A stretch of DNA of 64,000 nt from Thermodesulfovibrio aggregans (lineage in GTDB: Bacteria; Nitrospirota; Thermodesulfovibrionia; Thermodesulfovibrionales; Thermodesulfovibrionaceae): assembly GCF_001514535.1 (NCBI RefSeq), contig NZ_BCNO01000001.1, positions 454,001 through 518,000 of the forward strand, written 5' to 3'. Below the pieces are notes generated by a model. That model worked only from the letters and a program-made list of their open reading frames with translations, made no database searches and was not told the DNA's origin. The position numbers and the translations under genes were made by a program. Below are positions 1 through 64,000 of the stretch, in pieces. Position 1 is the first letter of the stretch. Each line of letters begins with the position of its first letter.

Positions 1-1037
1 ACTTGGAAATTATCATCGGATAAAACCTTATAAACATCTGCAGTAGAAATTTTCTGAGAAATCTTTCTCAATATTTCTTCTTTTTTTATGATAGGTTTTT
101 CCTCTGTTTTATTTTCACTTAATATCTCACTTGGCTTAACTCCAAGAGCTTCACAAATCTGTATGAAAGATGTAATAGAGGGAACTATCTGATTGTTTTC
201 CATCTGGGAGATAAACCCAGGTGTAAGATTCACCTTTTCTGCCAGTTCTTTCTGACTCATATTCCTTGAAAGCCTTATTTCTCTTAACTTACTACCTATA
301 TCCAGTGAGGGTGTTTGGACTATTTTTTTAATCTGTATTTCTTCGTTATCAGTTATTTCATAAATATGAGGTTTGAAAGCTTCACTATTTTTTCTTCTTG
401 AAAGTTTAAGTGCCTTAAGGAAAAAATTATCCTTTCTTCTATATAGCTCCAGAACTACCTGAGTTATATGCCTGATGTTTGCTTTAAACTTCTGACTGTG
501 GGCATCTTTCTCTAAAATCCAGTAGGCTACACTGTCAAGATCAAAAAGTCTCGGACACATATATGTAAAAAAACTGCAAGTCTGACTCTCGTCTTTAATA
601 AGATTTTGGATTCCAGTTAAACTATCAAATATGTATGATATTTGAGAGGATGTTTTGCTTTCAACAGTAGCTATGGCATTTGTAAGCTCTTCAAGATTTG
701 AAGGATTTGAAAGTCTGGTGATATCAATTTTTTTGCTAATTTTTTCATAGTCCCTCAAAAAAGTAGCATCATTTTTGCCTTTTCCTGAGGTAAAACAATC
801 AATTATATGGAATTTATCGTTTATATAATTGCTGAATTCTTTTAAAAGCGTGTGAGCTGATTTGTTGAAGCTAATATATACTATGTCTTTTGATTCAGAG
901 AAAGAGGATTCAATGAATTTTTTTATAAAAATTTCATAGGAAGTTCCTGAATCAACTTCCCATACCACATTATCGCCAGGATAAATATAATCAATAAGAT
1001 TGTCTAAATCTCTTATGCCAGAAGATATTTTTTGCAC
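1..1037 (-). CDS. Partial regulator: degenerate KaiC/RecA-like domain plus XRE helix-turn-helix
   Basis: The reading frame is open from a GTG at 1037 to the window edge, so the C-terminus is missing (about 345 codons visible). Roughly the first 230 residues resemble a KaiC/RadA-like ATPase: the opening GIRDLDNLIDYIYPGD matches the usual start of that fold. The Walker A position reads DSGTSYE, without the P-loop lysine, and a Walker B-like SYIFDSLTG follows later. A classical XRE HTH comes next (GSKLREIRLSRNMSQKELAE, then TPGFISQMEN). Family knowledge suggests a C-terminal cupin, but it would lie outside the window. A purine-rich RBS (AGAGGT) precedes the GTG, and a palindrome lies between them. 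It is probably a DNA-binding regulator; its target is unknown. Confidence 0.75.
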   Translation of the reverse strand, partial: MQKISSGIRDLDNLIDYIYPGDNVVWEVDSGTSYEIFIKKFIESSFSESKDIVYISFNKSAHTLLKEFSNYINDKFHIIDCFTSGKGKNDATFLRDYEKISKKIDITRLSNPSNLEELTNAIATVESKTSSQISYIFDSLTGIQNLIKDESQTCSFFTYMCPRLFDLDSVAYWILEKDAHSQKFKANIRHITQVVLELYRRKDNFFLKALKLSRRKNSEAFKPHIYEITDNEEIQIKKIVQTPSLDIGSKLREIRLSRNMSQKELAEKVNLTPGFISQMENNQIVPSITSFIQICEALGVKPSEILSENKTEEKPIIKKEEILRKISQKISTADVYKVLSDDNFQ

Positions 1038-1051
1038 GGTAAACGGTTACC
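1038..1051. promoter_or_regulatory. Near-palindrome between RBS and start of the XRE regulator
   Basis: GGTAAACGGTTACC has arms GGTAA/TTACC around a four-base centre. It touches the GTG start of the minus-strand regulator and overlaps its RBS. It also lies about 70 bp upstream of the plus-strand Janus-like gene. An autoregulatory operator is an inference from position and symmetry. Confidence 0.3.
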
Positions 1052-1122
1052 TCTTACAATTAAATTTTAGTAATACTGAATTTTTTTGTCAAGAACTAAT
1101 GAAAATTTATATAATTAATATC

Positions 1123-1527
1123 ATGAAAACCATCATAGTTAATTATGCTGAGTTATATTATTTAAAAATTTCATTTCAAAGTTTACCTGATAAATATAGT
1201 GGGAAATTTGTCCAGTTAAGTCATAATGACAATGAATATCTTGTATTTGCACCAAAAGAGTTTGCCAAATACCATTCAAATATTTTAGAACACTTCTCAA
1301 AAGAGATGAACCTCGTTGGCAATTATGATACCCAGAATAAACGCTATGATATTCTTGAACCCGAGTGGTATATCTTAGGTGGAGGAAAGTTTGAAATAGA
1401 CAGAATAAAAAAGGAACTGAAGCTATACGATGACTCAATGGCATACGGAAGATTCAATGACAAAGGGCTCAAGGAAAGACTTCAAAATACAGAGGAGTTT
1501 TACGGATACACCATCCTGATTGAATAG
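1123..1527 (+). CDS. Janus/Ocnus (PHPT1-like) small protein
   Basis: This 134-aa cytoplasmic protein resembles eukaryotic phosphohistidine phosphatase PHPT1/Janus in motif order. LPDKYSGKF near residue 21 resembles the IPDVDID-GVFKY start. KYHSNILEH places a histidine at residue 51, where PHPT1 has its catalytic His in EYHADIYD. LGGGKF at 85-90 matches LGGGRI, and KLYDDSMAYG at 100-109 matches VYGYSMAYG. I chose the ATG at 1123 because an earlier in-frame ATG at 1000 would run into the divergent regulator and its first 41 codons are low-complexity and unlike the family. No clear RBS is seen. Histidine-phosphate or phospholysine hydrolysis is inferred from family resemblance. Confidence 0.65.
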   Translation: MKTIIVNYAELYYLKISFQSLPDKYSGKFVQLSHNDNEYLVFAPKEFAKYHSNILEHFSKEMNLVGNYDTQNKRYDILEPEWYILGGGKFEIDRIKKELKLYDDSMAYGRFNDKGLKERLQNTEEFYGYTILIE

Positions 1528-1530
1528 AAT

Positions 1531-2280
1531 TTATTTCATATCTTTCATAAAGGGAAACTCGTTACGAATTCTTTCGACCTGAGAAAGGTCAATATCTGCT
1601 AAAAGGAACTCTTCTTCATCTCCAATTAATACAGGCTTTCCCCAAGGATCATATATGCAGGAAGAGCCTGAAAAATTAACTCCATCACTATCTTTTCCTG
1701 TTCTGTTTACTCCTATCATAAAACACTGATTCTCTATTGCCCTTGCCTGAAGGAGTGTCTTCCAGTGCTCAATCCTTGAAGAGGGCCAGTTGGCAATCAC
1801 AAAAATCAAAACCACATCCTTTGCTATCTTTCTGAAAACTTCAGGAAATCTCAGATCATAACATATAAATACGCTTGCAGGTAAAGCATCAATCTCAAAT
1901 ATAACCGGCTCAGTACCTGCAATGAAAAATCTGTCTTCATTCATAAATGAAAATAAATTTATCTTTGTATACTCAGCTATAATACTGCCTGATCTGTTAT
2001 AAACTCTTGCAATATTTCTTGCCTTGTTCTCTTTTTTTACTGCAAATCCTGCAATTATATTTATTCTATATTTTTTTGCAGCATTGGAAAGAAAAAAATC
2101 CGTAACTAAACCTTCATCTATTGTTGAAAGAGGAGGGAAAAAACCTGTATCAAACATTTCAGGAAATACAACTACATCACAACCCTCATCTGCAGCTGTC
2201 TTGATAAAAAAATCTGCACGCTTAAGATTTTCCTCCCTTTTCTGCCATAAAATATTCATCTGTATCAATGCCAACTTCAT
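1531..2280 (-). CDS. Nitrilase-superfamily hydrolase, omega-amidase type
   Basis: A 249-aa protein of the carbon-nitrogen hydrolase family with the full Glu-Lys-Cys triad: E41 in VVFPEMFDTGF, K106 in YTKINLFSF and C140 in FICYDLRFPE. The FPEMFDTGF and CYDLRFPE signatures are those of the YafV/NIT2 omega-amidases, which hydrolyse alpha-ketoglutaramate and similar amides, so a role in metabolite repair or nitrogen salvage is likely. It overlaps the upstream SRPBCC gene by four bases (ATGA), so the two are translationally coupled. The exact substrate cannot be read from sequence. Confidence 0.85.
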   Translation of the reverse strand: MKLALIQMNILWQKREENLKRADFFIKTAADEGCDVVVFPEMFDTGFFPPLSTIDEGLVTDFFLSNAAKKYRINIIAGFAVKKENKARNIARVYNRSGSIIAEYTKINLFSFMNEDRFFIAGTEPVIFEIDALPASVFICYDLRFPEVFRKIAKDVVLIFVIANWPSSRIEHWKTLLQARAIENQCFMIGVNRTGKDSDGVNFSGSSCIYDPWGKPVLIGDEEEFLLADIDLSQVERIRNEFPFMKDMK

Positions 2281-2825
2281 CTTTCAGCTATCTCACTATA
2301 GGTCTCAATCTCTTCTTTTATCCTCTTTAACCAAACTCTTAGATTTTGCCTCAGGTTCAGCAGTAATTCTTGTATTCTTCTTTGCCTTTCATCTATTCGT
2401 GCAGTTTCAACATCAATTATTAATTTAATAATCTTCTGCCATAAGGGGGGTTCTGGCTCCTGTCCTTCAGGATAAAGCATTTCCTCAGAAAGAGTAAACT
2501 CCTCTTCATGGACAAGAAGAGTGCCCTCTTTAGTAGGTTTCAATGTAAGAGAAACTTTCAGTCTTCCTCGAGTATCACGGGTAGAAAACTTCTCATTCTC
2601 AATGAATTCAACAACCTCACTTTCATATTCTATTATCCTATCACCTGCAATTGCTTTTACTCTGTATCTTGAACCTTTTGTAATAGGACCCTCTGTGAGT
2701 TTTTCAAATTCTATTAGTTTGTAAGCTGGATTCAATCTCAGTCTTGGCTTTACAAGCTTAAGATACTGAAAAACCTTTTCAGGAGCACTTTTTATCTCAA
2801 TAGATTCTTTGATTCGTTCTACCAT
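2277..2825 (-). CDS. SRPBCC (START-like) family protein
   Basis: A 182-aa soluble protein. Residues 1-130 have the shape of a polyketide-cyclase/START-like ligand-binding fold: an opening helix-grip segment (IKESIEIKSAPEKVFQYLK) and alternating beta strands such as RYRVKAIAG and LKVSLTLKPT. The last 50 residues are charged helix (ARIDERQRRIQELLLNLRQN). No catalytic motif is visible. It is the first gene of a two-gene unit with the downstream omega-amidase. The ligand is unknown. Confidence 0.7.
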   Translation of the reverse strand: MVERIKESIEIKSAPEKVFQYLKLVKPRLRLNPAYKLIEFEKLTEGPITKGSRYRVKAIAGDRIIEYESEVVEFIENEKFSTRDTRGRLKVSLTLKPTKEGTLLVHEEEFTLSEEMLYPEGQEPEPPLWQKIIKLIIDVETARIDERQRRIQELLLNLRQNLRVWLKRIKEEIETYSEIAER

Positions 2826-3152
2826 TATTAATTACCGAGATTTATTTAAAATTATACTAACTAATTTTCTTGACAATCAAATATAAAATTCGCCTATTTG
2901 TCTATTTAGCTGGATCTGAAACTGAAGTATTGATAAATTGTGTCCCATCATTTTACAGTTTGACTTAAATCATGAGACAAAGATAAACAAATTTTTTTAA
3001 AAGTCTCAATCAAAACATAAAATCTTACAAAATTGTAAAGTCTTACATAATTGTCATTTCCTTTTTAAAAAAAGTCTATATATTTCAACATATTAGATTT
3101 TGGCATAGATTTTGGTACTTATAAAAACAAAATTTTAAATGGAGGTGCTTGT
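2826..3152. promoter_or_regulatory. Control region of the ammonium operon
   Basis: This 327-base gap has no credible gene. It holds an imperfect inverted repeat at 2941-2979 (TGTCCCATCATTTTA opposed to TAAATCATGAGACA), two direct copies of a TCTTACAWAATTGT motif at 3023-3036 and 3041-3054, and a sigma-54-type promoter at 3101-3116. The repeats lie 50-160 bp upstream of the promoter, where enhancer sites for sigma-54 activators usually sit. Confidence 0.5.
3101..3116 (+). promoter_or_regulatory. Sigma-54 (-24/-12) promoter
   Basis: TGGCATAGATTTTGGT fits the sigma-54 pattern TGGCACG-N4-TTGC at most positions: GG at -24 and TTG at -12 with correct spacing, and G instead of C at the last position. 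It lies about 37 bp before the start of the outer-membrane protein gene and upstream of amtB-PII, a class of operon often controlled by sigma-54. Confidence 0.55.
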
Positions 3153-3989
3153 ATGAGAAGTTTAAAGTATTTAGCGGTAGTTTTAGTTTTCCTGATGTCA
3201 GTGTCGTTGGTTAAAGCAGAGGAAGTTAAAAAGGAGGAGCCAAAGCAGGAAGATGAAAAGGTTACAGGCAGCGTCTCTTTAGGTGCTTACAACAGGTACA
3301 TCTTTCGTGGTTATGAGTTGAGTTCTGGCAGTGTGGTTATTCAACCTTCTGTTACAGTTTCTTACAAAGGATTTTCTCTTAACTACTGGGGAAATATTGA
3401 TACCAATGAAAGAGCAACGCAGAGTTTTGTGCCAGATAGACCGGGCAGAAAAAGCTTTAATGAGTCTGATTTGACGCTCAGTTACACGTATGCAATTGAT
3501 AAACTCTCTCTGACGGCTGGTTACATTTACTATGGAACCAAGTACACTGATGAAACTGAAGAGGTTTTTCTTAGTGCAAGTTATGATATTATTTCAAAGC
3601 CAACTCTTACGATTTACAGAGACATCTCAACTTACCCGGGTACTTATTTTAATTTATCCTTCTCTCATTCCTTTGAGGTTTACAAAGATATCACACTTGA
3701 TCTTGCAGCATCATTTGGTTATTTCAAAGGTGATGACTCTTACTGGAGAACCTACGAAAGTAATACAGGAGACTACACAGGCAAGAAATACAGCGGCTTT
3801 CATGATGGCAAACTTCAGGCTGGATTTACAATTCCTGTTACAAAGAATTTAACTGTCCAACCTGTGGTTCAGTACTGGTTTCCGCTTTCAAGTAAGGCAA
3901 AAAGAATTGTTGATGGTCATTCGTACAATCCCAATGGACATCTTGATGATACCTGGGTAACGGGAATTAACATTACATTTAGCTTTTAA
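3153..3989 (+). CDS. Outer-membrane beta-barrel protein, TorF-like, in the ammonium operon
   Basis: A 278-aa protein with a signal peptide (cleavage near VKA/EE around residue 22) and a short charged linker. The rest is alternating strands rich in aromatic residues (YNRYIFRGYELSSGS, VSYKGFSLNYWGNI), and it ends in a terminal aromatic residue (INITFSF), a typical outer-membrane insertion signal. The YNRYIFRG opening resembles the putative porin family TIGR02001 (TorF). A strong RBS (GGAGGT) precedes the ATG. It is the first gene of an operon with amtB (11-base gap) and PII, which suggests passage of ammonium or small nitrogen compounds across the outer membrane. Confidence 0.75.
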   Translation: MRSLKYLAVVLVFLMSVSLVKAEEVKKEEPKQEDEKVTGSVSLGAYNRYIFRGYELSSGSVVIQPSVTVSYKGFSLNYWGNIDTNERATQSFVPDRPGRKSFNESDLTLSYTYAIDKLSLTAGYIYYGTKYTDETEEVFLSASYDIISKPTLTIYRDISTYPGTYFNLSFSHSFEVYKDITLDLAASFGYFKGDDSYWRTYESNTGDYTGKKYSGFHDGKLQAGFTIPVTKNLTVQPVVQYWFPLSSKAKRIVDGHSYNPNGHLDDTWVTGINITFSF

Positions 3990-4000
3990 AGGAGGACAAA

Positions 4001-5676
<1,676 letters not shown>

Positions 5677-5689
5677 AAATTAAGCAAAT

Positions 5690-5724
5690 AAAATCGGCAG
5701 GAAAGTTCCTGCCGATTTTATTTT
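5690..5724 (+). terminator. Rho-independent terminator after PII gene
   Basis: A near-perfect stem of about 14 bp (AAAATCGGCAGGAA opposed to TTCCTGCCGATTTT) is followed by ATTTT. It closes the outer-membrane protein-amtB-PII operon. Confidence 0.85.
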
Positions 5725-5776
5725 AAAGTTTTTAAAAATTCAGCAGGAAGCGATGTCTGAAAGATTCCCATTATGC

Positions 5777-5782
5777 TATAAT
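5777..5782 (+). promoter_or_regulatory. -10 element of the mntA/hepT promoter
   Basis: TATAAT ends only 8 bases before the mntA ATG, and I see no good -35. This predicts a leaderless or nearly leaderless mRNA. Confidence 0.35.
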
Positions 5783-5790
5783 TTCATAGA

Positions 5791-6219
5791 ATGAAAAAAT
5801 CTGAAAAACTCTTAGAAATCTGCCGTAAATTCCATATAGCACTCTTGTATGCCTTTGGTTCACAGAGGGACAATGCAATTAAGATACTGAACTTTGAGAA
5901 AGTTGATATTCATGATCCTCTGACAGATATAGATATTGGAGTAGTATTTGAAATAGACATAGAAAAAATTAAAGATAGGCGTAAGCTCTATTCAAATTTA
6001 TATAACGAAATATCTGAAATTTTTAAACCCTATTCATTGGATTTGGTTTTTCTTCAGGAATGTCATAGTTTACTTCAGATGGAAGCAATAGAGGGTTATT
6101 GTATTTATAAAATTTCTGAAGAATTTAAAGAGAATTATGAAATGCGAATTCTAAGAAAATATGCCGATGTTAAATATTTATTTGACAGATATTTTGAAGA
6201 GGCTCTTGAAGAGTATTAA
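5791..6219 (+). CDS. mntA: MNT-type nucleotidyltransferase antitoxin
   Basis: A 142-aa minimal nucleotidyltransferase. The GS pair is at residues 23-24 (YAFGSQRD), the DxD at 46/48 (TDIDIGVVF) and a third acidic strand reads YSLDLVFLQ. Known MntA antitoxins neutralise the HEPN toxin HepT by adding AMP to its active-site tyrosine. The GS-to-DxD spacing is about 21 residues, against about 10 in the usual GSX10DXD motif, because of a short insertion. The hepT gene follows 4 bases later. Confidence 0.82.
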   Translation: MKKSEKLLEICRKFHIALLYAFGSQRDNAIKILNFEKVDIHDPLTDIDIGVVFEIDIEKIKDRRKLYSNLYNEISEIFKPYSLDLVFLQECHSLLQMEAIEGYCIYKISEEFKENYEMRILRKYADVKYLFDRYFEEALEEY

Positions 6220-6223
6220 ATAA

Positions 6224-6649
6224 ATGTTGAACAAACAATTCATAAAGGAAAGGCTTGTTTTAATAAAAAGTTATACTGAAGAATTAAAAAATTTGTCAAA
6301 ACTGGATAAGGAAACATTTACAAAAAATAAGGTATATTCAGCTGCTGCTGAGAGTTTTCTTAGAAGAGCGCTTGAAGCAATTTTTGATATTGGAAGACAC
6401 ATACTCGCAAAAAAGGGTTACATAGACATATCAAAGGAATACAAATCTATTGCATCGGGCTTATCAAAAATTGGTGCAGTAGACGATGAACTCAGTGCAA
6501 AACTTATTCAGATGGCTGGATACAGAAACAGGCTGGTTCATATGTATCATACGGTAACAGAAGATGAACTTTATGAGATAATAACCGAGGATTTAAAAGA
6601 TATTGATAAATTTATAAAATCAATAAAAAAACTTCTTCAATATGATTGA
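6224..6649 (+). CDS. hepT: HEPN-domain toxin, HepT family
   Basis: A 141-aa all-helical protein of the HepT-like (DUF86) family. The ribonuclease/AMPylation motif RX4HXY is intact in GYRNRLVHMYH, where the tyrosine after the His is the known AMPylation target. It is paired with mntA in antitoxin-toxin order with a 4-base gap. RNase toxicity is known for the family and inferred here. Confidence 0.85.
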   Translation: MLNKQFIKERLVLIKSYTEELKNLSKLDKETFTKNKVYSAAAESFLRRALEAIFDIGRHILAKKGYIDISKEYKSIASGLSKIGAVDDELSAKLIQMAGYRNRLVHMYHTVTEDELYEIITEDLKDIDKFIKSIKKLLQYD

Positions 6650-6715
6650 AATCTGTATTTATTAATCCTAAATTTGTCAATTGAAAATACTGTTTTTCAC
6701 TTCCTGAGAGATTAT

Positions 6716-6744
6716 TTGACACTGTATTGCTCAAATGTTATAAT
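6716..6744 (+). promoter_or_regulatory. Consensus sigma-70 promoter for the sigma-54 activator gene
   Basis: A perfect TTGACA, a 17-base spacer and a perfect TATAAT. Transcription would start near 6751, about 25 bases before the ATG. Confidence 0.8.
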
Positions 6745-6750
6745 ATTTTA

Positions 6751-6768
6751 ACGGCAATTATTTGCCGT
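6751..6768 (+). promoter_or_regulatory. Hairpin/palindrome at the predicted transcription start
   Basis: ACGGCAA and TTGCCGT flank a four-base loop exactly where the promoter would start transcription. It could be an operator overlapping +1 or a stabilising 5' mRNA hairpin. Confidence 0.4.
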
Positions 6769-6775
6769 CTATAAT

Positions 6776-8311
6776 ATGAACAAAAGTGAAAACATAGAAT
6801 TAAAAGCACTTTTTGAAGTTAGCAGGGTTTTGACCTCATCTTTTGACCTTGAAAGAAATCTTTACTCTGTTCTTGAGATTTTATCAAAAGAACTTGACAT
6901 GCGGAGAGGAAGCATCTTTGTTCTTGACAAAAAGACAGAAGAAATCAGTATTGTTGCTGCCTATGGAATGACTCAGGAAGAAATTAGCAGAGGTATATAC
7001 AGAATTGGTGAGGGTATTGTGGGTAAAGTTATAGAAATTGGATTACCGATGTTTATTCCAGATATAGAGAAAGAACCTCAATTTCTCAATAAAACAGGTA
7101 GCAGACCAAATAAAAAAGGGATATCTTTCCTATGTGTTCCAATAAAAATAGAGGAGGAAATTCTTGGCGTTTTATCTGCTGACAGGATTTATGCTGATGA
7201 AAAGGGAGATGTTGATGATGATCTTCGAGTACTCTCAATAGTTGCTTCATTAATAGGTCAATTCCTTAAGTTATGGGAAACTTATAAAAGTATGGAAGAT
7301 GAAAATCTTATTTTAAGAACTCAGCTTAAAGACAGATACAACTTCCCCAATCTTATAGGTCAGTCACCTTCATTTCAGGCAGTGCTTAAAACAGTTATGA
7401 AAGTGGCAGGCACAGATGCCACAGTCCTTCTTTTTGGCGAGTCTGGAACAGGTAAAGAACTTATAGCGAAGACAATACATTTTCAGAGCAAGAGAGCAAA
7501 GGAACCTTTTGTTGCCATAAACTGTGCTGCAATACCTGAGGCTCTTCTTGAAGCAGAGCTTTTTGGCTCTGAAAAAGGAGCTTTCACGGGTGCTGTAAAA
7601 AGGGTTGGAAAGTTTGAACAGGCAAATGGAGGCACCATTTTTCTTGATGAAGTAGGTGAATTGCCTCTTTCACTTCAGCCAAAATTGTTGAGAGTTCTTC
7701 AGGAAAAAACAGTTGAGCCTCTTGGTTCATCAAAAACAGTAAAAGTTGATGTAAGGATTATCTCAGCTACAAACAAGGACCTTTCAGATGAAATAAGAAA
7801 AGGAGCATTCAGAGAAGACCTTTTCTGGAGGCTTAATGTGATACCTATATATATCCCACCTTTGAGAGAAAGAAAAGAAGACATACCTTTGCTCGTTGAG
7901 TACTATCTTAAAAGGTATTGCAGTATTTATAAAAAATCTGTCACCATTGATAACGAAGCTCTGAACGTGCTTGTATCCTATGATTGGCCTGGAAATGTGA
8001 GGGAGCTTGCAAATACAATTGAAAGACTTGTTGTAATGACAGAAAGCAACAAAATAAAACTTTATGATCTTCCTGATACTGTAAGAGGAAATTTAAAAAT
8101 TAAATCAACATTTTCTGGAGAAAGCAAGCTTCCTGCAGAGATTGAAGAACTTGAAAGAATACGCATAATGGATACACTTCCAAAGTTCAACTTCAATATA
8201 AGAAGGACTGCGCAGGCTTTAGGTTTAACAGAAAGACAGCTTAACTACAGAATAAAAAAATACGGGATAAAAATAAAAAAGGGAGTGAATCTCAATGATA
8301 GCAATAATTAA
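6776..8311 (+). CDS. Sigma-54-dependent activator with GAF domain (NifA-like)
   Basis: A 511-aa three-domain enhancer-binding protein. Residues about 18-165 form a GAF sensor domain. The AAA+ domain spans about 192-425, with Walker A GESGTGKE at 221-228, the sigma-54 contact loop GAFTGA at 268-273 and Walker B TIFLDE. A Fis-type HTH follows near 465-500 (RRTAQALGLTERQLNYRIKK). The GAF-AAA-Fis layout and the HTH resemble NifA, but the NifA interdomain cysteine motif is absent and no nif genes are in view. It lies just downstream of a sigma-54-type ammonium operon and might control it, which is inference. It overlaps the next gene by 17 bases. Confidence 0.9.
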   Translation: MNKSENIELKALFEVSRVLTSSFDLERNLYSVLEILSKELDMRRGSIFVLDKKTEEISIVAAYGMTQEEISRGIYRIGEGIVGKVIEIGLPMFIPDIEKEPQFLNKTGSRPNKKGISFLCVPIKIEEEILGVLSADRIYADEKGDVDDDLRVLSIVASLIGQFLKLWETYKSMEDENLILRTQLKDRYNFPNLIGQSPSFQAVLKTVMKVAGTDATVLLFGESGTGKELIAKTIHFQSKRAKEPFVAINCAAIPEALLEAELFGSEKGAFTGAVKRVGKFEQANGGTIFLDEVGELPLSLQPKLLRVLQEKTVEPLGSSKTVKVDVRIISATNKDLSDEIRKGAFREDLFWRLNVIPIYIPPLRERKEDIPLLVEYYLKRYCSIYKKSVTIDNEALNVLVSYDWPGNVRELANTIERLVVMTESNKIKLYDLPDTVRGNLKIKSTFSGESKLPAEIEELERIRIMDTLPKFNFNIRRTAQALGLTERQLNYRIKKYGIKIKKGVNLNDSNN

Positions 8312-8993
8312 AAATATTAAATCAGAAGGACCGGGAAGCATAGAGAACTATTTTATTGAAAACTCAATTCCCTACAAAATCTTTGAAGCAGAAGAAGGAG
8401 ACCTTCCATCAACTCTTGAAGACTTTAAGGGATTAATAGTTATGGGTGGACCAATGGGTGTTTATGAGATGGATATTTATCCCCATCTAAAAGTAGTCTC
8501 AAGGCTTATAAGAGAGGCAATAAACAGAAACCTTAAAGTTTTAGGGATATGCCTTGGGGCTCAATTAATTGCTCATACACTCGGTGCAAGAGTTTATAAG
8601 GGACATGGTGAAGAAATAGGCTGGCTTGACATAGAATTAACAGGAGATGGATTAAGAGACCCTTTAATGATTGCTCTTGCAAGGCATCCTTCTGTTGGTG
8701 ATGTATGGAGAAAATTCAAAGTCTTTCACTGGCATGGAGACACCTTTGAACTTCCATTTGGTGCCATACATCTTGCAAGATCATCTCTTTATGAAAATCA
8801 GGCATTCAGATACAGAGAAAATGTTTATGCTTTACAGTTTCATATTGAGGTAACAAAAGAACTTCTTGAAGAGTGGTTTGAAGAACATACTCTCAAAGAA
8901 CAAATACTCAGTGAAGCAGAAAAAATTATCTCAGAATACTCTCAAAGGGCAAGAAATTTTTATCAGGCTTTTTTCAAAATAAAACCTTTTTGA
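8295..8993 (+). CDS. Class I glutamine amidotransferase domain protein
   Basis: A 232-aa stand-alone class I glutamine amidotransferase. The nucleophile elbow is GICLGAQL (Cys near residue 87), the catalytic His-x-Glu is in LQFHIEV, and the oxyanion strand reads LIVMGGPMG. It resembles the GMP-synthase-like amidotransferases of unknown acceptor. It is not GuaA, since it lacks the ATP-pyrophosphatase half. The start lies inside the end of the sigma-54 activator gene (17-base overlap), so the two are probably co-expressed. Confidence 0.85.
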   Translation: MIAIIKNIKSEGPGSIENYFIENSIPYKIFEAEEGDLPSTLEDFKGLIVMGGPMGVYEMDIYPHLKVVSRLIREAINRNLKVLGICLGAQLIAHTLGARVYKGHGEEIGWLDIELTGDGLRDPLMIALARHPSVGDVWRKFKVFHWHGDTFELPFGAIHLARSSLYENQAFRYRENVYALQFHIEVTKELLEEWFEEHTLKEQILSEAEKIISEYSQRARNFYQAFFKIKPF

Positions 8994-9050
8994 TTATCCC
9001 TCTCGGCAAATTCGTAGAAAGAATATTATAATTAATTTTTGAGCTCATTT

Positions 9051-9962
9051 ATGAAATCATTTATGAAACATACTATCTTCAAATACGGGCTTAAGCTATT
9101 TTTCTGGTTAGGAAAAATATTAAAAAGGCATCACCTTCAGAATTTTTCAAAACTATTAGGAAGTTTTCTTTACTTTATTCCCTGGTCAAGAAAAAAAATT
9201 GCCTTTGAAAACTTAAAAATTGCCTTTCAAGTACAATACAACAAAAAAGAACTTAAGAAAATTCTAAAAAATTTTATTCAGGAAGTTATATTAACCGCAC
9301 TTGAAATTGCCTTTATCGTCAAAAAAAAAGAAAAACTTGCTTCATGGGCAAAGGCAGATGGTCTTGAAATCCTTGATGAAGCACTAAAACAAAAAAAAGG
9401 AGTTATTGCACTAAGCGGACACATTGGCAATATTCCTGTTATGCTTGCATGGCTTGCTGAAAAAGGTTATCCTGTTGCTGTTCTTTTTAAAGAAGGAAAG
9501 TATCTACCGAGGGGATTTCTTTACAACTTGATAAATTCATATAAAATCTTTCCAATTCCTTTCCGCTCTGACAGAGAAGTTCCAAAAGAGATTATTAAAG
9601 CATTAAACAAAAACATGATAGTTTTTATTTTAGCTGATCAGGCAAGACCAGGAGTTTATGCTAAATTTTTTGGTAAGAAAGTTCAGTGCCAGAAAGGTGC
9701 GTTTGTTATTGCCTTAAGAAAGGGCTGTCCCATAGTTCCTGTTTTTATAGTAAGAGAAAATGAAGGACACAGAATAAAAATTTATAAAAAGGAAAAATTT
9801 TTGCAGTTGCCAGCTCTGTCTCGAAATGACAGCTTTTCACTTTCTGATAAATCTATTGTGGATATGATTGAAGAATATAACTCACTTCTTGAAAAATTAA
9901 TTAGTCAGCATCCTGAGCAGTATTACTGGTTTCATAGAAGATTTAAGAAGAGCTTGCCGTAA
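9051..9962 (+). CDS. LpxL/HtrB-family lipid acyltransferase with altered HX4E motif
   Basis: A protein of about 303 aa in the lipid A late-acyltransferase family. It has an N-terminal membrane anchor (YGLKLFFWLGKIL), a WSRKKIAFENLKIAF segment typical of the family, and DQARPGVYAKFFGKK, the conserved DQ...G...FFG block. The catalytic HX4E box reads HIGNIP, so the acidic residue is replaced by proline. It may use another residue or have changed activity. A TTG at 9039 is an alternative start; a -10-like TATAAT lies at 9027-9032. It is convergent with msbA, overlapping it by 20 bases. Confidence 0.8.
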   Translation: MKSFMKHTIFKYGLKLFFWLGKILKRHHLQNFSKLLGSFLYFIPWSRKKIAFENLKIAFQVQYNKKELKKILKNFIQEVILTALEIAFIVKKKEKLASWAKADGLEILDEALKQKKGVIALSGHIGNIPVMLAWLAEKGYPVAVLFKEGKYLPRGFLYNLINSYKIFPIPFRSDREVPKEIIKALNKNMIVFILADQARPGVYAKFFGKKVQCQKGAFVIALRKGCPIVPVFIVRENEGHRIKIYKKEKFLQLPALSRNDSFSLSDKSIVDMIEEYNSLLEKLISQHPEQYYWFHRRFKKSLP

Positions 9963-11721
9963 ACTGAAGATGCCATAGTTCACTGTAAAGTCCTCCAAGA
10001 GAAAGCAACTCTTCATGAGTTCCCTGTTCAATAATCTGTCCTTTATCCATAACAATAATTTTATCTGCTCTTTTTATTGTTGAAAGCCTGTGTGCAATTA
10101 CTACAGTTGTTCTTCCCTTTCTCATTTGTTCAAGAGCTCTTTGAATTTTCTCTTCTGATTCTGTGTCAAGAGAGGCAGTTGCCTCATCAAATATTAAAAT
10201 CTTCGGTTCTCTTAAAATCGCCCTTGCTATAGTTATTCTCTGTTTTTGCCCACCTGAAAGCAAAACTCCCTTTTCACCTACCAAAGAATCATAACCCTGA
10301 GGCAGTTTCACAATAAAATCATGAGCATCTGCCATCTTTGCCGCAGAAAGAACTTCTTCAAAAGTAGATGATATATTGCCAAATCTGATATTGTTGATCA
10401 CAGAATCATTAAATAAAATAACATCCTGAGTTACAACAGCAATCTGCGAACGCAAACTACGAAGAGAAAGCTCTTTAATGCTTATTCCATCAATTAATAT
10501 GTCTCCTTCTGTTGGATACCAGAATCCTGCAATCAGGTCAGCTATTGTACTTTTTCCTGCACCCGATGGTCCAACAATTGCCACAGTCTCACCAGGCTTT
10601 ATCTCAAAGGAAACATTCCGTAAAGCATAATCTTTTGCTAAAGGATATTTAAAAGAAACATTTTTAAATACAATATGACCTTTTATCTCTTTTTCAATAC
10701 CTTTTTCAGGCTCATGTTCAACAAATATTATTTCTCTCAATCTCTCAACAACATTTCTTCCTCTCTGAAATGAAGCATTCACTCTACTTAATCTTTTAAG
10801 GGGAGTATACATTAGAATAACGGCTGTGGCAAAGGAAAAAAAGTCTCCCGAAGAAATTTTGTCATTAACTACTAGCCATCCACCATAAAAAAGTATCATT
10901 GCAACACCAAATCCAGCAATCACTTCTGTCAAAAGATTGGTAAATTCTTCTATTCTCACCTCACGCATTATGTTACGATAATGTTCTGTAAGAGCCTTTT
11001 TATATCGTTCTTTCATGTCTTTCTCCATTGTAAAAGCCTTAATAATCTTTATTCCATGTAGTGTTTCATGAAGAAGACTGGTCACTTTAGCAATTCTCAA
11101 CCTTGTTTTCATTCCTACCTGTTTCATCTTTTTCCCCAGTTCTGTCATAGCATAAATCATAAAAGGTATAACCACAAAAGAAAGAATGGCAAGGTCCCAC
11201 CTGCGATAAAAGGCAACAGCAGCTAAAACAACTACTGTCAATCCTTCTACAATGAAGTCTTTAATTGTATTAGACACTGTACTTTTAAGTAAATCAACAT
11301 CATTTAAAATTTTTGAGATAAGATTACCTGAAGAATCTTTGCAAAAAAATGAAAAAGGAAGTTTCAGAAGTTTTTCATAAACCATATCTCTTACACTTTT
11401 CACTATCTTTGCACCGATTGAATTCATAAGATAGTTATTTAAAAATGTAAAAATACCTCTCAAGGTAAATAGAATAATTACTCCAGCAGTAATAAAATAA
11501 AGATACTCCGATGATTTTTTAATAAAAATCTGATCCATGGCAGGTTTAACACTCCATGCAATAGCTCCATTTATTCCTGAGATAGCAAATCCGCAAAGAA
11601 GTGCCAGGAAAAGTCTTAAGCGATGCTCCTTTATGAGTCTCCAGAAAACTGCAAGATCATCAATCCATTGTTTTTTAAACTTAATTTTAAACTGTTTCTC
11701 TATTTCCATAGTTTTTCCCAT
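9943..11721 (-). CDS. msbA: Lipid A export ABC transporter
   Basis: A 592-aa half-transporter with six N-terminal membrane helices (about residues 30-330) fused to an ATPase. Walker A is GPSGAGKS, the signature is LSGGQKQR, Walker B is ILIFDEATASLD and the switch His is in VVIAHRLS. Size and layout match MsbA, which flips lipid A-core across the inner membrane. It overlaps the upstream glycosyltransferase by 22 bases, which supports an LPS role. Confidence 0.9.
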   Translation of the reverse strand: MGKTMEIEKQFKIKFKKQWIDDLAVFWRLIKEHRLRLFLALLCGFAISGINGAIAWSVKPAMDQIFIKKSSEYLYFITAGVIILFTLRGIFTFLNNYLMNSIGAKIVKSVRDMVYEKLLKLPFSFFCKDSSGNLISKILNDVDLLKSTVSNTIKDFIVEGLTVVVLAAVAFYRRWDLAILSFVVIPFMIYAMTELGKKMKQVGMKTRLRIAKVTSLLHETLHGIKIIKAFTMEKDMKERYKKALTEHYRNIMREVRIEEFTNLLTEVIAGFGVAMILFYGGWLVVNDKISSGDFFSFATAVILMYTPLKRLSRVNASFQRGRNVVERLREIIFVEHEPEKGIEKEIKGHIVFKNVSFKYPLAKDYALRNVSFEIKPGETVAIVGPSGAGKSTIADLIAGFWYPTEGDILIDGISIKELSLRSLRSQIAVVTQDVILFNDSVINNIRFGNISSTFEEVLSAAKMADAHDFIVKLPQGYDSLVGEKGVLLSGGQKQRITIARAILREPKILIFDEATASLDTESEEKIQRALEQMRKGRTTVVIAHRLSTIKRADKIIVMDKGQIIEQGTHEELLSLGGLYSELWHLQFTASSS

Positions 11722-12449
11722 GCTCTGGCATATTTTAAAAATGAATAAAAACTATACAGCACTGCAAGAATAAAACCTCTCAGTCCATCAAGGAATCCTG
11801 ATCGTAAAATGTACATTTTAAAAAATGTAAACAAAGGAGAAAAAAGCATCTTGAAAACTACTCTGAACTTTGAAGGATGACACTTCACAATTAACTCTGC
11901 AGACAAAGAAGCATATTTATTCATTTTTCTGATAAAATCCTCAATACTATGATAACTATAATGAAGCATTGGTTCTTTTAGATATCCCACTTTACCTTCA
12001 ACTAAAATTTTTTCATGAACCTCTCTCTGCTGCATTTTTCCCTTACTTTTTTTAAAAAGCCTAAGTGTATAATCGGGCCACCATCCACTGTGTTTTATCC
12101 ATTTACCAAGAAAAAAGTTCTTTCTTGGAATAAAATATCCATCTTTGTCTTCTTTTATCTTATCCATTATCTCTGTTTTCAAAGACTCTGTTATTCTCTC
12201 ATCTGCATCTAAAACCAGAACCCATTCAAGTGTTGTCTTATCTATGGCAAGCTGTTTTTGTCGGGCAAAACCCTGCCATTCAAACTGAAAAATCTTATCT
12301 GTATATTCTCTACATATCTGGACTGTTTTGTCATTGCTAAAAGAGTCAACTACCACTATCTCTTCAAAATCTTTAACAGACTCCAATGCATCTCTTATGT
12401 TACTTTCTTCGTTTTTCGTTATTAATGCAACTGATACAGGAATTTTCAA
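11700..12449 (-). CDS. GT2 glycosyltransferase, WaaE/KdtX-like
   Basis: A 249-aa family 2 glycosyltransferase. It opens PVSVALITKNEESNIRDAL, has VVVDSFSNDKT for nucleotide-sugar binding and the DXD-like VLDADERIT. FEWQGFARQKQLAI and the later KHSGWWPDYTLRLF are typical of WaaE/KdtX LPS-core beta-1,4-glucosyltransferases. The C-terminus has hydrophobic stretches that could contact the inner membrane. It is coupled to msbA downstream, with moaA 6 bases upstream. The sugar and acceptor are not proven by sequence. Confidence 0.82.
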   Translation of the reverse strand: MKIPVSVALITKNEESNIRDALESVKDFEEIVVVDSFSNDKTVQICREYTDKIFQFEWQGFARQKQLAIDKTTLEWVLVLDADERITESLKTEIMDKIKEDKDGYFIPRKNFFLGKWIKHSGWWPDYTLRLFKKSKGKMQQREVHEKILVEGKVGYLKEPMLHYSYHSIEDFIRKMNKYASLSAELIVKCHPSKFRVVFKMLFSPLFTFFKMYILRSGFLDGLRGFILAVLYSFYSFLKYARAWEKLWK

Positions 12450-12455
12450 AAAGAC

Positions 12456-13421
12456 TCAGCCTCCTATTGCTGACATAGGTCTTAAAGGCTTTGGTTGAGA
12501 TGCTCTCTGAGGTTTAAGCTGAACTGCTTTTATTAAAATCTGTCTTATTTCATCTTCTGATGCTCCACCTCTTAGAGCTCCTTTTAAATCTATTTCTTTG
12601 TCTGAAAAAAGACAAAGCCTTAATTTTCCTTCAGGAGTCAGTCTCAATCTGTTGCATCTTACACATATATGCGTTGAAAGAGGACTTATAAATCCAATTA
12701 ATCCTTTTGCACCTTCAAGCATAAAATATTCTGCCGGTCCTGACTTTTTTATTTGTACAGGCATGAGACTTCCTACCGTACTTTCTATTTTATTTTTTAT
12801 TTCTTCCGTAGAGATAAAAAGTTCCTTTTTCCAGTTGTTATGTCCTATTGGCATAAACTCTATAAACCTTATCTGGTATGGTACCTCCATACTCCACATG
12901 GCAAATTTCTCTATTTCATCATCATTTATCCCTCTCATTACGACAACATTTATCTTTACAGGATTTAGCCCGACCCTTTGAGCTTCCTCAATTCCTTCAA
13001 GAACTTCCTTCAATGAGCCCAATCTTGTTATATTTCTGAATTTATTTTGATCCAGTGAATCAAGGCTAACATTCACTCTTTTCAGTCCTGCTTCATGTAA
13101 AACTTTTGCATACTTTTTCAAAAGCACGCCATTTGTTGTTATTCCTATGTCTTTTATGCCATCAACTCTTGAGACTCTCTCAATAAAACTTTCTATATTT
13201 TTTCTTAGAAGTGGTTCTCCTCCTGTTATTCTTATTTTAGATATTCCAATTGTTGTGGCAACTTTAATTATCTGAAGTATTTCCTCATAACTCAAAATTT
13301 CATCATGGGGAAGCAGGTTTTTAATTCCCTCTTCAGGCATACAGTAAATGCACCTTAGATTACATCTATCAGTAACTGAAATTCTTAAATAATCAATTTT
13401 TCTGTTAAAACTATCCTTCAT
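12456..13421 (-). CDS. moaA: GTP 3',8-cyclase (molybdenum cofactor biosynthesis)
   Basis: A 321-aa radical SAM enzyme. The N-terminal cluster motif CNLRCIYC sits near residues 19-26. The C-terminal cluster is CVRCNRLRL...LRLC, and the protein ends in the GG dipeptide (SAIGG) needed for the MoaA reaction. It converts GTP to 3',8-cyclo-GTP at the start of Moco synthesis. It overlaps cpoB upstream by 4 bases (ATGA). No other moa genes are in the window. Confidence 0.95.
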   Translation of the reverse strand: MKDSFNRKIDYLRISVTDRCNLRCIYCMPEEGIKNLLPHDEILSYEEILQIIKVATTIGISKIRITGGEPLLRKNIESFIERVSRVDGIKDIGITTNGVLLKKYAKVLHEAGLKRVNVSLDSLDQNKFRNITRLGSLKEVLEGIEEAQRVGLNPVKINVVVMRGINDDEIEKFAMWSMEVPYQIRFIEFMPIGHNNWKKELFISTEEIKNKIESTVGSLMPVQIKKSGPAEYFMLEGAKGLIGFISPLSTHICVRCNRLRLTPEGKLRLCLFSDKEIDLKGALRGGASEDEIRQILIKAVQLKPQRASQPKPLRPMSAIGG

Positions 13422-14269
13422 CTATTTGTTTTAGTTTTTGTTTTTTTAGTCGTAGTCTTTTTACCAGAATTTTGACTTTTTAGTATTTCTGCTACTTTCT
13501 GCTGAGCAATTTCAGCTTCCTTAGACTGAGGATATCTTTCAATAACTCTCTCAAAAACCACTTTTGCTGTTTTTTTATCTTTCAATTCAAGGAATGCCAT
13601 TCCTTCTTTAAGAAGTGCACCTGGTGCTTTATCATGTTTTGGATACTTTTTTAAGAATTCTTCATAGGCAAGAATAGCATCCTCATATTTTTTTTCATTG
13701 TAATAAGTCTCACCTATCCAGAAGTAAGAGTTAGGGAGAAGCTCAAAATCTGGATAGTTTTTTATAATTTCCTGAAACTTTTGTCTTGCAGAGGCAAAAT
13801 TTTTATTTTTCATATCAATATGGGCTGAATCATAAATTGACTTTGGATTTTTTAATGTTTCCTGAGTAGATTTTGTAACTTGTTGTTCTTCTTTTGTTGT
13901 TGATGTAGTTGGTTGAGTAAGTTTTGCCTGTAATTCTGATATTCTATCGCTTAATTCTTTAAATTTTCTTTCATTCTGAAAAGAGTTTTCTTCAAATCTT
14001 CCCTTAAGAAGTTGAAGTTCCTTTACATAATCCTGAGTTTGAGCAAGAAGTGTAAGTTGTCCCTCCTTTAATGCCACTGCTGTGTTTAGGTCTGATGACA
14101 TTTTGTCAACCCTTGTTTTAAGGTCTGAAATTTCATTTTTAAGTTGATTGTTTTCCACATAAAGCCTTGCAATATCAGCTTTCATCTGTTGAAACTCATC
14201 TGTTGTAACACATCCTGATAAAAATACTGAGGCTATGATACCTGTAAGTGCTATTTTAATCTTTTTCAT
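13418..14269 (-). CDS. cpoB: Cell-division coordinator CpoB/YbgF-like lipoprotein
   Basis: About 283 aa from the ATG at 14269, chosen because it gives a lipoprotein signal ending in LSGC and has a GAGGAGGG RBS. An upstream in-frame ATG at 14320 would add 17 residues ahead of the signal. The lipobox is followed by a coiled coil (about residues 25-115), a Thr/Gln linker and three TPR repeats (SIYDSAHIDMKNKNFASARQ, PNSYFWIGETYYNEKKYEDA, PGALLKEGMAFLELKDKKTA). A Lys/Thr-rich tail follows. CpoB works with Tol-Pal during outer-membrane constriction. It overlaps pal upstream and moaA downstream by 4 bases each. Confidence 0.88.
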   Translation of the reverse strand: MKKIKIALTGIIASVFLSGCVTTDEFQQMKADIARLYVENNQLKNEISDLKTRVDKMSSDLNTAVALKEGQLTLLAQTQDYVKELQLLKGRFEENSFQNERKFKELSDRISELQAKLTQPTTSTTKEEQQVTKSTQETLKNPKSIYDSAHIDMKNKNFASARQKFQEIIKNYPDFELLPNSYFWIGETYYNEKKYEDAILAYEEFLKKYPKHDKAPGALLKEGMAFLELKDKKTAKVVFERVIERYPQSKEAEIAQQKVAEILKSQNSGKKTTTKKTKTKTNR

Positions 14270-14811
14270 TTGCCCTCCTCGATAAATACAAAGTGTGCTC
14301 TTCTGTTTTTCTGCCAGCAAGATTCATTGTGCTCAGTGCACAAAGGTTTTTCTTCACCATAGCTTATTATCTCAATTTTTGATGGTAAAACGCCAAGAGT
14401 AATCAAATACTGTTTTGCCGAATTTGCTCTTTTTTGCCCAAGAGCAAAGTTATATTCATTTGTACCTCTCTCATCACAGTGACCTTCAATTATAACTTTC
14501 AAATTTTTATATTTCTGCAGTAATGATGCAACTTTTTTCAATGTAGGAATATCTTCCTGTCTTATTTCATATTTATCAAAATCAAAATGTATGTCTTTTA
14601 TCTCATCCTGAATTTTTCTTATAAGTTCTGACATCTGAGTAGCTGAAAATTCCTCTTTTTGTGAGTATTTCTCATCCTCTACTTTTTCTTCTTTCTTTGG
14701 AATTTGTCCTTCTTTTTCTGGTTGTGCTTCTGGTAAATAAATTTTTCTTTCAGTACAGGCAAAGATAAATAACAGGCAGAAAAAAATCATAATGAAATAT
14801 TTTATTTTCAT
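14266..14811 (-). CDS. pal: Peptidoglycan-associated lipoprotein Pal
   Basis: A 181-aa lipoprotein. The signal peptide ends in the lipobox LFIFAC (Cys19), a charged linker follows, and an OmpA-family peptidoglycan-binding domain spans about 70-180 with IHFDFDKYEI, VIIEGHCDERGTNEYN and QKNRRAHFVF. The EGHCDERG sequence is characteristic of Pal. It tethers the outer membrane to the cell wall. A short hairpin lies in its 5' leader. tolQRAB are absent nearby. Confidence 0.93.
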   Translation of the reverse strand: MKIKYFIMIFFCLLFIFACTERKIYLPEAQPEKEGQIPKKEEKVEDEKYSQKEEFSATQMSELIRKIQDEIKDIHFDFDKYEIRQEDIPTLKKVASLLQKYKNLKVIIEGHCDERGTNEYNFALGQKRANSAKQYLITLGVLPSKIEIISYGEEKPLCTEHNESCWQKNRRAHFVFIEEGK

Positions 14812-14834
14812 TTTTGCCTCCAGGAGAGAGTTTT

Positions 14835-14852
14835 TATGGCAGTCTCGCCATA
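14835..14852 (-). promoter_or_regulatory. Hairpin in the pal 5' leader
   Basis: TATGGC and GCCATA flank a six-base loop about 25 bases upstream of pal. On the minus strand no T-run follows, so it is not a good glyS terminator. It is more likely a leader structure. Confidence 0.3.
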
Positions 14853-14879
14853 TTTTTTCATACTTATATAATACAACAA

Positions 14880-16922
14880 TTAATAAAGCTTTGAAAGGTC
14901 AGCAACGGACTTCAACATTTGAGCCAATTGTTGTAGAAGGGCTATTCTATTTTTTCTTATGTTTTCATCCTTATCCATAACTAGCACTCTGTCAAAAAAG
15001 ATATTTATGATTGGTGTGAGAGTTTCAAGATAAACTAAAGCATCAAGAAATTGAGCTTTTATGAGATATTCATCAAGCTTTTGTTTTTTTTCTATCATTG
15101 CATTGTATAGATTCTTCTCTTCATCGGTAATTAAAAAAACTGGATTAAGCTCAAATCTCTCATGGTTTTTAATTATGTTTGAAACTCTTTTTAAAGCAAG
15201 GAAAAAGGAATCAAAGTTTTCTCTTTTACAAAATAGTTTTACTGCCTCAAGTCTCTCCAAAATTTCGTGTACAGGGTGATCAAGAATTAAATCGCTGACA
15301 GTTTTTATTAAATTTACCTCATAACCAGAACTCTCTAAGTAACTTTCTAATCTCTGGGCTATAAAGTTTGAGATCTGTTGTTTTATTTTGTCATCAGCGA
15401 AATCTTCTAAGGTATCGACACACTCCTTTATGGTTAAAGAGTATCTTTTTCTTAAAAGTATTGCTAAAATTCCATTGGCGGATCTTCTCAAACCAAAGGG
15501 ATCTTCTGTTCCTGATGGAATCTCACCAAGATAAAAGAAAGATGCAATATGGTCAAGTTTATCAGCTATGCTTAGAATACAACCCTCTTCTAAAGAGGGC
15601 AAAACATCTGTAAACCCTTTTGGAAGATAATGTTCTTTAATTGCCAGTGCCACTTCCTCAGGTAAGCCTGCCTTCTTAGTGTAATAGCCAGCCATTATTC
15701 CCTGAAGTTCTGGAAACTCTCCAACAACACCGCTTGCCAGATCAGCCTTACAGTATTTAGCAGCAATTCTTATTAATTCAATTTTCTCAGGGAAAAGTCT
15801 ATTGACAAGCTTTTCTGCTATCTTTAAGATTCTTAAGCTTTTATCATAAAGACTTCCAAGTTTTTCATGATAAATTATTCCCTTTGTTGCATTAAGAAGA
15901 CTGTCTAATCCCCTTTTTAGGTCTTCCTCATAGTAAAACTTTGCATCTTCAAATCTTGCTTTTATAACTTTTTGAGCACCTTTTCGCACATTTTCTTCAT
16001 TTTCTGCTATTGTATTACTTACTACTACAAAGTAGTTTTTCAATTTCCCATCCCAATCAGTAACTGCAAAATATCTTTGGTGATCTTTCATAACTGTGAT
16101 TAGTAACTCTTCTGGAAGACTGAGATACTCTTCGGAGAAACTGCATAAAACAGAATTTGGAAACTCAACGAGATAATTTACCTCTGTAAGAAGTTCATCA
16201 TCCCATAAAACCTTTCCATTTACTTTATTAGCAAGTTCTGTAGCCTGAGTAACTATTATCTGTTTTCTTTTTTCCTGATCAATAATTACAAAAGCATCAT
16301 TAAGTGCCTCATCATATTCTTTTATTTTTGAGAGAAATAAAGGATTTCCTGCAAGGAATCTATGACCATAGGTTTTTCCCTCTGATCTTAAACCGTCTAT
16401 CTCAAATGAAATTGGTCTATCATTATATAAACACATAAGCCATCTTACAGGTCTAACAAACTTTATACTTCCACTTCCCCATCTCATCATCTTTGGAAAA
16501 CTGAGAGAAAAGAAAACTTCCTTTAAAACATCCGGTAAAATCTCCTCTGTTTTCTTACCTTTTTCCTTGATAACAGCACAGACATAATTTCCCTTTCCCT
16601 TTTGTTTAACTTCTAAATGAGAAACTTCTAATCCATGAGCTTTTGCAAAAGCATAGGCAGGCTCTTTTGGTTTCCCTTCATTATCAAAGGCAACATGGGC
16701 AGGTGGTCCCCAGATTATTTTTTCTTCACTAGATTGCTCTTCTGAAACTTCTGCCATAAGTGCAATTCTTCGTGGTGTGGCAAAAGCTTTTAATTTTTCA
16801 ACTTCTACTCTAAATTGAGAAAAAATTTTCTTAGAGTTTTCTTCTATTTGATTAAGTGCCATTGGAATAAATCTTGCTGGAATCTCTTCAACGCCTATTT
16901 CAAATAGTAGATTCATTACCAT
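14880..16922 (-). CDS. glyS: Glycyl-tRNA synthetase beta subunit
   Basis: A 680-aa protein matching bacterial GlyS. It opens [16 protein letters not shown], followed by [12 protein letters not shown] and [31 protein letters not shown] lies near residue 155, and [14 protein letters not shown] lies in the C-terminal half. The beta subunit recognises tRNA-Gly and completes the alpha2beta2 enzyme. ATG at 16922 or the in-frame ATG at 16916 could be the start. It overlaps the end of glyQ by 23 bases. Confidence 0.96.
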
Positions 16923-17760
16923 ACCTCTTCTTTAAATAAGACTCAGCACAGGCTTTTGCAAGAGCTCTTACCCTTGCTATATAATTTGTTCTCTCTGCCA
17001 CTGAGAGCACTCCTCTTGCATCAAGCAGGTTAAACATGTGTGAACACTTAAGACAAAATTCATAGGCAGGCAAAATAAGCCCCCCATCAATCATTCTTTT
17101 TGATTCCCTCTCAAAATCATCAAAGTGCTTTTTTATTAGTGCTGGATCAGAGTAATCAAAATTAAAATATGAAAACTCTATCTCACCTTCACGATGAATC
17201 TGAGCATAGGTAAAATGTTTATTCCACTTTATATCAAAAACATTATCCACCTCTTGCAAATACATGGCAATTCTCTCAAGCCCATAGGTTATCTCAACAG
17301 AGACTGGATTTAGATCAATTCCTCCTACCTGTTGGAAGTAGGTAAACTGTGTTATTTCCATTCCATCAAGCCATACTTCCCAGCCAAGTCCCCAGGCACC
17401 AAGTGTTGGACTTTCCCAGTCATCTTCTACAAATCTTATGTCATGCCTGTTAAGCTGAACTCCTAAAGCTTTAAGGCTTTCAAGATAAAGTTCTTGTGAG
17501 TTTTCTGGTGATGGCTTCAGAATAACCTGATACTGATAATACTGTCCAAGCCTGTTTGGATTCTCTCCATATCTTCCATCAGTTGGTCTCCGACAGGGTT
17601 GAACATATCCTGTATTCCATGGCTCTGGTCCTAATACTTTGAAAAAAGTAGCAGTATGAAAAGTTCCTGCTCCAACCTCCATGTCATAAGGTTGAAGTAT
17701 AACACATCCTTTCTCAGCCCAGTATTTATTGAGTGTAAAAATTATATCTTGAAAATACAT
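16900..17760 (-). CDS. glyQ: Glycyl-tRNA synthetase alpha subunit
   Basis: A 286-aa catalytic subunit. [20 protein letters not shown], the [19 protein letters not shown] block and [20 protein letters not shown] are class II synthetase and GlyQ signatures. It activates glycine and works with the overlapping glyS product. Its start faces that of the CbiA-type gene across a gap of about 40 bases, which must hold both promoters. Confidence 0.97.
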
Positions 17761-17801
17761 AGATTTTCATGATACTTTACAGCATAAACTATTGTCAAAT
17801 G

Positions 17802-19172
17802 TATCCAAGAGTTTTCATAGCAGGTGTTCGTGGAGGAGCAGGAAAAACAACAGTAGCCCTTTCAGTAATTGACCTTCTTACAAAAAAGGGACTAAATGTA
17901 GTTGCCTTTAAAAAAGGGCCTGATTACATAGACAGTGGCTGGTTAAGTCTTTTTTCAAAAAATCCCTGTTACAACCTTGATACATTCATGATTCCTCGAC
18001 AAAAAGTCATTCAATCCTTTTTAGAGAGAGCAAGAGGAGATATTGCTGTTATAGAGGGAAACAGGGGACTTTATGATGGATTAGATGCAGAAGGCTCAGT
18101 ATCATCAGCAGAACTTGCAAAACTCTTAGGTTGTCCGGTAATTCTTGTAGTAGACTGCACAAAGATGACCCGTTCAGTAGCAGCTCTTATTAATGGATTT
18201 ACTGATTTTGACAGAGAAGTAAATATTAAAGCAGTTGTGTTAAATCAGATTGCTAATTCAAGACATGAAAAAATAATAACTGAATCAATAAAAAGATACT
18301 GCAAGGTAGAAATCGTTGGCTCAATCCCAAGATTCAAAGATATAAAGATGCCTGAAAGACATATGGGACTCTTACCATACCAGGAACATGAAGAAACCGA
18401 ACAGGCAAGACATTTTATAGAGAAAGCATCTAAATACATTGATGGAGAAAAAATAATTAAAATTGCCAAGGAGGCAAACTCATTATATGCAAGCAATATA
18501 GAAAGCTCGTCCTGTCTAGATGGAAAAGGGTTAAAGATAGGTGTTATAAGAGATAGAGTTTTTCAATTTTACTACGAAGAAAATCTCGAAGAAATAAAAA
18601 AAACAGGTGCTTCAGTTGTTTTTATTGACTCATTACAAGATAAAACCCTACCTGATATTGATGCTCTCTATATTGGAGGAGGTTTTCCAGAAACCAATGT
18701 GAAATATCTCATTAAAAACTCTTCTCTGATGAATCAGATAAAGCAAAAGGCAGAAGAGGGACTTCCCATTTATGCTGAATGTGGTGGCTTAATGTATCTA
18801 TGTAAAACTCTGATCACTCAGGAAGGAAGTTTTCCAATGATTGGCATTTTTCCTTTAACTCTATGTATGTATAAAAAACCTCAGGCACATGGATATGTTG
18901 TTGCCAGAGTTGATGAATCAAATCCATTTTATGAAAAGGGATTAGAAATAAGAGGACACGAATTTCATTACTCAAAAGTTATTGAGTATGACAAACTACC
19001 ATGTTTTTGCTTTAAGATGGATAGAGGTGAAGGAATTATTGATAGCAGAGATGGAGCTCTCTATAAAAATACACTGGGTACATATGTTCATGTTCATGCT
19101 CTTGGATGTATGGAATGGTTAAAAGGTATTTTAAGGGTAGCAAAAATCTATAAGGAGAACAAAAATGCCTAA
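17802..19172 (+). CDS. cbiA: CbiA/CobB-family a,c-diamide synthase, probable DsrN
   Basis: About 456 aa from the ATG at 17802; an ATG at 17769 would add 11 unsupported residues. The N-terminal dethiobiotin-synthetase-like ATPase has the P-loop GVRGGAGKTT and the KKGPDYID motif. The C-terminal class I amidotransferase-like domain has IYAECGGLMYL (nucleophile Cys) and a terminal His in GTYVHVHALG. The family amidates acetate side chains of corrinoids. In sulfur bacteria the homologue DsrN is thought to amidate siroheme for DsrAB. No other cobalamin genes are near, and dsrC lies 1.1 kb downstream, so I favour DsrN. Confidence 0.88.
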   Translation, partial: YPRVFIAGVRGGAGKTTVALSVIDLLTKKGLNVVAFKKGPDYIDSGWLSLFSKNPCYNLDTFMIPRQKVIQSFLERARGDIAVIEGNRGLYDGLDAEGSVSSAELAKLLGCPVILVVDCTKMTRSVAALINGFTDFDREVNIKAVVLNQIANSRHEKIITESIKRYCKVEIVGSIPRFKDIKMPERHMGLLPYQEHEETEQARHFIEKASKYIDGEKIIKIAKEANSLYASNIESSSCLDGKGLKIGVIRDRVFQFYYEENLEEIKKTGASVVFIDSLQDKTLPDIDALYIGGGFPETNVKYLIKNSSLMNQIKQKAEEGLPIYAECGGLMYLCKTLITQEGSFPMIGIFPLTLCMYKKPQAHGYVVARVDESNPFYEKGLEIRGHEFHYSKVIEYDKLPCFCFKMDRGEGIIDSRDGALYKNTLGTYVHVHALGCMEWLKGILRVAKIYKENKNA

Positions 19173-20142
19173 GAGAGAATTACCAACATGCCTTTTCTGT
19201 GGAAGAATAATAGAGCCTCCACAGGAGACATTTACAGAATTTGGAGAGATAATTTATGGAAAATGTGAGTGTGGTGCAGTTTATGTATGTGAACCTACAG
19301 GCCATAATCAGGGCGATGCTCTTGTTGATGCCATGCTAATTGCTTCACCTCAGGGAATTGACAATATTGATATTGGTGTAAACTTTGAATTAAGAGAAAG
19401 AGATTATGACTACAGGACTCACCAGTATATCTATATTAAAACCTCCCCATTTGTGGGAAGACTCTTCTTTATCAGACCATTAACTGCTGGAGCAAAACAA
19501 AGAAGTTATGAAAAGATTGATATTAACAAAAAAGATTTCGTTAATCTTGTTGAAAATTTAGAGTTTGAAACAATTGAAAAAGCTTCTTTGCATAATAAAA
19601 ATATATTTGGATGGCTTATTTCCCTTTCCTATGACAAAGAAAATCCTATTTCATGGAAAGCAATAGAAGCAATGGGACATGTTGCAAAGGCTTATGTAGA
19701 TGCAGAACAGATTGAACCCCTTAGAAATACAATAAGAAAGCTTTTATGGTCAATGACCGATGAATCGGGTGGAATTGGTTGGCGAGCAGCTGAATTAATT
19801 GGAGAAATAATTTATGCAGAGCCTTCACTTTTTGAAGATATAATTCCAATACTTTGGTCTCAAAGAGAAGAAGAGAGTTTTCTTGAGAGTGTTTTAAGAA
19901 GCATGATTAAGCTCTCAAAAAAGGTAGATTTAAAAAAATACATCTCAATAGAAGACAAAGAACTGGAAAATCTTTTAAATCATGAAAAAGATGAGATAAA
20001 AGCACTTACATCGATCCTAATAAAAAAGATTAAAAGCCCATTACACATACCTAAAAATATTGAAGAACTATTGCTTCCAGTATATACTAACAGGGGCAAG
20101 ATAATTAAAGTTAAAGCTGCAAAAGCTGAAAAATTTTTATAA
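19165..20142 (+). CDS. Zinc-ribbon plus HEAT-like repeat protein of unknown function
   Basis: A 325-aa soluble protein that I do not recognise by name. The N-terminus has a four-cysteine ribbon (CLFCGR, then KCECGAVYVC). The part after residue 150 is helical with HEAT/PBS-like units such as SWKAIEAMGHVAKAYVDAE and IGWRAAELIGEIIYAEPS. This suggests a metal-binding protein-interaction scaffold. It overlaps the CbiA-type gene by 8 bases and ends 139 bases before dsrC. Co-location with a probable siroheme amidase hints at a role in maturing the sulfite reductase, but that is inference. Confidence 0.7.
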   Translation: MPKRELPTCLFCGRIIEPPQETFTEFGEIIYGKCECGAVYVCEPTGHNQGDALVDAMLIASPQGIDNIDIGVNFELRERDYDYRTHQYIYIKTSPFVGRLFFIRPLTAGAKQRSYEKIDINKKDFVNLVENLEFETIEKASLHNKNIFGWLISLSYDKENPISWKAIEAMGHVAKAYVDAEQIEPLRNTIRKLLWSMTDESGGIGWRAAELIGEIIYAEPSLFEDIIPILWSQREEESFLESVLRSMIKLSKKVDLKKYISIEDKELENLLNHEKDEIKALTSILIKKIKSPLHIPKNIEELLLPVYTNRGKIIKVKAAKAEKFL

Positions 20143-20207
20143 ATTTATAAACTAAATTTATTTGACTTTAAAACTCATTATACTTTAAAGTTGATTTACC
20201 TTTAATT

Positions 20208-20234
20208 AACACAAATTTAGCTTGAAATTGTGTT
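20208..20234. promoter_or_regulatory. Inverted repeat overlapping the dsrC -35 region
   Basis: Arms AACACAAATTT (20208-20218) and AAATTGTGTT (20225-20234) are complementary apart from one bulged A. The right arm covers the -35 hexamer of the proposed dsrC promoter, so a repressor operator or activator site is plausible. Confidence 0.35.
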
Positions 20235-20251
20235 TTTAAAGAAGTTAAAAT
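20222..20251 (+). promoter_or_regulatory. Probable dsrC promoter
   Basis: TTGAAA, an 18-base spacer, then TAAAAT, with a leader of about 25 bases and a strong GGAGG RBS before the ATG. Confidence 0.5.
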
Positions 20252-20281
20252 ATTTGCAAAAAACTAAAAAGGAGGTTAGAA

Positions 20282-20617
20282 ATGCCTTACATTGAATTCA
20301 AAGGGAAGCAAATTGAGCTTGATGAGGATGGTTACATCCAGAAGCTTGATGATTGGTCACCAGAGCTTGCAGAGTATATGGCTCAGCAGGATGGAATTAC
20401 CCTTACTGAGCAACATTGGGAAGTAATTAACTTTTTAAGAGATTACTATCAGAAATACCAGATTGCTCCTATGATTAAAATTCTTGTTAAAGAAATGGCT
20501 AAGATGTTTGGACCTGAAAAAGGAAATACAAAATATCTTTACAGTCTCTTCCCAGATGGACCGGCAAAACAAGCCTGTAGATATGCAGGACTTCCAAAGC
20601 CAACAGGATGCGTGTAA
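20282..20617 (+). CDS. dsrC: DsrC sulfur-carrier protein
   Basis: A 111-aa protein of the usual DsrC/TusE length. The C-terminal arm keeps both redox cysteines, C99 and C110, in CRYAGLPKPTGCV (CX10C), one residue before the end. The GPEKGNTKYLYSLFP block is typical. DsrC accepts sulfur from DsrAB as a trisulfide that DsrMKJOP reduces. The second cysteine separates true DsrC from most regulatory homologues. It has its own promoter and a strong terminator, as expected for a very abundant protein. Confidence 0.97.
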   Translation: MPYIEFKGKQIELDEDGYIQKLDDWSPELAEYMAQQDGITLTEQHWEVINFLRDYYQKYQIAPMIKILVKEMAKMFGPEKGNTKYLYSLFPDGPAKQACRYAGLPKPTGCV

Positions 20618-20627
20618 TTCATATTAT

Positions 20628-20656
20628 AAAGGGGCAGGCAACTGCCCCTTTTTTTT
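20628..20656 (+). terminator. Terminator after dsrC
   Basis: A ten-pair stem (AAAGGGGCAG opposed to CTGCCCCTTT) with a GCAA tetraloop and a run of eight or more T. No promoter is obvious before the next gene, so partial read-through into dsrT-MKJOP is likely. Confidence 0.9.
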
Positions 20657-20706
20657 GAAAGGGGGCAGATACTAGATCAAAAGATTAAAAATTACAGGAG
20701 AAAAAA

Positions 20707-21231
20707 ATGACCATTAACGACCTCCTTTCAAAGAAAAAGGAGAATGTAATTGAAAAATCTTTTAATTTAACTATCTCAACTTATCCGGAAGACAGTCAAG
20801 CCTTTTTCAAAGAAAAGAAAAAACAGTTTACAAATCCTGTAGGTTATACTATCTATCAAGGGATTGAAAAAATTGTTGACAAATTAATTAACGATGAATC
20901 TTTAGACAGCTTTATCCCTCCACTTGAAGAAATCATCCAAATAAGAGCTGTACAGGATTTTACTCCTTCCCAGGCAGTTGGATTCATCTTTCTCTTAAAG
21001 AAGGCAATTTATGAAGAACTTCGTAAAGAAGCAGAACCTGAAAAACTCTTAGATTTTCTTGCCCAAATTGACTCTCTTGCTCTTGTGGCTTTTGATATCT
21101 TCATGAAGTATAGAGAAAAAATCTACGACCTAAAGGCTAAAGAATTGATTGACAGAACATGGTGGATTCTGAAGAAATGGAATATAGTTTCAGAAATTGA
21201 AAATGAAACTGTAGAAAAAACAAAAAACTAA
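20707..21231 (+). CDS. dsrT: RsbRD_N-domain protein, probable DsrT
   Basis: A 174-aa helical cytoplasmic protein matching the RsbRD N-terminal domain: LLSKKKENVIEKSFNLTIST at the start, FTNPVGYTIYQGIEKIVDKL near residue 40 and the central IQIRAVQDFTPSQAVGFIFLLK. The domain is a non-heme globin-like sensory fold in stress regulators. Proteins like this stand directly before dsrM in many sulfate reducers and green sulfur bacteria, where they are called DsrT. Function is unknown; sensing or assembly of the DsrMK module is a guess. It lies 20 bases before dsrM. Confidence 0.75.
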   Translation: MTINDLLSKKKENVIEKSFNLTISTYPEDSQAFFKEKKKQFTNPVGYTIYQGIEKIVDKLINDESLDSFIPPLEEIIQIRAVQDFTPSQAVGFIFLLKKAIYEELRKEAEPEKLLDFLAQIDSLALVAFDIFMKYREKIYDLKAKELIDRTWWILKKWNIVSEIENETVEKTKN

Positions 21232-21250
21232 TAAAGAGAGGTAGGGTGAA

Positions 21251-22240
21251 ATGGGTATAGGATCAGCTTTTATAGTAGTTTTAGGATTAATAATTTTTGC
21301 TTACATTGGTACTGATATTTTAGGGCTGAATGGCTTATTTGCGATTTTTTTCCCCTATGCAGCTCTGGTGATATTTATAATTGGATTCATCTATAGGGTT
21401 GTCAAATGGGGAAAATCTCCTGTTCCATTTAGAATTCCAACAACAGCTGGGCAACAATTCTCTCTTCCATGGATTAAGTATAGCAAAATTGAAAATCCTG
21501 TGACTGGCTGGGGCGTAGCATTGAGAATGTTTTTTGAAATTGCCTTTTTCAGATCTCTCTTTAGAAACACAAAATCTGAAATAATTAATGGAAGACTTTA
21601 CCTAGGTTCAAACAAATGGCTCTGGCTTGGAGCAATAGCTTTTCATTACTCATTTTTAATTATACTTATAAGACACTTAAGGTTCTTTACTGCTCAAACT
21701 CCTTGGTGTATTTCTGTGATTGACTCTGTTGACTCTTTCTGGCAGATTGGTTTACCCATGCTTTATATGACAGATATTGTAATTGCTGCTGCTCTTCTTT
21801 ATCTTTTAGGAAGAAGAATATTTAATCCTCAAGTAAAATATGTTTCTCTTCCATCTGACTACTTCCCTCTTTTCCTTATAATTGGCATAGTTGCAACTGG
21901 TATTCTAATGAGATATTTTGCAAGAGTTGATATAACAAGCATAAAAGAACTTGCCATTGGATTAGCTTATCTTAAACCAACTGTACCTGATGGTATAGGA
22001 AGTCTTTTCTATATTCATCTGTTCCTTGTAAGTGTACTTTTTGCATACTTTCCATTTAGCAAGCTAATGCATATGGGTGGAGTATTTTTAAGCCCTACAA
22101 GAAATCTTGCCAATAATAACAGAATGAAAAGACATGTCAATCCATGGGATTATCCAGTTAAACATCGTCACTATGAAGAATATGAAGATGAATTTAGAGA
22201 AAAAATGAAAAAAGCTGGAATACCAGTAGAAAAGGAGTGA
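21251..22240 (+). CDS. dsrM: DsrM, membrane cytochrome b subunit
   Basis: A 329-aa integral membrane protein related to NarI, with about six helices: two at the N-terminus (to about residue 57) and a group from about 125 to 290. Histidines in helix HYSFLIILIRHLRFF and in FYIHLFLVSVLFAYFPFSKLMH are likely heme b ligands. DsrM takes electrons from menaquinol and passes them to DsrK. The gap to dsrK is 4 bases. Confidence 0.95.
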   Translation: MGIGSAFIVVLGLIIFAYIGTDILGLNGLFAIFFPYAALVIFIIGFIYRVVKWGKSPVPFRIPTTAGQQFSLPWIKYSKIENPVTGWGVALRMFFEIAFFRSLFRNTKSEIINGRLYLGSNKWLWLGAIAFHYSFLIILIRHLRFFTAQTPWCISVIDSVDSFWQIGLPMLYMTDIVIAAALLYLLGRRIFNPQVKYVSLPSDYFPLFLIIGIVATGILMRYFARVDITSIKELAIGLAYLKPTVPDGIGSLFYIHLFLVSVLFAYFPFSKLMHMGGVFLSPTRNLANNNRMKRHVNPWDYPVKHRHYEEYEDEFREKMKKAGIPVEKE

Positions 22241-22244
22241 GACT

Positions 22245-23858
22245 ATGGGACTGCCAAAACCAGAAGAATTAATCTCAACAGTTAATTTAAAAAAGATGCC
22301 ATCCAAATGGTGGATGGATACTTTACCTGTAGAATTTAAGCCTGGCTTTTACTGTTACGGTGCTAAGGGAAAAAACCTTGAATATGTTGATTTCCCTAAT
22401 GCAAGAGATTTTCATCCTACAGACCCTGACTGGAAACTTCCCGAAGACTGGAAAAAAATAGTAATTGAAGGAATCAGGCAAAGACTTGAAAGATTCAGGA
22501 CATTTCATGTATTCATGGACATCTGTGTAAGATGCGGTGCCTGTGCTGATAAGTGCCATTTCTTCATTGGCTCTGGAGACCCTAAAAACATGCCGGTTCT
22601 CAGGGCAGAGCTTTTAAGATCAGTTTACAGAAAATACTTTACTACTGGTGGAAAAATCTTTGGAAGATATGGTGGAGCAAGAGACCTTGACCTTGATGTC
22701 TTAAAAGAACTCTGGTACTACTTCTATCAATGCACAGAGTGCCGTAGATGCTCTCTTTTCTGTCCATATGGAATTGATACAGCAGAAATAACAATAATAG
22801 CAAGAGAACTCCTGAATCTTCTTGGACTGAATACTGACTGGATATCCGGTCCTGTAGCAAACTGTTACAGAACTGGAAACCATCTTGGAATTGAGCCACA
22901 TACAATGAAGTCAACTCTTGAGTTTATGTGCAATGATATAGAGGAAATAACAGGTATAAAAATCGAACCTCCAATTAATAGAAAAGGTGCAGAAATCCTA
23001 TTTGTAACTCCTTCAGGTGACCTTTTTGCAGACCCCGGTATATACAACTGTATGGGATACATGATGCTTTTCCATGAAATCGGGCTTGACTACACATGGA
23101 GCACCTTTGCTTCAGAAGGTGGTAACTTTGGTTTCTTTACCTCACTTGAAATGGCGAAAAGACTCCACACAAAGATATATGAAGAGGCAAAACGCCTTAA
23201 AGTTAAATGGATAATTGGTGGCGAGTGCGGACACATGTGGAGAGTCTGGCATCAGTATCATAATACCTGGTATGGACCTGTAGACTTTCTTGAAGAACCT
23301 GTCTCTCCAATTACTGGAACAAAGTTTGAAAATGCAAAATCAAACAAAATAGTACACATAAGCGAATTTACTGCAGACCTCATCAGGCACGGTGTACTTA
23401 AATTTGACAAATCAAGGAATGATAACCTTATTGTTACATTCCATGACTCATGTAATCCATCAAGAGCAATGGGTTTATTTGAAGAACCGAGATACATTAT
23501 TAAAAATGTCTGCAATCACTTCTATGAAATGCCAGACGAAACAATAAGAGAACAAACATTCTGCTGTGGTGGTGGGTCTGGATTAAATGCCGGTGAAATA
23601 ATGGAACTCAGAATGAGAGGCGGATTCCCAAGAGCAAATGCTGTAAGATATGTTCATGAAAAATTTGGTGTAAACATGCTTGCCAATATCTGTGCAATTG
23701 ATAGAGCAACCCTACCGCCACTAATGGACTACTGGGTACCAGGAGTTAGAGTAAGTGGAGTTACAGAACTTGTTGCTAACGCTTTGATAATGAAGGGCGA
23801 AAAGGAAAGAACAATGAATTTAAGGATGGAGCCACTACCTGGAAAGGAGGAACAATAA
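22245..23858 (+). CDS. dsrK: DsrK, HdrD-like iron-sulfur subunit
   Basis: A 537-aa protein. Two ferredoxin motifs are in the first half (CVRCGACADKCHFF and CTECRRCSLFCPYG). The C-terminal half has the HdrD-type CCG pattern: GGECGHMW, HDSCNPSRAMG and CCGGGSGLNAGE. This layout binds two [4Fe-4S] clusters plus the special catalytic cluster that handles disulfides in heterodisulfide reductases. DsrK is the proposed site where the DsrC trisulfide is reduced. The dsrJ start follows 1 base after its stop. Confidence 0.96.
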   Translation: MGLPKPEELISTVNLKKMPSKWWMDTLPVEFKPGFYCYGAKGKNLEYVDFPNARDFHPTDPDWKLPEDWKKIVIEGIRQRLERFRTFHVFMDICVRCGACADKCHFFIGSGDPKNMPVLRAELLRSVYRKYFTTGGKIFGRYGGARDLDLDVLKELWYYFYQCTECRRCSLFCPYGIDTAEITIIARELLNLLGLNTDWISGPVANCYRTGNHLGIEPHTMKSTLEFMCNDIEEITGIKIEPPINRKGAEILFVTPSGDLFADPGIYNCMGYMMLFHEIGLDYTWSTFASEGGNFGFFTSLEMAKRLHTKIYEEAKRLKVKWIIGGECGHMWRVWHQYHNTWYGPVDFLEEPVSPITGTKFENAKSNKIVHISEFTADLIRHGVLKFDKSRNDNLIVTFHDSCNPSRAMGLFEEPRYIIKNVCNHFYEMPDETIREQTFCCGGGSGLNAGEIMELRMRGGFPRANAVRYVHEKFGVNMLANICAIDRATLPPLMDYWVPGVRVSGVTELVANALIMKGEKERTMNLRMEPLPGKEEQ

Positions 23859-23859
23859 A

Positions 23860-24261
23860 ATGTATGACGGATGGAAAATAATTATTGGCTTGATAGTTTT
23901 TGTATTAATAGTAACTCTGCCTTTCACAATGAGCATTGGAAGAGATTATATCCAGCCAAAACCAAGTATTGATACTCCTGAAATCCAGAAAATGGAAAAG
24001 AAACAATGCATTGAGCCAAAGCAATATATGCGGGAAGCTCATATTAAAATTCTTTATTCCTGGAAAGATTATGCTACAAGAGAGGGAAAAAGAGTTTATG
24101 TAGCAAGTGATGGTAAAACATATACAGTAAGCTTACAAAATACCTGTATGAAATGCCATTCTAACAAGGAAAAATTCTGTGACGAATGCCATAACTATGT
24201 TAATGTTAAGCCCTATTGTTGGGATTGCCACATTGAGCCTAAGGTTGGAGGGTTAAAATGA
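23860..24261 (+). CDS. dsrJ: DsrJ, triheme cytochrome c
   Basis: A 133-aa membrane-anchored periplasmic cytochrome. One N-terminal helix (about residues 5-25) is followed by three CXXCH motifs at 96-100, 107-111 and 120-124. C50 upstream corresponds by position to the cysteine that serves as an unusual distal heme ligand in characterised DsrJ. Part of DsrMKJOP. It overlaps dsrO by 4 bases. Confidence 0.95.
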   Translation: MYDGWKIIIGLIVFVLIVTLPFTMSIGRDYIQPKPSIDTPEIQKMEKKQCIEPKQYMREAHIKILYSWKDYATREGKRVYVASDGKTYTVSLQNTCMKCHSNKEKFCDECHNYVNVKPYCWDCHIEPKVGGLK

Positions 24262-25028
24262 TTACAAGAAGAGATTTTCTCAAAATAGCTGCTTTTTCAT
24301 CACTACTCGGATTAGGTGGTGCTCTCACAATTAATGCATTTGAAAAAGAGTCAGGACAGAAAGTATTAAAAGATATCAAAGCATTAAAAGGTAAAAGATG
24401 GGCAATGGCAATTGATACAAGGAAGTTTAAAACTCAAGAGGACTTTGAAAAAGTTATAAGAGCATGCCATAAAGCCCATAATGTTCCTGAAATTGCTAAC
24501 CCTCTTCATGAAGTAAAATGGATATGGACTGATGACTATGAGCACACATTTGCAGGCACTGCTGAAGAATATATCTCAAAAGAGGTAAAAGAAAGAAAAT
24601 TTCTCCTGCTCTGCAATCAATGTGACAATGCTCCATGCGTCAGAGTCTGTCCTGTTAAAGCAACATTTAAAAGAGAAGACGGAATAACAATGCAGGATAT
24701 GCATAGATGCATTGGATGTAAATTCTGCATGGCTGGATGTCCCTATGGTGCAAGAAACTACAACTTCCTTCCACCAAGAGACTACATTAAAGAGCTAAAT
24801 CCAGAGTATCCTACAAGAACGCTTGGAGTCGTTGAAAAATGCACATTCTGTAATGAACGCATAGATAGAGGACTTCTTCCATACTGTGTAGAAGCTTCAG
24901 AGGGTAAGATTATATTTGGAGATCTCTATGACCCTAATTCTGAGATTAGAAAGGTGCTTTCTGAAAATATCGTTATTCGCAGAAAAGTTGAACTCGGCAC
25001 ACAGCCTATGGTTTTCTACATAATTTAA
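24258..25028 (+). CDS. dsrO: DsrO, periplasmic ferredoxin-like subunit with Tat signal
   Basis: A 256-aa protein with a twin-arginine signal (TRRDFLKIAAFSS). Four-cluster ferredoxin cysteines follow: CNQCDNAPCVRVCP, CIGCKFCMAGCPYG and CTFCNERIDRG, plus a later lone Cys in LPYCVEA. It resembles NrfC/HybA electron-transfer subunits and is thought to link DsrP to DsrJ on the periplasmic face. Confidence 0.95.
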   Translation: MITRRDFLKIAAFSSLLGLGGALTINAFEKESGQKVLKDIKALKGKRWAMAIDTRKFKTQEDFEKVIRACHKAHNVPEIANPLHEVKWIWTDDYEHTFAGTAEEYISKEVKERKFLLLCNQCDNAPCVRVCPVKATFKREDGITMQDMHRCIGCKFCMAGCPYGARNYNFLPPRDYIKELNPEYPTRTLGVVEKCTFCNERIDRGLLPYCVEASEGKIIFGDLYDPNSEIRKVLSENIVIRRKVELGTQPMVFYII

Positions 25029-25041
25029 GGGGAGGTAAGAA

Positions 25042-26232
25042 ATGCTTGATTTAGCGTTAAAAGGTAGACCAAGATACTGGATTTGGGTATCCTTTTTAAT
25101 AACCATGATACTTATTGGTTTTATATGCTGGATGAGAGAACATCACATTGGTGCCGCTTTTACCACCGGACTCAGTAGAGATGTAACATGGGGATTTCAT
25201 GTTGGTCAGTTAACATTCTTTGTTGGTGTTGCAGCCTCTGCTGTTCTTGTTGTTCTTCCATACTATTTCCACAACTATAAAGTATTTGGAAGAATTACTG
25301 TAATTGGAGAATTTCTTGCTGTAGGTTGTGTTCTTATAGCAATGCTTTCTGTTTTTGTCATTATGGGACAGCCTTCCCGTGTGTGGAATGTTTTGCTTCA
25401 TGCTACACCTCATTCAATCATCTTCTGGGATATGGTTGTTCTTATAACCTATTTATCACTCAATTTGCTATGCGGATGGACAATTCTTCATGCTGAGAAA
25501 AAGAGTGCTCCACCGCCAAAATGGATTAAACCTTTTATTTACTGGGCAATTCTGTGGGCACCCTCAATTCACACAGTAACTGCTTTTCTCTATGCTGGTT
25601 TACCAGGAAGACCTCACTGGATGACAGCACTTCAGGCAGCTCACTTCCTTGCAACAGCTTTTGCCGCAGGTCCTTCACTGCTCATAATTCTCAGTATGAT
25701 AATTAGAAAGGTCTCAAAATTTGATCCCGGTCAGCAGGCAATCAATAAACTTGCTGAAATAGCTACATATGCTTTAATAATTCACCTATTCTTCATAGGT
25801 CTTGAATTCTTTACTGCTTTCTACAGCCAGATTCCAGATCACATGAAGTCTTTAATATATCTCTACCAAGGGCTTGAGGGACACAACAGACTTGTTCCAT
25901 GGATGGCTGTATCTACACTTTTAGCATTCACTGGATTAATCATATTCATATTCCCACCACTAAGAAAGTGGAATGTGACTAAAGTAATTGGAGCAGCCTG
26001 TATATTTTTCTCTATATGGATGGATAAAGGATTTGCCTTTGTAGTCAGTGGTTTCATCCCAAATCCATTTGACAGAGTTACAGAGGCATGGATTGCTCTA
26101 AATGAATTTCTGGTAGCTGCTGGAGTATGGTCAGTAGGTGCACTTGTAATAACCGTGCTTTATAAGATAGCAATCACAGTAAAAGAAAAGGCAGTTTTTG
26201 ACAAATACGGTCAGAAACAGGTAGTAGATTAA
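25042..26232 (+). CDS. dsrP: DsrP, NrfD-like quinone-interacting membrane subunit
   Basis: A 396-aa integral membrane protein with about ten helices, of the NrfD/PsrC family. REHHIGAAFTTGLSRDVTWG near residue 33 and the long helices from 50 to 380 are typical. It exchanges electrons with the quinone pool and pairs with DsrO. It is the last gene of the dsr unit and is followed by a terminator. Confidence 0.95.
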   Translation: MLDLALKGRPRYWIWVSFLITMILIGFICWMREHHIGAAFTTGLSRDVTWGFHVGQLTFFVGVAASAVLVVLPYYFHNYKVFGRITVIGEFLAVGCVLIAMLSVFVIMGQPSRVWNVLLHATPHSIIFWDMVVLITYLSLNLLCGWTILHAEKKSAPPPKWIKPFIYWAILWAPSIHTVTAFLYAGLPGRPHWMTALQAAHFLATAFAAGPSLLIILSMIIRKVSKFDPGQQAINKLAEIATYALIIHLFFIGLEFFTAFYSQIPDHMKSLIYLYQGLEGHNRLVPWMAVSTLLAFTGLIIFIFPPLRKWNVTKVIGAACIFFSIWMDKGFAFVVSGFIPNPFDRVTEAWIALNEFLVAAGVWSVGALVITVLYKIAITVKEKAVFDKYGQKQVVD

Positions 26233-26248
26233 TATTCTAAAGTAAATA

Positions 26249-26279
26249 AAAAAAGCGGGCTTTAAAGCCCGCTTTTTTT
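26249..26279. terminator. Bidirectional terminator between dsrP and pyrG
   Basis: A perfect stem AAAAGCGGGC.TTTAAA.GCCCGCTTTT has A and T runs on both sides, so it can end both the dsr transcript and the convergent pyrG transcript, whose stop codon it touches. Confidence 0.9.
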
Positions 26280-27939
26280 ATTCATAAAGGCCAAAAAGAC
26301 TGTTTCTTGCCTTTGCCTTCAATGAAGCTCTAATAAAATCTCTAAATAGAGGATGAGGCATAAAAGGTTTTGATTTAAACTCTGGATGAAACTGACATCC
26401 TAAAAACCATGGATGCTCTTTTAATTCTATTATTTCAACAAGCTGACCATCAGGAGAAGTACCACTGAATACAACACCTTTTTCCTCAAGAACAGAGATG
26501 TATTTGTTATTAAACTCATATCTGTGTCTGTGTCTCTCTGAAATCTCTTTTGTTTTATAGGCTTCATAAGCCTTTGTGCCCTCTTTCAATATACATGGAT
26601 ATGCACCCAACCTCATTGTTCCACCTTTTTGAGAGTCAATTGAACGAATTTCAAAATTACCAGTTTTTGGATTGTACCATCTTTCCATAAGATAAATTAC
26701 TGGATGTTCTGTATTAGGTTCAAACTCTGTTGAGTGAGCACCCTTTAGTCCTGCAAGATTTCTGCTTAACTCTACTATAGCACATTGCATTCCAAGACAT
26801 ATTCCAAAGAAAGGAATTTTATTCTCACGGGCATATTTGATTGCTTCAATTTTGCCCTCTATTCCACGACTACCAAATCCGCCTGGAACTAAAATACCAT
26901 GGGCTTCTGAAAGATGTTTTTTTGCCCCATCTTTTTCTATGTCCTCTGCATTAACCCATAAGATATTAACCTTTGCTTCATTGGCGATTCCACCGTGAAT
27001 TAGAGCTTCGTTAAGACTCTTATAAGAGTCCTTTAATCCTACATATTTACCTACAACAGCTATATTAATCTCTGTTTTTGGATTCTTGATTCTATTGACA
27101 ACATCTTCCCATGCAGTCAGATCACCCAATCTATGAGGTAAACCGAGTTTCTTTTCAATTAGAAGGTCAAGTCCTTCCTGTTTAAAGTTCAAAGGAACTT
27201 CATAAACTGTTTCAACATCATGAGCTGAAATAACAGAGTCAAAATCAAGATTACAGTGAAGAGCTATCTTTTTCTTAAGTGCATGTGGCAGGGGACGGTC
27301 TGCTCTACACAGCAGAATATCTGGTTGAATTCCTATTGCTCTTAAACTGTTTACGCTGTGCTGAGTTGGTTTTGTTTTAAGCTCACCAGCACTTTTTACA
27401 TAAGGAACAAGAGTAAGATGGATATATAAAACATTTTCCCGTCCAACATCATATCTAAACTGTCTTATGGCTTCAAGGAAAGGAAGTCCTTCAATATCTC
27501 CTACTGTTCCACCTACTTCTACAATAACCACATCAAAATCATTTTCTCCTGCTGCACTTTTTATAGCATCTTTTATCTCATCTGTAATATGAGGAACAAC
27601 CTGAACTGTATGTCCGAGATAATCTCCTTTTCTCTCTTTGGAAATTACATTAAAATAAATTTTACCTGAAGTATAATTATTTACATGGGAAGTTTTAAGA
27701 TGAGTAAATCTTTCATAATGTCCAAGATCCAAATCAGTTTCACAGCCATCATCAGTTACATAAACTTCTCCATGCTCAAAGGGACTCAGAGTTCCAGGGT
27801 CAACATTTATATAGGGATCAAGCTTTTGGATAGTTACTTTAAAACCCTTTGACTCAAGTAGAGCACCAATGGAAGCTGCGGCTATTCCTTTTCCTAAAGC
27901 TGATACTACACCACCAGTTATAAATATGTATTTAGGCAT
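26278..27939 (-). CDS. pyrG: CTP synthase
   Basis: A 553-aa enzyme. The N-terminal synthase domain begins [20 protein letters not shown] and includes [12 protein letters not shown]. The C-terminal glutamine amidotransferase has [14 protein letters not shown] (nucleophile Cys) and [10 protein letters not shown]. It converts UTP to CTP, which the adjacent KdsB needs to make CMP-Kdo. The two overlap by 22 bases. Confidence 0.98.
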
Positions 27940-28691
27940 TTTTCAGCTACCTCCAGATCTTCTGGTGTATCTATTCCAAAGGAATCATATTCTGTGATTG
28001 CTATTTTAATTTTAATACCATTTTCAAGTGCTCGCAACTGTTCTAAAGCCTCTATTTTTTCAAGCCTTGATTGAGGAAGACTTACAAACTTTTTAAGAGT
28101 CTCAACTGTATATCCATAGATTCCTATGTGTTTGTACATAAAATGATTGGTTGAACTACCTTTTAAATATTTTTCTCTATCAAAAGGTATTGGACAACGG
28201 GAAAAATAAAGAGCATATTTATTGCTGTCAAATACAACCTTTACAATATTGGGATTGGTGAACTCACTTTCATTGTCAATTTTTTTTACAAGAGTTCCAA
28301 TGAATTGATTTGAATCTATATTGTCTTTCATAAGACTTACAAGCTGGTCAATCATCTGAGGTTTTATCAAAGGTTCATCTCCCTGAAGATTAATTACAAT
28401 TGAATCATTTTTTAAGTTATATCCATATTTTATTAATATATCAACTGCTTCAGCAATTCTGTCAGTTCCAGAGGGATGATTTTTTGATGTCATTAGAGCT
28501 TTGCCACCAAAATTATTAACACATTGAAAAACTCTCTCATCATCTGTTGCTATAAAAACATCCTCAATCAGATTAGAAGCCTTTGCTTTTTCATATACAT
28601 GTTGAATAATAGGTTTATTTTTTAAAAGTGCTATGACTTTACCAGGAAATCTTGTAGATGAAAATCTTGCTGGGATAATAATTATAACCAT
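27918..28691 (-). CDS. kdsB: CMP-Kdo synthetase
   Basis: A 257-aa nucleotidyltransferase. The N-terminus [16 protein letters not shown] is the KdsB signature, with [21 protein letters not shown] and NLQGDEPLI following. It activates Kdo for the lipid A inner core, which confirms a Gram-negative envelope. It is transcribed with pyrG and divergently from lnt. Confidence 0.96.
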
Positions 28692-28723
28692 AAATTTAAT
28701 TTTTATGATAACATAAATATCTA

Positions 28724-30313
28724 ATGTTGTTACCAGATTTCATAGAAGAGATTAAAAATTATTTAAAAATAACAATTAAAAGATATTTTTTACCAAGTTT
28801 GTCAGCTTTTTTACTTGTATTGAGTTTCCCGCCATTTGATCTTTTTTTTCTTGCCTGGTTTTCTTTTTTACCATTATTTTTCTTTTTAAATAAAGTTAAT
28901 GATTATAAGACAGTATTTAAAGGCGGTTTGATTTTTGGTTTTCTATATTTTTTAGGAAATGTTTACTGGATATACCACTCTCTTTATTACTATGGTTCTG
29001 TTCCTCTTTTATTAAGCTATATTATTGTAGGAATTCTAGCTTTATATCTTGCTTTATATTCTGCCTTCTTTTCTTTAGTATATAAAAATTTATCAAATAA
29101 TATACTATTTACCTCATTTTATGCACCTTTTATATGGGTTAGCCTTGAAGTTTTAAGAACCTATCTTTTTACTGGCTTTCCATGGGCATTGATAGGGTAT
29201 AGTCAATATAAATTTTTATTAATTACTCAAATTGCTGATATTACAGGAGTTTATGGAATTTCATATCTTGTTCTCTTATTTAACTGTTTTATCTTTGACC
29301 TATGGAACTTTAAAGAGAAAAAGACCCGCTATCCCCTTTTACCTTATATTCAAGGTATTATAACTGTAATTGCCGTTTTATTAATCTTTATTTTATGTGT
29401 AACCTACGGGATAAAAAGACTTTATGAGCATGTTGATGGTAAAGAAGTTAAAGTAGCAGTAATTCAGGGAAGTATACCTCAAAATCAAAAATGGGATTTT
29501 AATAAAGTCAATGAAATCTTAAGTATTTATAAAAATCTTACAATACAGGCTAAAACCTATAATCCACAAATTATTGTCTGGCCTGAAACAGCAGTCCCAT
29601 TTGTATTTGAGAAAAATAAATATTTCACCGAAGATTTAATACGCTTTGTTAAAGAACAAAATATATATTTGCTTTTTGGAAGTATAATGGAAAGACAAAA
29701 TGACCATTACACAAATAGTGCTGTTTTGATTGACTCAAATGGAACAATTGCATATTTCTATGATAAAATACATTTAGTACCGTTTGGAGAGTATGTTCCT
29801 CTTAGAAAAATTTTATTTTTTGTTAACAAATTAACAGTTGGTATAGGAGACTATAAAGCTGGCAGTAGTTACAACGTAGCAATCACACCATTTGGAAAGT
29901 TTGCAACATTAATTTGTTATGAGATTATCTTTCCAGAACAGGTAAGAAAATTTTATCAAAAAGGTGGACATTTTATTGTAAATATTACAAATGATGGATG
30001 GTTTGGAAATACATCAGGACCCTATCAACATTTTTCAATGTCTGTCTTTAGAGCCATTGAGAATAGAAAACCATTGATAAGAGCTGCTAATTCTGGTATT
30101 TCTGGTTTTATAGACAGTAAAGGAAGAATAATAGATAAAACAAATCTATTTGAAAGGACCTATATAGTTAAAAATATTCAGGTTAATGAAAAATTAAGCT
30201 TTTATACCAAATATGGAGATATATTTGCATATTTATGTGTTGTTTTTTCATTGATTTTTATTATAAGAAATATAAGTTTTGGAGGTAAAAAATGGTTACA
30301 TATGAAGATTTAA
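28724..30313 (+). CDS. lnt: Apolipoprotein N-acyltransferase
   Basis: A 529-aa inner-membrane protein with about seven N-terminal helices and a periplasmic nitrilase-like domain from about residue 240. The triad is visible: Glu in IVWPETAVPF, Lys in YDKIHLVPFGEYVP and Cys in LICYEIIFPE. It adds the third acyl chain to lipoproteins such as Pal and CpoB. Its last 22 bases overlap the true start of prfB. Confidence 0.95.
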   Translation: MLLPDFIEEIKNYLKITIKRYFLPSLSAFLLVLSFPPFDLFFLAWFSFLPLFFFLNKVNDYKTVFKGGLIFGFLYFLGNVYWIYHSLYYYGSVPLLLSYIIVGILALYLALYSAFFSLVYKNLSNNILFTSFYAPFIWVSLEVLRTYLFTGFPWALIGYSQYKFLLITQIADITGVYGISYLVLLFNCFIFDLWNFKEKKTRYPLLPYIQGIITVIAVLLIFILCVTYGIKRLYEHVDGKEVKVAVIQGSIPQNQKWDFNKVNEILSIYKNLTIQAKTYNPQIIVWPETAVPFVFEKNKYFTEDLIRFVKEQNIYLLFGSIMERQNDHYTNSAVLIDSNGTIAYFYDKIHLVPFGEYVPLRKILFFVNKLTVGIGDYKAGSSYNVAITPFGKFATLICYEIIFPEQVRKFYQKGGHFIVNITNDGWFGNTSGPYQHFSMSVFRAIENRKPLIRAANSGISGFIDSKGRIIDKTNLFERTYIVKNIQVNEKLSFYTKYGDIFAYLCVVFSLIFIIRNISFGGKKWLHMKI

Positions 30314-31405
30314 AAATTGTTTTAAAAGAAAATAAAGAAAAAATTTTTTCATTAAGGGACTGTCTTTGAAATAGATAAACTTAAAAAGAGATTGGAAGAT
30401 CTAGATAAAAGTCTTCAAAAAGAAGAAATCTGGCAGGATATAGAAAAATTAAAAGAAATTCAAAAAGAAAAAAACAAGCTTTTAGAAATAATCGAACCTA
30501 TTGAAAGTATTACAAACCGTTTTCTATACCTTGAAGAAGCTCTGAATATTGCTGAGTCAGAAGAGGAAGGCTATCTTCTTTTAAGAGATTTAGAGAGTGA
30601 AATAGAAGAGATAAAAAATAAAGTTGATAATCTTGAATTACAGCTTTTACTAAGTGGAGAACATGATAAAAATAACGCAATAGTATCAATTCATCCTGGT
30701 GCTGGTGGAACAGAAAGTCAAGACTGGGCTGAAATGCTTATGAGAATGTATTTAAGATGGGCTGAAAAAAAAGGATTTAATGTTAATATAATTGATTTAC
30801 AGGTAGGTGAAGAAGCTGGAATTAAGGATGTAACTTTTATTGTTGAAGGACAGTATGCTTATGGATATTTAAAATCAGAGTCAGGAGTTCACAGACTTGT
30901 AAGAATTTCACCTTTTGATGCCAATAAAAGAAGGCATACTTCTTTTGTGGCTGTTTCAGTTTTGCCTGAGATTGAGGATGATATTCAGGTTGAGATAAAA
31001 GATGAAGATTTGAGAATTGATACTTTTAGAGCTTCAGGAGCAGGTGGTCAACATGTAAATAAAGTATCATCAGCTGTTAGAATTGTTCATATTCCAACTG
31101 GTATTATTGTTACATGTCAAACAGAAAGGTCTCAACATAGAAATAAAGAAATTGCTATGAAGATTTTAAAATCAAAACTTTATGCTTTATTACAAAAAGA
31201 AAAAGAAGAAAAAATTAAATCCATTACAGGCGATAAAAAAGAAATAGCTTGGGGTAATCAGATAAGATCATATATTCTTCATCCTTATAGGTTAATAAAA
31301 GATCATAGAACTGATATTGAGGTTTATAATGTTGAAGAAGTGCTGGATGGAGATATAGATGTATTTATTAAGGCTTATCTTAAAAAGTTTTCTTCAACTC
31401 CTTAA
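30292..31405 (+). CDS. prfB: Peptide chain release factor 2, with programmed +1 frameshift
   Basis: A short first frame (25 codons from ATG 30292, RBS GGAGGT at 30281) runs MVTYEDLKIVLKEN...SLRDCL and meets an in-frame TGA at 30367-30369. The classical shift site CTTTGA is present with an internal SD-like AGGGA a few bases upstream. Skipping T30367 continues as EIDKLKKRLEDLDK to 31405, so the product is join(30292..30366,30368..31405), about 370 aa. The main frame has RF2's SPF stop-codon motif (RISPFDANK) and GGQ (GAGGQHVNK). It recognises UGA/UAA, and the shift gives autoregulation. Confidence 0.95.
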
Positions 31406-31739
31406 TTTTTTTGTTTTTAGTGTTTAGAAGTAGTTATAGGTTTTGTTTTTTTGTTTAAATTTAATTAAAAAGCTTGTTTTATTTGTTTTTTAAGTGTTTA
31501 AATTTTTACGAGGTTTTTAACAAATTTAACAAAGCTTGTTTAAGCTAACTTTATAAAAACATTAAATGTTAATAACTTTGAGGTTTTAAACATTTTATTG
31601 CTCAGTTTGTTAATAATAGGATATAATGAAATGGTTTAAAATTGGTGGTGTTTATATAATTCTTTGATTTTAAAGATTTTTTAAATTAACACGCTTTTAA
31701 CAGTAAAGTTTTTAACAAATGTTAAAAAGTTGTTGAAAA
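31406..31739. other. Candidate chromosomal replication origin (oriC) upstream of dnaA
   Basis: This 334-base gap is very AT-rich and directly precedes dnaA-dnaN-gyrB, the usual oriC neighbourhood. It has repeats: GTTTTTAACAAAT at 31513-31525 and 31708-31720, AAAGCTTGTTT at 31469-31479 and 31531-31541, and many TTAACA/TGTTAA words. I found no exact TTATCCACA box by eye. A -10-like TATAAT at 31622-31627 may belong to the dnaA promoter. Confidence 0.5.
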
Positions 31740-33056
31740 ATGGATGGAATAAATAAAATTTGGCAAAAAATTCTTGAAATCATTGCACAGAAAGTAGGAG
31801 AATCAACTTTTGAACTGTGGTTTTCTCCTATAAAGCTTATTGATATTAAAAATTCAGAGATTTTTATTGAGGTACCAAATAGATTTTTTAAGGATTGGAT
31901 AGAAGACAACTTTCCCTCAATTATTAGTGATGCCTTCTATCAGATTACAGGAAATCAAATATCTGTTCGTTATATTATTACAGGAAAGGAACAGGAAGTT
32001 TTAGTTGAGGAAAAAAGGCAGGTAGTAAAAAGAGGAAACTTAAATCCGAGATATACATTCAGCACCTTTGTTGTAGGTCCATCAAATCAGTTTGCTCATG
32101 CTGCAGCACTAAGAGTTGCTGAGAATCCGGGATTTGCCTACAATCCTCTTTTTATATATGGTGGAGTTGGTCTTGGTAAGACTCATTTAATAACAGCAAT
32201 TGGGAATTATATTCTTGATAAAAATCCAGATATGAACGTGTGTTACATGTCTTCAGAACAGTTTACAGGAGAGTTTGTTTCTGCAATAAGACATGAAAAG
32301 ATGCCAGAGTTCAGACAAAAATACAGAACTCTTGATGTATTTCTTGTAGATGATATTCAATTTATTGCTGGCAAGGACTCAACTCAGGAAGAGTTTTTTC
32401 ATACATTTAATGAGCTTTATTTCAATCAAAAACAGATAGTTATTTCAAGCGATAGACCACCTATGGAGATTTCAGATATTACAGATAGGCTTCGTTCAAG
32501 ATTTGGAATGGGACTCATTGCAGATATTCAGCCACCAGAAATAGAAACAAGACTTGCTATTTTATATAAAAAAGCTGAAATTGAAGGAATTAAACTTCCT
32601 GAAGATGTTGCATATTTTATAGCATCAAGAGTTAAATCGAATGTTAGAGAACTGGAAGGCTCTTTAATAAAGTTATGTGCATATATTTCTATTACAAAGG
32701 TTCCAATAACTATGGATGTGGCAAAACATGTTTTAAGAGACTTACTTCCCGATGAAAACAAACCAATAACAATTGATTTAATTCAGCAACATGTCTGCGA
32801 AGCTTTAGGTATAAGAGTTCAAGATATTAAGTCAAAAAAGAGAACTAAAGAGATCGCTAATGCAAGAAAAATAGCTATGTACATAACAAAAAAATTAACA
32901 AATTTATCACTTGCTGAAATAGGTAATGCCTTTGGTGGCAAGGATCATGCAACTGTGATATATGCCTGCAAGCAGATAGAAAAGGAAAGACAAAAAGATG
33001 AAGCTCTGGCAAAACTTATAGATAGCATAGTAAGAAAATTACAGGAGAATAAATAA
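31740..33056 (+). CDS. dnaA: Chromosomal replication initiator DnaA
   Basis: A 438-aa protein with the four-domain layout. Domain I opens IWQKILEIIAQKVGESTFELWFSPI. The AAA+ core has Walker A GGVGLGKTHL and Walker B VFLVDDIQFI. The C-terminal DNA-binding domain has FGGKDHATVIYACKQIE. It binds origin boxes and opens the duplex. There is no obvious RBS before the ATG, so initiation may be weak. Confidence 0.98.
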   Translation: MDGINKIWQKILEIIAQKVGESTFELWFSPIKLIDIKNSEIFIEVPNRFFKDWIEDNFPSIISDAFYQITGNQISVRYIITGKEQEVLVEEKRQVVKRGNLNPRYTFSTFVVGPSNQFAHAAALRVAENPGFAYNPLFIYGGVGLGKTHLITAIGNYILDKNPDMNVCYMSSEQFTGEFVSAIRHEKMPEFRQKYRTLDVFLVDDIQFIAGKDSTQEEFFHTFNELYFNQKQIVISSDRPPMEISDITDRLRSRFGMGLIADIQPPEIETRLAILYKKAEIEGIKLPEDVAYFIASRVKSNVRELEGSLIKLCAYISITKVPITMDVAKHVLRDLLPDENKPITIDLIQQHVCEALGIRVQDIKSKKRTKEIANARKIAMYITKKLTNLSLAEIGNAFGGKDHATVIYACKQIEKERQKDEALAKLIDSIVRKLQENK

Positions 33057-33109
33057 AATTGAAAAGCATCTGTTTTAAAAAAGTTCTAATATAATGTAGG
33101 AGGGATGAA

Positions 33110-34201
33110 ATGCATATAAGGCTAAAAAAACAGAAAATACAAGAAGCTCTTGCAAAGATTCAAAACATAGTTGAGAAAAAGAGTATAATGCCTGTATTGA
33201 ATCATTTTCTTATGGATGTGTCTGACTCTGCACATATTTTAGCTACTGATCTTGAGACAGCTGTAAAACTACCAATTGAAGTAGAAGTTTTTGAGCCAGG
33301 AAAAACCTGTATACCTGCAAGAAAATTTTATGAGATTGTAAAGGAACTTGATGAAGACATTGAAATTATGCTTTCAGAACAATGGCTTAAAATTCAATCG
33401 GGAAGATCAAACTTCAGGCTTGCAACACTGGATGCTTCTGAGTTCCCTGTCTGGCCTCAGATTGGAGATGTCACACAGATTAATCTATCAAGAGATTTGC
33501 TTCTAACAGCAATAGACAAAACAATCTATGCTTCAGGAGAGGCTGATGCAAGATATGTTCTAAATACACTTCTTTTTGAGATAAAAAACTCAGAACTTCA
33601 TGTAGTGGGAACTGATGGACATAGACTTGCTCATTTTATAACAACTGCTCCAAGTGGTTTAACAGAGCAGAAAGTTATACTGTCAAAAAAATCTCTCAAT
33701 GAACTAAAAAAGTTTTTGTCTTTAGCGGAAAATGTTTCAATGCTAATTGGTAAAACACATGTAATGATAGAGATGGATGGAGTAAGTTTTCTTAGCAGAA
33801 TGATAGAAGGTGAATATCCCAATTATGAACTATATATTCCAAGAGATAATGATAAACAGGCTATTGTTGATAAAGGTCTGTTTATAAATTCACTTAAAAG
33901 AGTTTCTGTCTTAAGTAGAGATAGACAGAATGCTGTTAAGACAGAATGGAGTGAAGACTTAGTCGTTGTTTCTTCATATGATCCAGAAGTTGGAGAAGCT
34001 CAAGATGAGCTTAGTATTGATTATCAGGGCGAACCAATTGTTATAGGTTTTAATGCAAAGTATTTAGTAGATGCTCTTGAGAGACTCACATCAGATAAAG
34101 CAAAAATTACTATGAGTGAGCCAGATAAGGCTGTATATATAACAGATGTTAATGAGACTTCTTTTGTATATGAAGCGGTTGTTATGCCACTGAGACTTTA
34201 A
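33110..34201 (+). CDS. dnaN: DNA polymerase III beta subunit (sliding clamp)
   Basis: A 363-aa clamp of normal length: MHIRLKKQKIQEALAKIQNI at the N-terminus, GTDGHRLAH in the middle and the C-terminal VMPLRL ending typical of DnaN. It forms the ring that tethers polymerase to DNA. A TATAAT at 33090-33095 and a strong AGGAGGG RBS precede it, so it may also have its own promoter 53 bases after dnaA. Confidence 0.98.
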   Translation: MHIRLKKQKIQEALAKIQNIVEKKSIMPVLNHFLMDVSDSAHILATDLETAVKLPIEVEVFEPGKTCIPARKFYEIVKELDEDIEIMLSEQWLKIQSGRSNFRLATLDASEFPVWPQIGDVTQINLSRDLLLTAIDKTIYASGEADARYVLNTLLFEIKNSELHVVGTDGHRLAHFITTAPSGLTEQKVILSKKSLNELKKFLSLAENVSMLIGKTHVMIEMDGVSFLSRMIEGEYPNYELYIPRDNDKQAIVDKGLFINSLKRVSVLSRDRQNAVKTEWSEDLVVVSSYDPEVGEAQDELSIDYQGEPIVIGFNAKYLVDALERLTSDKAKITMSEPDKAVYITDVNETSFVYEAVVMPLRL

Positions 34202-34215
34202 ACTTTGAATATTGA

Positions 34216-38934
<4,719 letters not shown>

Positions 38935-38938
<4 letters not shown>

Positions 38939-39201
38939 AAGAAGAGACTAAAAAGGCAGTAGCATTAAGATATGAAAAAGATAAAGACTCAGCCCCAAAG
39001 GTTGTAGCAAAGGGAAGAGGCTGGATTGCCGAAAAAATTATAGAGCTTGCAAGACATCATGGAGTTCCTTTAAAGGAAGATGAAACTCTTGTAGAGGTTC
39101 TTTCAAAGCTTGACCTTTATGAGGAGATTCCTGTTGAATTATACAAAGCAGTAGCTGAAATCCTTGTTTTTGTTTATCAGATTAAGGGAAAAATTAAATG
39201 A
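38935..39201 (+). CDS. FlhB C-terminal-domain homologue (YlqH-like)
   Basis: An 88-aa protein that corresponds to the part of FlhB/YscU downstream of the NPTH cleavage site: KKAVALRYEKDKDSAPKVVA, then GRGWIAEKIIELARHHGVPL and a helical end. It lacks the NPTH autocleavage motif and the membrane domain. Such stand-alone proteins can replace the FlhB tail in some bacteria. It overlaps both neighbours by 4 bases, in one run from serS to ppcA. Confidence 0.85.
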
Positions 39202-39989
39202 TGGATGTTTTAAATAAAATAGTTGAGGCTAAAAAAATAAGAGTAAGTGAGTTAAAGAAAATTAAGCCCATTGAAGAAATAAAAAAACAGGCACAGACCA
39301 TTAAAACTGTCTCCAAATTTTATAAAGCCATAAAAAAATTACCCCATGAGCCAATAAAGCTTATTGCAGAGATAAAGAAAGCATCTCCAGTTAAAGGACT
39401 GCTTAAAGAGTATGATGTTTTAAAAATGGCTGATTTATATATATCCTCTGGTGCTGATGCTATTTCAGTGATTACTGAAGAGGATTTTTTTCTTGGAAGT
39501 CCAGAGTTTTTAACAAAGATAAAAGAAAAATATCCTCATGTCCAGGTTTTAAGAAAGGACTTTATTTTTGATGAATATCAGATATATGAATCAAAGATGC
39601 TCAAAGCAGATGCTATTCTTTTAATTGCCTGCATTTTGAGTAAACAGCAGTGCAAAACCCTCTATGAAGTTGCAAAGTCTCTTCAAATGGATGTTTTATT
39701 TGAAATACACAATGAAGAAGATTTAGAAAAAGCTTTTTTTGCAGGAGTGGACATAATAGGAATAAACAACAGAAACCTTAAAACTTTTCAGGTTGAGCTT
39801 AATACTACTTTCAGGCTTAAAAAATTAATTCCTGAGGATAAAGTGGTAGTTAGTGAGTCAGGGATTTCTGAAAAAGTTCATGTTCAGGAACTTGTTAAAA
39901 ATGGTGTTGATGCGATATTGGTAGGAACATCAATTATTTTGAGCAGTAATCCAGCAGATAAGATAAAGGAGCTCAAAAATGCAAAATAG
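39198..39989 (+). CDS. trpC: Indole-3-glycerol phosphate synthase
   Basis: A 263-aa TIM-barrel enzyme. LIAEIKKASPVKG carries the catalytic lysine region, VLRKDFIFDEYQI the second strand, IGINNRNLKTFQVEL the phosphate-side loop and VVSESGI the late strand. It closes the indole ring in tryptophan synthesis. No other trp gene is near, so it is an orphan trpC, overlapping ppcA by 11 bases. Confidence 0.96.
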   Translation: MMDVLNKIVEAKKIRVSELKKIKPIEEIKKQAQTIKTVSKFYKAIKKLPHEPIKLIAEIKKASPVKGLLKEYDVLKMADLYISSGADAISVITEEDFFLGSPEFLTKIKEKYPHVQVLRKDFIFDEYQIYESKMLKADAILLIACILSKQQCKTLYEVAKSLQMDVLFEIHNEEDLEKAFFAGVDIIGINNRNLKTFQVELNTTFRLKKLIPEDKVVVSESGISEKVHVQELVKNGVDAILVGTSIILSSNPADKIKELKNAK

Positions 39990-41472
39990 AAGAATTCCAA
40001 AAGTTATGTCAACTCAACATCCTGACAATGTCTCTATTCCTTTTTTTGCAGAGACATCAGATATGTCAGGAGAGGACGAAATTCAGGAAGCCTATTATGC
40101 TTTTTCTCATCTTGGGTGCTGTGAACAGATGTGGGATAGTGAAGGAAAGGAAGTTGACAACTATGTGGTAAAAAAGCTTTTAACTAACTATGCTTATTTT
40201 TTTAAACAAAAAAGACTGGGAAGAGATGTTTTTCTTACTTTGAGAGTTCCTAATCCTGCAGTTGAAAAGGAAGAGGCAAAAATTTTGCTAGAAACCTTAG
40301 AAAGCATTCCTCGGTCTTTTGATTTAGCAAAAATTTTTTATGGAGATGAGGTTTTTCCTCCTGTTTTTGAAGTAATTCTGCCTCTTACAACATCCGCTGT
40401 AGAGCTAAATAGAATTTATTACTTTTACAAAAACTTCATTTATGAAAGACAGCATAAAAATATACATGAAAATGACATAACCTTAGCTGAATGGATAGGA
40501 AAGTTTTTGCCAGAGGAAATAAATGTAATTCCTCTTTTTGAAGATATACCCTCCATGTTAGATTGCGATAAAATTGTTTCTGAATATTTAAAAAATAAAA
40601 AAATATCTAATGTAAGAGTCTTTTTAGCTCGTTCTGATCCTGCGATGAACTATGGATTAATAAGCGCTATTCTTGCTAATAAGATTGCTTTAAAAAAATT
40701 AGAAAAACTTTCTCAAGAAAGACAAGTAGAGATATATCCAATTTTAGGAGCAGGTTCACCACCATTCAGAGGTAATTTAACCCCTTATACAGTTGACAAA
40801 GTTTTATCAGAATACTCCTCAGTTGAGACTTTTACAGTTCAGTCTGCTTTTAAATATGACAATCCAGTTGAACATGTTATTGAAGCAATAAGAAAAATTA
40901 AAAATTTTGTGAGATATCCTTTAAAGGATTTTGATGAAAATCTTGCAGTTTATTTTATTGATAAAATCTCCACTCAATATAGAAAAGAGGTTGAATATAT
41001 AGCTCCTTTAATTAATGAAGTAGCTAAATATGTGCCTAAACGAAGAATGAGAAAACTGCATGTAGGACTTTTTGGTTATTCAAGAAGTCTGGGAAGTGTA
41101 AGACTGCCCAGAGTTATATCCTTCTGCTGTGTCTGTTATTCAATAGGACTTCCTCCAGAGTTGTTAGGATTAAGCATTTTAAGTAAAAAAGAATTTGAAG
41201 AAATCAAAAATATTTATAAAAATATTGAATACGACCTGTCAATAGCAATGCAATATTTTAATCCCAAGTGCTTTGAAATTTTATCCTCTGAGGTTAGAGA
41301 AAGTTTATTAACATCCATAGAATTGGTTAATTCGTTAAACCTTTCTTATGAGCCTGATTTAAATCATAGAGAAAAAACATCACAGATTGTAAAAATTATA
41401 AAAAATGGTATTAATCATTTTATTGCTGATATTCTAATAGAGGCAGCCCATATAAGAAAATTTCTTGGTTGA
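39979..41472 (+). CDS. ppcA: Archaeal-type phosphoenolpyruvate carboxylase
   Basis: A 497-aa protein, about half the length of the usual bacterial PEPC (about 900 aa) and matching the archaeal-type PpcA family. RIPKVMSTQHPDN at the start, LGCCEQMWDSEGKEVDNYVVK and the late GAGSPPFRGNLTP and FGYSRSLGSVRLPR blocks are characteristic. It carboxylates PEP to oxaloacetate for anaplerosis. Its presence in a bacterium suggests ancient lateral transfer. It ends the serS-ppcA run and is followed by the insertion-sequence remnant. Confidence 0.93.
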   Translation: MQNRRIPKVMSTQHPDNVSIPFFAETSDMSGEDEIQEAYYAFSHLGCCEQMWDSEGKEVDNYVVKKLLTNYAYFFKQKRLGRDVFLTLRVPNPAVEKEEAKILLETLESIPRSFDLAKIFYGDEVFPPVFEVILPLTTSAVELNRIYYFYKNFIYERQHKNIHENDITLAEWIGKFLPEEINVIPLFEDIPSMLDCDKIVSEYLKNKKISNVRVFLARSDPAMNYGLISAILANKIALKKLEKLSQERQVEIYPILGAGSPPFRGNLTPYTVDKVLSEYSSVETFTVQSAFKYDNPVEHVIEAIRKIKNFVRYPLKDFDENLAVYFIDKISTQYRKEVEYIAPLINEVAKYVPKRRMRKLHVGLFGYSRSLGSVRLPRVISFCCVCYSIGLPPELLGLSILSKKEFEEIKNIYKNIEYDLSIAMQYFNPKCFEILSSEVRESLLTSIELVNSLNLSYEPDLNHREKTSQIVKIIKNGINHFIADILIEAAHIRKFLG

Positions 41473-41558
41473 GGATAAAATTGCCGTTGCAACAGAATTT
41501 AAATTTTTCTTATCATATAAAAATGTCCAAGTCCTGACTTTATCAATTAGACCCCGAA

Positions 41559-43282
41559 AATTGACATTTTAGCCTCGTAAACCCTTGATTTTACTTAATC
41601 CTATTTTTTATTTTCATTTCTGGAAAAACAAGGCACAGGTATCTATTCAGTCTTGGCAGGCTTGAAGATTTCCTGAACACAGAGTCATTTAAAAAACTTG
41701 CAAAGAGAGCATTAGGGCAGGAAGAACAAAAGCTTGAACTTAGAAAAATCTCAGAGGGAAGAATACTCAACTATGGACATTGTCTGATAAAGAAACTCTG
41801 GGATAGATTGAGTCTTGATGAATTTTTCAACTCTGTGACAGAAAACAAAAGGGCTGATATTGCAAAGGCAGTATTTTACATGACAACAAGGCATATGATC
41901 TCATCAGACAGTAAACTTGGAATGTATGAGACAAAGCAAGAGTATCTTGGATTTGAAAGTATTGGGATAAATCATCTGTACAGGGCACTTGATGTTTTAG
42001 CAGATTTTAAAGACAGTCTTGAGAAGCATCTATTCAATATGAGATATAATCTTTTTAACTCATCAGTGGATGTTGTGTTTTATGATGTAACGACCATATA
42101 TTTTGAGAGTCAGCAAGAGGATGTGTTAAGGAAGTATGGATTCAGCAAAGATGGTAAAATTGGCAGTGTTCAGATAGTGCTTGGATTACTCATAGACATG
42201 GAAGGATTTCCAATAGGATATGAAATATTTCCTGGAAACACCTTTGATGCAAAGACATTGATACCCTTTTTAGAGAAAATAAAGAAGAGATTTTCACTAA
42301 ACAGGATAATAATAGTAGCAGACAGGGGTATAAACAGCAGGCTCAACTTACTTAAGCTAAGAGAGCTTGGATTTGGCTACATAGTGGGATTAAGACTTAA
42401 GAGTGCAGATGGAGAGCTTTTAAAAGAAGTATTTAATCCAGAGGGATTTGTAGAAATACAGACAGAGGCGGGATTGTTCAAATACAAACAGATCAAGCAT
42501 ACATTTAAAGTTAAGGATGAACGAGGCAGAACAGGACAGATAACAGACACAGTAGTAATAAGCTATTCAGAAAAGAGAGCAGAAAAAGACAGGGCAGAGA
42601 GAGCCAGGCTGATACAGAAAGCCTTAAGACTGCTTGAGAGTCCCTCTGTCATAGAAGGATTAAACAAAAGAGGTGGCAAGAAATACATAAAAGCGGAAGG
42701 GAAAAGAGGATACAGTCTTGATGAGGCTCTGATAGAGCAAGACAGCCTTTTTGATGGATACTACTGTGTTCAGAGCACAGAGGAAAACCTGACAGCACAG
42801 CAAGTTCTCAAAGCCTATCACAGCCTGTGGAAGATAGAGGAGTCTTTCAGGATAATGAAACACAGCATAGAGGTAAGACCTGTATATCACTGGACAGAGA
42901 GAAGGATAAGGGGGCATCTGGTTGTGTGTTTTCTAGCTTTTTTATTTATGAGGATGCTGGAGGATGCAACAGACAGAGCAGCCACATCTGAAAGAATAAA
43001 GGAAGCCTTAAGGAGTGTCACATTGACAGAGTTTAGTCTTGATGGACAGGTATATTACTTAAAGAACAAGATTGACAGAGTAGCTAAGTCTCTATTCAGA
43101 GCATTAAAAGTAAAAGAGCCAGCCAATATAACAGCCAGAGAAGATTTCAAAATATAAACCTGCTTAAAAATCAAAAAACTACGAGTTTTGTTGTACAAAA
43201 AATTGCCATTTTTAAAAATAAAATTCAATATTTTCAATGAGTTATAAAATTTAATTGATAAACTCAGGAAAATGGGCAATTG
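41559..43282 (+). mobile_element. IS1634/IS4-type insertion sequence, decayed at the left end
   Basis: The element is inferred from a DDE transposase gene flanked by weakly matching inverted ends. The left end reads AATTGACATTTTAGCCTCGTAA from about 41559, and the right end read inward from about 43282 is AATTGCCCATTTTCCTGAGT. No target-site duplication is clear. The left end is too short to hold the missing transposase N-terminus, so an internal deletion is likely. Boundaries are approximate. Confidence 0.55.
41622..43157 (+). pseudogene. IS1634/IS4-family transposase, N-terminally truncated
   Basis: The frame is open from 41589 (after a TGA at 41586-41588) to the stop at 43157. It encodes GKTRHRYLFSLGRLEDFLNT from 41622 onwards, homologous-looking sequence ahead of the first TTG/ATG-type start at 41808. 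The DDE residues are visible: FYDVTTIYFES, IIVADRGINSR and the IS4-type E in SLWKIEESFRIMK. ATG and GTG are absent from the upstream open part, and the usual first 30 or so residues are missing. It is therefore probably inactive, or makes only a protein of about 449 aa from TTG 41808. Confidence 0.75.
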
Positions 43283-43324
43283 AAAGGAAAATTCTTAGGT
43301 TTGTGGTTACAATATTAAATTTGA

Positions 43325-43792
43325 CTATGTTTGATTCAGTTTTGAATCGGTTGTTGCATTCCGAGAGATTTCTTCCTTTGCAATTCTATCAAGAATTCCA
43401 TTAATAAAGGCAGCACTTTCTTTTGTAGAGTATTTTTTTGCAATCTCCACAGCTTCATTTATTGTGACCTGATAGGGAATATCGTTCCGATATAGTATTT
43501 CGTAGATTGAAAATCTTAAAATATTTTTGTCTATTGGTATAATTCTTTCTAAATTCCATTTTTCGGCGTATTTTTGAATAGTTTTGTCAATAGTCTCAAT
43601 ATGTTCAATTGTTCCCTCTATCAACTGATTTGCAAAAGTTTTTATATGATGATCCTGTTCATTATTTCTCTCCCAAAAATTTTCAATTTCTTCCTGCAAT
43701 AAGTCATAATCACACATTTTTTTTGTATTTTCATTCATTTCACATGCATAAAGAAACTGTAAAACATATTCTCTTGCTTTTCTCCGCTTCAT
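43325..43792 (-). CDS. nusB: Transcription antitermination factor NusB
   Basis: A 155-aa all-helical RNA-binding protein. It opens RRKAREYVLQFLYACEMN and has the family end TINEAVEIAKKYSTKESAAFINGILDRI. It acts with NusE at boxA in rRNA operons. It lies 20 bases after ribH, the common ribH-nusB arrangement. Confidence 0.95.
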   Translation of the reverse strand: MKRRKAREYVLQFLYACEMNENTKKMCDYDLLQEEIENFWERNNEQDHHIKTFANQLIEGTIEHIETIDKTIQKYAEKWNLERIIPIDKNILRFSIYEILYRNDIPYQVTINEAVEIAKKYSTKESAAFINGILDRIAKEEISRNATTDSKLNQT

Positions 43793-43812
43793 TTTATGTC
43801 TTAATTTTAAAA

Positions 43813-44277
43813 TTATTTCAGCTGTTTCATGACTTGAGCCATTTCAATGGCAACCATAGCTGCATCCCAGCCTTTATTACCTGATTTTGAACCAGCTCTT
43901 TCTATTGCTTGCTCAATAGTATCTGCTGTAATTATTCCAAATGAAACAGGTATGCCTGTTTCTAAAGAGACAAGAGCAATACCTTTTGATACTTCAGCGG
44001 CAACGTAGTCAAAATGAGGAGTTGCACCTCTAATTATAGTACCAAGACATATAATTGCATGAAATTTACCTGATTGGGCTAATGTTTTTGCAACTAAAGG
44101 AATCTCAAATGAACCAGGAACCCTTACGATTTCTATATCTGTATCGTATGCTCCGTGTCTAACCAGAGCATCAAGAGCTCCTTCAAGAAGCCTTGAAGTG
44201 ATAAATTCATTAAATCTGCTTACAACAATACCAAATTTTAAACCTTGAGCATCAAGTTTTCCTTCAATAATTTTCAT
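43813..44277 (-). CDS. ribH: 6,7-dimethyl-8-ribityllumazine synthase
   Basis: A 154-aa protein. [21 protein letters not shown], the [10 protein letters not shown] phosphate loop, [17 protein letters not shown] and the C-terminal [14 protein letters not shown] are all RibH signatures. It makes the riboflavin precursor and normally forms 60-mers or pentamers. No FMN riboswitch is seen upstream; it follows rodA by 11 bases, so it is probably read through from the mre operon. Confidence 0.96.
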
Positions 44278-44288
44278 TTTTCCTCCTC

Positions 44289-45416
44289 CTATGGATAAAA
44301 TAACTCAAATCTTCTCATTCTAACATTTATTACTAAAGCAATTCCTATAAAATTAGCAACCAATGTTGTACCCCCGTAACTCATGAATGGTAAAGGAATT
44401 CCTACTACTGGCATAATTCCAAGAGTCATTCCAATATTTATAGAAAAGTATAAAACAAAAATTGAAGTAAAACCTATTGAAAGAAGCTTTCCAAAATTGT
44501 CCTTTGCAATTACAGATGTGTGAAAAAGTCGGATAAAAATAGTTAAATAAAGTGCTAAAAGTATAGTGCACCCTATAAATCCCCATTCTTCTGCAAAAAT
44601 GGGAAATATAAAGTCAGTGTGTCTTTCTGGAAGAAATTTTAAAGGACCCTGCGTACCTTCAAGAAATCCCTTACCAAATAGTCCACCAGAGCCTATGGTT
44701 ATGACTGACTGCATAATATTGTAACCAATCCCCTTTGGATCTATACTTGGATCAATAAAAGCAATTAGTCTGTTTTTTTGGTATTCCTTCAGTCCTTCCC
44801 AAAAAATCTCCCACAGAAAAAATATTGAGATAATTAACAGAGAAAAAAGAAGTACTAGCAATCTTAGAGGAACTCCTTTATAAATAATCATTATAAATGT
44901 GATTGTAAAAAGTAAAATAGCTGTTCCGAGATCAGGCTGTTTGATAATAAGTATAAATGGTATTATTCCAAAAATAATTAGAGTTTTTATTGTATCCTTT
45001 ACTGACAATGGCGATTGTTTATTGTCAAGAAAAGCTGCAAGGCATATTATAGAGACTATTTTGAATATTTCAGAAGGCTGAAAAGAGAAAAATCCTAGAT
45101 TTATCCAACGTTTTGCTCCCATTGCTGTTTTACCTGCAAAAAGCACTATAATGAGAAGCAAAACTCCAGTAATGTAAAATATTAACCAGAAATTTTTTAG
45201 TTTTGTATAATCAAACGTTACAAAGATAAACAAAAATACCACAGCTATTATAAGCCAAATCAGTTGCTTTACATAAAAAGGAGGGTGTTCTCCTTCATCG
45301 AGAGGTGGTCTTGTGGCACTATAAATTGTCAGTATCCCAATAATACATATAAAAAGAACTACAGCAAAAGTAATCCAGTCAAAGTATGTTATTAATCTTC
45401 TATCAATTTTTAACAT
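44289..45416 (-). CDS. rodA: Rod-shape peptidoglycan glycosyltransferase RodA
   Basis: A 375-aa SEDS-family membrane protein with about ten helices. [26 protein letters not shown], the long loop with [19 protein letters not shown], the [16 protein letters not shown] acidic segment and [12 protein letters not shown] are the key SEDS motifs. It polymerises lipid II with PBP2. It overlaps mrdA by 14 bases. Confidence 0.97.
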
Positions 45417-47154
45417 TCAGTTGCCTCTTTTTAAGAATGTAACCTTCAAGTATGTTTTTTGCTACAGGGGCTGCTACTGCACCTCCGCTTCCTCCATGTT
45501 CAATAATTACGGAAAAAGCCATCTCTGGGCTGTCCACTGGAGCAAAGCCAATAAACCATGCATGATGTTCAATATTTTTATATGATAACTTTTCTTTAAG
45601 TTTTTTGCTAACTACCTGAACTGTTCCTGTTTTTCCACCAAACTTTATAATGTAAGAACGAGCACCTGAAGCTGTTCCTTCTGGTTCATTTACTACTCCA
45701 GATAGTGCATTTTTGATTATTTCAAGATTTTTAACATCAAGATTCAAATTTTCTTTTTCAGATTTACTTCCTTTAACTAAATATGGAGTAATTTTGTTTC
45801 CTCCATTAACTATCGTAGCCATAACCCGAGCCATCTGTATGGGTGTTACTTTCAGAAATCCCTGTCCAATAGCTGTGTTATAGGTATCACCTAAAAACCA
45901 GGAAGTCTTCTTTACACTTTTTTTCCATTCTTCATCAGGCACAAGTCCTGATTTTTCATCTGCACTAAATCCTGTAACGCTTCCCAATCCTAATAAGGTA
46001 GCGTATTTATATATTCTTTTTATCCCGAGTATTTTACCAAGTTCATAAAAGTAGACATCACAGGATTCAATAAGAGCTCTTCTAAGATTTACAGCTCCAT
46101 GTCCTTCTTTTCTCCAGCAACCAAAAGTCCATTTCCCCAGAGTTACACCTCCTGTGCAATTTACTAAGACTCTATCAGGTGTTATAACTCCTTCTTCAAG
46201 TCCAGCAAGCGCAGTAATTATTTTAAATGTTGAGCCCGGTGCATATAGTCCTTGAGTTGCTCTATTAAGCAAAGGATTTTTGGGATTGTTTGTTAATTCA
46301 TTCCAGTATTGCGGTGGGACACCTTCCACAAATTTATTAGGGTCAAAGGATGGAGAACTTACTAATGCTAATACTTCGCCAGTATCAGGTTTTATAGCAA
46401 CAAAAGCTCCTGAGTAGTTTTCAAAAGCTCTATATGCCGATTCCTGAAGTAGAGCATCAATTGTTAAGTATAGATCTTCACCCTTTATAGGTGGTGATTC
46501 TTTAATAAGCCTTAGTTCTCTGCCAAGTGCATCAACTTCAATAATTTTTTCTCCCGGAATTCCAATCAGAATATCATCAAATAATTTTTCCAGTCCAGTT
46601 TGCCCTACCTGAAAATAGGATGGTAATTTTTGATATTGAGGATTACTCTTTATCTGTTGTTCTGTGATTTTACCGAGATATCCCAGTAAATGAGCAGTTG
46701 CATGACCAAAAGGGTAATGTCTTTTAAGTTCTGTTTCTATTATCAACCCCGGTATTTCAGAACGTCTTGCTTCAAGCATAGCTATTTCTTTGAATGTTAG
46801 ATCTTCTTTTATTTTTATAGGAATATAAATACTTTCAGTTTTTGTGTTAAGTCTATTCTGTAATTCTTCTTGAGGAATGTTTAAAATTTTAGATAGTAAA
46901 TTTAAGTCTATTTTATCTGCATATTCAGGTGAAATTAATGCTGCAAATGAAGGAATATTCTCAACAAGAGGGATTCCATTTCTATCATAGATAATTCCCC
47001 GGGGAGCAGGGATTTTTATTATTCTGATTCTGTTTTGTTCTGCAAGTTGTTTGTATTTATCTGCGTTAAGAATTTGAATTTGCCAGAGTCTCAGTAAAAG
47101 TATAAAAAATATTACAAATATGGTACCTAAAAATAGGAAATCTTTTTTTTTCAT
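45403..47154 (-). CDS. mrdA: Penicillin-binding protein 2
   Basis: A 583-aa class B PBP. An N-terminal membrane anchor (residues 6-24) is followed by a pedestal domain and a transpeptidase domain. The active-site SXXK is S308-TFK in APGSTFK, the SXN-equivalent reads SCD in ESCDVYFYELG, and KTGT is in FGGKTGTVQVV. It cross-links peptidoglycan for elongation together with RodA. It overlaps mreD by 4 bases. Confidence 0.97.
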   Translation of the reverse strand: MKKKDFLFLGTIFVIFFILLLRLWQIQILNADKYKQLAEQNRIRIIKIPAPRGIIYDRNGIPLVENIPSFAALISPEYADKIDLNLLSKILNIPQEELQNRLNTKTESIYIPIKIKEDLTFKEIAMLEARRSEIPGLIIETELKRHYPFGHATAHLLGYLGKITEQQIKSNPQYQKLPSYFQVGQTGLEKLFDDILIGIPGEKIIEVDALGRELRLIKESPPIKGEDLYLTIDALLQESAYRAFENYSGAFVAIKPDTGEVLALVSSPSFDPNKFVEGVPPQYWNELTNNPKNPLLNRATQGLYAPGSTFKIITALAGLEEGVITPDRVLVNCTGGVTLGKWTFGCWRKEGHGAVNLRRALIESCDVYFYELGKILGIKRIYKYATLLGLGSVTGFSADEKSGLVPDEEWKKSVKKTSWFLGDTYNTAIGQGFLKVTPIQMARVMATIVNGGNKITPYLVKGSKSEKENLNLDVKNLEIIKNALSGVVNEPEGTASGARSYIIKFGGKTGTVQVVSKKLKEKLSYKNIEHHAWFIGFAPVDSPEMAFSVIIEHGGSGGAVAAPVAKNILEGYILKKRQLNVKN

Positions 47155-47632
47155 GGCTTTCTCCTGCTTAAAATCAAGCCAATTGGGATATTGATAAGTC
47201 CTCTAAGAAATACGGCCTTAAAAAGCTGGGTATTAAAGCTAAAATCAAAAAAGTATATCATAATCAAACTGCTAATAATCTCATCAATTATAGTAAAAAC
47301 AAATATCACAAGAGCCTTAAAAATTTCTGTCCAGTGAAAAAAGAGTTGTCTTACCAATACTATTAACAAAACACCTGTAATTGTTTTTGATATTACCGCG
47401 GGACCAATTATTCCTTGAAAAAAGTCTTCTATTAGTCCGATCATTACAAAAAATAAAACAGGTAATACTTCTGAAGGTGCTATTTTCTTTTGTTCTACCT
47501 CAGGGAAGAAGTAGTCTATAACAAAAAGATAAATCAGTAAAAATGAGAAATTAAAACTTATATTTCCAATTGTAAAAATCTGTTCAATAAAAAACGCGGA
47601 AAATATAAGTACGCTCCACTTGGTTAGATGTC

Positions 47633-47636
<4 letters not shown>
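47151..47636 (-). CDS. mreD: Rod-shape-determining protein MreD
   Basis: A 161-aa hydrophobic protein with five to six membrane helices and no soluble domain. Sequence conservation is low, but size, the GLIEDFFQGIIGP segment and position between mreC and mrdA (4-base overlaps on both sides) identify it. It is part of the elongasome. Confidence 0.88.
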
Positions 47637-49464
<1,828 letters not shown>

Positions 49465-49480
49465 TTATAATATTTAATGT

Positions 49481-49888
49481 TTATTCTTCTATGACCGAAG
49501 TGTTAGCCAGATGATCGCCTAATCTTTTGCCATCTGGATCTCCTATCATAAGTATGAATTCAAAAGCAAAAAATGCAATACAGACTATCCAGCCAAGAAT
49601 GGGTATCAATAAAAAAAGTGTTGAAAACGCTAAAGGTAAATTTCTGAGGATAGAATCTCTAAAGTCTGCATTAACATTTCTTTCTATATTGATAACTTTT
49701 AGTCTTAAAAGTTTTTTTCCAATACTACATCCCTTAAACAAACCGTCACTAATTAATAGATAAAAAATTCCTATAAAAAGTCCTCCTTCATGAAGAAATT
49801 TCCAAAATACTACAACAATTAAGATATCAATTAATTTAGATATTGATCTAAAGAAAATATTGCTGTAGTTTGGTTGAGTATTAACCAT
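49481..49888 (-). CDS. RDD-family membrane protein
   Basis: A 135-aa membrane protein with three hydrophobic segments. The RDD-domain signature is partly visible: an N-terminal SISKLIDILIVVVFW (the D of RDD), then GLFKGCSIGKKLLRLKVIN and RDSILRNLPLAF. Function of this family is mostly unknown; some members are ion exchangers. It lies 52 bases upstream of mreB on the same strand. Confidence 0.8.
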   Translation of the reverse strand: MVNTQPNYSNIFFRSISKLIDILIVVVFWKFLHEGGLFIGIFYLLISDGLFKGCSIGKKLLRLKVINIERNVNADFRDSILRNLPLAFSTLFLLIPILGWIVCIAFFAFEFILMIGDPDGKRLGDHLANTSVIEE

Positions 49889-50031
49889 TTTTATTGTTCT
49901 ATTATTATTTTAAATGTTTTATAATATCTTAGCACTTGCCTCTTTTTAATGTAAACAATTATGATAGGATACAATAAAATTTGTTGATAAAGCAAAATTG
50001 AAAATAATAGAAATTACTTCAGGAGGGTAAG

Positions 50032-51771
50032 ATGGATAATAAAACCGCAAAGGGAAGTTGCTTTTTAAATTTTATTATTTTTTTGTTTTCTCTTTGCTTT
50101 ATATCGTCGAGTTATGGTGAAATTATTGCTAAACCAGGTACTTTTGACCACTATCAGATTGATGCACCCGATGTATTTATAGCTGGTAATGAATATAAAA
50201 TATTTATCTATGCTCTTGATGCCTTTGGTAATCCTGTTACCATGCCTTCGGAAAGTCTTAAAGAATATAAAATAACTGTAACTGGTTCGGCTGTAATCTT
50301 TCCTGATCATTTTAAGGCGAATGAAATAACTATATCAGGTTTGGCAGTTAAGTTTAAAGATGAAAAGGCAGAAGAGGTTAAGATATCACTCTATGAAGTT
50401 AACAGTCCTTTCCCTGTAACTGAAAAAAGAATAAAAATTTTACCAGCAGAGATAAATAAACTTGATATAAAAGGTCCTGCTTCAGTAAGAGCTGGAAGTG
50501 ATTTTGAAGTATCGATTTCAGGTAAAGATCGTTTTAATAATACAGTTTGTAAGGATTTTGACCCTAAAGATTTGAATTTATTTTTTAAAGGCGATGTTTC
50601 TCCACAGATAAAGGAAATTCAATATTCCCCAGAGAACTGTAATGTAAAAGTTAAACTTGTTTCAGATAAAATTGGAAATATTTATATTGAAGCAGATTTA
50701 TTAAATAAAAACATCACAGGTAAAAGCGAAAAAATTGAGGTTTTAAATGGTCCTGTAAATTCATTTATTGTTAATGCACCTGAAACTGCTATTGTAGATG
50801 AGCCATTTGATATAACCATATTAGCAATTGATAAATTCAATAATTTTGTTAAAGATTTTGCTACACAAAAAGAAAGAGTAATAATAGAAGTACAAGGGAA
50901 AGGCTATATCTTTCCTACTGAGTTATCATCTTATGCTTTTTCAGAAGGTAAGGCAAAAATAAGCCTACGTTATGATAGACCTGAAGATATAAAAATATTA
51001 GTTAAGGTCTCCAGTGACAGTTCTATAAGAGGAGAAAGCGGGATTATAAAAGTTACTCCACCAAAAGTAAAAAGATTTGAGGTAATATCCCCTGAGACAG
51101 TCATCGCAGGACAAAGATTTAAAGTAAAAATTATAGCTTACAATCAGCTTGATAAGATTATGTCAAACTATAATTTATATGGTAGCACAGTTATATTGAA
51201 AACATCAGGTTCAGGTAGTATTACTCCAAATAAAATTCCTCCATCAGAATTTATAAATGGAGTTGCTACTGTAGAAGTCATGTATGATAAAGCCGAGAAA
51301 TTTAATATTTTTGCTACATTAGAAGAAAAGGAGATCCCTTCCACAGAAATTAAGACTACTGAAAAAAAAGTAGAAAAACCAAAAGTAGCTGACAAGAAAA
51401 AAACAAAAAAATCGAAGAGAACAGAGAAAAAATCTGTAAGCAAAGGTCAGGTTTTGGATCTTAAAAATATTTCTCTTGTTGAAACAAAAAATGCTGCTAC
51501 ATTAACTCTTTTCATACCAGATATTGACAAATATGGAGGTTACTCACCAAAAACAAAAAAAGAAGGCAAGATAATGTCAGTAATAGTTGAGGTTTATCCT
51601 GTTAAAAACAAATTAGAAACTCCTGTTAAAATTGAATCTGATTTTATAAAAGAAGTTTCTGTATCTGAAAAAGATAACAAGGTTATAGCTAATATAATCC
51701 TTAAAAAACCTCTTAAATATCATCTTGTAAAGAAAAAAGATGAACTTGTTGTAGAGTTCAGGAGACCTTAA
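50032..51771 (+). CDS. Secreted protein with four Ig-like repeats and AMIN-like end
   Basis: A 579-aa exported protein with a signal peptide (cleavage near SYG, about residue 29). Four repeats of about 100 residues follow; each opens like FxVxxPExxxAGxxFxVxIxAxDxFxN (examples: DAPDVFIAGNEYKIFIYALD, ISPETVIAGQRFKVKIIAYN). A Lys-rich linker of about 45 residues comes next, then a C-terminal domain (LVETKNAATLTLFIPDIDKY ... LVVEFRRP) that looks like the AMIN peptidoglycan-targeting fold. It is probably a periplasmic or surface cell-wall protein. It shares one base with the ftsY start (TAATG). It is not a family I can name. Confidence 0.7.
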   Translation: MDNKTAKGSCFLNFIIFLFSLCFISSSYGEIIAKPGTFDHYQIDAPDVFIAGNEYKIFIYALDAFGNPVTMPSESLKEYKITVTGSAVIFPDHFKANEITISGLAVKFKDEKAEEVKISLYEVNSPFPVTEKRIKILPAEINKLDIKGPASVRAGSDFEVSISGKDRFNNTVCKDFDPKDLNLFFKGDVSPQIKEIQYSPENCNVKVKLVSDKIGNIYIEADLLNKNITGKSEKIEVLNGPVNSFIVNAPETAIVDEPFDITILAIDKFNNFVKDFATQKERVIIEVQGKGYIFPTELSSYAFSEGKAKISLRYDRPEDIKILVKVSSDSSIRGESGIIKVTPPKVKRFEVISPETVIAGQRFKVKIIAYNQLDKIMSNYNLYGSTVILKTSGSGSITPNKIPPSEFINGVATVEVMYDKAEKFNIFATLEEKEIPSTEIKTTEKKVEKPKVADKKKTKKSKRTEKKSVSKGQVLDLKNISLVETKNAATLTLFIPDIDKYGGYSPKTKKEGKIMSVIVEVYPVKNKLETPVKIESDFIKEVSVSEKDNKVIANIILKKPLKYHLVKKKDELVVEFRRP

Positions 51772-52676
51772 TGGGTTTATTCGATAAACTCAAAGAAAAA
51801 TTAGTAAAAACAAAGAAAAGTATTGTTGAAAAGATAGAAGCAGTAATCCCCACAGGTGGGAAAATAGATGAATCAACCATAGAAGAAATTGAAGAAATTC
51901 TTATTTCTTCAGATGTGGGAGTTAAGGCAACAGATGAAATTGTAAGTATATTGAGAAAAAAAGTTAAAGAAGGTAATGTTAAAAATTTTACTGATGTTAA
52001 AATTATTCTTAAGGAAGAGCTTGTAAATCTTCTAAAAAACAATAATTTTCTGAATTTAAAGAGTAAGCCATCAGTCATTCTTGTTGTAGGAGTAAACGGG
52101 GTTGGAAAAACAACGACAATAGGAAAACTCGGTCATAAATTTATTCAGGAAGGTAAAAGTGTTGTTTTTGCAGCTGCAGATACATTTAGAGCTGCAGCTA
52201 TAGAACAGCTTGAAATATGGGCAAAAAGAGTAGGAGCAGATATTATTAAACATAAAAGTGGAGCTGATCCTGCTGCTGTTGCTTTTGATGCAGTTGAGCA
52301 TGCTAAAGCAAAAAATAAAGACATAGTAATCATAGATACAGCAGGGAGATTACATACAAAACAACCATTAATGGAAGAATTAGGAAAAATAAACAGAGTT
52401 ATAAAAAAATCAATTCCAGATGCACCGCATGAGACTTTACTGATACTGGATGCTACTACCGGACAAAATGCAATAAGGCAGGCTTCTCTTTTTAATGAAA
52501 TTATAGGTTTAACAGGCGTTGTTGTTACAAAGCTTGATGGAACAGCAAAAGGGGGCGTTATTTTTGGAATTAAAAAGGAGATAGGTATTCCTGTTAAGTT
52601 AATCGGTATAGGCGAAGATATTGATGACCTGAAAAAATTTAATCCACACGAATTTGTAGAAGCTTTGTTTGATTAA
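51771..52676 (+). CDS. ftsY: Signal recognition particle receptor FtsY
   Basis: A 301-aa SRP GTPase. The N-domain helix bundle has IEEILISSDVGVKATDEI. The G-domain has VGVNGVGKTTTIGKLG (P-loop), AADTFRAAAIEQLE, IIDTAGRLHTK and TKLDGTAKGG. The acidic A-domain is short, as in many thermophiles. It docks ribosome-SRP complexes at the inner membrane. It ends one base before the tRNA gene. Confidence 0.97.
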   Translation: MGLFDKLKEKLVKTKKSIVEKIEAVIPTGGKIDESTIEEIEEILISSDVGVKATDEIVSILRKKVKEGNVKNFTDVKIILKEELVNLLKNNNFLNLKSKPSVILVVGVNGVGKTTTIGKLGHKFIQEGKSVVFAAADTFRAAAIEQLEIWAKRVGADIIKHKSGADPAAVAFDAVEHAKAKNKDIVIIDTAGRLHTKQPLMEELGKINRVIKKSIPDAPHETLLILDATTGQNAIRQASLFNEIIGLTGVVVTKLDGTAKGGVIFGIKKEIGIPVKLIGIGEDIDDLKKFNPHEFVEALFD

Positions 52677-52677
52677 A

Positions 52678-52751
<74 letters not shown>

Positions 52752-52794
52752 AACATTTTTAATATAACTTAAAAAGTGAGATTATGTCAATTGT

Positions 52795-53397
52795 ATGGAA
52801 AAGATTGTAATTGCCTCAAGAAATAAGAAAAAGATAGAGGAAATAAAAAGAATTATTGAAGGACTAAATATTGAACTGCTCTCTGTTGATAATTTCCCTA
52901 ATCTTGAAGAAGTTGTGGAAGATGGTTTGACTTTTGAGGAAAATGCTTTGAAAAAGGCAAGATATGTATCTAGCCATACAGGACTACCTGCTTTGGCAGA
53001 CGATTCAGGATTGGAGGTTAATGCATTAGGTGGAGCTCCAGGTGTAAGATCAGCAAGATATGCAGGAGAGAATGCTACTGATGAAGATAATATAAGAAAA
53101 CTTTTGGAAGAATTAGAAGGAATTCCTTTAGAAAGACGAAATGCGAGATTTGTATGCTGCATAGCTTTAGTTTTTCCAGATGGCAAAGAATATTTGTTCT
53201 GGGGTTATGTAAGAGGTAAAATTGCAGAAACTGCAAGAGGAATTCATGGTTTTGGATATGATCCTGTATTTATACCTGAAGGATTTCAGAAGACTTTTGC
53301 TGAGATGCCATCTCATGAAAAGGATAAGATAAGTCACAGAAAAGAAGCTCTTGACAAATTAAGAGATTTTTTGGTAAAATGTGCGCCAATTTTATAA
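52795..53397 (+). CDS. rdgB: XTP/dITP diphosphatase (RdgB/HAM1)
   Basis: A 200-aa house-cleaning nucleotidase. It opens [15 protein letters not shown] (the SXNXXK motif), and has [40 protein letters not shown] and the C-terminal [12 protein letters not shown] plus SHRKEAL. It removes deaminated purine nucleotides from the pool. A promoter for the following adk operon lies within its 3' end. Confidence 0.96.
53351..53380 (+). promoter_or_regulatory. Probable promoter for adk-sat-apr
   Basis: TTGACA, an 18-base spacer, then TAAAAT, inside the 3' end of rdgB and about 125 bases before adk. The spacer and -10 match those of the proposed dsrC promoter. Confidence 0.45.
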
Positions 53398-53401
53398 GCA
53401 A

Positions 53402-53453
53402 AACTTATTATAAAATTATAAAATTTAAGTTGCTTTTTAAGCAATAATAAGTT
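53402..53453 (+). promoter_or_regulatory. Nested inverted repeats in the adk leader
   Basis: Outer arms AACTTATTAT and ATAATAAGTT (ten perfect pairs) enclose an inner hairpin TTGCTT-TTT-AAGCAA. The structure lies between the putative promoter and the adk RBS. It may be an rdgB terminator, an operator or a leader fold. Confidence 0.4.
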
Positions 53454-53504
53454 AAATTATAAACCAAAAGCTTAATTCTAACCCCTACTAAAAAGGAGGA
53501 AAAA

Positions 53505-54152
53505 GTGAGATTAGTATTTTTAGGTGCTCCAGGAGCAGGAAAAGGCACCCAGGCAAAAAGGCTTGTAGAAAAGTATGGTATCCCCCAGATATCCACTGGC
53601 GATCTTCTAAGGGCAGCTGTTGCTGCAGGAACTCCACTTGGTAAAGAAGCAAAAGCATATATGGACAGAGGAGAACTTGTCCCTGATAGTGTTGTCTTAG
53701 GAATGGTTAAAGAGAGACTTTCTCAGGATGATTGTAAAAAAGGGTTTATTCTTGATGGTTTCCCAAGAAACGTTGCTCAGGCAGAAGCCCTTGATAAAAT
53801 GCTTGCTGAGATGAATATGCCTTTGGACCTTGCATTAAATCTGGATGTCCCTTTTGATGACTTGATGAAAAGACTCACAGGAAGAAGGACCTGCAAGTCC
53901 TGTGGACAGATGTACAATATTTATTACTCTCCCTCTAAGGTAGAAGGTAAATGTGATAAATGCGGTGGGGAACTTTTCCAGAGAGATGATGACAAAGAAG
54001 AAACTATCAGAAAGAGGCTTGAGGTGTATAAAGCTCAGACTGAGCCATTGATTGATTACTATTCTAAAAAAGGAATTTTAAAGAGTGTAGCTGGCACAGG
54101 TAGTATAGATGAAATATTTAACAATATCTGTGCAATCTTAGAAAAAAAGTAA
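53505..54152 (+). CDS. adk: Adenylate kinase, zinc-binding LID
   Basis: A 215-aa enzyme from a GTG start with AGGAGG RBS. The P-loop is GAPGAGKGTQ, the AMP site QISTGDLLRAAV, and FILDGFPRN follows. The LID carries four cysteines (C130, C133, C150, C153), the structural zinc site of Gram-positive and thermophile enzymes. It sits 17 bases before sat, which fits a role in recycling the AMP released by APS reductase. Confidence 0.97.
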   Translation: MRLVFLGAPGAGKGTQAKRLVEKYGIPQISTGDLLRAAVAAGTPLGKEAKAYMDRGELVPDSVVLGMVKERLSQDDCKKGFILDGFPRNVAQAEALDKMLAEMNMPLDLALNLDVPFDDLMKRLTGRRTCKSCGQMYNIYYSPSKVEGKCDKCGGELFQRDDDKEETIRKRLEVYKAQTEPLIDYYSKKGILKSVAGTGSIDEIFNNICAILEKK

Positions 54153-54169
54153 ATTAAAGGAGGAAAGGT

Positions 54170-55570
54170 ATGCCAGAAGTAAGAATTAAAACTCTACCCC
54201 CACCTCATGGTGGAAAACTCGTTGACAGGGTTGTACGTGACCCTGAGATGGCAAGAAAGCTGATGCAGAAATGCTCAGCAGTTTATGACATTAAACCAAC
54301 ACTTTTCAAAGGTAATCCTGTAAGAAATGTTTACAGAGAGATTATGTCCGTATGTTACGGTTTCTTCAGTCCAGTTGAAGGTTCAATGACAAAGGCAGAA
54401 CTTGAGAGTGTTCTTGAAAAAAGAAGACTTCTGAGTGGCTGGGTTTTCCCATATCCAATCCTTTTTGATATTTCAGAAGATGATTTAAAGCAACTCCGTC
54501 AAAAATATGGAGATATCGGACCTGGTGATTGGCTCCTTTTAAGATTAAAGGGTGAGCCTTTTGCAATTCTTGAGATTGAAGAAATCTATGAAATTGTTCC
54601 TGGCGATGTAGCAGTTAGAACCTTTGGTACTCCAGAGAAAAACCCAGAGGTTGTAAAGGTTCCATTTGACCAGAAACACACTGGATACAATATTTACTGT
54701 TCATTGAATCCAATCATTCTTGCAGGAAAATATACAATTATCAATGAGCCTAAATTTAGACCACCTTTTGACAGATTCTGGTATCCACCAAAGAGATCAA
54801 GAGAGGAGTTTGAAAAGAGAGGATGGACAACAGTTATTGCCCATCAGACAAGAAATGTTCCTCACACAGGACATGAAGCATTGATGAAGAATGCAGCATA
54901 TATTGGTGATATTAAACCATGCGATGGTATTGTCGTTAATGCAATAGTTGGTGCAAAGAGAATCGGTGACTTCCCAGATGAAGCAATAGTTGAAGGACAT
55001 GAGATGATTCATCTTGCTGGCTACATTAAGCCAGAGCGTCATCTTGTAACCTTCACACTCTGGGATATGAGATATGGAAACCCGATAGAATCTCTTATTC
55101 ACGCAGTAATAAGACAGAACATGGGTATTTCATTCCACATGTTTGGAAGAGACCATGCAGCACTTGGTGAGTACTATGATATTTATGCAACTCAGATACT
55201 CTGGTCGAAGGGAATTCCAAGCTTTGGTTTTGATGCTCCACCATACGAGGTTGACGGTGGATTCTATATAAGACCACAGAACATTGCTGAGTTCTGGTAT
55301 TGTCCAAAATGTAAAGAGTTTGCATACTCTGAAAACTGTACTCATAAGGGTATCTACTCAAGATACTCTGGAAGCTTTATTAGAGGACTTATTAATGAAG
55401 GCGTAATGCCGCCACCTGAAATATACAGACCTGAAGTTTACAAGGTTGTGGTAAAGTGGTGGCAGAAATTTGGATATCCATTTAACAATGAGAAGTATCT
55501 CAAAGAGAGAGAGGAGAGATTAGAGGTAGATCTCTCTCATATGGAACTTCCAGCTCACTTAAAAAAATAA
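54170..55570 (+). CDS. sat: Sulfate adenylyltransferase (ATP sulfurylase)
   Basis: A 466-aa homo-oligomeric ATP sulfurylase. The nucleotide motif is AHQTRNVPHTGHEALMK and the second active-site motif MFGRDHAALGEYYDIY. A zinc ribbon is visible as CPKCKEFAYSENCTHK. It makes APS and pyrophosphate from sulfate and ATP, the entry step of dissimilatory sulfate reduction. The QTRNV pattern has V where QTRNP is usual. Confidence 0.97.
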   Translation: MPEVRIKTLPPPHGGKLVDRVVRDPEMARKLMQKCSAVYDIKPTLFKGNPVRNVYREIMSVCYGFFSPVEGSMTKAELESVLEKRRLLSGWVFPYPILFDISEDDLKQLRQKYGDIGPGDWLLLRLKGEPFAILEIEEIYEIVPGDVAVRTFGTPEKNPEVVKVPFDQKHTGYNIYCSLNPIILAGKYTIINEPKFRPPFDRFWYPPKRSREEFEKRGWTTVIAHQTRNVPHTGHEALMKNAAYIGDIKPCDGIVVNAIVGAKRIGDFPDEAIVEGHEMIHLAGYIKPERHLVTFTLWDMRYGNPIESLIHAVIRQNMGISFHMFGRDHAALGEYYDIYATQILWSKGIPSFGFDAPPYEVDGGFYIRPQNIAEFWYCPKCKEFAYSENCTHKGIYSRYSGSFIRGLINEGVMPPPEIYRPEVYKVVVKWWQKFGYPFNNEKYLKEREERLEVDLSHMELPAHLKK

Positions 55571-55582
55571 AGGAGGTGAATA

Positions 55583-55984
55583 ATGGCTAAGTTTTTTGGA
55601 GTAGTAATTGATGAAAAGAGATTGGCAGCTATAAAGGGTACACCCCTTGAAGAAAAAGTTGAGCCAATTTTTGGTGGAGCATTAAAAAGACTCGTAATTG
55701 AAGTTCCTGATGACCTCGGGCAGAAGGTTATTGAGCAGTTCTCTAAGGCAAGATTTGATGCCAGAGGCTTCATTGAGGAGACACCAGCTGCATTTAAAAG
55801 ACTTGTTTTTAAGAAAATTGTAGAGATGAAGTCTTTGGGACCAGAAGTCATAGAAGCTGCTGTTGCTGAGATTCCATCAATAAAAGATGATATTGAAAAG
55901 GAAGATAGAGAGCTTCCAGTTCCTGATATTGATATAAGTGATGTGCTGGAATTACAGAAAAATCCAGTACAAAAACCAGCATAA
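55583..55984 (+). CDS. 133-aa protein of unknown function between sat and aprB
   Basis: I do not recognise this family with confidence. It is soluble and has no cysteines, no signal and no membrane segment. Residues 1-85 look alpha/beta (AKFFGVVIDEKRLAAIKG, GALKRLVIEVPDDLGQKVIE), and the C-terminal third is acidic and Pro-rich (DDIEKEDRELPVPDIDISDV). A strong GGAGG RBS and 12- and 24-base gaps place it firmly in the sat-apr operon. A role in APS handling or in AprAB assembly or regulation is inference from context only. Confidence 0.75.
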   Translation: MAKFFGVVIDEKRLAAIKGTPLEEKVEPIFGGALKRLVIEVPDDLGQKVIEQFSKARFDARGFIEETPAAFKRLVFKKIVEMKSLGPEVIEAAVAEIPSIKDDIEKEDRELPVPDIDISDVLELQKNPVQKPA

Positions 55985-56008
55985 AAAAACAAAAAAGGAG
56001 GTTAAGCT

Positions 56009-56437
56009 ATGCCAAGTTTTGTAATTCAAGAAAAGTGTGACGGTTGCAAGGCACAGGACAAGACTGCATGTCAGTACATCTGTCCTAATGACCTTATGAC
56101 ACTGGACAGAGAAAAGATGAAGGCTTACAATCAGGAGCCAGATCAGTGCTGGGAGTGCTACAACTGTGTAAAAATCTGCCCTCAACAGGCAATTGAAATC
56201 AGAGGTTACGCAGATTTCTTCCCACTCGGAGCAAGCGTTATCCCAATGAGAGGTCAGGATGCCATTATGTGGACAATTAAGTTCAGAAATGGCGCAATTA
56301 AGAGATTCAAATTCCCAATAAGACTTACACCTGAGGGATACTGGAAGGCTGAAAACATTTATGAGGGATTACCTGAGCCTGACTACTCAAAGATTAAAGG
56401 TCCTGGCTACTTCAATTATGAAGCCAGAAAAGAGTAA
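56009..56437 (+). CDS. aprB: APS reductase beta subunit
   Basis: A 142-aa ferredoxin-like subunit with two [4Fe-4S] clusters: CDGCKAQDKTACQYICP and CWECYNCVKICP. RGYADFFPLGASVIPMRG and the C-terminal tail that wraps AprA follow. It passes electrons, probably from QmoABC, to the FAD of AprA. Confidence 0.97.
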   Translation: MPSFVIQEKCDGCKAQDKTACQYICPNDLMTLDREKMKAYNQEPDQCWECYNCVKICPQQAIEIRGYADFFPLGASVIPMRGQDAIMWTIKFRNGAIKRFKFPIRLTPEGYWKAENIYEGLPEPDYSKIKGPGYFNYEARKE

Positions 56438-56465
56438 AAAATATTAAGAAAAAGGAGGTATTAAA

Positions 56466-58454
56466 ATGGAAAAAGAGACTTGCACATTTTCATACTGTCA
56501 GAAGCCAGAAACAGTAGTTGTTGAGACCGATTTACTCATAATCGGTGGTGGTATGGCTGCCTGTGGTGCTGCATTTGAGGCTTGCAGATGGGCAACACCA
56601 AAGGGAATTAAAGTAACAATGGTTGACAAGGCTGCAACAGACCGTTCTGGTGCAGTTGCCATGGGTCTCAGTGCTATCAACACCTACATTGGTGAGAATA
56701 AAGTTGAGGACTATGTAAGATATGTCCGTGCAGACCTCATGGGAATCATCAGAGAAGACCTTGTTTATGACCTTGGAAGACATGTAGACAATTCTGTTCA
56801 CATGTTTGAGGAATGGGGTCTTCCAATTTGGAAAAAGAGCGATGATGGATGGTCACTTGATGGCTTTCAGGCAAGAGACCAGGGCAAACCAAAACTTAAA
56901 GATGGTGGAGTTCCATGCCGTTCTGGAAAATGGCAGATAATGATCAACGGTGAATCTTACAAAGTCATCGTTGCAGAGGCAGCAAAAGCAGCCCTTGAAT
57001 ACAATAGAAAAGCTCTCAACATTCCACAGAACCATTTTGAGAGAGTATTTATTGTTAAACTCATCAAAGATGCAAAAGAGGCAAACAGAGTAGCTGGTGC
57101 AATTGGCTTTAGTGTTAGAGAAAATAAAGTATATGTATTTAAAGCAAAGGCAATACTCAATGCATCTGGTGGTGCAGTTAATGTATTTAGACCAAGATCA
57201 ACACGTGAAGGACAGGGTAGAGCCTGGTATCCTGTATGGAACTCTGGTTCTGGATACTATCTTGGCATGAGCGTTGGCGCTGAGATGACAATGATGGAAA
57301 ACAGATTCGTTCCTGCAAGATTCAAAGATGGATACGGACCAGTTGGTGCCTGGTTCCTCTTCTTCAAAGCAAAAGCTACAGATGCCCTTGGTAATGATTA
57401 CTGTTCAAAAGAAACTCCAGAGTTTAAAGATGCTCTCCAGAAATACGGAAAGTGGGCAGATGCTCTTGGAACAGCAATAAGAAACCATCTTATGATGCAG
57501 GCTATGAGGCAAGGTAGAGGTCCTATCCTCATGAATACACACACAGCCATGCAGGAACTTGCAAAACAGATGGATCCAAAGAGACTTAAACACCTTGAAG
57601 CAGAAGCATGGGAAGACTTCCTTGACATGTGTATCTCCCAGGCAGGACTCTGGGCAGCCAATAACGTTGAACCAGATAAAGTTCCATCTGAAATTATGCC
57701 AACAGAGCCTTATCTCCTCGGTTCACATGCAGGTTGCGCAGGCTTCTGGGTAAGCGGACCTGGAGATATACCAGGTACACCTGCTGAGTGGTTCTGGGGC
57801 TACAACAGAATGAGCACAGTAGCAGGTCTATTCATGGCTGGTGACATTGTCGGAGCTTCCGGACATAAATTCTCCTCTGGTTCACATGCTGAGGGTAGAA
57901 TAGCTGCAAAAGCAGCCATTGCCTTTATACTTGACAATGCCAGCTATACACCTGAATTAGCAGCAAATATAGATGAACTTGTTGCTGAGATTTATCTGCC
58001 ATTTGAAATTTATGAAAAATACAAGACATATTCTACAGACCCAGCAGTCAATCCATACTACATCAGACCAAATATGTATCAGGCAAGACTTCAGAAGATT
58101 GCTGACGAATACTTCGGCGGAGTCAGCACCTGGTACATGACCTCAAAGACAATGATTGAGGAAGGTCTTAGAAAACTTCAACTTCTTAAGGAAGACGCTG
58201 CAAGACTTGCAGCAGCCAATCTCCATGAGCTTCTCCGTTGCTGGGAGAACTATCACAGAGCACTCTCCCTTGAGGCTCATGCAAGACATATCCTCTTCAG
58301 AGAGGAATCCAGATATCCTGGTTACTACTACAGAGGCGACTTTGACTTTGTTGATGATAATAACTGGCGTTGTTTTGTCAATTCAGTATATGATCCAGCT
58401 ACTGACACATTTACACTTAAGAAAGTTCCATACGTCCAGATCATTCCTGATTAA
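56466..58454 (+). CDS. aprA: APS reductase alpha subunit
   Basis: A 662-aa flavoprotein of the fumarate reductase family. The FAD site is LLIIGGGMAACGAAFEA, ending MVDKAATDRSGAVAMG. Later blocks include EMTMMENRFVPARFKDGYGP and GDIVGASGHKFSSGSHAEGR. It reduces APS to sulfite and AMP in the cytoplasm. An RBS (GGAGG) precedes it, and two hairpins follow. Confidence 0.98.
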   Translation: MEKETCTFSYCQKPETVVVETDLLIIGGGMAACGAAFEACRWATPKGIKVTMVDKAATDRSGAVAMGLSAINTYIGENKVEDYVRYVRADLMGIIREDLVYDLGRHVDNSVHMFEEWGLPIWKKSDDGWSLDGFQARDQGKPKLKDGGVPCRSGKWQIMINGESYKVIVAEAAKAALEYNRKALNIPQNHFERVFIVKLIKDAKEANRVAGAIGFSVRENKVYVFKAKAILNASGGAVNVFRPRSTREGQGRAWYPVWNSGSGYYLGMSVGAEMTMMENRFVPARFKDGYGPVGAWFLFFKAKATDALGNDYCSKETPEFKDALQKYGKWADALGTAIRNHLMMQAMRQGRGPILMNTHTAMQELAKQMDPKRLKHLEAEAWEDFLDMCISQAGLWAANNVEPDKVPSEIMPTEPYLLGSHAGCAGFWVSGPGDIPGTPAEWFWGYNRMSTVAGLFMAGDIVGASGHKFSSGSHAEGRIAAKAAIAFILDNASYTPELAANIDELVAEIYLPFEIYEKYKTYSTDPAVNPYYIRPNMYQARLQKIADEYFGGVSTWYMTSKTMIEEGLRKLQLLKEDAARLAAANLHELLRCWENYHRALSLEAHARHILFREESRYPGYYYRGDFDFVDDNNWRCFVNSVYDPATDTFTLKKVPYVQIIPD

Positions 58455-58467
58455 TATGAGGGTGAAT

Positions 58468-58495
58468 AAGGGAGGGAGGCAACTCCCTCCCTTTA
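58468..58495 (+). terminator. Terminator or attenuator after aprA
   Basis: An 11-bp GC-rich stem (AAGGGAGGGAG opposed to CTCCCTCCCTT) with a GCAA loop, the same loop as the dsrC terminator. The T-run is short (TTT), so partial termination is likely. Confidence 0.7.
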
Positions 58496-58519
58496 AATTC
58501 TTGGTTTTTGGTTTAAATT

Positions 58520-58561
58520 AAAAATTCGTAATGCAGTTTTAAAACTGTATTACGAATTTTT
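58520..58561 (+). terminator. 42-bp palindrome between aprA and qmoA
   Basis: AAAAATTCGTAATGCAG and its near-complement flank a TTTTAAAA centre. There is one mismatch, which is a G-U pair in the plus-strand RNA. Flanking A and T runs allow it to act as a bidirectional terminator or as a second step of attenuation. An operator is an alternative. Confidence 0.55.
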
Positions 58562-58594
58562 ATGTTTAAGATAATTCGATAAAGGAGGCTGAGA

Positions 58595-59848
58595 ATGCAT
58601 CATAATGGTAGCCCAAACAGAGTCTTGGTTATTGGTGGGGGATTTAGCGGTTTGACTGCAGGAATTGAGGCTGCCGAGACAGGTGCAGAGGTGATAATTG
58701 TTGAAAAAAATCCCTATCTCGGTGGAAGAGTTGCCCAGTTAAATAAATATTTTCCTAAAATCTGCCCACCTCTATGTGGACTTGAGATTAATTTTCGCCG
58801 TATTAAAACAAATCCTAAGATAACATTCTACACTATGGCACAGGTTGAATCTATTTCTGGCGGACCTGGAGACTATACTGTAAAAATAAAAGTTAATCCA
58901 AGATATGTTAATGAAAATTGTACTGCCTGTAATGCCTGTACAGAAGCATGTCCTCAGGAAAGGGATAGTGATTTCAACTTTGGTTTGAACAAAACTAAAG
59001 CCATTTATATCCCCTTTGAACAGGCTTTTCCCTTAAGATATGTTGTTGATAGAAACACCTGTCCAAAGGATTGTCCTGCTCCGTGTGTGGAAGCCTGTAA
59101 ATACAATGCAATAGACCTTAATATGCAACCTGAAACTATTGAGGTTAAGGTTGACTCCATAGTAGTTGCAACAGGCTGGAAACCCTATGATGCTACAAAA
59201 ATAGACAATCTTGGATTTGGAAAGGTTAAAAATGTAATAACAAACATGATGCTTGAAAGACTTGCTTCAAAAAATGGACCAACTCAAGGACAAATTCTTA
59301 GACCATCAGATGGAAAGCCTGTGCAATCTGTTGCATTTGTTCAGTGTGCTGGAAGTAGAGATGAGAATCATCTTCCTTTCTGTTCATATATTTGTTGTCT
59401 TGCTTCTCTAAAACATACTTTATATATAAAAGAACAGAATCCTGAGGCTGAAGTTACAATCTTTTATATTGACATAAGAACACCAGGAAGGTATGAGAAG
59501 TTTTTCAATCAGGTTAAAGAACAAACAGGTGTGAACTTAGTTAAAGGTAAAGTCGCGGCAATTGAGCAGGATAAAGATTCAGATGATGTTGTTGTAACTG
59601 CAGAGGATATGCTTAGTGGTGAAAAGATAAGAAAGAAGGTAGATATGGTAGTTCTTGCTACAGGAATGCAACCAGAGGGCTTTGACATCAAAGTTCCAGG
59701 TCTAAAATATGCAATAGATGGATTTGTCATTGATACTGAAGGCATATATTCTACAGGCTGTGCAAAAAATCCAATGGATGTAGCAGGTTGTGGAAAAGAT
59801 GCCACAGCTGCAGCCCTCAAGGCAATTCAGATAGGTTTAAGGAGGTAA
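58595..59848 (+). CDS. qmoA: QmoA, HdrA-like flavoprotein of the Qmo complex
   Basis: A 417-aa protein with an N-terminal FAD fold (RVLVIGGGFSGLTAGIEAAE) and GGRVAQLNKYFPKICPPLCG. Cysteine groups follow (CTACNACTEACPQ, CPKDCPAPCVEACK), then a late SVAFVQCAGSRDENHLPFCS typical of HdrA/Qmo. With QmoB and QmoC it is proposed to carry electrons from menaquinol to AprAB. A strong AGGAGG RBS follows the 42-bp palindrome. Confidence 0.96.
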   Translation: MHHNGSPNRVLVIGGGFSGLTAGIEAAETGAEVIIVEKNPYLGGRVAQLNKYFPKICPPLCGLEINFRRIKTNPKITFYTMAQVESISGGPGDYTVKIKVNPRYVNENCTACNACTEACPQERDSDFNFGLNKTKAIYIPFEQAFPLRYVVDRNTCPKDCPAPCVEACKYNAIDLNMQPETIEVKVDSIVVATGWKPYDATKIDNLGFGKVKNVITNMMLERLASKNGPTQGQILRPSDGKPVQSVAFVQCAGSRDENHLPFCSYICCLASLKHTLYIKEQNPEAEVTIFYIDIRTPGRYEKFFNQVKEQTGVNLVKGKVAAIEQDKDSDDVVVTAEDMLSGEKIRKKVDMVVLATGMQPEGFDIKVPGLKYAIDGFVIDTEGIYSTGCAKNPMDVAGCGKDATAAALKAIQIGLRR

Positions 59849-59851
59849 GTT

Positions 59852-62086
59852 ATGGAAAAGAAAATAGGACTATATATCTGCAAAGGCTGTGGTATAGGAG
59901 ATGCGATTGATGTTGAAAAAATTTCAAATATTGCAAAGAATGCTTTAAGAGTACCTGTTGTAGCAGTTAGTGATGTTTTATGTAGCAAAGAGGGTATTGA
60001 TTTAATTAAAAAAGACATTGCTGAGCAGGGGGTAAACAGTGTAGTTATTGCTGGATGCTCACCAAGAGTTAAAACCTATGAGTTTAGTTTTCCCGGTTGT
60101 TTTGTAGAAAGAGTGCCTGTAAGAGAGCTTGCAGTATGGACTATTGAATCACCTGAAGAACAGCAACAGGCTGCTGAAGACTACATCAAAATGGGTGTAA
60201 TTAAAGCACAAAAAGGTGAGGTTCCTGAGCCCTATGTTATTGAGATTACTAAATCAATTCTTGTAGTCGGTGGTGGTATTTCTGGAATGACTGCTGCACT
60301 GGAAGCAGCTCGTGCAGGCTATGATGTTTTTATTGTTGAAAAAGAGCCTGAACTTGGTGGTTTTGCAAAAAAGCTTTACAAAAGAGTACCAACAGATGAC
60401 TTTACAAAAGGAGTTCTTGAAGATGTAAATCTTGAACCACTTATAAATGAAGTAACATCAAATCCAAAAATAAAGGTTTATACTTCATCAAAAATTGAAA
60501 GGATTGATGGCCAACCTGGTGATTTTGATGTGACAATATCCAAGAATGGCTCAACAGAAAAATTCAAGGTTGGTGCTATAATTCAGGCAACTGGATGGAA
60601 ACCCTATGATGCTAAAAAACTTACCAAGAAATATGGATATGGCAAATTCAAAGATGTGGTTACTAATTTTGAGTTTGAAGAGATTGCAAAAAATAACAAT
60701 GGTGTGATCAAGAGACCTTCTGATCATAGGGTGGTAAAATCTGTTCTCTTTATACAGTGTGCTGGACAGAGAGATCCAGAGCATCTACCCTACTGTTCTG
60801 GAATGTGCTGTGCTACTACACTTAAGCAGGCAAGATATGTAACAGATGGAAATCCAGATGCGATGGCTATGGTTATTTATAAAGACATTCGTACTCCTGG
60901 AAAACTTGAGTATTATTACAAGGAAGCACAGAATACACCTGGAGTGATGCTTGCCAAGGGAGAAGTAACAGGGATAAGAGAAGAGTGGGATAAATTGATT
61001 GTGACTGTAGAGGATTCTTTACTTGGTGAGAAAGCTGAGATAGAGACAGAGATGGTAGTTTTAGCGACCGGAATGGTCCCAACAACAAAGGAACCACAGG
61101 ACTATCTTATTGGACTTCAGGAAGCTGCTGCAAAAGGAGATGAAGCAAAGGCAAAGTATATTGAGACAACTAAAAAACCCGAGTTTATTCTTAATCTTGG
61201 ATATCGTCAGGGTCCTGAACTTCCTTTCCTTGAAGGTGGGTTTGGTTTTGTCGATTCAAACTTTATATGTTTCCAGTATGAAACAAGAAGAACCGGAATA
61301 TACGCTGTTGGACCTGTTCGCCAGCCTATGAACATGACAGAAGCGCAGGAAGATGCCCGTGGTGCCGCATTAAAGGCAATCCAGGTTCTTGAACATGTTG
61401 AAAAAGGAATGGCAGTTCATCCAAGAGCATGGGATACCTCTTATCCTGAACCAAATCTTTCAAAATGTACAGCATGCAAGCGTTGTACAGAGGAATGCCC
61501 ATTTGGTGCAATTGATGAGGATGAAAAGGGTACTCCCTTTTATAAACCCAACAGATGCCGTAGATGTGGAACCTGTATGGGTGCATGTCCTGAAAGAATC
61601 GTTTCTTTCAAAGATTACAGCGTTGATATGATTGGTTCAATGTTAAAGAATGTCTCTGTGCCAAGTGAAGATGACAGACCTCGTATTATAGTGCTCTGTT
61701 GTGAAAATGACGCATTTCCTGCAATAGAGACAGTAGCATTTAACAGGCTCAAACTTGACCCTGCATTAAGATTTATTCAACTCAGATGTCTTGGTTCTAT
61801 GAACCTTGTATGGATTGCAGATGCTCTCTCAAGAGGTGTTGATGGAATGTTGTTACTCGGTTGTAAATTTGGTGAAAACTATCAGTGTCACTTTGCAAAA
61901 GGAAGCGAGCTTGCAAAATACAGACTTGGTAAGGTTCAGGAGACTCTTGATAGACTTCAACTTGAGTCAGACAGAGTTCAGATGTATGAGTTAGCAATTG
62001 ATGAGTACTGGAGAATTCCTGATATAGTAAATGAATTTATGGAAAAAATTAGAGAAATCGGTCCTAATCCATTTAAGGGCTTTTAG
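59852..62086 (+). CDS. qmoB: QmoB, HdrA/MvhD-like flavoprotein of the Qmo complex
   Basis: A 744-aa protein. An N-terminal CKGCGIGDAIDVE segment precedes the FAD domain (SILVVGGGISGMTAALEAARAG). It has FIQCAGQRDPEHLPYCSGMC and two ferredoxin clusters near 540-580 (CTACKRCTEECPFG, CRRCGTCMGACPE). The last 140 residues are MvhD-like (IIVLCCENDAFPAIE, LRCLGSMNLVWIADAL, LLLGCKFGENYQCHF). The MvhD part suggests possible electron bifurcation or confurcation, which is inference. It starts 3 bases after qmoA. Confidence 0.96.
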   Translation: MEKKIGLYICKGCGIGDAIDVEKISNIAKNALRVPVVAVSDVLCSKEGIDLIKKDIAEQGVNSVVIAGCSPRVKTYEFSFPGCFVERVPVRELAVWTIESPEEQQQAAEDYIKMGVIKAQKGEVPEPYVIEITKSILVVGGGISGMTAALEAARAGYDVFIVEKEPELGGFAKKLYKRVPTDDFTKGVLEDVNLEPLINEVTSNPKIKVYTSSKIERIDGQPGDFDVTISKNGSTEKFKVGAIIQATGWKPYDAKKLTKKYGYGKFKDVVTNFEFEEIAKNNNGVIKRPSDHRVVKSVLFIQCAGQRDPEHLPYCSGMCCATTLKQARYVTDGNPDAMAMVIYKDIRTPGKLEYYYKEAQNTPGVMLAKGEVTGIREEWDKLIVTVEDSLLGEKAEIETEMVVLATGMVPTTKEPQDYLIGLQEAAAKGDEAKAKYIETTKKPEFILNLGYRQGPELPFLEGGFGFVDSNFICFQYETRRTGIYAVGPVRQPMNMTEAQEDARGAALKAIQVLEHVEKGMAVHPRAWDTSYPEPNLSKCTACKRCTEECPFGAIDEDEKGTPFYKPNRCRRCGTCMGACPERIVSFKDYSVDMIGSMLKNVSVPSEDDRPRIIVLCCENDAFPAIETVAFNRLKLDPALRFIQLRCLGSMNLVWIADALSRGVDGMLLLGCKFGENYQCHFAKGSELAKYRLGKVQETLDRLQLESDRVQMYELAIDEYWRIPDIVNEFMEKIREIGPNPFKGF

Positions 62087-62097
62087 GGAGGAGAGAG

Positions 62098-63249
62098 ATG
62101 GACAAACCACTAAAACCAGATTTACAGTTTGCAAAAGAAATTATAAAAGCAGGTGGAGAATCTTTAAAGAAATGCTATCAATGTTCCACTTGCACAGTTG
62201 TGTGTCAGCTTTCACCTGACAAAGCACCATTCCCAAGAAAAGAGATGCTTTATGCTCAGTGGGGAATTAAAGAGAAACTTTTTCAGAATCCGGACATATG
62301 GTTATGCCATCACTGCGGTGACTGCACAGCATACTGTCCAAGAGGAGCCAAACCAGGTGAGGTGTTAGGTGCTGTAAGAAAACTTATGATACAGCATTAC
62401 TCACCACCAAAATTCCTTGCTAAATGGGTTGCAGATCCAAAGTACATCTTGCTCATTTTCCTTATACCATTGCTTTTCTTCCTTGGTGAGATGGCAGTTC
62501 TGGGATATTTCAGTGGAGTGGAAATTCCAAGGGGTGAAAACGGTGAGATGTCATATGTAGCGTTCTTACCTGCTGTTCCTTGGATTGATGTTCCATTTAT
62601 GGCTTTAGCAGCCTTTGCAATAATCTGTTTCTACAATGGTGTCAAGCGATACTGGCTTGATCTTTCAGCTGGAACTGAGATTAAACGGAAGGATATATAT
62701 AACTGTATTTATGAAACAATAAAAGACATACTTTTACACAAAAAGTTTCAACTCTGCGGTTTAAATAAAGGAAGATATACAGCTCATATCCTCGTACTTT
62801 ATGCTTTTATTGGATTGGCAATCACAACAGGTATAGCTGCTTTCTATGAGTGGGTTTTGAGATGGGAATCTCCTTATCCGCAGACAAATATTGTGAAAAT
62901 TATTGGAAATGTCAGCGGAATAGCACTCATAATAGGAATGTTCCTGATTATTGTCAATAGAAGCAAGAATTCAGCAAAACAGGGAATAGGAAGCTATTTT
63001 GACTGGTTACTTATTACAATAATTGCTGGTGTTGGAGTTACAGGATTTCTTGCTGAAATCTTGAGACTTGCTGAAGTTGAAACTCTTGGATACGCCTCAT
63101 ATATTGCTCATCTTGTATTCGTATTCGCCCTTTTTGCTTATGCACCCCACTCAAAAATGGCCCACATGGTCTATAGAGCAACTGCAATGGTATTTGCAAA
63201 AGCTTCATTAAGAGAAGAATCTTTGGTAAAGCAGGAAGAGGCAGCATGA
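62098..63249 (+). CDS. qmoC: QmoC, HdrC-HdrE-like membrane subunit
   Basis: A 383-aa fusion of a cytoplasmic HdrC-like iron-sulfur part with a cytochrome b part. Residues 1-95 have CYQCSTCTVVCQ and CHHCGDCTAYCP. From about residue 115 come six membrane helices related to NarI/HdrE, with histidines in HILVLYAFIGLA and HLVFVFALFAYAPHSKMAH as likely heme ligands. It links the menaquinone pool to QmoAB. Confidence 0.96.
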   Translation: MDKPLKPDLQFAKEIIKAGGESLKKCYQCSTCTVVCQLSPDKAPFPRKEMLYAQWGIKEKLFQNPDIWLCHHCGDCTAYCPRGAKPGEVLGAVRKLMIQHYSPPKFLAKWVADPKYILLIFLIPLLFFLGEMAVLGYFSGVEIPRGENGEMSYVAFLPAVPWIDVPFMALAAFAIICFYNGVKRYWLDLSAGTEIKRKDIYNCIYETIKDILLHKKFQLCGLNKGRYTAHILVLYAFIGLAITTGIAAFYEWVLRWESPYPQTNIVKIIGNVSGIALIIGMFLIIVNRSKNSAKQGIGSYFDWLLITIIAGVGVTGFLAEILRLAEVETLGYASYIAHLVFVFALFAYAPHSKMAHMVYRATAMVFAKASLREESLVKQEEAA

Positions 63250-63277
63250 AAAAAGGGCGGGTTAACCGCCCTTTTTT
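63249..63277. terminator. Bidirectional terminator after qmoC
   Basis: The stem AAAAAAGGGCGG opposed to CCGCCCTTTTTT around a short GTTAA-type loop ends the apr/qmo transcript. It also serves the convergent peptidase gene, whose stop codon it touches. Confidence 0.9.
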
Positions 63278-64000
63278 ATTTTACAGAAAGATCTTTTTCA
63301 CTAACAGGTCCTAATATAGTTATAGAGAAATTTTTTTCCTGTAAAATATTTGCAACATCCATTACATCATTAAATGAAACTTTCTCAATTTGTTTTATCT
63401 GCTCTTCAAGAGTAAAATACTGACCAAGATAAAGTTCCTGATATGCTAAATTATTCATTACTGAACTTGGTGATTCATTAGAAAAAATAAGTTGAGATAT
63501 TGTTTGAGCTTTTGCTCTTTCAATTTCTTCTTTTTTTAAATTTTCTGAAATTTTTTTAAGTATTTTCAATATGGTTTCCAATATTTTATTGATTTTTTTG
63601 GGTTCGGAGGCAGTGTAAACTCCAAATAAACCAGTATCATAATAAAAAGAAGTGAAAGAATATATATTATAAACCCAGCCTCTTTTTTCTCTTATTTCCT
63701 GAAATAATCTTGAGCTTACACTTCCACCAATAATACAGTTAAGTAATATCAAAGGAAGTCTATAATGACTGTTGAATGGAAAAGTTTCAGTCCCCATACA
63801 TAGATGGATTTCATTTAAATTTTTTTCATGAACTCTTAGGGATGGTGAAAAATTAGCTTTATTTGTGATAGCTGATTTTTTAGAAACTTTTGGTATTATA
63901 TTTTTTTCAAGACTATCAATTAATTTTTTCTCTTCAAAGCTTCCCGCACAGCTTATGATACAGTTGTTAGTTCCGTAAAATTCATTATAACAATCAATGA
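63276..64000 (-). CDS. Partial M16-family zinc peptidase (C-terminal part)
   Basis: The frame is open across the right edge, so the start and the HXXEH catalytic site are outside the window (about 241 codons visible). The visible part matches the inactive C-terminal half of M16B proteases: NCIISCAGSFEEKKLIDSL, then NCIIGGSVSSRLFQEIREKR with GWVYNIYSF, and INKILETILKILKKIS. The SSRLFQEIREKRG...Y block is the family signature. It may process peptides or exported proteins; the specific substrate is unknown. Confidence 0.88.
   Translation of the reverse strand, partial: IDCYNEFYGTNNCIISCAGSFEEKKLIDSLEKNIIPKVSKKSAITNKANFSPSLRVHEKNLNEIHLCMGTETFPFNSHYRLPLILLNCIIGGSVSSRLFQEIREKRGWVYNIYSFTSFYYDTGLFGVYTASEPKKINKILETILKILKKISENLKKEEIERAKAQTISQLIFSNESPSSVMNNLAYQELYLGQYFTLEEQIKQIEKVSFNDVMDVANILQEKNFSITILGPVSEKDLSVK

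Follow-up and report, generated by a model that had tools for sequence, protein, structure and literature searches.

A DUF6955 gene next to sat in Thermodesulfovibrio aggregans and its linkage to one clade of ATP sulfurylases

Results

A conserved DUF6955 gene follows sat

The window analysed here, a stretch of 64,000 nucleotides from Thermodesulfovibrio aggregans, contains sat, a small gene of the DUF6955 family, aprB and aprA (Table 1), and downstream of aprA lie candidates for genes that, from gene order and general knowledge, we take to be qmoA, qmoB and qmoC. Between aprA and the presumed qmoA (58470-58580) there are two strong hairpins, with a fold z-score of -9; one is a GC-rich stem closed by a short loop, the other a long, near-perfect inverted repeat, and they may act in transcription termination or attenuation between apr and qmo.

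Table 1. Features around the DUF6955 gene of the window
Feature	Position	Strand	Basis
sat, ATP sulfurylase (466 aa, TIGR00339) of the DUF6955-linked Sat clade; constant partner	54170..55570	+	Family match, tree, profile
Shine-Dalgarno sequence AGGAGGTGA, directly 3' of the sat stop codon	55571..55579	+	Read from the sequence
DUF6955 (PF22271) gene, 133 aa, subtype B, sat-linked	55583..55984	+	ORF (ATG at 55583, stop codon ending at 55984), Pfam match, alignment, dN/dS
aprB (TIGR02060); neighbour here, no constant partner of the DUF6955 family	56009..56437	+	Family match
aprA (TIGR02061); neighbour here, no constant partner of the DUF6955 family	56466..58454	+	Family match

The stop codon of sat is followed by AGGAGG, and the DUF6955 gene starts six bases further on. 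Sequence comparison with its relatives confirms this ORF as a genuine conserved gene, and not a chance frame, because its dN/dS against seven relatives is low (about 0.03–0.09), because an antisense ORF over the same bases (55555-55992, 145 aa) is open in just one of the seven relatives checked, and was thus dropped, and because its product scores 99.4 bits against PF22271 in hmmscan, with a cut-off of 27. Membership of PF22271 was taken as a score above the gathering threshold across most of the 91-position model; the window protein belongs to the family, covering positions 4-90, and a match was obtained for all 77 aligned proteins, the window protein among them. The initial annotation of a conserved 133-aa protein with a strong ribosome binding site is therefore borne out by the Shine-Dalgarno sequence, the dN/dS values and the Pfam match.

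That annotation also saw no readable function in the protein, which stands in that Pfam states none for PF22271, although the protein was already classed there as DUF6955, and as a sequence it is therefore not new. We obtained no NCBIfam name for it, and DUF6955, AF1668 and SSO2911 were not mentioned in the papers searched. Likewise, the absence of cysteine holds for the window protein but is not a family trait, because many relatives carry one to three. The gene is present in a single copy in its own genome, and the nearest relatives of the window are Thermodesulfovibrio loci.

DUF6955 proteins form three sets

DUF6955 was found in 19 of the 198 genomes from the phylum of the window, and exceeded the cut-off in 66 of 345 genomes from a second phylum, that of locus L010 (Thermodesulfobacterium). 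Among 14 control genomes it appeared in Sulfolobus acidocaldarius only, which also has a Sat, but no AprA or DsrA over the cut-off, and four further control genomes contained a Sat without DUF6955. No relatives were retrieved from the plasmids and viral contigs searched. Because aprA and dsrA exceeded the cut-off in, respectively, 64 and 65 of 67 DUF6955-bearing genomes, the setting of the family in these phyla is dissimilatory sulfur metabolism.

The proteins fall into three sets, designated A, B and D. Type A proteins, of about 100 aa, are encoded after sat genes of about 420 codons, whereas those of type B, which include the window protein, have about 118–135 aa with a Pro/acidic tail and follow sat genes of about 450–470 codons. 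Type D proteins (about 107 aa) are encoded away from sat and, in several loci, upstream of genes for a 113-aa protein, a TPR protein, dsrA and dsrB. Type D thus points to an additional recruitment of the family in the vicinity of DsrAB. The dsr-linked arrangement is found at positions 5012-9064 of locus L087, where dsrD follows, and also in L126, L129-L131, L133 and L136; dsrD and dsrC come next in one type D locus. The 113-aa protein matched no Pfam or NCBIfam family, and its gene is a second unexplained small one linked to dsr. The distinction between types A and B, linked to sat, and type D, linked to dsr, comes from this analysis. Two genomes, G306 (L077, L078) and G273 (L081, L082), contain sat-DUF6955 pairs of both type A and type B. 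Archaeoglobus presumably has an ORF between sat and aprBA.

The constant partner is one clade of Sat

For every type A or B copy whose upstream side was covered, the gene immediately before it is sat, on the same strand and separated by a short gap. We defined as sat-linked those DUF6955 genes found directly downstream, on the same strand, of a sat gene from the DUF6955-linked clade, and the window gene, directly 3' of such a sat, is one of them. In the Sat tree, the 81 linked Sats, including that of the window (row L022), were on one side of a branch with a support of 100, opposite to the 19 unlinked Sats, although this is a small sample and the tree program gave a long-branch warning. A profile of the linked Sats retrieved, from the 345 genomes of the second phylum, 54 matches at 496–778 bits, with the next best at 322, and all 54 were followed by DUF6955, a figure that leans on this clean score gap because the profile was built from linked Sats. 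Conversely, DUF6955 without a Sat of the clade was limited to 16 copies of type D, a further one located at the end of a contig (G362) and a single sub-threshold match. A 558-aa open frame in locus L096 was considered as a Sat-DUF6955 fusion and rejected, as it turned out to be two separate genes whose frames differ.

Compared with the other Sats sampled, the linked ones have a C-terminal insertion of nine residues (KFGYPFNNEKYLK in L002), and type B Sats have further insertions of 10, 7 and 11 residues. The subtype of Sat corresponded to the matching subtype of DUF6955 in all 71 loci. Additionally, the distance matrices of both proteins were highly correlated (r of 0.94 over 70 loci), with none of 500 permutations reaching this value; permutations leave shared ancestry in, and the useful control is how differently AprA and AprB from these loci behave. 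For the 38 loci containing the four genes, r was 0.95 for Sat-DUF6955, but 0.48 for DUF6955-AprB, 0.38 for DUF6955-AprA and 0.39 for Sat-AprA, with 0.80 for AprA-AprB. Inside single types, the Sat-DUF6955 correlation was 0.89–0.93 for type B and 0.63–0.69 for type A.

The pair has also moved as a unit. Compared with the window, loci L009 and L010 show 85–87% identity for Sat and 72–85% for DUF6955, but just about 61–63% for AprA and AprB. In tree distances, a Thermodesulfovibrio locus is separated from L009, L010 and L120 by 0.14–0.17 for Sat, 0.28–0.54 for DUF6955 and 0.92–0.96 for AprA, whereas its AprA distance to Nitrospirota of the same order or class is 0.44–0.47. Closeness in Sat and DUF6955 with distant AprA shows that sat and DUF6955 crossed phyla jointly and that the adjacent apr genes did not.

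aprBA is an inconstant neighbour

The position of the gene between those for the APS-making and APS-using enzymes had been proposed as a clue to its function, with linkage to sat-apr in several sulfate reducers as a check. The tie to sat recurs across many sulfate reducers, which belong to two phyla or more, but apr is near in about half of the cases: aprBA was within the examined stretch for 38 of 71 sat-DUF6955 pairs and absent for the other 33, some of these absences being possibly due to contig ends. Elsewhere, the pairs are followed by unrelated genes, such as those for NamZ, tRNA synthetases, NADH-dehydrogenase subunits, an AIR-synthase-like protein or TauE. Moreover, in genomes with two types of Sat it is the Sat without DUF6955 that is encoded within about 1 kb of aprA, with the sat-DUF6955 pair elsewhere; examples are G410, G515, G533, G361, G386, G104 and G154. 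The two kinds of Sat possibly serve opposite directions, or assimilation. The constant partner of sat-linked DUF6955 is thus one Sat clade and not the Sat-AprB junction, and the in-between position is not supported as the clue.

These results bear on the idea that DUF6955 couples Sat to AprAB, by handing over APS or as a scaffold between both enzymes. The proximity of aprBA in Thermodesulfovibrio and in about half of the sampled loci, together with the frequent presence of aprA in DUF6955-bearing genomes, agree with such a role. We nevertheless consider it improbable, given the many loci lacking aprBA, the poor correlation of the DUF6955 tree with those of AprA and AprB, the transfer of the pair without apr, the DUF-less Sat adjoining aprA in two-Sat genomes, and the occurrence of DUF6955 and Sat in S. 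acidocaldarius with AprA below the cut-off.

Predicted structure and conserved residues

The structure predicted for the window protein (mean pLDDT of 91.5, pTM of 0.78) consists of an alpha/beta domain, the folded core, which covers about residues 1–100, and of a tail (residues 109-133) predicted with less certainty; the tail is conserved and Pro/acidic, ELPVPDIDISDVLELQKNPVQKPA. When the model was compared with the PDB using Foldseek and VIA-align, no match rose above noise, although this is no proof that the fold is new, and a profile search of PDB sequences retrieved nothing credible. In the alignment of the family, the only invariant columns are G32 and P68, with F53, D59 and K83 nearly invariant; few conserved polar residues are common to all subtypes. 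An enzymatic or redox role would thus be unlikely, because no Cys or His is conserved across the subtypes.

Since sat and the DUF6955 gene are in frame, a read-through product could be folded, with one copy of Sat and a linker of five residues; it reached a pTM of 0.74, but the pLDDT was lower for the DUF6955 portion and no confident interface emerged. With a single Sat and such a linker, this fold is a weak test of contact.

Arg13 and Asp59 are kept inside the sat-linked types, and these few polar positions would suit a separate small protein that handles a substrate or product of Sat, by binding or clearing APS, sulfate or pyrophosphate, a role that could also account for the strict linkage to sat. 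We give this option little probability too, because there is no recognisable fold or family match, a paralogue (type D) is found beside dsrAB, and most Sats do without DUF6955.

Discussion

Our preferred explanation, to which we assign a probability of roughly 60%, is that the DUF6955 protein serves one clade of dissimilatory Sat exclusively, as a small, non-catalytic accessory subunit or as a regulator. Genomic linkage alone is no proof of contact between the two proteins, but from the strict one-to-one linkage, the matched subtypes, the mirrored trees and the joint transfer we infer that DUF6955, whose translation comes immediately after that of Sat, probably binds this enzyme, and that it would tune the activity, direction, assembly or stability of Sat without catalysing a reaction itself, in the way that DsrD acts on DsrAB. 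In subtype B, the most plausible contacts would be the conserved C-terminal tail of DUF6955 and the insertions found only in type B Sats; for all members, a candidate contact is the C-terminal insertion shared by the whole Sat clade. Binding to Sat cannot be a function common to all DUF6955 proteins, because type D is encoded away from sat and, in several loci, beside dsrAB.

That DUF6955 instead helps Sats of this clade to fold or assemble, and is absent from the finished enzyme, appears improbable to us. Its translation directly after Sat and the same linkage and co-evolution data fit that role; against it, Sats outside the clade need no such factor, and nothing here tells it apart from a stable subunit.

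The activation of sulfate consumes ATP and is the gate to all dissimilatory sulfate reduction, and a single enzyme, Sat, is described as carrying it out. That DUF6955 is encoded alongside all the sampled members of a single Sat branch points to a missing component of this step. A more ambitious proposal, which we regard as rather unlikely, is that this Sat clade, that of thermophilic sulfate reducers included, is a two-protein enzyme with an overlooked second subunit, DUF6955, which sets activity or direction, and that a paralogue does likewise for DsrAB; if true, regulators from one family would serve sulfate respiration both at its energy-investing step and at its reducing one. DUF6955 marks the type of Sat carried by a genome and could help to explain the direction, reducing or oxidising, taken by related Sats. 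Being small, soluble and expressible, it is also a target for which a clear test exists.

The tie of DUF6955 to one Sat clade, and the proposal of a dedicated Sat partner, appear to be new here, although small partners of sulfur-pathway enzymes are already known in kind, as is the case of DsrD. CysN, a GTPase, is similar to DUF6955 in being a second protein that serves an ATP sulfurylase; it differs in that it is a GTPase for another enzyme family, whereas DUF6955 proteins have about 100–135 aa and match no nucleotide-binding family. CysDN is a heterodimeric ATP sulfurylase (PMC3779200). The closest parallel in role is DsrD, described as an allosteric activator of DsrAB in 2022 work, as cited in PMC10591310. 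The window protein does not match the DsrD family (PF08679), with hmmscan giving DUF6955 only (E up to 1), and one locus with a type D DUF6955 contains dsrD as a gene in its own right. The likeness is thus one of role and not of sequence: both are small proteins encoded beside the sulfur-pathway enzyme that they serve or, for DUF6955, would serve.
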